A stretch of DNA of 31,238 nucleotides. Origin: a virus. Within the stretch, counting starts at the first letter, position 1. Each line of letters opens with the position of its first letter. The translations under genes and the position numbers were made by a program. The notes beneath the pieces were generated by a model. It did not search any database and had not been told where the DNA came from. It saw only the letters and a program-made list of their open reading frames with translations. The stretch spans positions 1 through 31,238 of IMG/VR virus record IMGVR_UViG_3300028287_000018; one strand, 5' to 3'. Shown here one piece after another: positions 1 to 31,238 of the stretch.

Positions 1-3000
1 TCCTCATGATGAGCAACAGTAAGATTCAAGGTTATAGTACTACCAGAAATAGAACCTGTTAAAGACACATCACTAACAGACAATGAGCTGGTTCCCGTCA
101 CTGTCTTATTGATTGTTACGGCTGTAACACTTGCTGGTACAGCCCAAGTAAACGAACCGTCACCATCAGACCTCAAAAACTGTGAGGTCGTGCCGTTACC
201 TGATACATTTAAATGAAGTGCGTCAATACTATTAGAAACATAGTGTTCAGAGTTAATTGCATCATCAGCAATCTTAGTACCGTCAATAATATCAGCAGCA
301 AGATGTACTCTATCAATAGAACCATCTACATATTGGTTGCTATCAATGGAATTAACAGCCATATGTTCATTATCAATGCTGGCAGCAGCATAGTGTTCAG
401 AGTTAATTGCGTTATCAGCAATCTTAGCACCAGTTACTGCATCAGCAGCAATATGAGCGGTATCAATACTACCGTCTGTGTAGTGTTCAGAGTCGATTGC
501 ATCATCAGCAATCTTAGCACCAGTTACTGCATCAGCATTAATTTTAGCAGTGGTAATAGCATTATCTTCAATTCTAGCAGTAGCAAGTGTACCAGTTGAA
601 ATGTTATCTGCGTTCAGAGCAGTCAACGAAGCACCAGAACCAGAGAAGGTTGTTGCTGTTGCTGTACCTGTAACAGTCACACCACCAGAAGCAGTAGCAA
701 GTTTAGCACTACCAAGGTGTAAGAGTGTTGCAACACCGGAATCTGCTTTAATAGTCTCTCTAAGAGTACCTGCTGCTACTGTGTAAAGTGATATACTACC
801 GTCTTCACCATCAGTTGTTGGGTCCACAACTCTAGCATCAATGTATGCGTAGTTATGATTTACGCCAGCAGCATTGTCCATCTGGAAAAAGATTTGACCC
901 AATTCATCAGACGCAGCAGGAGATGCACTATCATGTCTTAGTGATATAGTTGGACCAGCAGCGGCAGCATCTGCGTTTGTGATTGAAAGAGCAGAAGTTG
1001 ATGGTGTAAATGAAAATCTTGTTGCATTACTATCAGCGCCATCACGAATATAGAAAGAACCAGTGTTGATATCAGCGTATAGATGTGAACCAGTGTGATA
1101 GATTTCAGCGTCAGTGTCAGTACCAAAATTCATAGCAACGCTATCGTTGAATGTCAAATCGCCAGATGTTTTTGTAGCGGCTGAGTCAACTTGTATGACA
1201 GTATTATCAGCGTCAATGACTGCTTGTATTTTATCATTAATTGCAGCAGAAGTCATTAGTGAAGTATTATTGTCAGCGAAAGACTCACCACTTGTTTGAA
1301 TACCAGCAACAGTAATACTATCAAATGTAAAACTTGTACCAATCGATGGAGTATTAAGTGTTGGTGACGTAAGCGTCTTATTCGTTAATGTCTTTGTTGT
1401 ACCGCTAAAGTATGTGTCAAGCGTTGTTAGAGCAACTTGCTTCATTACACCAGCATCGTTGTAAACAACTCTATCTGCGCCAGCAGCAGTGATTGAAGAT
1501 GCAGCAGTATCACCGTCAACTTTATTCAGTTCTGTAACTGTTGAAGTGAGACTGGTAAGAGTTGTTGCTGAAGAAGCAACACCAGCAAATGCGTCACTTG
1601 TCAATGTACCAGTGCTTGGGTTATATGTCAAGCCTGCATCATGATGTACTGCTGTAACAGCACCACTCGTAATATCACCAAAGTAAATCTGTTCGTTAGC
1701 GTTTGTTGATGTATCGCTTGTAGTTGTAGCGCCTGCTGCTGCCCAACTGAGTACGCCACTCGCATTACTTACAAGAGCGAAACCAGAAGTTGTTGCGTCA
1801 GCGTCTGGAAGTGTCCATGTGATGTTAGAAGCGACCGTAGCAGGTGATTTGAACGAAACATAATGTGAAGAATCTGCATCACCGAATCGTAAACTGCCTT
1901 GCCCTTGAATGTGTACGTTAGCCGAGGAGTAGAACTGGTCGCCGTAAATAAGAGCATAGCGTAGACCATTAGTACCTAAATCGTATGTACTGTCTGCTGA
2001 AGGTACAATATCACTATCAACTCTTGCTGTAATCGTAACTGTGTCAGAAGTTTGATCACCAATATCTGAGTTGCCAATAACACTCATCGTTGTGAATGTT
2101 GCATTGTTTACAGTCATATTTGCTGAGCCAGTGGCGAGTAGTTGCCCAGTGACTGTTAGGTTACCATTAACGAATGCATTGTTTGTAACAGAAAGACTAT
2201 CTGCTGTTGTAAGACCAGATGATGTGGCTGTTGTTGAAGAAACAAGACCAGTTACTGAAACACCTGTTGCTGTTGTAGCAATCTTAGCAGCATTGTTATG
2301 ATAGAGAGTAACTGCTCCATCATCAACCATCGTTGCCATTGTCTCAGCGCCATCAGCACCGCCTAAGAAGTCAATCTGAGAAGACGAAATCTTTAGATTG
2401 CCTGTACCATTATCTTTGATGTGCGAGTGTGAAGCATCGTGGAAAATCTGAAGGTCAGCAGCAGCACCGAAGTTCGCTTGGTCAGCATCACCAAAGTTTG
2501 CGTTAGCACCCAGCGTAACGACACCACTAATATCAGCAACACCATCAACGTCTAGTGAATCTGATTGAAGTTCACCAGCAATTAAAACGCCACCAGTTTT
2601 GGTAGTTAATTTCACTGCACTAGAAGAACTATTAGCATGATAGAGTCTTATCTCACCAGCGCCATTGTCATTAACAGTAATTAAACTTCTATTTGTACCG
2701 GCAACAATTGTTTGTAAGTATAGCGAACCGTCTTCTGTGCCGTCAATACTATCTTCTATAACCCCCATTATTCTAGCATATTCTGTATTATTACCGCCAG
2801 AATCAGCCGCTTGAAAAGCAATTCTACCAGTATGCTGACCGTTTGCTGATGGAGCAACATCTTTAAGTGTTATTTGTGGACCAGTAGTGACGCCATCATA
2901 TCTTGCCACTGTAAATACGGAAGTGTCTGTCGTAAATGTGAATACGTCATTACCAGAAACATCTTCAATGATAAAGTCTGAAGTGTTTGCATTATTGTGG

Positions 3001-3509
3001 GTTAGCTTTAAATCTGAACCATCATGATAGAGGCTTGTATCACTGTCTGTACCAAAACTTATTCGTGCATTGTCATTGAAACGTGTGTTAGCAGTGAAGA
3101 ACGAAAGACCATTTACGACGGTGTTAGCAGCAATCGTTAGACCATCTGTCGCTGCTGAACCAATCTGTACGTTAGCATCGAATGTGGCATCGCCATATAC
3201 TGTTAGTGTATCTGTCTGTGAACTGTTGCCAATCTGCGTGTTGGAGACGATGTAGAGAGTGTCTGTGTTTGCCCACTCTTCGTTTCTACCACCAGCAAGT
3301 GTATCCCATACAACGATATTGTTTGCTGAGAAGATACCTTGAATGTCAGCGTTGCCCGTTGTCCTTGCTTCGTTACTGCTATTTGGTGCAGTAACGTCAG
3401 CAACGGTGACAATCATCGTTGACATATCGTAGAACAACTCGTTAGACTTACTCAGCCAACCAGCAAAAGTTCCTGTTGTAGAGTTTACATTGGTATATGC
3501 TTTAGCCAT
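1..3509 (-). CDS. Tail fibre protein, repeat-rich, C-terminus outside window (partial)
   Basis: Read from the minus strand, ATG at 3507-3509 opens a frame without a stop to the left edge, at least 1169 residues, so it lacks its C-terminus. Seen in order: an N-terminal region starting MAKAYTNVNSTTGTFAGWLS, then three related modules opening with a YHDGSD-like motif (about 3060-2595, 2480-2255, 1135-680). A LPDADATTSGFALVSNASG motif lies near 1850-1790 and a TLTNKTLTSPTLNTP motif near 1400-1370; both are common in phage fibres. About 600-190 encodes roughly ten-residue repeats of the type (A/D)DAI(D/N)SEHY..GSID..HIA. These are hallmarks of elongated, trimeric distal tail fibres. Infer a host-recognition or fibre-shaft role; the receptor-binding tip is not visible. 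It follows the 68-aa gene after a 9-base gap. The family call is firm, the T4 equivalent (gp34/gp37-like) is not. Confidence 0.85.
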   Translation of the reverse strand, partial: MAKAYTNVNSTTGTFAGWLSKSNELFYDMSTMIVTVADVTAPNSSNEARTTGNADIQGIFSANNIVVWDTLAGGRNEEWANTDTLYIVSNTQIGNSSQTDTLTVYGDATFDANVQIGSAATDGLTIAANTVVNGLSFFTANTRFNDNARISFGTDSDTSLYHDGSDLKLTHNNANTSDFIIEDVSGNDVFTFTTDTSVFTVARYDGVTTGPQITLKDVAPSANGQHTGRIAFQAADSGGNNTEYARIMGVIEDSIDGTEDGSLYLQTIVAGTNRSLITVNDNGAGEIRLYHANSSSSAVKLTTKTGGVLIAGELQSDSLDVDGVADISGVVTLGANANFGDADQANFGAAADLQIFHDASHSHIKDNGTGNLKISSSQIDFLGGADGAETMATMVDDGAVTLYHNNAAKIATTATGVSVTGLVSSTTATSSGLTTADSLSVTNNAFVNGNLTVTGQLLATGSANMTVNNATFTTMSVIGNSDIGDQTSDTVTITARVDSDIVPSADSTYDLGTNGLRYALIYGDQFYSSANVHIQGQGSLRFGDADSSHYVSFKSPATVASNITWTLPDADATTSGFALVSNASGVLSWAAAGATTTSDTSTNANEQIYFGDITSGAVTAVHHDAGLTYNPSTGTLTSDAFAGVASSATTLTSLTSTVTELNKVDGDTAASSITAAGADRVVYNDAGVMKQVALTTLDTYFSGTTKTLTNKTLTSPTLNTPSIGTSFTFDSITVAGIQTSGESFADNNTSLMTSAAINDKIQAVIDADNTVIQVDSAATKTSGDLTFNDSVAMNFGTDTDAEIYHTGSHLYADINTGSFYIRDGADSNATRFSFTPSTSALSITNADAAAAGPTISLRHDSASPAASDELGQIFFQMDNAAGVNHNYAYIDARVVDPTTDGEDGSISLYTVAAGTLRETIKADSGVATLLHLGSAKLATASGGVTVTGTATATTFSGSGASLTALNADNISTGTLATARIEDNAITTAKINADAVTGAKIADDAIDSEHYTDGSIDTAHIAADAVTGAKIADNAINSEHYAAASIDNEHMAVNSIDSNQYVDGSIDRVHLAADIIDGTKIADDAINSEHYVSNSIDALHLNVSGNGTTSQFLRSDGDGSFTWAVPASVTAVTINKTVTGTSSLSVSDVSLTGSISGSTITLNLTVAHHE
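241..533. repeat. Direct DNA repeats inside tail fibre gene
   Basis: A motif beginning tagtgttcagagttaattgc recurs at 241, 391 and 481 (the last with cgattgc), each followed by a near-identical tatcagcaatcttag block. At 391 and 481 the identity continues through accagttactgcatcagca. Spacing is 150 and 90 bases, multiples of the 30-base (ten-residue) protein period. The repeats encode A-D-(D/N)-A-I-(D/N)-S-E-H-Y segments. They are coding repeats, not a CRISPR, and offer sites for unequal recombination that would lengthen or shorten the fibre in frame. Confidence 0.85.
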
Positions 3510-3518
3510 TCTTTTCTC

Positions 3519-3725
3519 TTACCTAATCTGGTTGTCTACAAGTTTGGTGAGTAAATGTTTAATCTCACTCATTTCATCTTTGATAGAATCGACTTCATTT
3601 TTTAAATCTAATATTCTTTTAGATTCTGCTTTACGAACCTTGTATCTACGAAGTGCATCTACATCAGTATTTATTACTGCTTTTGAATGAGAGTCTCGAA
3701 TATATTTATGTTCTTGTTCTAACAT
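3519..3725 (-). CDS. Small coiled-coil protein (68 aa), function unknown
   Basis: The start is taken at ATG 3723-3725, one base after the TAG of the upstream 637-aa gene. A longer reading from 3848 would bury it deep in that gene and is unlikely. The protein is highly charged: MLEQEHKYIRDSHSK at the N-terminus, then a Lys/Arg/Glu-rich stretch, then a C-terminal heptad-like helix (LKNEVDSIKDEMSEIKHLLT) likely to form a coiled coil. No catalytic motif, signal peptide or membrane segment is visible. Its position between two tail/fibre genes suggests a fibre-assembly or trimerisation helper, but that is inference from context only. Confidence 0.75.
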   Translation of the reverse strand: MLEQEHKYIRDSHSKAVINTDVDALRRYKVRKAESKRILDLKNEVDSIKDEMSEIKHLLTKLVDNQIR

Positions 3726-3726
3726 A

Positions 3727-5640
3727 CTATGCTGCCAGTGCGATTGCTCTGATATCTGCCAGGCGAGGAACTTGATGATGACCTTCGCCCCAGAATAGAA
3801 CTTTGATAGCAAAATACTTAAAGTCGTTGAACTTGATACCCGCTTCATTCACATATTCAAACACACCACTTGAGTTGAGGAAGGCAGCATTAGTAACAGG
3901 AGCCGCTGATTTAAGATTGAACTCATGCTCTTTGAAATCAAAACGATTTGAGTTCTGTGAGAATGGATTGCTTGCTTGACCAGTCAACTGTGTCCAAACC
4001 TTTGCGTCAAGCTGTTCTGGGTCATCTTCTGCCAAGAACTTAGCATAGACTTCAATCGTTGTTCCAGGTGGTCGATATGCTGTAAGATATACGTTCAAGT
4101 CTTCAGCATCAAGGTTGTCTGCTAGAGTCACTAGCTTAGAAATGTATCTTGCTTTACCTTCTGCATCATTCACACTCTCATCAATAAATGCTGTGCCTGT
4201 GCCAGAGCCAACACCTGTTGCAGTGAACTGAACATCGACAGCATTACTACCAGCACCAATACCCGTGAATGATGTTGAACCAACTGTGCGAATGATATAC
4301 GACTCACCAACAGTGAATGATCCCGCTGTTACATATTGTTCGTTGATATCATACTCGAACATTTTTATAGTAGCAGCATCAGTATCAACAAAGGGTGATG
4401 TGTATCTAGGAGTTTGTGAGGACAAGTTACTCATGTTGACTCTAAATGTGAATGACCTAGTAGTAGCGTGGTCAGCCAACTCATTACTGCGACTTCTTAC
4501 AACTGTGGAAACATCATTGAAATATGTTTGGTTATTGAAGTCGATGTTACCCTTTGTGTAGTTTGCATTGGTATCATCTCTGAACAGTCTTTGAGCGTCC
4601 ATCGTTGTCTTTGTTCTTGTGGTATTTGTTCTGCCAATATTAGGTTGAACATAACTCATATTCTTATTCAAAACAGTACCAATCGTAGCAGTTGCTTTTG
4701 ATACCTCGCCGGTCAATGTATTCGTCGCTTCGAACTTATTAGACTGAGTAGCAGAAGAATCTTTCAGATACAGTTGAGCAGGCTCATCTGCATCCCAGTG
4801 GTCAACTTTACCTACAATCGTAGCAAAATAAGTTGCTGCTGTATTGCCGTATTTTGGAACATCAACGGTCGTCAAGATTGTGGTATTGCTAACAGAAGCA
4901 ATCTCAAGAACATCAAACACTGTTGAGTTAGCATTTATAACGATATGTTGACCGGCACTCAACGAACCAAAACTTGCAGTAGCAGCCTGAATTGTCGTGT
5001 TGCCAGCAGTAACAGCAATATTCTGAGCAGCATTACTAACACCGCTTTTGAATACATACTCGCCTTCTCTGAATGTACCAGTAGCAGCAGAGAGACTGAA
5101 GAACTCTACATCTTGATTGACAAGTTCGACATAACCAGTAGCAGAAGTAAGTTGCCCATTATAGAGTGTGTATTTAAGATTCTCATCACTTACTGGTTGA
5201 AAACTACCACCAGTCGCTGCTGCGAATAATGTACCATCATTAGCATCTTGAGTTACTTTCTTAGAAGTACCAACATCAGCACCACCAGTCTTTGAAATCC
5301 AAACTTGATAATCTGGGTCATCACCATCAGATATAATAGAGAAAGCATATGCTTTACCAACAAGAACGGCAACGGGAGATGTAAACGTGAACGTTGTAGC
5401 AGTTGCTGCGGTTGCACTTGTGTTGATATCATCAAGTTCTAGATGAACCTCAGAGAATGGTAAAACAGTCGTTGTAGGAATACCACTTTCAACTTCACGC
5501 AACTGTAGCGTAACACCACCAGCATCACTTCTAGTTGGTTTACTCTTAAAATAAACATCAATCTTCGTTAAATACAGAGCATTGTCATTTACGACATGCT
5601 GTGGTTTAATAGCGAATGTTTGTGATATAGGATACGCCAT
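3727..5640 (-). CDS. Tail/baseplate fibre-associated structural protein (637 aa)
   Basis: The frame starts MAYPISQTFAIKPQHVV. Residues about 20-150 form a beta-rich domain (LYLTKIDVYFKSK, then LQLREVESGIP, then TTFTFTSPVAVLVGKAYAF) of a kind I recognise from marine T4-like phage structural proteins, often next to or fused with DUF4815 proteins. Near residues 420-475 is an inserted Gly/Thr-rich motif (YIIRTVGSTSFTGIGAGSN, then FTATGVGSGTGTAF) that recurs in many marine phage tail proteins. The C-terminus (FKYFAIKVLF, then PRLADIRAIAL) looks like a terminal beta domain. AAGG lies about 11 bases before the ATG in a 52-base gap. Likely a peripheral baseplate or fibre-connector protein acting where T4 uses gp9/gp10; that correspondence is by position only. 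Confidence 0.72.
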   Translation of the reverse strand: MAYPISQTFAIKPQHVVNDNALYLTKIDVYFKSKPTRSDAGGVTLQLREVESGIPTTTVLPFSEVHLELDDINTSATAATATTFTFTSPVAVLVGKAYAFSIISDGDDPDYQVWISKTGGADVGTSKKVTQDANDGTLFAAATGGSFQPVSDENLKYTLYNGQLTSATGYVELVNQDVEFFSLSAATGTFREGEYVFKSGVSNAAQNIAVTAGNTTIQAATASFGSLSAGQHIVINANSTVFDVLEIASVSNTTILTTVDVPKYGNTAATYFATIVGKVDHWDADEPAQLYLKDSSATQSNKFEATNTLTGEVSKATATIGTVLNKNMSYVQPNIGRTNTTRTKTTMDAQRLFRDDTNANYTKGNIDFNNQTYFNDVSTVVRSRSNELADHATTRSFTFRVNMSNLSSQTPRYTSPFVDTDAATIKMFEYDINEQYVTAGSFTVGESYIIRTVGSTSFTGIGAGSNAVDVQFTATGVGSGTGTAFIDESVNDAEGKARYISKLVTLADNLDAEDLNVYLTAYRPPGTTIEVYAKFLAEDDPEQLDAKVWTQLTGQASNPFSQNSNRFDFKEHEFNLKSAAPVTNAAFLNSSGVFEYVNEAGIKFNDFKYFAIKVLFWGEGHHQVPRLADIRAIALAA

Positions 5641-5692
5641 TTTTAGTTTAACCTTTTTCTATTATTTGTCATAGCACATTTGTTAGACATAT

Positions 5693-8600
5693 TCATTTAA
5701 CTATCAAACCTGTTAATGTGAACTGCACCGACCGTTTGACAACGACCCATGCGCCACGCAATGTGCGCTCTTTACCAGTCACGAACGCTACAAAGCGCCG
5801 GAACTCATCATAGTGATTTTGCGCTTTGCCTCGGTCAATGGCTCGTTGTCCATGCCACTTATAACCACGACGGAACGCTTCACCAAGAGGATTATCGTGT
5901 AGATTACTACGACACCAAGCAACGGCCCGTGCTTTATCGTTTCGTGTAAATGAACCAGATGCAACGGCATGAGTTGCGATAACGCATTCGGCGCTCCCAG
6001 TGTCACCAGCATCGCTGTCATGAAATCCTTCACTGGTATTCAATGGTCTTGAAATTGCAACTGCGGAAATGCCTCTTTCGTCGATAACTGTAGGTCTAGT
6101 GCTTAACTCTGATTCTTTATAATTAAATGCGTTATATATAGCGTATGCGCCCGTACCAGCACTTGCTTTTGCCGTTGCTCTTGAACTTACATCAAGCACT
6201 TCAAGTCTTCTAGAACCAACAAAGAATGTTTCTGGTGGTATTCTAAAGATTACTCTTGCTCTACCTCTAGCATCACTGATCACTTCGGTGCCATACGCTC
6301 TTGTTCTCTTGAAGTTTTTCAGCGAATTTGGGCTAGCAGATACAGAAGATACAGCAGGTGCAATATTCGTATCTACGCTTTGACCATCAAAGAAGAAGTA
6401 TAGTTTTGTCAGTGGGCGAACACCACTTACGAATACTGAAAGTTCTCTTGACTTCATAAACGGTGTGAAGCGAACATCTTTAACATAATCACCAACACCA
6501 ACATCTGTTTCAGACTCTCTACCAATCTGTAGATTTTTAGTGATAGAAGCTGTTGATACAGTTTTAGTCTCAAATTTATAGTGATGAACATCACCTTCTG
6601 GCCAATCATATACTGGTATTTTAGCAAATACTGTAGTAGTTTTACCAGCAACTTTTTTATTGACAGATTGTAATGACATAAATTTTTGTATATTATCAGA
6701 AAAGTCTGCAAAAGAATCTTCCATATCAAGGTCAAGATTGTAATCTGGTGTGAGAGTAGTATCATAACCGTTGTCATATGTTGGGTATAAAATCATGTTA
6801 CCCACATAGTTCAACTCATCTTCAGATACGTCTCTACCTCCCGTTGCATATGGCTGTTCAATCAACACGACATCAGTCATGCTAATCAATGTGCCTTCAT
6901 CATATTCTGTTACATTAGATACAGCAGATACTTTCAATGGCATATCATACTGATTTAGAGAAGGCTGCATTTCTTTATATGCTGGGTCAACAGATGCTGC
7001 AAAGTCTGTATTTTTTACAGCAGAGAGAGATAAGTCCGCAAAAGTATCTGAGAAGATACCATTTTTAAATCTATCATTACCACTGGCATCAAGAATGCTT
7101 TTGTCTTTTGCTTCAACTTCAAGATTATTGAGAACAGTATAATATTCTAGTTGCTTAATTCTTCTATCAAGTTTACCAATATCATTCATCGTATAACCAC
7201 GAGGAATGCTCTCTAGTGTCATCTTTGTTGCGTGAGCAGGTTTTCTTTTTCTGTTAGCAGCAAGAGATGTAAGAGATGGGAACGGGGGAACTTTGATAGT
7301 TGCAAGAATCAAAGCATTAGATGGGTCTTGAGGTGCTGTTGGGCTTTCTTGAGAAACCCCCTGAATAACTTGGAAGTTTCCTTGACCATCGATAAACAAC
7401 TTATCAATTCTTGGAAGATAATAACTGTAGTCAATCTCAGTGTTTTGATTTGGTGCTGGAATATACTTTTCACCAGAAGCAAATGTAGGAGCCGCTGTGA
7501 TAGACGTTGTAACAGTTGGCGCACTTGCTTCTGTCGTTGAGTAAGCGACAGTGTTTGCAGCATAAGGGCGGAAGTCAAGAGTATTTCTTAAATCGTATGC
7601 TTTACCTCTTTCCGAAACATATACGGGAATATCTTCTGGTGCAAGATCAGCATAAGAAGTACCATAACTATCCACACTAAAGAACCCTACACCCGCACCA
7701 GTGTTTTGCTTGAAAGCACGAATCTTGAAGAGGAAGCCACCATCAGTCGCAACCGCCAACAGATTGTTCTTACGAACATATGAGATACCATAATATGCAT
7801 CTCTCTGGTTTGTGTTCAGTCTAAAGTATGTCGTTACATCTGTGCTTGCTGTATTAGCAGCACCTGAAGCGTTGTAGTATACTGCTTGAATGTCATAAAC
7901 ATCTGGCAAGCCTAGAGAGTATGTGCCACCAACACCATCAGGTGCAGTATTGGCAAGAACTTCAACATAATATGTATCGATATCTTTACCAATACCCCTA
8001 CCGCTTGTGGTAGGACGCTTAACGTTATGTGATGCTAGAACCTTAACTGCTGCGCCAGAATCAGCGGCTGGTAGAGACGCAAAGCTCAATATTTCTGCTG
8101 TTTCATCTGTAGTAACAACGACTGAATCTAGATTGATGTGTTGACCTTCAATATAATTGGAACCACTTGTGTTATTTGCTACAAGAATGATTTCTCTTTT
8201 TTGTTCAGTATTCAATGTGGCAGAAGCACCATATGTCCAAGTCTCACCACCAGTCAATGTAATCGAAAGCGTTGTACCACTGGCAGCAATCTCATTACCA
8301 GATGTAACTGTGCGATAAACAAAGTCTGCTGTATCAACTGTCTGAATAGCGGGTACGCCAATGTCCCAAACAGCAGTCTTGAATGATTCGTCTTTGAGTA
8401 CTGCCCTACTTCTTTCAACCACAATGTCAGCAGCAGCATCAAGACCAGCTGCCGTATCATAGAAAATTGATCTTGTATTTGCAAAAGAATGGCTTGTGTT
8501 GGATACGTTAATATCAAAAAGATATACTTTGTATTTTGTTGTAGCTGTGCCAACAGCACCTTCATGATGTTCAACACTACGAACTTTTGCTGTACCGATC

Positions 8601-9850
8601 AAGTTACCAGTTACTGAAAGCTGGGTCATATCTTTCGAAGAACTATTAGCATCCTGTGCTGTATCATAAAGTTTTACTGTAGCAAACTCATTGAAAGGAA
8701 TGTTACCTTTAAAGTCATTTACAATGATGTAGTTGCCCAAGTTTGTCGTAACATTTTGATCATCAACAGAGTTTGTTGCTGTACCAGCATTAATCGTAAT
8801 ATCAACTGGACCAAATGTTTCAATTCTTCTACCTTCAACATATGCAAGACCAGCACCAACACGAGCATCTAAGAGACTCGTATTAGCATTTGCTTCAATT
8901 GATAGCGGAAAGTTTTTGATAAAATAGTTACCAGATTCTTCAGCAGTTCTTCTAGCAAACTCTTCACCAATAACAGAATATTGAGTTGATTCTTTGCGAC
9001 GAACTGCTCTACCATTTTGATATTCTACAAGAGTAAAGAAATCTTCATCAGCATTTGCGAGAGCGGTTGTCTTTACAGTAAGAACGGGTCTTAGTTGGAT
9101 TCTGTCAGCACCTGGAGCATTAGCGTTGTTAAACCCTGCGGCATTGTCGAGAAGAGATGTGTCATTAAAACTGTTAATCGTTGTTTCAGCAACAACGAAG
9201 CCAGCAGATTTAGCATCTGGTGTTACACTATATGCGTCAACGATAACAAGTTGTTTGTCTACTCCAATAAACGCACCCTTTTGGTAAATGATGCCTTCGC
9301 TAACACGCAATGCTGTACCATTACCAATTGCAGCACTTGCAACACCAGTCACGTTACCAGCAGCTTGAACTGTTGCCACTGTAGCAGCAGTTCTATAGTT
9401 CTCAAGGCGAATGTATTCTGTCGTTGAGAATGCTGTATTAGCACCACTACCCTTAACATAGCGAATGTGAAGCGTGTTTAGGTCTGGGACTTGAGACTCT
9501 AGTCCCGTGCTTGTTTTAACAACATAACCTTCAACGCCACTTGTAAGCCCTACAGCACGAAGCCCTTCATAGTTAGACATAACAACAGGCTGACCATCTT
9601 GTTGAAGATCAGTAATTTTGACGTATGGCTGTCTTCTAATATAACCAAAAGAACAACCCTTTACGAGCGTGCCTTCTTTAAGAATATTGTCGCCAAAACG
9701 CTCAATCTGAGTTTGTAGAATCGTCTGTAGCTGTGTTAGTTCACGAGCCTGAACAGCAACACCGGGCTTAAACAGAATTCGATGAAAATCTTTACTTTCA
9801 TCGAAGTCGTCAAAGTATGGGTCTTGGTTAAAATTGGTATCTAATCCCAT
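5693..9850 (-). CDS. Giant virion structural protein, DUF4815 type, with Cys-containing C-terminal domain
   Basis: 1385 residues. The N-terminus (MGLDTNFNQDPYFDDFDES, then FHRILFKPGVAVQARELTQL and QTQIERFGDNIL) is the signature I associate with DUF4815 proteins of marine T4-like phages, which are virion components of the tail/baseplate. The middle is a long Asn/Thr/Ala-rich beta region. Near residues 1190-1240 is a beta segment with IPPETFFVGSRRLEV. The last 97 residues form a separate domain starting CVIATHAVASG (Cys 1289, second Cys near 1313, then HDNPLGEAFRRGYKWHG), probably helical. A start at 9850 is supported by AAAGGG just upstream, overlapping the stop of the gp8-like gene. Likely a large peripheral baseplate or fibre-base protein. 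The family call is strong, the exact role is not known to me. Confidence 0.85.
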   Translation of the reverse strand: MGLDTNFNQDPYFDDFDESKDFHRILFKPGVAVQARELTQLQTILQTQIERFGDNILKEGTLVKGCSFGYIRRQPYVKITDLQQDGQPVVMSNYEGLRAVGLTSGVEGYVVKTSTGLESQVPDLNTLHIRYVKGSGANTAFSTTEYIRLENYRTAATVATVQAAGNVTGVASAAIGNGTALRVSEGIIYQKGAFIGVDKQLVIVDAYSVTPDAKSAGFVVAETTINSFNDTSLLDNAAGFNNANAPGADRIQLRPVLTVKTTALANADEDFFTLVEYQNGRAVRRKESTQYSVIGEEFARRTAEESGNYFIKNFPLSIEANANTSLLDARVGAGLAYVEGRRIETFGPVDITINAGTATNSVDDQNVTTNLGNYIIVNDFKGNIPFNEFATVKLYDTAQDANSSSKDMTQLSVTGNLIGTAKVRSVEHHEGAVGTATTKYKVYLFDINVSNTSHSFANTRSIFYDTAAGLDAAADIVVERSRAVLKDESFKTAVWDIGVPAIQTVDTADFVYRTVTSGNEIAASGTTLSITLTGGETWTYGASATLNTEQKREIILVANNTSGSNYIEGQHINLDSVVVTTDETAEILSFASLPAADSGAAVKVLASHNVKRPTTSGRGIGKDIDTYYVEVLANTAPDGVGGTYSLGLPDVYDIQAVYYNASGAANTASTDVTTYFRLNTNQRDAYYGISYVRKNNLLAVATDGGFLFKIRAFKQNTGAGVGFFSVDSYGTSYADLAPEDIPVYVSERGKAYDLRNTLDFRPYAANTVAYSTTEASAPTVTTSITAAPTFASGEKYIPAPNQNTEIDYSYYLPRIDKLFIDGQGNFQVIQGVSQESPTAPQDPSNALILATIKVPPFPSLTSLAANRKRKPAHATKMTLESIPRGYTMNDIGKLDRRIKQLEYYTVLNNLEVEAKDKSILDASGNDRFKNGIFSDTFADLSLSAVKNTDFAASVDPAYKEMQPSLNQYDMPLKVSAVSNVTEYDEGTLISMTDVVLIEQPYATGGRDVSEDELNYVGNMILYPTYDNGYDTTLTPDYNLDLDMEDSFADFSDNIQKFMSLQSVNKKVAGKTTTVFAKIPVYDWPEGDVHHYKFETKTVSTASITKNLQIGRESETDVGVGDYVKDVRFTPFMKSRELSVFVSGVRPLTKLYFFFDGQSVDTNIAPAVSSVSASPNSLKNFKRTRAYGTEVISDARGRARVIFRIPPETFFVGSRRLEVLDVSSRATAKASAGTGAYAIYNAFNYKESELSTRPTVIDERGISAVAISRPLNTSEGFHDSDAGDTGSAECVIATHAVASGSFTRNDKARAVAWCRSNLHDNPLGEAFRRGYKWHGQRAIDRGKAQNHYDEFRRFVAFVTGKERTLRGAWVVVKRSVQFTLTGLIVK

Positions 9851-9861
9851 TTCTTATCCCT

Positions 9862-12777
9862 TTAGAATTCTAAAATAATTCTTACTTTTTCAGATTGATC
9901 ATCAGACCTACTGACTGGTGACATATTTTCTATGTATATAACTTCACCTGAGTTGTCAACAAGGTCTCCGTCGATACGACTTGTAATCTTTGCAGATGCT
10001 CCAGTACCACCACTTGCCGTATTAGAAACGAATGTGTTTACAACACCAGCAGCATCATCAGACACTCCAAATATACCCTTGACATTGCTCAAGAAGAATG
10101 TTCTATAAGCACTTGCGCCAACAGTACCAATACCCGAACCGATAATGGTTCCTGTGTTAGCAGCAGAGTTTGCACTGTTATCAAAGGCTGTGCTTAATGC
10201 TGCATCACTATACACTGAGAATGCAGTAGTATTTATAGTACCAATATAATATACTGGAACAGTATTAGCAAAAATAGAACCGTTAAGACTGTTGAATGTA
10301 GCGACCATACCGTTAGAGTAACCATGCGCTACAGTCGTTTTAACAACTGCTGGGTTCGCTGCTGTAATGCTATCTACAAAACGAGTGATTGTGTTTGACA
10401 CCGCAAAGACTGAACCATGAGCAAATGTAGAACCATCAGCGGCTTGAACTGGACCAGCAGTACCTTGGTCTTGCGTTACAAACTGGTCAATCGCAAAGCC
10501 TGTGTTAGCAACACCAGTGTCGCCGGTACCAACATCAACAATCTGAACTGCCATTTCTGTCAACTGATTGAACGTGGTGAAACTTCTATCAATCGCTTCA
10601 ATCTCTGCTTCTATACCAGATGTAAGACCTTTAATCTTATGACCCGTTTCAAAGTCTCCACGAATATTTCTAAGTCTTAGAACATCACCCGCTCTATTGC
10701 TTACTTCACCCGTGGTTCTACCAATAAAGTCTGGTAGAGTAACAGTCTCTGCTGAAGTATATACTTCAACCGTGATTACATCACTAGCAGGTACGAGTGT
10801 GATATCTGTAAGAGTAGCCGCTGTGGTGGTTTTTGTATGAGCCACAGCAACACCATTTCGTTTTACTATTGAAGTCAGCGGTAAGTTTGAACTAAATCCA
10901 AAAGCATTACCGGCATCGTCTTTACCAGAGATAGGATCATTATTTCCAGTGTGAGTAAACACTGCTAAATGAATGTCTTTTATTTCCTGGCCACTCGTAA
11001 CAAACCCAGAAGTTGCTGTGGTATTTCCGCTGTTATTGAATGGTGTAGATAAGCCTGTATCAGTGTATACAGAGAATGCCGTTGTGTTTGATGGTTTGAC
11101 GTAGTATACAGTTGCTGCATCGTCATCGTCCAAAGCAGTGCCATTCAAGTCGTGGAATGATACAGCAGCACCATTTGCAAGACCGTGTGCGCTTGCTGTA
11201 ACAACTACGGGTGGTTGCGCTGCACTTACACTACTCACAGTTTCTGTGATTGTATTGTTGCCAATCATATCACTAGCAGTAAAAGCTGCACTTCCTTCAT
11301 TCAATCTTATATGAATTGTGTTTGCAGAGGAAGCAATAATCTCAGCGCCCTTAGCATCAGAAGATATCTTATTACCAGTTGTAAAACCAGTCATCGTAGA
11401 TGTATTAACTGTAAGCGTCTGATATCTTGAGAGTGTGTATGAGTATGAACGAAGAAGTGTATTAGATGATTGTGGAATGTAATGAATGACAGTCTCACCA
11501 TCTAAGAATGACGATGCTGTTGAAGTCGTGAGCGTCAACTCAACGTTAGCAAACAATGGGTCTTTGATAATACCAACAGAGCGATAATCATTCGTTGTGG
11601 GAATTGTATTTGATTCGTTGTTCGCATATGTTACTGAGATGCCTGCACGAGATGCATAAAGTTCATTAATAACATCAGAACCATGCCCACCAGGAGGCGA
11701 GAGACTTGGTGTGAGATTTGCAGCTACAGTGCTATCACCATTGCTTGAAATAATAACATCAGCAAAAGAGTATCCAGACCCTCTATTGACAATTTCAACA
11801 GTTGAGATAGAATTTGCTGTCGTATCAATTGTAGCAATAGCAACTGCATCGTCACCATCACCTTTGATTGTGAGACTAGGAGCAATCTCAAAAACGGAAG
11901 TTGTATCGGGTAATGTAGTAAATGCTGGGTTAATAAGAACTCTTCGTTCAGAACCTGTAACGATATATTCACTGATGTTTCTTGCTTGCCCAGCACCTGT
12001 GCCCGATCTAATATAGATTGTGCTGTTCTTATAGAAGTCCGTAGTTGTACTGAGCGGCACACTTTCGCTCTGGACGACAGGCCCAGGGCCTGCGCCACTT
12101 GAACTTTGAAGGCCGTGTATTAGCGTGTTACCCGCAACAGAGATTTCTTTGAATGTACCGTTTGCGTGTGCATTGTAGTTAGCACCACCGCTATTGATTA
12201 TGATTGCTTCGATAGAACCACTAACCGCATTTGCTGATACGTTTGCATCAGGAATGACAGGAGCAAAATCGTTTGTGGCAAATTTAGACCAATCAGAAGC
12301 GCTGATATTATACATCAACTTCCAGACATACTTATCATTAGTCTGATAGAATTCGTCGTCTGCTGCCGTTTCTGAGAACAATGGTTGGTCGTTTGCAGCA
12401 GCACCACCATTGTTATCTAGGCATTTGAATACCGCATAGTTACCGCTCTCTTCTGAGATGGCATAAAAGTTATCCGTTGCTTGAGATGTGCTGGTGTAAC
12501 TGTAAGCAGAATATGTGTTACCGGATTGCCAGTTGATACGGCGAATCATATGCTTCACATCATCTGAAGTAATCTTTTTGCCGAACAAGAGATTATCATA
12601 CACATCATTATGCACACCAAATGTACTATCAGTTGGTGCTGGAGGTGTATTGTCATCTGTGAATGGCAAAGTCTCACCAGTAAACACATAGTATAAACTG
12701 TTTGAAGACTCTGAAACAGACTCAACGAATTGAGCCGCCATGTGCGTTTTGAATTTATCTGTAACTAATTTCGTCAT
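9862..12777 (-). CDS. gp8: Baseplate wedge protein gp8-like, greatly enlarged (971 aa)
   Basis: The start is set at ATG 12775-12777 (MTKLVTDKFKTHMAAQFVES), with AAGAGAAG directly upstream. A longer frame from 12837 would overlap the gp7-like gene. The N-terminal 150 or so residues resemble T4 gp8 as I recall it (FGKKITSDDVKHMIRRINW, then YAVFKCLDN, then KYVWKLMYNI). The extreme C-terminus (GEVIYIENMSPVSRSDDQS) matches the T4 ending with GEMIYMENRPPI and DQTEEI. Between these ends lie some 600 extra residues of beta repeats, so it is nearly three times the length of T4 gp8 (334 aa). The insert includes two copies of an HG-containing module (about 11245-11000 and 10385-10150) and GSGY motifs. 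In T4, gp8 dimerises within the wedge with gp7, gp6 and gp53. It follows the gp7-like gene after 13 bases. Confidence 0.85.
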   Translation of the reverse strand: MTKLVTDKFKTHMAAQFVESVSESSNSLYYVFTGETLPFTDDNTPPAPTDSTFGVHNDVYDNLLFGKKITSDDVKHMIRRINWQSGNTYSAYSYTSTSQATDNFYAISEESGNYAVFKCLDNNGGAAANDQPLFSETAADDEFYQTNDKYVWKLMYNISASDWSKFATNDFAPVIPDANVSANAVSGSIEAIIINSGGANYNAHANGTFKEISVAGNTLIHGLQSSSGAGPGPVVQSESVPLSTTTDFYKNSTIYIRSGTGAGQARNISEYIVTGSERRVLINPAFTTLPDTTSVFEIAPSLTIKGDGDDAVAIATIDTTANSISTVEIVNRGSGYSFADVIISSNGDSTVAANLTPSLSPPGGHGSDVINELYASRAGISVTYANNESNTIPTTNDYRSVGIIKDPLFANVELTLTTSTASSFLDGETVIHYIPQSSNTLLRSYSYTLSRYQTLTVNTSTMTGFTTGNKISSDAKGAEIIASSANTIHIRLNEGSAAFTASDMIGNNTITETVSSVSAAQPPVVVTASAHGLANGAAVSFHDLNGTALDDDDAATVYYVKPSNTTAFSVYTDTGLSTPFNNSGNTTATSGFVTSGQEIKDIHLAVFTHTGNNDPISGKDDAGNAFGFSSNLPLTSIVKRNGVAVAHTKTTTAATLTDITLVPASDVITVEVYTSAETVTLPDFIGRTTGEVSNRAGDVLRLRNIRGDFETGHKIKGLTSGIEAEIEAIDRSFTTFNQLTEMAVQIVDVGTGDTGVANTGFAIDQFVTQDQGTAGPVQAADGSTFAHGSVFAVSNTITRFVDSITAANPAVVKTTVAHGYSNGMVATFNSLNGSIFANTVPVYYIGTINTTAFSVYSDAALSTAFDNSANSAANTGTIIGSGIGTVGASAYRTFFLSNVKGIFGVSDDAAGVVNTFVSNTASGGTGASAKITSRIDGDLVDNSGEVIYIENMSPVSRSDDQSEKVRIILEF
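10150..10385 (-). repeat. HG-type beta module, copy 2 in gp8-like protein
   Basis: Encodes VDSITAANPAVVKTTVAHGY, then MVATFNSLNG, then VYYIGTINTTAFSVYSDAAL and FDNSANSAA. It shares T-T/N-T-A-F-S-V-Y with copy 1, separated from it by about 600 bases of unrelated sequence. Confidence 0.7.
11000..11245 (-). repeat. HG-type beta module, copy 1 in gp8-like protein
   Basis: Encodes VSSVSAAQPPVVVTASAHGL, then GAAVSFHDLNG, then VYYVKPSNTTAFSVYTDTGL and FNNSGNTTA. It aligns by eye with the second copy downstream and with the module in the gp7-like protein. Confidence 0.7.
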
Positions 12778-12790
12778 CTTCTCTTTTGCT

Positions 12791-15700
12791 TTATGATGTG
12801 GATACGGTATCAGTTGTCGAAGTTGCTGCTGTAACATTAGTATTTATAGTGCTATTCTTCACGACTGTACCAAATAGTTCAGTACCAGCAACATGAAGAA
12901 CTTTTTTTACAATGTCACGATAGCGATTGATTGAGACACCAGTTTGAATATCATACGAATATTCTTGATAATATTTGTTGTCTCTTACTTTAGAAACATC
13001 ACTGAGGTGTGATGTAGTTGTTTCCCAGTAGCCTGTGCCAGTACCTTCTGTTGCCACAACCGAGTTAGCGGTAATGACAAAGGAGTTGTTAGCACTTGTC
13101 AGTGACATTGCTTGGTCACCCAAATAACCATAACCAGAGTCTATAACATCAACGGTGGTTGCTACACCATCTGCCACAATAACATCACCAGTAATTATAG
13201 CATTATCACCCATTGAGTTTGATACTAAATCGATAGCATCATCACCAACAGAGAAACTTGCAATAGCACCAGAACTCTTACCAATAATGTTAGATGCTGA
13301 CCAACTTGTATTGAAACGTGTTCTCTTAACATGCAACACACTACTATTAGCAGAAATGATAACACCTTTCTCTGTGCTATCTTGCTCTATGATTTCGCCC
13401 GGAGTAAAGTTACTAGTAACAAGAGTAATGTTTAGGTAGATGTTTTTTCTGTCAAATGCTGCGATATATTTATTATGTACTGAAATGAACGGATCAAGAT
13501 TATAATCAGTACCTGGGTTAATTCTTGTCAGTGATGTTATTGTACCCATCGTAAAGTCATCATCTGTGAATAGAAACTGAAACTGAGTTGTTGAATCGCC
13601 ATTTGGATTTTTAATGAATCCATAACCGCCGTCAAAATTAACAACTACTGTAGCATCTGTGCCACCACCATTATCTGGTAATACGATTGTTGGTGTGCCG
13701 TAGTAACCTTCACCTGGGTTATCAACTGTGATAGAAGTAATCACACCACTACCGTTTGTCGTGATTGAAGCTATTGCTGATACCACTGGGTTCCCATCAG
13801 CATATCCGCCACCTGTAAATGTAACGTTACCAGTACCATTTGCGTATCCAGTGCCACCACCAGTTATATAAGCAGTGAATCCGGTTGAATTTATAGAGGT
13901 AGATAATCCAGAATTTTGGTAAAGCGCAAATGTTGTTGTTGAAAGAATAGCCACAAAATATTCATTACCATTTACTTCTGTCATTCCTTTTACATCTGTT
14001 ATCGTAACTGCACCGCCTTGTGTAAATCCATGCTCAGTTGTTGTGGTAACGACTGCCGGATTTGCTTGAGAAATAGAAGAAATGTATTTACTTGTTCCGT
14101 TAGATGTAGCAACACCGCTATTAATCGTAATGCTATCGACAAATCCAATGCCACTGTTTGCTGCTGTACCAACTATCACATCTAAGAAAGCCACATTTGC
14201 AACATTTTTAGCACCGACAAAATCAGTGTTTAGCGTAACAGTTTCTTCGTTCTCTAATGCGCCTGGTTGGAACGTTGCTCCACTACCAGTGCCAACTGCG
14301 TTGATAGTAAGTTCTAGATTAGGCTGTGCTACAAGGTCAATCTCTTTCAAATCTTCACGAGAAGTTTTGATAGTCATACCGGCGCCTGCAACATATGAAA
14401 ATGCAGAGGTGTTACTATGTAATCCAACGTGTGTTGTGTTTTGACCAACAACAACTCCAGTCACTGTATTGTTAGCAATTGTATCGATAACACCATTTGC
14501 AGTTGCGACACCATTATACCAAACATCAGAAGCACCAGTTGCTGTTATAGCACTAATCGTTTCTTCAACTCTTGTCTCTCGACCTCTTATCTTCTTGCCA
14601 GCAGTAAATGCACCAGATGTTACTTTGATATTCCAAGTGTTAGCATCTGATGCTGATGTGGCAATACCAGTTGCCCCTGCTGTTGTGACTGAAACAGCAT
14701 CAATGGTTTCAGTTGCTTGAACTGTACCGTTAGCATAATATAGTTCTATTTCTTCTGTTGCTAAAAATGTACCAAAAGCCGGCTCAAGTGTTAGGAACTC
14801 ACCGATTGTTGAATTACCAGTAGTGTTTGCAACAGTTAGATACCCATAAGCATATGCTGATAAGTATTGACCATTTGCTACTGTTGTGAACTTCTGCATC
14901 TCTAGTTTCTCACCAACATGAGAAGAGAAGATGCTTGCATCAACAACCTCTAAGGTAATGGTTGATTCTTCATCTACGATTTCATTAACAGACAATGATG
15001 TATTATCTGCTGTATCAATCAACAGTTGGTTTGCAAAGGTGCCACTTGTAATCACAAGAGTTGCACTTGTATTTGCAGCGTCAGCGCTCAATGATACGAC
15101 TTTACTATTGGCAACAACCACATATTCTAGAACGGAAATGACTGCACCATCACCAGGGTCTGAATCAAATACGATATGTGTAGAGTTCGTTGAGTATTCA
15201 GTGTTCGCTATGATTGTATTATTTGTAATGACAACAATATCATTTGAGTCTGATACAGTAGACCTAAGAAATGCAGGACCGTTCGTCGAGTTTGCTGTAT
15301 ATGCTGTTGGATATACCTTGACCCCCAAAACAAAATCATCAGCAACTGATTCTGAGTTGGCAGCAAGATTGTCAAAATACTCATCAGCAAAGTCTTGAGC
15401 GCTGAGTAGAGTAACAATCTCACGCTCTTGCTTTACAGTCTCAAACTGAATAAACTGATTTAATGTGTTCGAGTTATCGACAGCAATCATCGCTGTGGCA
15501 ACACGAACGTCTGTATAATCGTCTGTCGCATCACCATCATCTAAATCATTAAGTGTGTAACCCGTGCCACCATCTACAAGTTCAAAGTCAACTCGACCCG
15601 TAGCATCCTCAGTACCAGTGACACGAACTTTACCTTGTCTGCCTGTATCATCAACCACATTAAAAACGTCACCAATAACGTTGTTTCTACCACCATTGAC

Positions 15701-16357
15701 AATGTTCATAGAGGAGAGAGAACCAATAATCTTTGGTGCGTTTGCAAGCAACCCATCATCACTGACTAACTCATCCGTTCTAAACGACCCCTTTATATTA
15801 CTAATATAGAGAATGTCAATGATACGACCTTGAACTCTTTTCTTTACAAGACCTTCGACGAAAGCAGTGGCACCAGTTTGAGAACCTGTGATTTGATTCT
15901 CAACAAACCCAGCAGACCTTGCTGACTGTGTGACTTCAATGTATTTGGGAATCTTATACTTACTATCTGAAGCACGAAGTATGTCATCGCCAGGATAATA
16001 TACTGATGCTTCTTCATTAAACAATAAGCGAATGAGAAGTTCAGTTGCTTGTGGTGTGCCCTTTGAGCGATAGTAGTCCATGATATGCTTGATAGCAAAT
16101 CGCTTATCTACCGCTTTTGCATAAGGAAACTCTGAGAGATACTTCTCTTTGAAATGAACTAGAAAACTATCTAATGTCTCATCAATGTCCCTGTTCTGAA
16201 ACATCGAACGACTGAGTGTGGTAGGAGACTCCGAAGTGTTCTCCATAAACTCATAGTATGCCTTTGTGAAGGCAACTAGGTTTGGACCGTCTTCCCTATA
16301 AACAGCAGGAAACTGCTGTTCGATATACTCTGAGATAGTTTTCGATAGGTCATGCAT
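12791..16357 (-). CDS. gp7: Baseplate wedge protein gp7-like, giant (1188 aa)
   Basis: Its ATG shares one base with the gp6 stop (TAATG). Residues 1 to about 135 (ISEYIEQQFPAVYREDGPNL, then FTKAYYEFMENT, then HIMDYYRSKGTPQATELLIR, then LLFNEEASVYYPG) resemble the C-terminal region of T4 gp7 as I recall it (FCEAYIQYLS, DFYSTKG, FKVLYNEEVEIE). Here the domain sits at the N-terminus and is followed by about 1000 residues of Asn/Thr/Gly-rich beta repeats, including an HG module near 14085-13860 and several GYGY/GEGY turns. T4 gp7 initiates wedge assembly with gp10 and gp8; a similar role is inferred from position between gp6 and gp8. The domain match is from memory, so identity is good but not proved. 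The frame is intact throughout. Confidence 0.75.
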   Translation of the reverse strand: MHDLSKTISEYIEQQFPAVYREDGPNLVAFTKAYYEFMENTSESPTTLSRSMFQNRDIDETLDSFLVHFKEKYLSEFPYAKAVDKRFAIKHIMDYYRSKGTPQATELLIRLLFNEEASVYYPGDDILRASDSKYKIPKYIEVTQSARSAGFVENQITGSQTGATAFVEGLVKKRVQGRIIDILYISNIKGSFRTDELVSDDGLLANAPKIIGSLSSMNIVNGGRNNVIGDVFNVVDDTGRQGKVRVTGTEDATGRVDFELVDGGTGYTLNDLDDGDATDDYTDVRVATAMIAVDNSNTLNQFIQFETVKQEREIVTLLSAQDFADEYFDNLAANSESVADDFVLGVKVYPTAYTANSTNGPAFLRSTVSDSNDIVVITNNTIIANTEYSTNSTHIVFDSDPGDGAVISVLEYVVVANSKVVSLSADAANTSATLVITSGTFANQLLIDTADNTSLSVNEIVDEESTITLEVVDASIFSSHVGEKLEMQKFTTVANGQYLSAYAYGYLTVANTTGNSTIGEFLTLEPAFGTFLATEEIELYYANGTVQATETIDAVSVTTAGATGIATSASDANTWNIKVTSGAFTAGKKIRGRETRVEETISAITATGASDVWYNGVATANGVIDTIANNTVTGVVVGQNTTHVGLHSNTSAFSYVAGAGMTIKTSREDLKEIDLVAQPNLELTINAVGTGSGATFQPGALENEETVTLNTDFVGAKNVANVAFLDVIVGTAANSGIGFVDSITINSGVATSNGTSKYISSISQANPAVVTTTTEHGFTQGGAVTITDVKGMTEVNGNEYFVAILSTTTFALYQNSGLSTSINSTGFTAYITGGGTGYANGTGNVTFTGGGYADGNPVVSAIASITTNGSGVITSITVDNPGEGYYGTPTIVLPDNGGGTDATVVVNFDGGYGFIKNPNGDSTTQFQFLFTDDDFTMGTITSLTRINPGTDYNLDPFISVHNKYIAAFDRKNIYLNITLVTSNFTPGEIIEQDSTEKGVIISANSSVLHVKRTRFNTSWSASNIIGKSSGAIASFSVGDDAIDLVSNSMGDNAIITGDVIVADGVATTVDVIDSGYGYLGDQAMSLTSANNSFVITANSVVATEGTGTGYWETTTSHLSDVSKVRDNKYYQEYSYDIQTGVSINRYRDIVKKVLHVAGTELFGTVVKNSTINTNVTAATSTTDTVSTS
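12841..12848 (-). promoter_or_regulatory. Candidate late promoter for gp8-like gene, inside gp7-like 3' end
   Basis: The minus strand reads TATAAATA (then CT upstream context A-C-T before it), 64 bases before the gp8-like ATG at 12777, inside the last 20 codons of the gp7-like gene. The perfect match plus location just before a gene start supports a real internal late promoter that would boost gp8 and the DUF4815 gene. Coding chance (Thr-Ile-Asn-Thr) cannot be excluded. Confidence 0.5.
13860..14085 (-). repeat. HG-type beta module in gp7-like protein (E1-FCCH-like)
   Basis: This segment encodes YISSISQANPAVVTTTTEHG, then GGAVTITDVKGM, then EYFVAILSTTTFALYQNSGL. The same pattern (I-x-x-a-x-P-a-V-V-x-T-x-x-H-G, then N-G/K-G, then Y-y-V, then T-F-x-x-Y) occurs twice in the gp8-like protein. 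I recall phage proteins with this pattern being annotated as E1 FCCH-like; treat that name as tentative. Confidence 0.65.
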
Positions 16358-18135
16358 TACTGAGTCGCAGCCTCTACTGTTACGCTAACATCAACGTCAC
16401 GGATTGAGATAATCTTGCTTGCAGGACCAATGATATCTTGTGTTTCTGGTCTACCATAAATCTTGATGGCACTACCAGAGAAAGAACTAACATTCAAATC
16501 ACGAATGACTACACGCCCTGTAGTATAGTCTACTGTACCAATATCACCATTCAGCACTTTGAACCCATCGACTGTAGTCGTAATAACTTCTAAGACACCA
16601 TCACTGTTATCTTGTATGTATGCGGTTTGTGTTTCGAATACAAAATTAGAAGTTTTAACTGCTGGTGTGTGACTATTGATATCGTCGCCAGCAGTTATAG
16701 GATGATCCTGTCTCAAAGCATTGCTGAAATCAGCAGTGATGCTTGAAGCCTGACTAGACACTGGGATAAAATCAATAATCATTCTAAGTTCTGTATCGTT
16801 GGACACGATAGAGTCTGCTGTGTCATCAACAAAACGAGCAACCCTAGATTGTCTAACGTTCTTTTTGAAGTCTGCTAGATATGCTGTGTTATAAGAACCT
16901 ATTGATGTTCTTACCAGTGCTTCGATTGCAGCCTCTGTAGCATCTGAGATTTTTGTGTTATGATACACTGTCGTATCAACAGCAACAAACAAAAACTCTG
17001 GTGACAGAACTACTGGGTCAATCGCAAGAGGTGTACGCTCTTTTAGAAACTTCTTGTATTTCTCTTTTGCACTTTCCGATACGCCATCACTGTTCTGAAT
17101 ATCAACATGAACCATAACCTTACCATACTGAGGTGGGTCTAACTCTTCTCCACCTTGTACTGATACTGCTTGTATTTCAGAGAACTTGTTTTTCAAAAGA
17201 TTTTCATAATCAGATTCTGTGACTGCTCTATCTTGTATCTGAATAGATTTTGGAGCATAGAACTTGATTGAATCCAGCGTTTCTTCTTCAGCACCAGAAC
17301 TAGAGTTTGTTGTCGTTGTGACTGTCGCTGTGTATCCTTGTATTGTTGCGCTTGGCGTAAATGTAGTAGCACCATTTGGCGTTGCACCACTGGAGATACG
17401 ATAGATAACTTCAACAACTTCACCCGTTTTTGGCTCTCTACCAAACACATCATTACCAAATTCTAGTTCGTACCGATTCAATTCTGCTGGTTGTATATAG
17501 AACACATTATCACTTGAACCAACATCAAAGAGATTTGGCTTCAAAGTGTAAGCAGTAACTTCAGCACTAGCAGCAGAGGAAGCATATACATTTACTACAA
17601 TACTGTCTGTGTCAACTCTCTTGTTAGAAATAAGATATTTTGTGCTTGCTGTTACATCATAGTATTCTTTTTCGATTCTACCTTCGTGAAGAGAAACATC
17701 AGTAGCAGAATACACACCAAGGTTTGGTGTGATAGTATACACTTGGTCTGTGCTAAATGTGTATGACTTACCATCAACGTTTGTGGTAAACTTCGTGTAT
17801 TTTGGAACTGTGATGAATGCTGGGCTATCACCTGGCGTAAATGTCAGAGTAACTTTTGCGTTTGATGACCTGTACGACCTTGGTAGATAGTTCAACTCTT
17901 TTGCGTGAGATACAACAGAATCTCTTAGCTGCGCTGAGTCGAGAAACATCTCACCAAGAGCCATGTTCGTATAAAAACTATTCTGAAATGTATTGTATGC
18001 CAACACATCAAGAATGACGGACATGTTAGACCCGTCGTAGTCATAGTCAGCAAATTGTGCTTGACCCTGAAGAAATGTTTTTAACTGACTCTTGATTTGA
18101 TTGAAATCAAGTTCCGAGATAATAGTTCCTGCCAT
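16357..18135 (-). CDS. gp6: Baseplate wedge protein gp6
   Basis: 592 residues, close to T4 gp6 (660). The N-terminus (MAGTIISELDFNQIKSQLKT, then DYDYDGSNMSVILDVLAYNT, then YTNMALGEMFLDSAQLR and LNYLPRSYRSS) is the classic gp6/gpJ-type start, which forms the helical core bundle linking neighbouring wedges. A central stretch (KSIQIQDRAVTESDYENLLK) is the conserved baseplate J-like motif. The C-terminal part (VVIRDLNVSSFSGSAIKIYG) is the beta-rich ring-forming region. In the virion two copies per wedge form the inner ring around the hub that dilates on contraction. One base separates it from gp25, and it overlaps the next gene by one base, implying translational coupling. Confidence 0.95.
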   Translation of the reverse strand: MAGTIISELDFNQIKSQLKTFLQGQAQFADYDYDGSNMSVILDVLAYNTFQNSFYTNMALGEMFLDSAQLRDSVVSHAKELNYLPRSYRSSNAKVTLTFTPGDSPAFITVPKYTKFTTNVDGKSYTFSTDQVYTITPNLGVYSATDVSLHEGRIEKEYYDVTASTKYLISNKRVDTDSIVVNVYASSAASAEVTAYTLKPNLFDVGSSDNVFYIQPAELNRYELEFGNDVFGREPKTGEVVEVIYRISSGATPNGATTFTPSATIQGYTATVTTTTNSSSGAEEETLDSIKFYAPKSIQIQDRAVTESDYENLLKNKFSEIQAVSVQGGEELDPPQYGKVMVHVDIQNSDGVSESAKEKYKKFLKERTPLAIDPVVLSPEFLFVAVDTTVYHNTKISDATEAAIEALVRTSIGSYNTAYLADFKKNVRQSRVARFVDDTADSIVSNDTELRMIIDFIPVSSQASSITADFSNALRQDHPITAGDDINSHTPAVKTSNFVFETQTAYIQDNSDGVLEVITTTVDGFKVLNGDIGTVDYTTGRVVIRDLNVSSFSGSAIKIYGRPETQDIIGPASKIISIRDVDVSVTVEAATQ

Positions 18136-18136
18136 T

Positions 18137-18538
18137 TTATCTCACTCTTTCTAAAAGTAATTCTAATGTAACTGGTTCTTGTACGTTGACAACACGAAAT
18201 ACGATTGTGACTTGAACTTCGTGTTCTTGTGAACTCTGAGCAATAACTACATCAATAACATCAGCCCTTGGCTCATGTGCTGCAATAACGTCTTTTATAT
18301 GCTCTTGCATCGTCAAGAATGTCTGTGGTGTGATGTTCTCAAACAGCATAGCACGAATGTTACCACCAAGATTTGGTTGGAACAATCGCTCACCTTTATC
18401 TGTCAACATAAGATTACGAAGAGATTGTTTTACAGCATCAACGTTTGTTTTGCGTAAGACTGTGCTACGAATTGGATGTTTATCCAAGTCCGTAAAGAAG
18501 TCCGAGTATACAACTCTTTGTGTTAATGGTGTTGCCAT
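18137..18538 (-). CDS. gp25: Baseplate wedge protein gp25
   Basis: 133 residues from ATG 18536-18538, essentially the T4 length (132). A TTG three codons earlier was rejected because GGAG lies at ideal distance (ten bases) before the ATG. Conserved features seen: YSDFF near the N-terminus, then HPIRSTVLRKTNVDAVKQSL, then the family core DKGERLFQPNLGGNIRAMLF, including the EPRADV motif after it. Gp25 primes sheath polymerisation at the baseplate and is the most conserved wedge protein across contractile systems (T4, T6SS TssE, pyocins). A perfect late promoter lies 26 bases upstream, so this gene begins the leftward wedge transcript gp25-gp6-gp7-gp8. Confidence 0.96.
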   Translation of the reverse strand: MATPLTQRVVYSDFFTDLDKHPIRSTVLRKTNVDAVKQSLRNLMLTDKGERLFQPNLGGNIRAMLFENITPQTFLTMQEHIKDVIAAHEPRADVIDVVIAQSSQEHEVQVTIVFRVVNVQEPVTLELLLERVR

Positions 18539-18563
18539 ATGAAGCAATCTCCAGTTTTCTTTT

Positions 18564-18571
18564 TATTTATA
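18564..18571 (-). promoter_or_regulatory. T4-type late promoter for gp25
   Basis: The minus strand reads TATAAATA exactly, 25 bases before the gp25 ATG, predicting a leader of roughly 20 bases containing the GGAG site. A one-mismatch copy (CATAAATA, 18577-18584) lies 13 bases upstream, overlapping the stop region of the peptidase gene. TATAAATA is the established T4 late promoter element recognised by gp55 with gp33/gp45; a gp33-like gene end is present at the right edge of this window. Confidence 0.8.
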
Positions 18572-18579
18572 CTTATTAT

Positions 18580-19536
18580 TTATGTAACTACACCTGAATA
18601 ACTACGCCCAGCAAGCAGTCTATCTAACCCATTTTCATTTATTGTGCCATTAGAATTCAACAACACATTCGCTTGACTTTGTATTGACTTACCCCAAAGT
18701 TCTGTTGGAATAAAATGATTTGGGTCCACAATTTTCTTTACACCCCATGTACCATCAAGTCTGTTGAACATATCGTATTTTGAGAAGTGCTGTCTTGCAA
18801 TTCCGGTATAATATTTTATCTGCGCTCTTTGAATAAACACACCTCTCTTTAAATCATATAGGTTGATATCAATTGCAGCACCAAAATTATGCCAACTCAA
18901 ACCTTTCGCAGCAACTCGTCTGGTTACTGCATTAGAACTGTTTTGAAGGGCCTTTTGTTGAGCAAGTGACCTTCTACCACCACCCTCTACTATTTTTATA
19001 TCATATCCCTGTTCTCTATACTCATCGACAAAAGACCTCATAGCTTGAGCAACCCTATCTCTTACGATAGGATGAAGATTGTTTATATATGCAGCATTAT
19101 GAGGAGCAAATATACTTTGACCATAAAAAGATTCTGGATAGATAGCATTCGCATTGTTATATGTAACCGCTACTCTATCTCTACTGACTGCATTAGGTAT
19201 GGGTCTACCAGCCAAAGCACTATCTAGAACATTAGCAGCAGAGCCTCTGTTAATGTCCTTCATTTTCGCATTTGCTTGGGTAACCTTTGCCCCAACCTCT
19301 TCCATTCTTCTCTCTATTTTTTCATCTTGTTTTCTTGTTGCACTTGAAACTGCTCTAGCAATTACCGACTTTAGTTCATCTGGATGAGCAGTTGTGTTAT
19401 TTTTTGAAAAATTCTTTGTTACCGCTGCTGACCTTGCTTTGGTAAAGTTTTTATTCTGCTCAGACAAGAGGTTTTTTGCTAATTCTATCTCTTCTTTTAA
19501 TTTGTTTTTAGTGTTTTCAAGGGCCTGCCTAGACAT
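18580..19536 (-). CDS. Tail-associated peptidoglycan peptidase, M15 (VanY/L,D-endopeptidase-like)
   Basis: 318 residues. The N-terminal 100 or so are Lys/Glu/Ala-rich and probably coiled coil (ENTKNKLKEEIELAKNLLSE). Residues about 155-280 carry the M15 metallopeptidase signature: a GGGRRSLAQQKAL substrate/turn motif (186-197), SWHNFGAAIDINL with zinc ligands His216 and Asp223, and DPNHF with His274. These enzymes cut peptide cross-links or stem peptides in peptidoglycan. It sits between the hub/spike genes (gp27, gp5) and gp25. The adjacent gp5 lacks the lysozyme domain of T4, so this protein may do the wall-piercing job during DNA entry. An end-of-cycle endolysin is the alternative, but the coiled-coil N-terminus and tail-operon position favour a virion enzyme. 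No signal peptide or TM segment seen. Confidence 0.87.
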   Translation of the reverse strand: MSRQALENTKNKLKEEIELAKNLLSEQNKNFTKARSAAVTKNFSKNNTTAHPDELKSVIARAVSSATRKQDEKIERRMEEVGAKVTQANAKMKDINRGSAANVLDSALAGRPIPNAVSRDRVAVTYNNANAIYPESFYGQSIFAPHNAAYINNLHPIVRDRVAQAMRSFVDEYREQGYDIKIVEGGGRRSLAQQKALQNSSNAVTRRVAAKGLSWHNFGAAIDINLYDLKRGVFIQRAQIKYYTGIARQHFSKYDMFNRLDGTWGVKKIVDPNHFIPTELWGKSIQSQANVLLNSNGTINENGLDRLLAGRSYSGVVT

Positions 19537-19554
19537 TTACTTCTCCATTTTACC

Positions 19555-20484
19555 TTATGCAAGTAGTTCGAAATCTTCAACTGCACTTTCCCAGTTTTTA
19601 AGTTTAACTTCGTTCACCATTTTACTATGTTGAAAACAAGCATCAACAGAGTCCTTAAAAGCAAGCAAATCGTCTTCTACACCTTCTAAAACACTTTCAA
19701 TAGAAGCCTCAAATGCTTCTGCAATTGCCTCTGCTTCTGCTTCAAGAGATTCCAGAAAATCAGACACATCAATTGATTCAATATCAGCTTGAATAGCTGA
19801 TGCTAATGCTTCTGCATCTGTTGCTAAACCTTCTACTGTAGATACAACAGTAGCAGCCAATGCTTCTACATCAGATGCTATAGTCTCAACTACAGATTCG
19901 GCAGCATCAGCTATATCAGAAAGTATATCATCACTGGATAATGCATCAAATTGTTCTTTAACTGAGACTACTGCATCTTCCACATTCTTTGCCAAGTCTT
20001 CCATATAATCAGATATTGGCTGAAATATATTATCTAAGTCTAGTTCATCTATTTCATTGCCTATATCAGTAACAATATTTTCTAATGCTAACAGAGCATC
20101 ACAACCACCATTTAACGTTGCATTGAATCCCATCACACTGCTTTGAAAATCAGTCAAAGAGGCAATATCAAGCCCGAAAGTTTCCACCGAAAATGTATCT
20201 GGATTGATACCAGATTGAAACAGAATAGCAGATATATCTTCATTAGACGCCTTTGATAATGAATCAGATAGTGTAGATAGACCACTTGCTTCACTAAAAG
20301 GAAGACCTTCTATCGTAGTTAGCATATTTTCCTTTAGAATAGACATTTGATCTGAAGGAAATGCAAATGAAGCTGTAATAGATTTAAGTTCATCTTCAGA
20401 AGAAAAGTCGCCAATACCTAAATTATCAACAAGCTCATCTGTTTGAAAAAATTCCATATCTTGTGAAATTAAACCGTCTGACAT
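19555..20484 (-). CDS. Acidic coiled-coil structural protein, unknown family (309 aa)
   Basis: Starts MSDGLISQDMEFFQTDELVD, with AAGGGA at good distance before the ATG. The protein is strikingly acidic. Residues about 1-125 are mixed Ser/Phe-rich. About 125-290 form long, nearly proline-free helices in repeating Ala/Glu/Asp/Val patterns (such as IADAAESVVETIASDVEALA and FLESLEAEAEAIAEAFEASI) that look like a coiled coil. Two Cys (about 129 and 282) flank the helical stretch. I recognise no family. It lies three bases after the gp5 stop and 18 before the peptidase, so it is likely co-expressed with the spike and enzyme. It might be a hub-associated scaffold, chaperone or internal tail component; all of these are inference. 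Confidence 0.8.
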   Translation of the reverse strand: MSDGLISQDMEFFQTDELVDNLGIGDFSSEDELKSITASFAFPSDQMSILKENMLTTIEGLPFSEASGLSTLSDSLSKASNEDISAILFQSGINPDTFSVETFGLDIASLTDFQSSVMGFNATLNGGCDALLALENIVTDIGNEIDELDLDNIFQPISDYMEDLAKNVEDAVVSVKEQFDALSSDDILSDIADAAESVVETIASDVEALAATVVSTVEGLATDAEALASAIQADIESIDVSDFLESLEAEAEAIAEAFEASIESVLEGVEDDLLAFKDSVDACFQHSKMVNEVKLKNWESAVEDFELLA

Positions 20485-20487
20485 ATC

Positions 20488-21777
20488 TTATATCCCTTCC
20501 GCATCAGGGTGTGCATGTTCTGGGTCTGGTTCATCAGCAATTGATGAATATGACGTATCATCATAAGTAAAATCTATTGGAAAATCATTTTCAATGGGCT
20601 TACCAAGACCCGTTCTCAACGAATCTCTTTTACCAGATGGGCTAGCAAAATCTGTTAGCGTACCTTTCACATATATTGTATATCCTGGGTCAACTTTAAC
20701 TGCTCCACTGGTATTCAAATCAATCTTAGCACCTTCAATAGCGATGTTATTAGCAGACTTAATGTTATATTGACCCGTTGTGTTGAAATATGTGTTACCA
20801 CCATTTTCAATTCTCACATCTGTGTTAGCATATGCAGAAATGAATCCTGTGTTGGCATAGACATGAATGTTACCTATTTCTGATTGCGAAACGATGTGCT
20901 GTCTAGTAAATAGATTATAGCTATCCAGATACGCTTCTTGTCTGATAGACGAACTCTTCTGTGAGAAAATATCACCAGAGTTCATGTAAATACCACCACC
21001 AACATTCAATCTATAATCACCATGCACATTCGTTGTCATTGTACCATCGACTGTTAGGTTACAATCAGATTCGACTTTGATATTAGACTTACCTCTGATA
21101 GTAACTTCAGACGCACCCTTTATCAATACTTTGCCGTTTCTCTCAATGATTGTTACACCATCACCAACAATCTTATTTGTTTGTGTACCAGTTGGCCCAA
21201 CTTCAAGATATGTGCCTTTTCTATGTCGAATATTTATTCTTTCAGACGCTGGTGAGTCATCCATTTCAAACACATGACCAGATTCTGTTTCTTGTACTTT
21301 ATTATATGGATACTGAGCATTGTATGGCGGTCTAGGTTCAATACTATCTTTTGTAGCATGTTGTGTTGCTACATGAGTTTTATCAATCTCCTCACCTCTT
21401 GCAAGTCTATTCACATCTGGATTGTATGCATCATGAGGTTTAGGATATATATCACTCTTACCATTAAATCCTTGAGTAGAATTAGGAAATGTTGTAGGCA
21501 TACCAGGCATCACACCAAGAACCATTGGGTGTTGAGCATCGTCGCCATCTAGAAAGAATCCAAACACCCACGACCCTTCAATCGGTGGTTTATAGTTAAA
21601 GTCATACGAACCAATAACAGGTATTGCCCAAGGTAGAGTTTCTGTAGGCACATCTTCTTTGCTATCTGGATGAATGTCAAAGCAGCGAATACGAAGACGA
21701 CCCATCTTTCTTGGGTCTCTACGGTCTTCTACGACACCCATAAACCATAGTAGATTTCTAAATCCATTTTCAGCCAT
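20488..21777 (-). CDS. gp5: Baseplate hub spike protein gp5-like, lacking lysozyme domain
   Basis: 429 residues. Residues about 8-95 are the OB-fold (LLWFMGVVEDRRDPRKMGRL, then PWAIPVIGS, PPIEGSWVFGFFLDGD, HPMVLGVMPG) typical of gp5/VgrG spikes. Residues about 160-190 (VQETESGHVFEMDDSP, then INIRHRKGTYLEV) are the conserved entry to the needle. From about 190 the chain is short repeating beta strands (IKGASEVTIRGKSNIKVESD) expected to form the triple beta-helix. The T4 protein has a lysozyme domain between OB fold and helix; here there is no room for one and no lysozyme motif, so the enzyme activity probably resides in the separate M15 peptidase. The ATG overlaps the gp27-like stop by one base. 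The C-terminus ends in PEHAHPDAEGI. Confidence 0.93.
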   Translation of the reverse strand: MAENGFRNLLWFMGVVEDRRDPRKMGRLRIRCFDIHPDSKEDVPTETLPWAIPVIGSYDFNYKPPIEGSWVFGFFLDGDDAQHPMVLGVMPGMPTTFPNSTQGFNGKSDIYPKPHDAYNPDVNRLARGEEIDKTHVATQHATKDSIEPRPPYNAQYPYNKVQETESGHVFEMDDSPASERINIRHRKGTYLEVGPTGTQTNKIVGDGVTIIERNGKVLIKGASEVTIRGKSNIKVESDCNLTVDGTMTTNVHGDYRLNVGGGIYMNSGDIFSQKSSSIRQEAYLDSYNLFTRQHIVSQSEIGNIHVYANTGFISAYANTDVRIENGGNTYFNTTGQYNIKSANNIAIEGAKIDLNTSGAVKVDPGYTIYVKGTLTDFASPSGKRDSLRTGLGKPIENDFPIDFTYDDTSYSSIADEPDPEHAHPDAEGI

Positions 21778-23117
21778 TATCCTTCAAACTCCGATGTCAT
21801 ATCAGCTATTGTCGAAACTCCAGAGTTATCTCCGAGAGCAAGGTCTTTAGATAATACTAATATAGATTTATAAGATTGATCAATATCAATGGCGTGACTG
21901 ATAGATTGAATTAACCAATAACCAGAAAGACTTTTATTAAATTCTGGTTGTTTATCCATAACAGATTCAAAGTTAAATATATTTAATTTAATAATATCAC
22001 CAGCAAAAATATCATTTCGTCCATATATTTCTATTTCAACAGTAAATTCTTCATGATAATAGCGATTAGAAATTTTAGAAGAAATTATTTCTTTATATTT
22101 TTGATTAGGTCTTTCAGCATCTATAAAAACCATATGTGATTTTGGTATACCATCTGCTTCAAAGAAGTCTTGTCTAAATTTTTCCGTGTGTGGAAACCTA
22201 ATAGTCTTATCAGTATGAGTAAAATCTTGAACGTTGTCTCTGTAAGTGTATGGATTAAATATGAATTGCTTATTCAAAATATCAACTTCAACAACATCAC
22301 TTATCATTGCCCCAGAAGCTATTTCTCTCATCGTATCTAATCTATCATCCATTTTAAAAGATAATATATTGTGCATAGCATCATCTCTGGTAGCAATATC
22401 ATCTGCTAGTATAGCCTGATTAAATGTATATACGATTGCACTTTCTCTACCATCTTTTATCATTTGTTCATGCGTTTTCATTTTGAATTTTTCTCTTGTC
22501 TGATAGAAATAATAGTTAGAACTTTTATTGGTCGCAGAATACGACCTTCGAGTTAGAAAATCAATTGCTGCAATCGGACTAAGAGATGGAATAACAATCG
22601 TCTGTACGCCATCAGTATCTTCAATCTCAATTTCATTGTTTGAGTTTGGAAACCGTGTTGTATCGACCAGATATTCATCAAATATCAGTTCAATCATCTC
22701 CTTGATTGTTTTATCTTGATAACTCTTTTGAACATTTCTACTCATATCCAACAAATGATGAGTAGAAACAAACTTTAACGTGTAATACATATAGGTTTGT
22801 TGTTTATTAGGAACAGCGTGACTTACATTGTAAACGAAAAATTCTTGTGATATTTCATTTTCAAAAAAATCAATGTATCTAATGGTTAATAATTCTTCAC
22901 CAATAATAGGAAAATTATCAAGCAAACCTTGGGCTTCTAATAATTTAATCTCTCCCATCAAAGCCGGACTATTGATAGACTCCGAAAAGGTTAGCGTTTC
23001 AATAAATCCTGCTACGTTAATTGGTTGTTGAGTTGAACGAATCCCAGTTTTATCGTAGTGAGATAGAGATGCTTCTATGATATTGCCGAACCCAACGTCA
23101 AATCCATTTTTAGCCAT
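21777..23117 (-). CDS. gp27: Baseplate hub protein gp27-like
   Basis: 446 residues (T4 gp27 is 391). The N-terminal domain contains FIETLTFSESINSPALMGEI, followed by GEELLTIRYIDFF and YTLKFVSTHHLLDMSRN, the tail-tube-like double-barrel pattern of gp27/gpD hub proteins. The middle (SLSPIAAIDFLTRRSYSATN, then YYFYQTREKFKM) is the typical hub insertion domain. The C-terminal beta part (FTVEIEIYGRNDIFAGDIIK, then LSGYWLIQSISHAID) matches hub proteins of the gp27/phage-46 class. It forms the trimeric ring joining the spike to the tube. It overlaps gp53 by eight bases upstream and gp5 by one base downstream, so hub and spike are translated together. The family assignment is strong on architecture and context. 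Confidence 0.88.
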   Translation of the reverse strand: MAKNGFDVGFGNIIEASLSHYDKTGIRSTQQPINVAGFIETLTFSESINSPALMGEIKLLEAQGLLDNFPIIGEELLTIRYIDFFENEISQEFFVYNVSHAVPNKQQTYMYYTLKFVSTHHLLDMSRNVQKSYQDKTIKEMIELIFDEYLVDTTRFPNSNNEIEIEDTDGVQTIVIPSLSPIAAIDFLTRRSYSATNKSSNYYFYQTREKFKMKTHEQMIKDGRESAIVYTFNQAILADDIATRDDAMHNILSFKMDDRLDTMREIASGAMISDVVEVDILNKQFIFNPYTYRDNVQDFTHTDKTIRFPHTEKFRQDFFEADGIPKSHMVFIDAERPNQKYKEIISSKISNRYYHEEFTVEIEIYGRNDIFAGDIIKLNIFNFESVMDKQPEFNKSLSGYWLIQSISHAIDIDQSYKSILVLSKDLALGDNSGVSTIADMTSEFEG

Positions 23118-23712
23118 TTAATAAACTTCTCAAATTTTCTAGAACTGTTGGAGCATACGAAGTATTAACGAGAATGATATTTCTTAGTTCCTCATTCTCT
23201 TCCATTTCATAATCAAAACGACGAACAGCGGTCCATTCACCAGCAACAAAATCACCATTAAATGTCTGCGCTCTTATATATGAATCTGGGCTAATCAGTA
23301 TCGTCTCATCATCAGTCTTTTTCCAATGAACGATATTATCAGTTCTGGTTGTATCTTGTCCCCATACGATAGCATCAGTGCCTGTAGGAAGTGCTTGACT
23401 TGCATACTTCTTTCTGAAATATTCAGTGAAGTTTTCGTATGTCTTTGGCCATTGAGTGTATGGGTCAACAATGTCATTAGCAAAATACACTAACCAACTC
23501 ATAGCAGGATCATCATAGTAGAAGTCTGCAATGTCTTCTGCTTTCTCATCTTCTATCACTGTATAGCGAAGAAAAGCGTATGGGTCATCCTGTGATAACC
23601 CATCCATCAGAACTGTTTTAAGAGAGATGTTCTTTACAGACTTCTCAATCGTAAAACTACCATTAGCAAAGGCATATTGTGTTTGTGGATAGTATCTGAA
23701 ATATTTTGACAT
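23110..23712 (-). CDS. gp53: Baseplate wedge protein gp53
   Basis: 200 residues, matching T4 gp53 (196). Conserved features: the N-terminal MSKYFRYYPQTQYAF, the motif AEDIADFYYDDPAMSWLVYF (the LysM-like wedge region where the family has D-x-Y-Y-D-D-P-x-x-x-W), then NDIVDPYTQWPKTYENFTEY. Gp53 holds adjacent wedges together around the hub. One base separates it from the gp48-like gene, and its end overlaps the hub gene by eight bases. The position next to gp48 and hub genes agrees with other marine T4-like phages. Confidence 0.93.
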   Translation of the reverse strand: MSKYFRYYPQTQYAFANGSFTIEKSVKNISLKTVLMDGLSQDDPYAFLRYTVIEDEKAEDIADFYYDDPAMSWLVYFANDIVDPYTQWPKTYENFTEYFRKKYASQALPTGTDAIVWGQDTTRTDNIVHWKKTDDETILISPDSYIRAQTFNGDFVAGEWTAVRRFDYEMEENEELRNIILVNTSYAPTVLENLRSLLNG

Positions 23713-23713
23713 A

Positions 23714-24673
23714 TTATAAGTTCCCGGGGCCGGTTATACCCGTCTCATTACTAAAGGCTGGGGCATCATCTGCCACTTTACTGCCATCATAATCTTCTCT
23801 TGTCCAAATTTGCATCTCTTGTAATGTCAATTCTAGTTTAACCGCTAATGGATTGCCACCCTCTAAGAAAGCAATTTCTCCACCGGCACCATAATCAATA
23901 TTAAAATTAGATATCATACAAGGTTTCATAACTAATGTATCTACACCAGCAATTATTGGCAAGCAAACATTAGGATATCCCATAAATGATCTACCACTAA
24001 TAACTTTGATATCCCCAATGCTAAGTGTTTTATAATACGGAAGAGAGTTCTTTTTTAATGAAATAATAATTTTTTTTAAGGTTTTGCTTTCTGTTCTATT
24101 TTTTGGTGCTAAAAGCCAATTCAAAGTATAGGTCTTTAAATTAACACCCTCAAAAGTCATTGCTGCATATGGATTGATCGTTGCTCCCAAACCTGATTCA
24201 ATACCCGATTGCAATCCTTCAGCACCTAACGAACTGAGACCTTTTAGTAAGAATTTACTGGCAGCAGTAGTAGCAACATCTGAACTATTAATACTCAAAA
24301 CAGCATCCTGAAATCTTTTTATTGTAGAGTCAATTGTAGAGTCAACAGAATCTTTAACAACAGCAACACCTTTTGCAGCAGCGTTTCCCATTCCGCCAAG
24401 TTCATTACCAGCAACTTTTAAAGAAGTTGCATCTAACATTTGTTCTGGTAGAGGTAAATATAGTGAATCTACTATTTTAGCGGCGGCATACACATCCGAA
24501 GTGTTTTTAATACCACCACGGCTGCCTAGTTCTCTATCGTTGAATGAGTATTCTTTAAAAAGAAGTAGCGTTCCAATTTGGTCTAAATCAGAAGGAAACT
24601 GCAAGTTAGCAGTCGTATTAATTTTTCTCTTACGATTTCTAGCCAAAACTGGCGAGATAGGTACATTAGACAT
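23714..24673 (-). CDS. gp48: Baseplate tail-tube cap protein gp48/gp54 family (gp48-like)
   Basis: 319 residues. The N-terminus is basic (VLARNRKRKINTT), followed by LQFPSDLDQIGTLLLFKEYS. The middle is Ala/Ser/Gly-rich, probably helical (about 100-165). The C-terminal third is a tube-like beta domain (KTYTLNWLLAPKNRTESKTL, then MISNFNIDYGAGGEIAFLEG, then AVKLELTLQEMQIWTRED), the layout known for T4 gp48, which caps the hub and seeds the tail tube. T4 gp54 has the same fold and a similar length (320), so gp48 versus gp54 cannot be settled by eye. Adjacency to gp53 and the existence of another tube-fold gene at 25757 favour gp48. It is the first gene of the leftward operon, with a late promoter 32 bases upstream. 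Confidence 0.82.
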   Translation of the reverse strand: MSNVPISPVLARNRKRKINTTANLQFPSDLDQIGTLLLFKEYSFNDRELGSRGGIKNTSDVYAAAKIVDSLYLPLPEQMLDATSLKVAGNELGGMGNAAAKGVAVVKDSVDSTIDSTIKRFQDAVLSINSSDVATTAASKFLLKGLSSLGAEGLQSGIESGLGATINPYAAMTFEGVNLKTYTLNWLLAPKNRTESKTLKKIIISLKKNSLPYYKTLSIGDIKVISGRSFMGYPNVCLPIIAGVDTLVMKPCMISNFNIDYGAGGEIAFLEGGNPLAVKLELTLQEMQIWTREDYDGSKVADDAPAFSNETGITGPGNL

Positions 24674-24684
24674 GATTGAACCCT

Positions 24685-24692
24685 TATAAATA
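24685..24692 (+). promoter_or_regulatory. T4-type late promoter for rightward operon (gp4 onwards)
   Basis: The plus strand reads TATAAATA exactly, followed by ctt. The gp4 ATG is at 24724, predicting a leader of about 25 bases. The match to the T4 late consensus is perfect, and it lies in the 50-base intergenic gap between divergent genes, where an element is expected. Confidence 0.85.
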
Positions 24693-24704
24693 CTTATTTA
24701 CATC

Positions 24705-24712
24705 TATTTATA
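24705..24712 (-). promoter_or_regulatory. T4-type late promoter for leftward operon (gp48 onwards)
   Basis: The plus strand reads TATTTATA, i.e. TATAAATA on the minus strand, 31 bases before the gp48 ATG at 24673. It faces the rightward promoter across a 12-base spacer, so both predicted starts fall near 24698-24699 and each transcript would copy the other promoter element. Confidence 0.85.
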
Positions 24713-24723
24713 ACGAAAACATT

Positions 24724-25176
24724 ATGGCATACAAAGGAAGATTCAGACCTTCAAACCCTCATAAATATAAGGGTGACCACACTAAGATTATTTATAGAAG
24801 TCTGTGGGAACTAAAGTTTATGAGAAAATGTGATGAGAACACTGGTATCGTTCAGTGGTCGTCAGAAGAGATAATCGTGCCTTATCGTAGTTTGATTGAC
24901 GGTAGAAAGCACAGATATTTCCCTGATTTTTGGATAAAAAAACTAAATAGTGATGTGGTACTCGTTGAGATTAAACCAATGAATCAGTCTGTACCACCAC
25001 AGAAGAAGTCTAAGGTGACAAAGAGATATCTCGAAGAAGTGAAGACATGGGGCACGAACTTATCCAAGTGGCGTGCTGCTCAAGAATATTGTGATGATAG
25101 AGGTTGGACATTCATGGTTCTGACCGAAAAAGGAGAGGCAAGAAGTTGGCGACAGTATTTGACGAACTCTTATTAA
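24724..25176 (+). CDS. gp4: Head completion protein gp4
   Basis: The start is set at ATG 24724 (MAYKGRFRPSNPHKYKGDHT), giving 150 residues, exactly the T4 gp4 length as I recall it. The in-frame upstream ATG at 24676 precedes the promoter and would lie outside the predicted transcript. Recognisable family features: YRSLWELKFMRKCDENTGIV, then WSSEEIIVPY, then HRYFPDFWIK and VVLVEIKP. The E..F..(W)..E, PDF and E-x-K arrangement resembles a PD-(D/E)XK nuclease core, with candidate residues in PDF and VEIKP. Gp4 acts late in head maturation, before tail joining. A nuclease activity for this family has been proposed; here it rests on motif pattern only. It heads the rightward operon. Confidence 0.93.
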   Translation: MAYKGRFRPSNPHKYKGDHTKIIYRSLWELKFMRKCDENTGIVQWSSEEIIVPYRSLIDGRKHRYFPDFWIKKLNSDVVLVEIKPMNQSVPPQKKSKVTKRYLEEVKTWGTNLSKWRAAQEYCDDRGWTFMVLTEKGEARSWRQYLTNSY

Positions 25177-25754
25177 GAGGTGTGAAGAAGGGTCAAATCC
25201 CTGCTCGCACTCAAAACGCACGAGAGTGGTATCGTGATGCCGCTAGGCGTACAGGTGCGCTTCAACCAGCAAAACTTGTAAAGTCTGACCCAGAGCGTGG
25301 TCGTTCACAGATTCGTGTGGGTGATATGTATCTGTATCAATACGATCCAAAATACAAGAAAACACTGCCTTATTATGATAGATTTCCTCTCGTGTTTCCT
25401 TTTAAGAAAGTTCCAAAAGGTTGGCTTGGTATCAACATGCACTATCTACCGCTACCTCTTCGTGCAAAGTTGATGGACAATCTATATGATCTATCATCAA
25501 ATAGAAAATACGATGAGTCTACAAGATTGCGTTTAAACTATGAAGTATTGAACGGTGCAGCAAAGTTTAAACTATTCAAGCCTACAATACATCGCTATTT
25601 GATTAGTAAAGTCGAATCAAGAATGATATATATAAACCCATCTGAATGGGACATTGCGTTGTTTCTACCTCTTGAGAGATTCTACGAGAATACATCACGG
25701 ATTAAAAAGGGTCAAGTTTATGCAGACTCCAGACAAATGATTGGAGGAAACTAG
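25146..25754 (+). CDS. Conserved T4-like phage protein of unknown role (202 aa), TTG start
   Basis: I place the start at TTG 25146 because a strong AAGGAGAGG lies at 25129-25137, about ten bases upstream. The ATG at 25104 has no such site and would lengthen the overlap with gp4. The protein then begins with ATVFDELLLRGVKKGQIPAR and EWYRDAARR. Conserved-looking segments follow: YLYQYDPKYKKTLPYYDRFP, then GINMHYLPLPLRAKLMDNLY, and a C-terminal IYINPSEWDIALFLPLERF. I recall relatives beside structural genes in marine T4-like phages, but not a proven function. In T4, gene 4 neighbours gene 2 (DNA end protector) and gene 3 (tail completion), so these are candidates by position. It is basic and soluble-looking, with no membrane segment. 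Confidence 0.82.
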   Translation: MATVFDELLLRGVKKGQIPARTQNAREWYRDAARRTGALQPAKLVKSDPERGRSQIRVGDMYLYQYDPKYKKTLPYYDRFPLVFPFKKVPKGWLGINMHYLPLPLRAKLMDNLYDLSSNRKYDESTRLRLNYEVLNGAAKFKLFKPTIHRYLISKVESRMIYINPSEWDIALFLPLERFYENTSRIKKGQVYADSRQMIGGN

Positions 25755-25756
25755 TA

Positions 25757-26515
25757 ATGGCGTTTAATGTAGCAGATTTCAGAGCGCAAATATCTAAATC
25801 TAAGTTTGGCGGGCTTGCTCAATCAAACAAGTTTATTGTACGAATTACACCACCCCCTAAAGTGTTTGCTGGCGTTGGTGATTCCTTTCCTACAATGGAA
25901 GAGTTGACCTTCTTCTGTAGCACTACAAATTTGCCCGGTAAGACCGTCAACACATTTGATTACAAGCCTTTAGCTTATGGTCAAGTGAATAAGATGCCAA
26001 TCTCCCGTTCGAACGATTCGTTCACAACAACATTTTTTGGTGATTCAAATTATCTGATAATGGGCTTCTTTCAGCGATGGTTAAACTTCATCGTACAAGA
26101 TGGTGGTGAAGTTTTTGATAATAGAGGCTATAGAGAGATTGGATATAAAGAAGACTATTCTTGTTATATAGAGATTATTGGGTATGACCATGATAGCCAA
26201 GAAAAAGTAAGTTATACTCTGTATGAAGCATATCCAACACAGATTGGTGCAGTTCAAATGGGATGGGAGCAAAACGATACGTTAATTCAGATTCCTATTG
26301 AGTTTACATATGATGATATGATCATAACAAGAGAATCAGTTAATGCTTCTGACTTCACACCAGCTAGAACACCAGTAGGCTTGTTCACGAGAATAGCACA
26401 AGCAGCATCTATTGTTGGTGTGATAAATACAGTTAAACGACCTCGAAATATACAAGATTTGATTAATCAAGGAACTACAATCCGAACTCTAGGAAGAGGA
26501 CTCGGAGTACTTTAA
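25757..26515 (+). CDS. Tail-tube-fold protein, candidate gp54-type tube initiator
   Basis: 252 residues. GGAGG lies about nine bases before the ATG, overlapping the end of the previous gene. The N-terminus (FRAQISKSKFGGLAQSNKFI, then VRITPPP) is followed by ELTFFCSTTNLPGKTVNTF, SNDSFTTTFFGDSNYLIMGF, YPTQIGAVQMGWEQNDTLIQ and IPIEFTYDDM. This series (thread into FxCxxxxLPG, an F/W strand, then YPTxIGxxxxxW, then a final strand) is that of gp19-like tail tube proteins. T4 gp54 and gp48 share that fold and continue the tube into the baseplate. The C-terminal 50 residues are a basic extension beyond the fold. Because the major tube gp19 normally neighbours gp18 sheath, which is not here, a gp54-like initiator role is more likely, by inference. 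Confidence 0.75.
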   Translation: MAFNVADFRAQISKSKFGGLAQSNKFIVRITPPPKVFAGVGDSFPTMEELTFFCSTTNLPGKTVNTFDYKPLAYGQVNKMPISRSNDSFTTTFFGDSNYLIMGFFQRWLNFIVQDGGEVFDNRGYREIGYKEDYSCYIEIIGYDHDSQEKVSYTLYEAYPTQIGAVQMGWEQNDTLIQIPIEFTYDDMIITRESVNASDFTPARTPVGLFTRIAQAASIVGVINTVKRPRNIQDLINQGTTIRTLGRGLGVL

Positions 26516-26531
26516 CGGAGTGATTTAAACT

Positions 26532-27242
26532 ATGGCATTACCTAAAATTGACACACCTATCTTTACACTAAAGCTGCCATCATCGAACGGGAAAAAGAAC
26601 ATTAAGTTTAGACCGTTCACCGTGAGAGAAGAGAAAATTCTTCTGATGGCAGCACAAGGAGAAGGTGATGAAGCAACATTAGATGCAATCAAGCAGGTCA
26701 TCAACAACTGCTTACACACAGAAATTGATATTGATGATTTACCAACATATGACATTGAATATATCTTTGTAAATTTGAGGGCTAGGTCTATAAATAATGT
26801 GATAGAATTAACACTAACAGATGATAAAGACGAACAAATATATAATGTTCCTGTCAACATTGATGATATCAAAGTAGTGTTTAACAAAGACCATAAGTAT
26901 GTTATCGAATTAAACAAAAATATTTCAATCACGTTAAGAGACCCAAACTATAACGTGGTGCAAAAACTTTCTTCTTATAAGCAAGATGATGATGCTATGA
27001 TGGAAATGGTTATCTCTACCATCGATAAGGTACTGGTTGGTGAAGATGATGTTCTGTTGATGAAAGACCACACGAGAAAAGAACAAGAAGATTTTATTAA
27101 TTCATTGTCTTCTCAAAACATGCGTGATATTGAAGAATTCTTGAATACGCTTCCCAAACTCTCGCATACTGTTGAATATGCAAGAGAAGATGGTACGAAG
27201 GTTGAAAAGGTTGTTGAAGGGATGCAAAGTTTTTTTACTTGA
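26532..27242 (+). CDS. gp26: Baseplate hub/tail assembly protein gp26 (T4_baseplate family)
   Basis: 236 residues (T4 gp26 is 208). The N-terminus (MALPKIDTPIFTLKLPSSNG, then IKFRPFTVREEKILLMAAQG) and DLPTYDIEYIFVNLRARS are the hallmark of the T4 gp26-like family. It is needed for hub assembly and, in other tailed phages, proteins in this position act as tail assembly chaperones that bind the tape measure. GGAG precedes the ATG by about 11 bases. The last codons are AGT TTT TTT ACT TGA, giving an in-frame T_TTT_TTT slippery heptamer; a -1 shift enters the following ORF. An exact TATAAATA lies inside it at 26789, probably by chance. Confidence 0.92.
   Translation: MALPKIDTPIFTLKLPSSNGKKNIKFRPFTVREEKILLMAAQGEGDEATLDAIKQVINNCLHTEIDIDDLPTYDIEYIFVNLRARSINNVIELTLTDDKDEQIYNVPVNIDDIKVVFNKDHKYVIELNKNISITLRDPNYNVVQKLSSYKQDDDAMMEMVISTIDKVLVGEDDVLLMKDHTRKEQEDFINSLSSQNMRDIEEFLNTLPKLSHTVEYAREDGTKVEKVVEGMQSFFT
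27230..27236 (+). promoter_or_regulatory. Candidate -1 ribosomal frameshift site (T_TTT_TTT)
   Basis: Seven consecutive T lie so that the gp26 reading frame splits them as T TTT TTT, the X_XXY_YYZ geometry of a -1 slippery site, six bases before the gp26 stop. After a -1 slip the ribosome reads TAC TTG and then continues into the ATG of the 57-aa ORF with no stop, giving a 294-residue fusion. A weak all-A/T 8-bp hairpin (arms 27252-27259 and 27267-27274) lies 15 bases downstream. TGATG at 27240-27244 also allows stop-restart. Confidence 0.55.
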
Positions 27243-27415
27243 TGATGATCCATAATAATATCTCTAATTATTATAAGGTCATCTTTTCCCTAGTACAACA
27301 TCATAACTATTCTATAACTGAACTTGAGAATTTAATACCGTTTGAACGTGACTTATATGTTGAAATGCTTATTGATCATATTGAAGAACAAAATGCAAAA
27401 CAACAACAAGGATAA
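27242..27415 (+). CDS. 57-aa ORF overlapping gp26 stop; tail chaperone extension or gp51-like small protein
   Basis: ATG 27242-27244 overlaps the gp26 TGA (TGATG), in the -1 frame. The product begins MMIHNNISNYYKVIFSLVQH and contains ELENLIPFERDLYVEMLIDH, ending in EEQNAKQQQG. The F-E-R-D-x-Y-x-x-M-L-I-D pattern resembles the short second chaperone frame (lambda gpT / T4-like equivalents) that lies between chaperone and tape measure genes. It may be made alone by translational coupling, or as the C-terminal extension of gp26 by -1 frameshifting at the T7 run six bases before the stop. T4 has gp51 as a hub-assembly factor; equivalence is a guess. AAGGA near its end serves as ribosome site for the next gene. 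Confidence 0.8.
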   Translation: MMIHNNISNYYKVIFSLVQHHNYSITELENLIPFERDLYVEMLIDHIEEQNAKQQQG

Positions 27416-27421
27416 CGTCAA

Positions 27422-27808
27422 GTGTCTGAAGAAGAAACGAACACCGTCACCATTGACGCAGCGGCTTTGCCTGGTGCTGATGCAAATGGTGACGGTCACG
27501 TCTCACAAGAAGAGATGGATATGTACCTTGAGTTTAAGCGTAAAGAGTTGGAAGACGCTGATGCTCGTAGAGATGCAATGAGGCAGATGACTTGGTTTGC
27601 TTTGTTTGGAATGCTTCTGTATCCGTTTAGCATCTTCTTCACTTCGTTATTTGGTGTAGACAAAGCAGCAGTGATTATTGGTAACATTGCACCAACATAC
27701 TTTGTAGCAATCTCTGCACTTGTTGCTGCTTACTTTGGTGCTAATGCATACAGTGATAAGAAGGGTAGTAAACCACCTAGTAAACCATCAACACCTGTTA
27801 AGAAATAA
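27422..27808 (+). CDS. EF-hand plus two-transmembrane-helix protein
   Basis: GTG start at 27422, supported by AAGGA about nine bases upstream and lying seven bases after the previous stop. 128 residues. Residues 20-31 are a canonical calcium-binding EF-hand loop, DANGDGHVSQEE, with D1, N3, D5, G6, V8, S9 and E12 in place. A charged helix follows (about 33-55), then TM1 about 57-78 (WFALFGMLLYPFSIFFTSLF) and TM2 about 84-108 (IGNIAPTYFVAISALVAAYF), then a Lys/Pro/Ser-rich tail. By layout the N-terminus and C-terminus probably share one side of the membrane, likely the cytoplasm. It sits between the tail chaperone and the tape measure. Possibilities are a holin-like or membrane-anchoring protein; function unknown to me. 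Similar proteins seem to occur in marine T4-like phages. Confidence 0.85.
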   Translation: MSEEETNTVTIDAAALPGADANGDGHVSQEEMDMYLEFKRKELEDADARRDAMRQMTWFALFGMLLYPFSIFFTSLFGVDKAAVIIGNIAPTYFVAISALVAAYFGANAYSDKKGSKPPSKPSTPVKK

Positions 27809-27883
27809 CTTACTCTAAACATCATTAGCGATAACGCTATTATACCATGTTTGGAGAAAAAGTCAATAGGAAAATAGAAGAAA
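27809..27883 (+). promoter_or_regulatory. Leader before tape measure gene with small inverted repeat
   Basis: This 75-base gap is the longest in the rightward operon. It holds a 5-bp inverted repeat, tagcg-ataa-cgcta (about 27827-27840), then an A/G-rich run with AGGAAAA and GAAG before the ATG at 27884. No TATAAATA is present. The hairpin is too small for a convincing terminator; a role in separating or tuning tape-measure translation is possible. Confidence 0.3.
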
Positions 27884-29572
27884 ATGGCTGAAGCAACATT
27901 AAATGACGTAACTAATGCGATTGAAGCAAGCAATAAAAACCGAAGCACCCAACAAAAGTTTTCTGAATTTAATGAATATAGACGAAATAAATCGAACGGA
28001 AAAATTTTAAATTCATTAGTTAATGAAGTAAAAGCATTAATGCTTCCGGCACAAACATTAGTTAAAGAATTCAAAATATTATCTTCTGCTCAAATTGATT
28101 TTATTAAATTAATGGGAGCAAAATTTGAACTGGATGAAGAGTTACGGAAGAGACAAGATAGATTAAAATTGTTGACCTCGCCCACATCCAAAGGATTTGA
28201 CTTGTCAAGTCTTCCAAAGAGTGCTTTTTCAAAGATATTTGGTAGCTTGAGTAAAGGCTTCTCTGGTATTATTGAGGTTCTTAAAAAAAACAAATTAGGT
28301 ATTTTGACCTTAGCCCTTGGTGGTCTTTTAACTGTTATGGCGCTTTTTCCAAAAAAGTTTAAAACATATGTACAAGAACCATTAGCGGATTTAATAGGTA
28401 TATTTTCAGGCGGAGGCAATGACCCAACGACAATGTTCGGAAAAGGCGTTAAGTCTTTAAGAGACTTTATGTCAACTATCGGTGATATTTTTGGTACGAA
28501 GGTAGAAGGAGCGGGATGGGCTATAGGTCTAGCGAGTACCATTGCTGTATTAAGTAAAGCCGGTATACCTACCTTTGGTGTAGGTAAGCTGGCTATTACA
28601 GGCCTTAAAGGAGTTTTGGCAGTGATAACGGCGTTCCCCCCCGTATTTGCGGGAATAGCTGCCGTAGCCGGCATTTATGCAGCCCTCGAATTGCTAAGAG
28701 ATATTGCAGTCAATGATGAACTGGAAATACTTGAAGAGCAAAGAGAAAAGTTGCGTGACGCTGTAGCGAGCGAAGATGCGAAAGCAATCGCAGGTGCTGC
28801 TGCACGGTTGCGAGAAACTATGAAAAGGCTGGAAGACACTGGCTTAACAAGGTCTCAAGCTATTAGAGATAAAATGGTAGAGACCCAAGAAGAATTATCC
28901 ACTATTGCGAATAAAAATCAAGCGGAGGCCCTTGCTAAACTTAATGAGGTAACTTCACTAGCAGCAAATAAAGCAGTAACAAAACAAATTGTTCAAGATT
29001 TAAAAATAGGCGCTTCTGCTGCGTTTGACACACTTATTCAGGATAAAGCCAATACGAATGCACAAGTTGCAGAAGTAGAAAGACAACTTGGCTTAATTGA
29101 TCAGAATACATCACTGTCAGATTCCGATAAAAAATTGTTGGTAGATTCAATACTTAGCGTAGCTCGGAAGAGGTTCGATAGTAAGTTTGACACGGCTATA
29201 GACAAGGAAGGCGGCATGATGGATGTGCGGTTCAAGGCCGCACGTGAAAAACGATTGAAGTACGACATGTTTGGCGAGATGGCTGGAGAATCCCCTGGCG
29301 ATATTGTCGATAAGACCATGAAAGAACTAAAAGAAAGGGGTACAAAAGTGAATGCTGTTGCGGCTCAAAAGGCTGAAAATCAAGCAGCACAACTTGCCGC
29401 AAATGCTAGAAGACGAGGCGGCGGGACGGATGCCAATATCATTGCCGCACCAACAACTAATGACAGTCGTGACCAAAGTAGTAAAATTTATAACTATACT
29501 TTCTATTCAACGGATAGTAAAAGAGGTGGACCTGGCACCAATCGTAGATACCAGGTTCCCGCTAGTTTTTAA
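27884..29572 (+). CDS. gp29: Tail length tape measure protein gp29-like
   Basis: 562 residues (T4 gp29 is 590). Almost wholly helical: charged N-terminal helices (about 1-110), a hydrophobic region at about 135-160 (LGILTLALGGLLTVMALF) and further hydrophobic stretches at about 215-275 (WAIGLASTIAVLS; PPVFAGIAAVAGIYAALELL). These are followed by charged coiled coil (LEILEEQREKLRDAVASEDA onward) and a short C-terminal YNYTFYSTDSKRG segment. This is the usual tape measure pattern: coiled coil fixing tail length, with membrane-active segments for DNA delivery. Position just downstream of gp26 and its -1 frame partner supports the call. Some stretches have higher G+C than the A+T-rich start of the gene. 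It ends in the shared terminator. Confidence 0.85.
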   Translation: MAEATLNDVTNAIEASNKNRSTQQKFSEFNEYRRNKSNGKILNSLVNEVKALMLPAQTLVKEFKILSSAQIDFIKLMGAKFELDEELRKRQDRLKLLTSPTSKGFDLSSLPKSAFSKIFGSLSKGFSGIIEVLKKNKLGILTLALGGLLTVMALFPKKFKTYVQEPLADLIGIFSGGGNDPTTMFGKGVKSLRDFMSTIGDIFGTKVEGAGWAIGLASTIAVLSKAGIPTFGVGKLAITGLKGVLAVITAFPPVFAGIAAVAGIYAALELLRDIAVNDELEILEEQREKLRDAVASEDAKAIAGAAARLRETMKRLEDTGLTRSQAIRDKMVETQEELSTIANKNQAEALAKLNEVTSLAANKAVTKQIVQDLKIGASAAFDTLIQDKANTNAQVAEVERQLGLIDQNTSLSDSDKKLLVDSILSVARKRFDSKFDTAIDKEGGMMDVRFKAAREKRLKYDMFGEMAGESPGDIVDKTMKELKERGTKVNAVAAQKAENQAAQLAANARRRGGGTDANIIAAPTTNDSRDQSSKIYNYTFYSTDSKRGGPGTNRRYQVPASF

Positions 29573-29578
29573 ACAAAA

Positions 29579-29604
29579 AAAGGGGAGCTAAAAAGCTCCC
29601 CTTT
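29579..29604. terminator. Bidirectional intrinsic terminator between tape measure and gp32
   Basis: Perfect 11-bp stem aaaggggagct / agctccccttt (29579-29589 and 29594-29604) with an aaaa loop. For the leftward gp32 transcript the stem is followed by a run of T (complement of the A run at 29574-29580), an excellent intrinsic terminator. For the rightward transcript the T run is shorter (tttctct), so termination is probably weaker. It lies between convergent stops at 29572 and 29608. Confidence 0.93.
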
Positions 29605-29607
29605 CTC

Positions 29608-30537
29608 TTAGTCTTCAGCCAACTTCTTGAAGAACGATAAACTATCATCATCCTCATCATCATTGGTCATTGCCCACGACGGCGATGAATCTTCAGTCTT
29701 GCGTTCAGGAGCAGATGCTTCCTTGAACTGAGGCTTGAAGTCCATCACCGCCGGCTCGTCTTCCTGAGCGGTCGTTTTGGGTGCGTGTGAACCGCCATCA
29801 AGAGCGAGTACCCGATAGAGTTTAGTCTTCAGGTCATCATAGCTCTTGAAGTTCTTAGGATCGACGAGTTCTTGTAGGGAGTGCTGCGACTTCCAGATAC
29901 GCTCCATCTCATCATCATCAGTGAGAAGAGGACTAGCAGAAGAGAAGTCAGAACGATCATAGTTACGATATCCTTCTACATTACGAATCTTGAGATTGAA
30001 GTTTGCGCCTTCCCAAAAGTCAAAAGGATTCACTGGAGTTTCATCTTCAAACTGAGGATTCATTGCTTCGTTCAGCTTGTCGAAAATCTTCTTGCCATAC
30101 TGATAGAGAAAGACACTACCTTCGTTCTCAGGTTTGGCGGAATCCTTCACGATATAAACGTTAGAGAAATACTTCAGACGGCGCTTCTGCTTACGAGCAA
30201 TCTCCTTATCAGAGTCAACACCAGAGTTCCAAAGCGTAGAGTTGTACTCAGACACTGGATCATCTTGACCGATTGATGTGAGAGAGTTCTCAATATACCA
30301 ACCACCTGGACCTTGAAAGCCGTGGTCCCAGAGACGAACGAAGGGCATATCTTCTCCGTCAGGTGCTGGAAGGAAGCGTAGTACAGCATAGCCATTACCA
30401 GCCTTATCGACCTGTGGCTTCCAGATACGGTCATCACCGTATGTCTGCTTTGCTTGATTACCGTTCAACTTCTGAAGTTGAGCGTTTAGCTTGTCAAAAG
30501 AGTTCTTTTGAGTCTTCATTTGTGCGAATGCGTTCAT
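29608..30537 (-). CDS. gp32: Single-stranded DNA-binding protein gp32, lacking zinc cysteines
   Basis: 309 residues (T4: 301). N-terminal basic/LAST-like segment (about 1-30: SFDKLNAQLQKL), then the OB-fold core: YAVLRFLPAPDGEDMPFVRL, WDHGFQGPGGWYIENS, KYFSNVYIVKDSAKPENEGS, YGKKIFDKLNEAM and WEGANFNLKIRNVEGYRNYD, all aligning with T4 gp32. The acidic C-terminus (TNDDEDDDSLSFFKKLAED) is the partner-binding tail for polymerase, helicase loader and recombination proteins. In T4 a His and three Cys bind zinc; here the matching stretch reads SLTSIGQDDPVSEYNSTLW with no Cys, so zinc is not bound as in T4. AAGGA lies before the ATG. Upstream is gp59, its known partner. Confidence 0.95.
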   Translation of the reverse strand: MNAFAQMKTQKNSFDKLNAQLQKLNGNQAKQTYGDDRIWKPQVDKAGNGYAVLRFLPAPDGEDMPFVRLWDHGFQGPGGWYIENSLTSIGQDDPVSEYNSTLWNSGVDSDKEIARKQKRRLKYFSNVYIVKDSAKPENEGSVFLYQYGKKIFDKLNEAMNPQFEDETPVNPFDFWEGANFNLKIRNVEGYRNYDRSDFSSASPLLTDDDEMERIWKSQHSLQELVDPKNFKSYDDLKTKLYRVLALDGGSHAPKTTAQEDEPAVMDFKPQFKEASAPERKTEDSSPSWAMTNDDEDDDSLSFFKKLAED

Positions 30538-30561
30538 GTATATTTTCCTTGTATGTGCGAT

Positions 30562-31152
30562 TTATCCAAAACGATCAAGCAATGTTTGTTTCATTACTGA
30601 TCTATCATATTGTAGAAACGGTTTGTATTTACTACTCTTAGAGTATACAACCTCCCAGATGATTTGTAAAGCTATTTTTGAGTTCCAATGCTTAAAAATA
30701 TCTAGAACGTCGTCGAGTATAATCAGCGATTCCAGTGAAAAACGTTTAGCAATAACTTCGTTTAACAATGGCGGGTGCTGACCATCTACCACTTTAAAGT
30801 TAGAGTCAAAATCTTCGTCTAATGTTCGTATCTCCTGTTTGAAGTGATATGATAGTGATTGAATTTTCTTCGACCACTGCTTATATATATCGTCACTTTC
30901 GGTTGTTAGCAGGTCTCCAACCCATATCTTCTTGTCAGAGTTGACCATGTTAGCAACGATATAATTCTTGTAATCATTATGTTTTGATAACTTATAGAAC
31001 TGAAACTTATCCTTTCGAATCTCGAACGACTGCGGAGAAGCATTTACCTTGCCGTTGTACTTGAAATAGTCATACGACGAGGTAAAATGCCTCTGTAGTG
31101 CTAGATACGCAATGTATGTTTCATATGCGTCTCTGGTCGAGTATGAGGTCAT
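30562..31152 (-). CDS. gp59: DNA helicase loader gp59
   Basis: 196 residues (T4: 217). Family features compared with T4 from memory: YETYIAYLALQRHF, then YDYFKYNGKVNAS (T4 has YDVIKYNW), RKDKFQFYKLSKHND, VANMVNSDKKIWVGDLL (T4 has ANQDAWIGDI), and the C-terminal SLESLIILDDVLDIF (T4 has SFETFILLDSFLNI). Gp59 loads the gp41 helicase onto forks and gp32-coated DNA. Gene order 33-59-32 is as in T4. Its ATG overlaps the TGA of the upstream gp33-like gene (ATGA), implying coupled translation. It lies 24 bases before gp32. Confidence 0.92.
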   Translation of the reverse strand: MTSYSTRDAYETYIAYLALQRHFTSSYDYFKYNGKVNASPQSFEIRKDKFQFYKLSKHNDYKNYIVANMVNSDKKIWVGDLLTTESDDIYKQWSKKIQSLSYHFKQEIRTLDEDFDSNFKVVDGQHPPLLNEVIAKRFSLESLIILDDVLDIFKHWNSKIALQIIWEVVYSKSSKYKPFLQYDRSVMKQTLLDRFG

Positions 31153-31238
31153 ACAGGCAGCTTGGCTGTTCTCTCCATTAGACGGAGGTCTTCAGCTTCG
31201 TCCTGAATGCGAGACTTGATATTGGGGTTTTTGCGAAT
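31149..31238 (-). CDS. gp33: C-terminal end of gp33-like late transcription co-activator (partial)
   Basis: Only the last 29 residues or so are present. The frame enters at the right edge and ends at TGA 31149-31151, overlapping the gp59 ATG. The visible end contains NPNIKSRIQDEAEDLRLMER and ends TAKLPV. It resembles the C-terminal region of T4 gp33 as I recall it (IIEKIQSEAIDENLLR), and T4 has gene 33 directly before 59. Gp33 links RNA polymerase to the sliding clamp for late transcription from TATAAATA promoters, several of which are in this window. The call rests on a short fragment plus synteny. Confidence 0.65.
   Translation of the reverse strand: MRKNPNIKSRIQDEAEDLRLMERTAKLPV

Follow-up and report, generated by a model that had tools for sequence, protein, structure and literature searches.

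In phage lambda, the slip site of the G/GT gene pair is G_GGA_AAG. The window, which is the whole stretch of 31,238 nucleotides analysed here, resembles this pair: a short ORF carries a −1 slippery site close to its 3′ end, where an open −1 frame overlaps it. In contrast, its slip site differs, one small gene precedes the presumed tape measure, and the N domain belongs to the T4 gp26 family. The dnaX cassette of E. coli has, like that of the window, an upstream Shine-Dalgarno (SD)-like element, a heptamer, and a downstream stem-loop. However, the dnaX heptamer is A_AAA_AAG, the shift product is the shorter protein, and the two loci are unrelated by descent.

In T4-like phages, frameshifting is reportedly conserved in several groups according to Vladimirov, Gautam and Davidson (Virology 2022, 566:9-15), and T4 is said to use genes 26 and 51. 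T4 gp26 ends in GAG TTC TTT GAG, in which the heptamer is broken to G_TTC_TTT, and T4 gp51 is a separate gene that forms a natural N+C fusion, with an N-like part and the C domain. Judged from these genes, T4 would reach the same end product by another route, a separate fused gene. In the window, the heptamer is present and the small ORF holds only the C part. According to papers that cite it, Vladimirov et al. 2022 already reported the tail assembly chaperone (TAC) genes of T4-like phages, frameshifting included, and to that extent the gene families and the N and N+C logic are the same as in the window. The window thus adds another case of a mechanism that had been proposed before for this phage group, here in an uncultivated T4-like phage whose cassette of SD-like element, T_TTT_TTT, and hairpin is complete. 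In two later papers, poly-T runs are given as the frameshift signals of T4-like TAC-N genes, with credit to Vladimirov et al. 2022 (PMC12846349), and some T4-like phages are said to use two separate genes instead, citing the same work (PMC10885494). In the TAC locus of Pseudomonas phage Adele (Vandenendeviridae/Andersonviridae), the −1 shift is conserved at a poly-T motif that, as in the window, lies where TAC-N ends (PMC12846349). The motif in these families is GTTTTT, and they are another phage group; their C part mostly carries a hypothetical annotation or none (PMC12846349). Campylobacter phage CP220 has the gp26-like and gp51-like parts in one continuous ORF without a heptamer (631-1365 of locus L092).

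The 3′ end of gp26 in the window reads AGT TTT TTT ACT TGA. The elements at this junction are as follows:

26532-27242, + strand: gp26, short-form tail assembly chaperone (TAC-N) of 236 aa, by PF12322, phrog_150, and an AlphaFold model.
27216-27221, + strand: Shine-Dalgarno-like GAAGGG, a possible 5′ stimulator, 8 nt upstream of the heptamer.
27230-27236, + strand: slippery heptamer T_TTT_TTT; the first six T's are invariant in 52 clusters, and the seventh base is C, T, G or A.
27236-27415, + strand: C-terminal domain in the −1 frame (TAC-C, gp51-like), by phrog_634, 137 relatives, and T4 gp51 residues 200-245.
27237-27243, + strand: spacer of 7 nt from heptamer to hairpin, which includes the gp26 stop TGA at 27240-27242.
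27244-27283, + strand: 15-bp stem-loop, a likely 3′ stimulator, pairing 27244-27250 with 27277-27283 and 27252-27259 with 27267-27274.

After a slip, the −1 frame is TAC TTG ATG ATG ATC and has no stop until the one that ends at 27415. Its translation reads Y-LMMIHNN...KQQQG. The predicted slip product is ...MQSFF-Y-LMMIHNNISNYY..., the peptide across the junction of the predicted fusion is ...MQSFFYLMMIHNN, and the whole fusion would comprise 294 residues (235+1+58). An ATG at 27242-27244 overlaps the gp26 stop and could open a separate ORF of 57 aa. The phase of the T run, the open −1 frame, the ATG that overlaps the stop, and the length of the fusion had all been given in an earlier note made from the letters alone, and each agrees with the present reading of the sequence.

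The heptamer alone is not diagnostic, because the window has one other zero-frame T_TTT_TTT among about 10,100 codons scanned; its conservation is diagnostic. The second copy lies on the − strand at codon 82 of the tail gene 21777-23117, far from the gene end.

Relatives of gp26 were fetched from IMG/VR by gp26 peptides, with five different gp26 proteins as starting points, and isolate-genome loci were fetched by protein similarity; the heptamer was never used to find relatives. The sample comprises 144 distinct gp26 junctions and 52 clusters that are <75% identical. These are divided into group A (35 clusters, the window included) and its sister group B (17 clusters), in which the gp26 stop is 16 nt from the start of the heptamer. 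T_TTT_TTN and the −1 relation are preserved in each of the 137 junctions where a gp51-like domain lies adjacent and out of frame. Among the 144, no second ORF was found in the +1 frame, and no relative was found with a broken heptamer next to an out-of-frame second ORF. The conservation of T run, frame relation, and open −1 frame, for which the earlier note had proposed an alignment of relatives, is thus borne out. The conserved junctions include those of Kyanoviridae, Schizotequatrovirus ValKK3, Aeromonas PX29, Cronobacter S13, Emdodecavirus phiM7, Pootjesviridae P10VF, and pf16. The C part is unannotated in the deposited genomes of S-MbCM6, S-CAM8, ACG-2014d, and Cronobacter S13.

In 136 of the 144 junctions, T_TTT_TTN is followed by the gp51-like domain in the −1 frame with no intervening stop, and the seventh base is C in 79, T in 53, G in 2, and A in 2. 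Locus L102 has an intact heptamer but an earlier stop in a gp26 that is 99% identical to that of HTVC008M, and a local indel is the likely cause of this stop. The other seven junctions are six of T4 type without an adjacent C part and the single in-frame ORF of CP220. Homopolymers are error-prone, and the likely indel of L102 would be an error of this kind upstream in gp26, so a sequencing or assembly error that splits a single gene has to be weighed. However, 137 distinct junctions share this split; they come from independent projects and include isolate genomes such as P-SSM2, HTVC008M, and ValKK3. An artefact is refuted by these independent genomes, and its probability is negligible.

The six leading T's have a pairwise variability of 0.00 across the 52 clusters, while the third positions of nearby upstream codons have about 0.57-0.76. 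Elsewhere in the gp26 genes, a zero-frame T_TTT_TTN is rare, with 6 cases among 8124 codon positions. Given the residues and the genes' own codon usage, and ignoring residual shared ancestry, T_TTT would be retained by chance in 35 clusters with a probability of about 10^-12. A chance heptamer is ruled out by this conservation across relatives.

The T run could also join the frames by transcriptional slippage, which alters the length of the mRNA, and a homopolymer run is indeed present. Six T's are short for polymerase slippage. This reading is disfavoured because most relatives (79 of 136 junctions) have only six T's followed by C. What is conserved is a codon-phased heptamer with a variable seventh base and not the length of the run, and a structure follows at ribosomal spacing. 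Transcriptional slippage is accordingly held to be very improbable.

Just 3′ of the heptamer, base variability follows the −1 codon periodicity across the 52 clusters, and the variability of the −1 second position is 0.04, 0.11, 0.04, and 0.00 at codons 2, 4, 6, and 9. The second frame is conserved as protein without reliance on a start codon of its own. Many members of group B have a −1 frame stop directly 5′ of the heptamer, and the −1 frame is therefore entered at the heptamer or after it. These data bear on termination-reinitiation at TGATG, which the earlier note had named as a competitor and which would yield a separate 57-aa gp51-like protein and no fusion. The overlap of ATG and stop is found in the window and its closest relatives, 14 of the 52 clusters (the window lineage among them) have an ATG ahead of the conserved block, and reinitiation could act alongside frameshifting. 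On the other hand, it cannot explain the family, because 32 of the 52 clusters have no ATG, GTG, or TTG available for the C part, and as the sole mechanism it is rejected for the family on this ground. There is no Shine-Dalgarno sequence 5-9 nt from the window's ATG, since the T run occupies that stretch. Reinitiation also leaves unexplained the six invariant T's at third positions, the −1 periodicity upstream of the ATG, and the fused form of T4 gp51. It is considered unlikely, although in the window lineage, where an in-frame ATG exists, it could add a little separate 57-aa product. A −1 frameshift at T_TTT_TTT, which would join gp26 to the gp51-like domain and give a short and a long chaperone, is on the sequence comparison very probably the mechanism.

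The layout of the window is dnaX-like, with a stem-loop 7 nt 3′ of the heptamer and GAAGGG 8 nt 5′ of it. The usual spacer of −1 sites is 5-9 nt, which the 7 nt of the window fit, and U_UUU_UUU shifts more weakly in E. coli than A_AAA_AAG (PMC5009743). The hairpin has a folding energy of −11.3 kcal/mol (z −3.0), and 2 of 200 shuffles were as good. It is 100% paired in 7 close relatives, and both changes in the stem preserve pairing; covariation in this lineage is uninformative, as the seven sequences are near-identical. Group B has a different, covarying stem of 9 bp with a 38-nt loop, which also starts 7 nt downstream of the heptamer. In this stem, 91% of cells are paired and 5 of 9 pairs are changed on both sides, compared with at most 35% paired when the stem is slid. 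In a comparison across clusters, the first 60 nt 3′ of the heptamer are more stably folded than the flanks (p 3e-4 and 6e-6). The mean z is −1.35 in group A, against −0.1 to −0.5 in the flanks, and −1.88 in group B, against about 0.1 to −0.5.

The SD-like element is a feature of group A, with a mean anti-SD energy of −6.2 kcal/mol in its 35 clusters versus −1.4 kcal/mol in control stretches (window, −4.4), and lies 7-9 nt 5′ of the heptamer in almost every case. This signal may partly reflect conserved Glu-Gly residues. No SD-like element is present upstream of the heptamer in the 17 clusters of group B. From the observed elements and RNA pairing, we infer a likely stimulatory role for the hairpins and a possible one for the SD-like element. 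One invariant T_TTT_TTN may have been served by two largely alternative stimulators, an upstream SD-like element in group A and a downstream stem in group B, which would have been exchanged without loss of frameshifting; the T4 lineage would have given up frameshifting for a separate fused gene. This proposal is given even chances. The hairpins and the two-stimulator pattern, of which no mention was found in the accessible literature, may add to published work.

The gp26 protein matches PF12322 (T4_baseplate) with E 4e-50 and phrog_150 (baseplate hub) with E 1e-59, and a profile of its relatives finds T4 gp26 with 58.9 bits. For the small ORF, the family match is phrog_634, "baseplate hub assembly catalyst", with E 7e-25. 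Its profile finds T4 gp51 residues 200-245 with 19.2 bits, and no more than the last ~46 residues of T4 gp51 have a counterpart in the small ORF. The AlphaFold model of gp26 has a pLDDT of 86. Among solved structures, residues 1-87 best match 2ob9, the tail assembly chaperone of HK97 (Z 7.8 over 85 residues, rmsd 4.1), with which 3fgx ties at Z 7.8, and the next rows have 5.1 and 4.0; a Z under 8 is not proof. Foldseek alone gave no match of the gp26 model in the PDB with E <0.001 (E 1.3), and a gp26 profile search of solved-structure sequences gave nothing significant. These homologies support a reading of the two ORFs as the N and C portions of one tail assembly chaperone. Because of the structure match, the synteny, and the T4 comparison, gp26 and the fusion likely play the role of lambda G and GT by analogy. 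The earlier note had taken gp26 and the small ORF for this phage's G and T, a proposal that gains support from phrog_634, the match to T4 gp51, and the resemblance to 2ob9.

The gene order is tail tube, gp26, gp51-like domain, a small gene with two transmembrane (TM) segments, and the presumed tape measure. The last two are:

27422-27808, + strand: small two-TM protein whose EF-hand-like loop reads DANGDGHVS, encoded between chaperone and presumed tape measure.
27884-29572, + strand: presumed tape measure protein of 562 aa, by position and synteny with HTVC008M.

The product of 27422-27808 is 55% identical to that of the HTVC008M gene directly 5′ of the annotated tape measure. Pelagiphage HTVC008M and related contigs keep this gene in the same place, after the chaperone pair and before the tape measure. 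The earlier placing of the tape measure after one small gene agrees with the HTVC008M synteny, but family searches with 27884-29572 gave no significant match. Identity of the presumed tape measure falls to about 25-33% even where contigs share 96-99% identity in the small gene upstream; this divergence, much faster than that of its neighbours, suggests replacement or rapid change. Elsewhere, a 309-aa ORF on the − strand (19555-20484), between endolysin-like and tail lysozyme genes, resembles tape measure families only weakly (E about 4e-4).

In the proposed mechanism, most ribosomes would terminate at the TGA at 27240-27242 and yield the 236-aa short chaperone (TAC-N). From the conservation and homologies observed, we infer that a minority slip back by one base, with tRNA-Phe in the P and A sites on T_TTT_TTT. 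The slipped ribosomes would read through the gp51-like domain to give the 294-aa long form (TAC-NC), and slippage is probably aided by the upstream GAAGGG and the hairpin 7 nt downstream. On the model of lambda G/GT, the short form would coat the tape measure protein and the long form would recruit tail tube subunits.

Databases of marine and freshwater T4-like phages label this gene pair as two separate baseplate proteins or miss the second gene, and the present reading would correct that annotation. It would also extend a rule that holds across phages, by which tail assembly requires unequal amounts of a short and a long chaperone. A family with and without the frameshift would offer a natural series of how a fixed protein ratio survives when the coding mechanism behind it is replaced.
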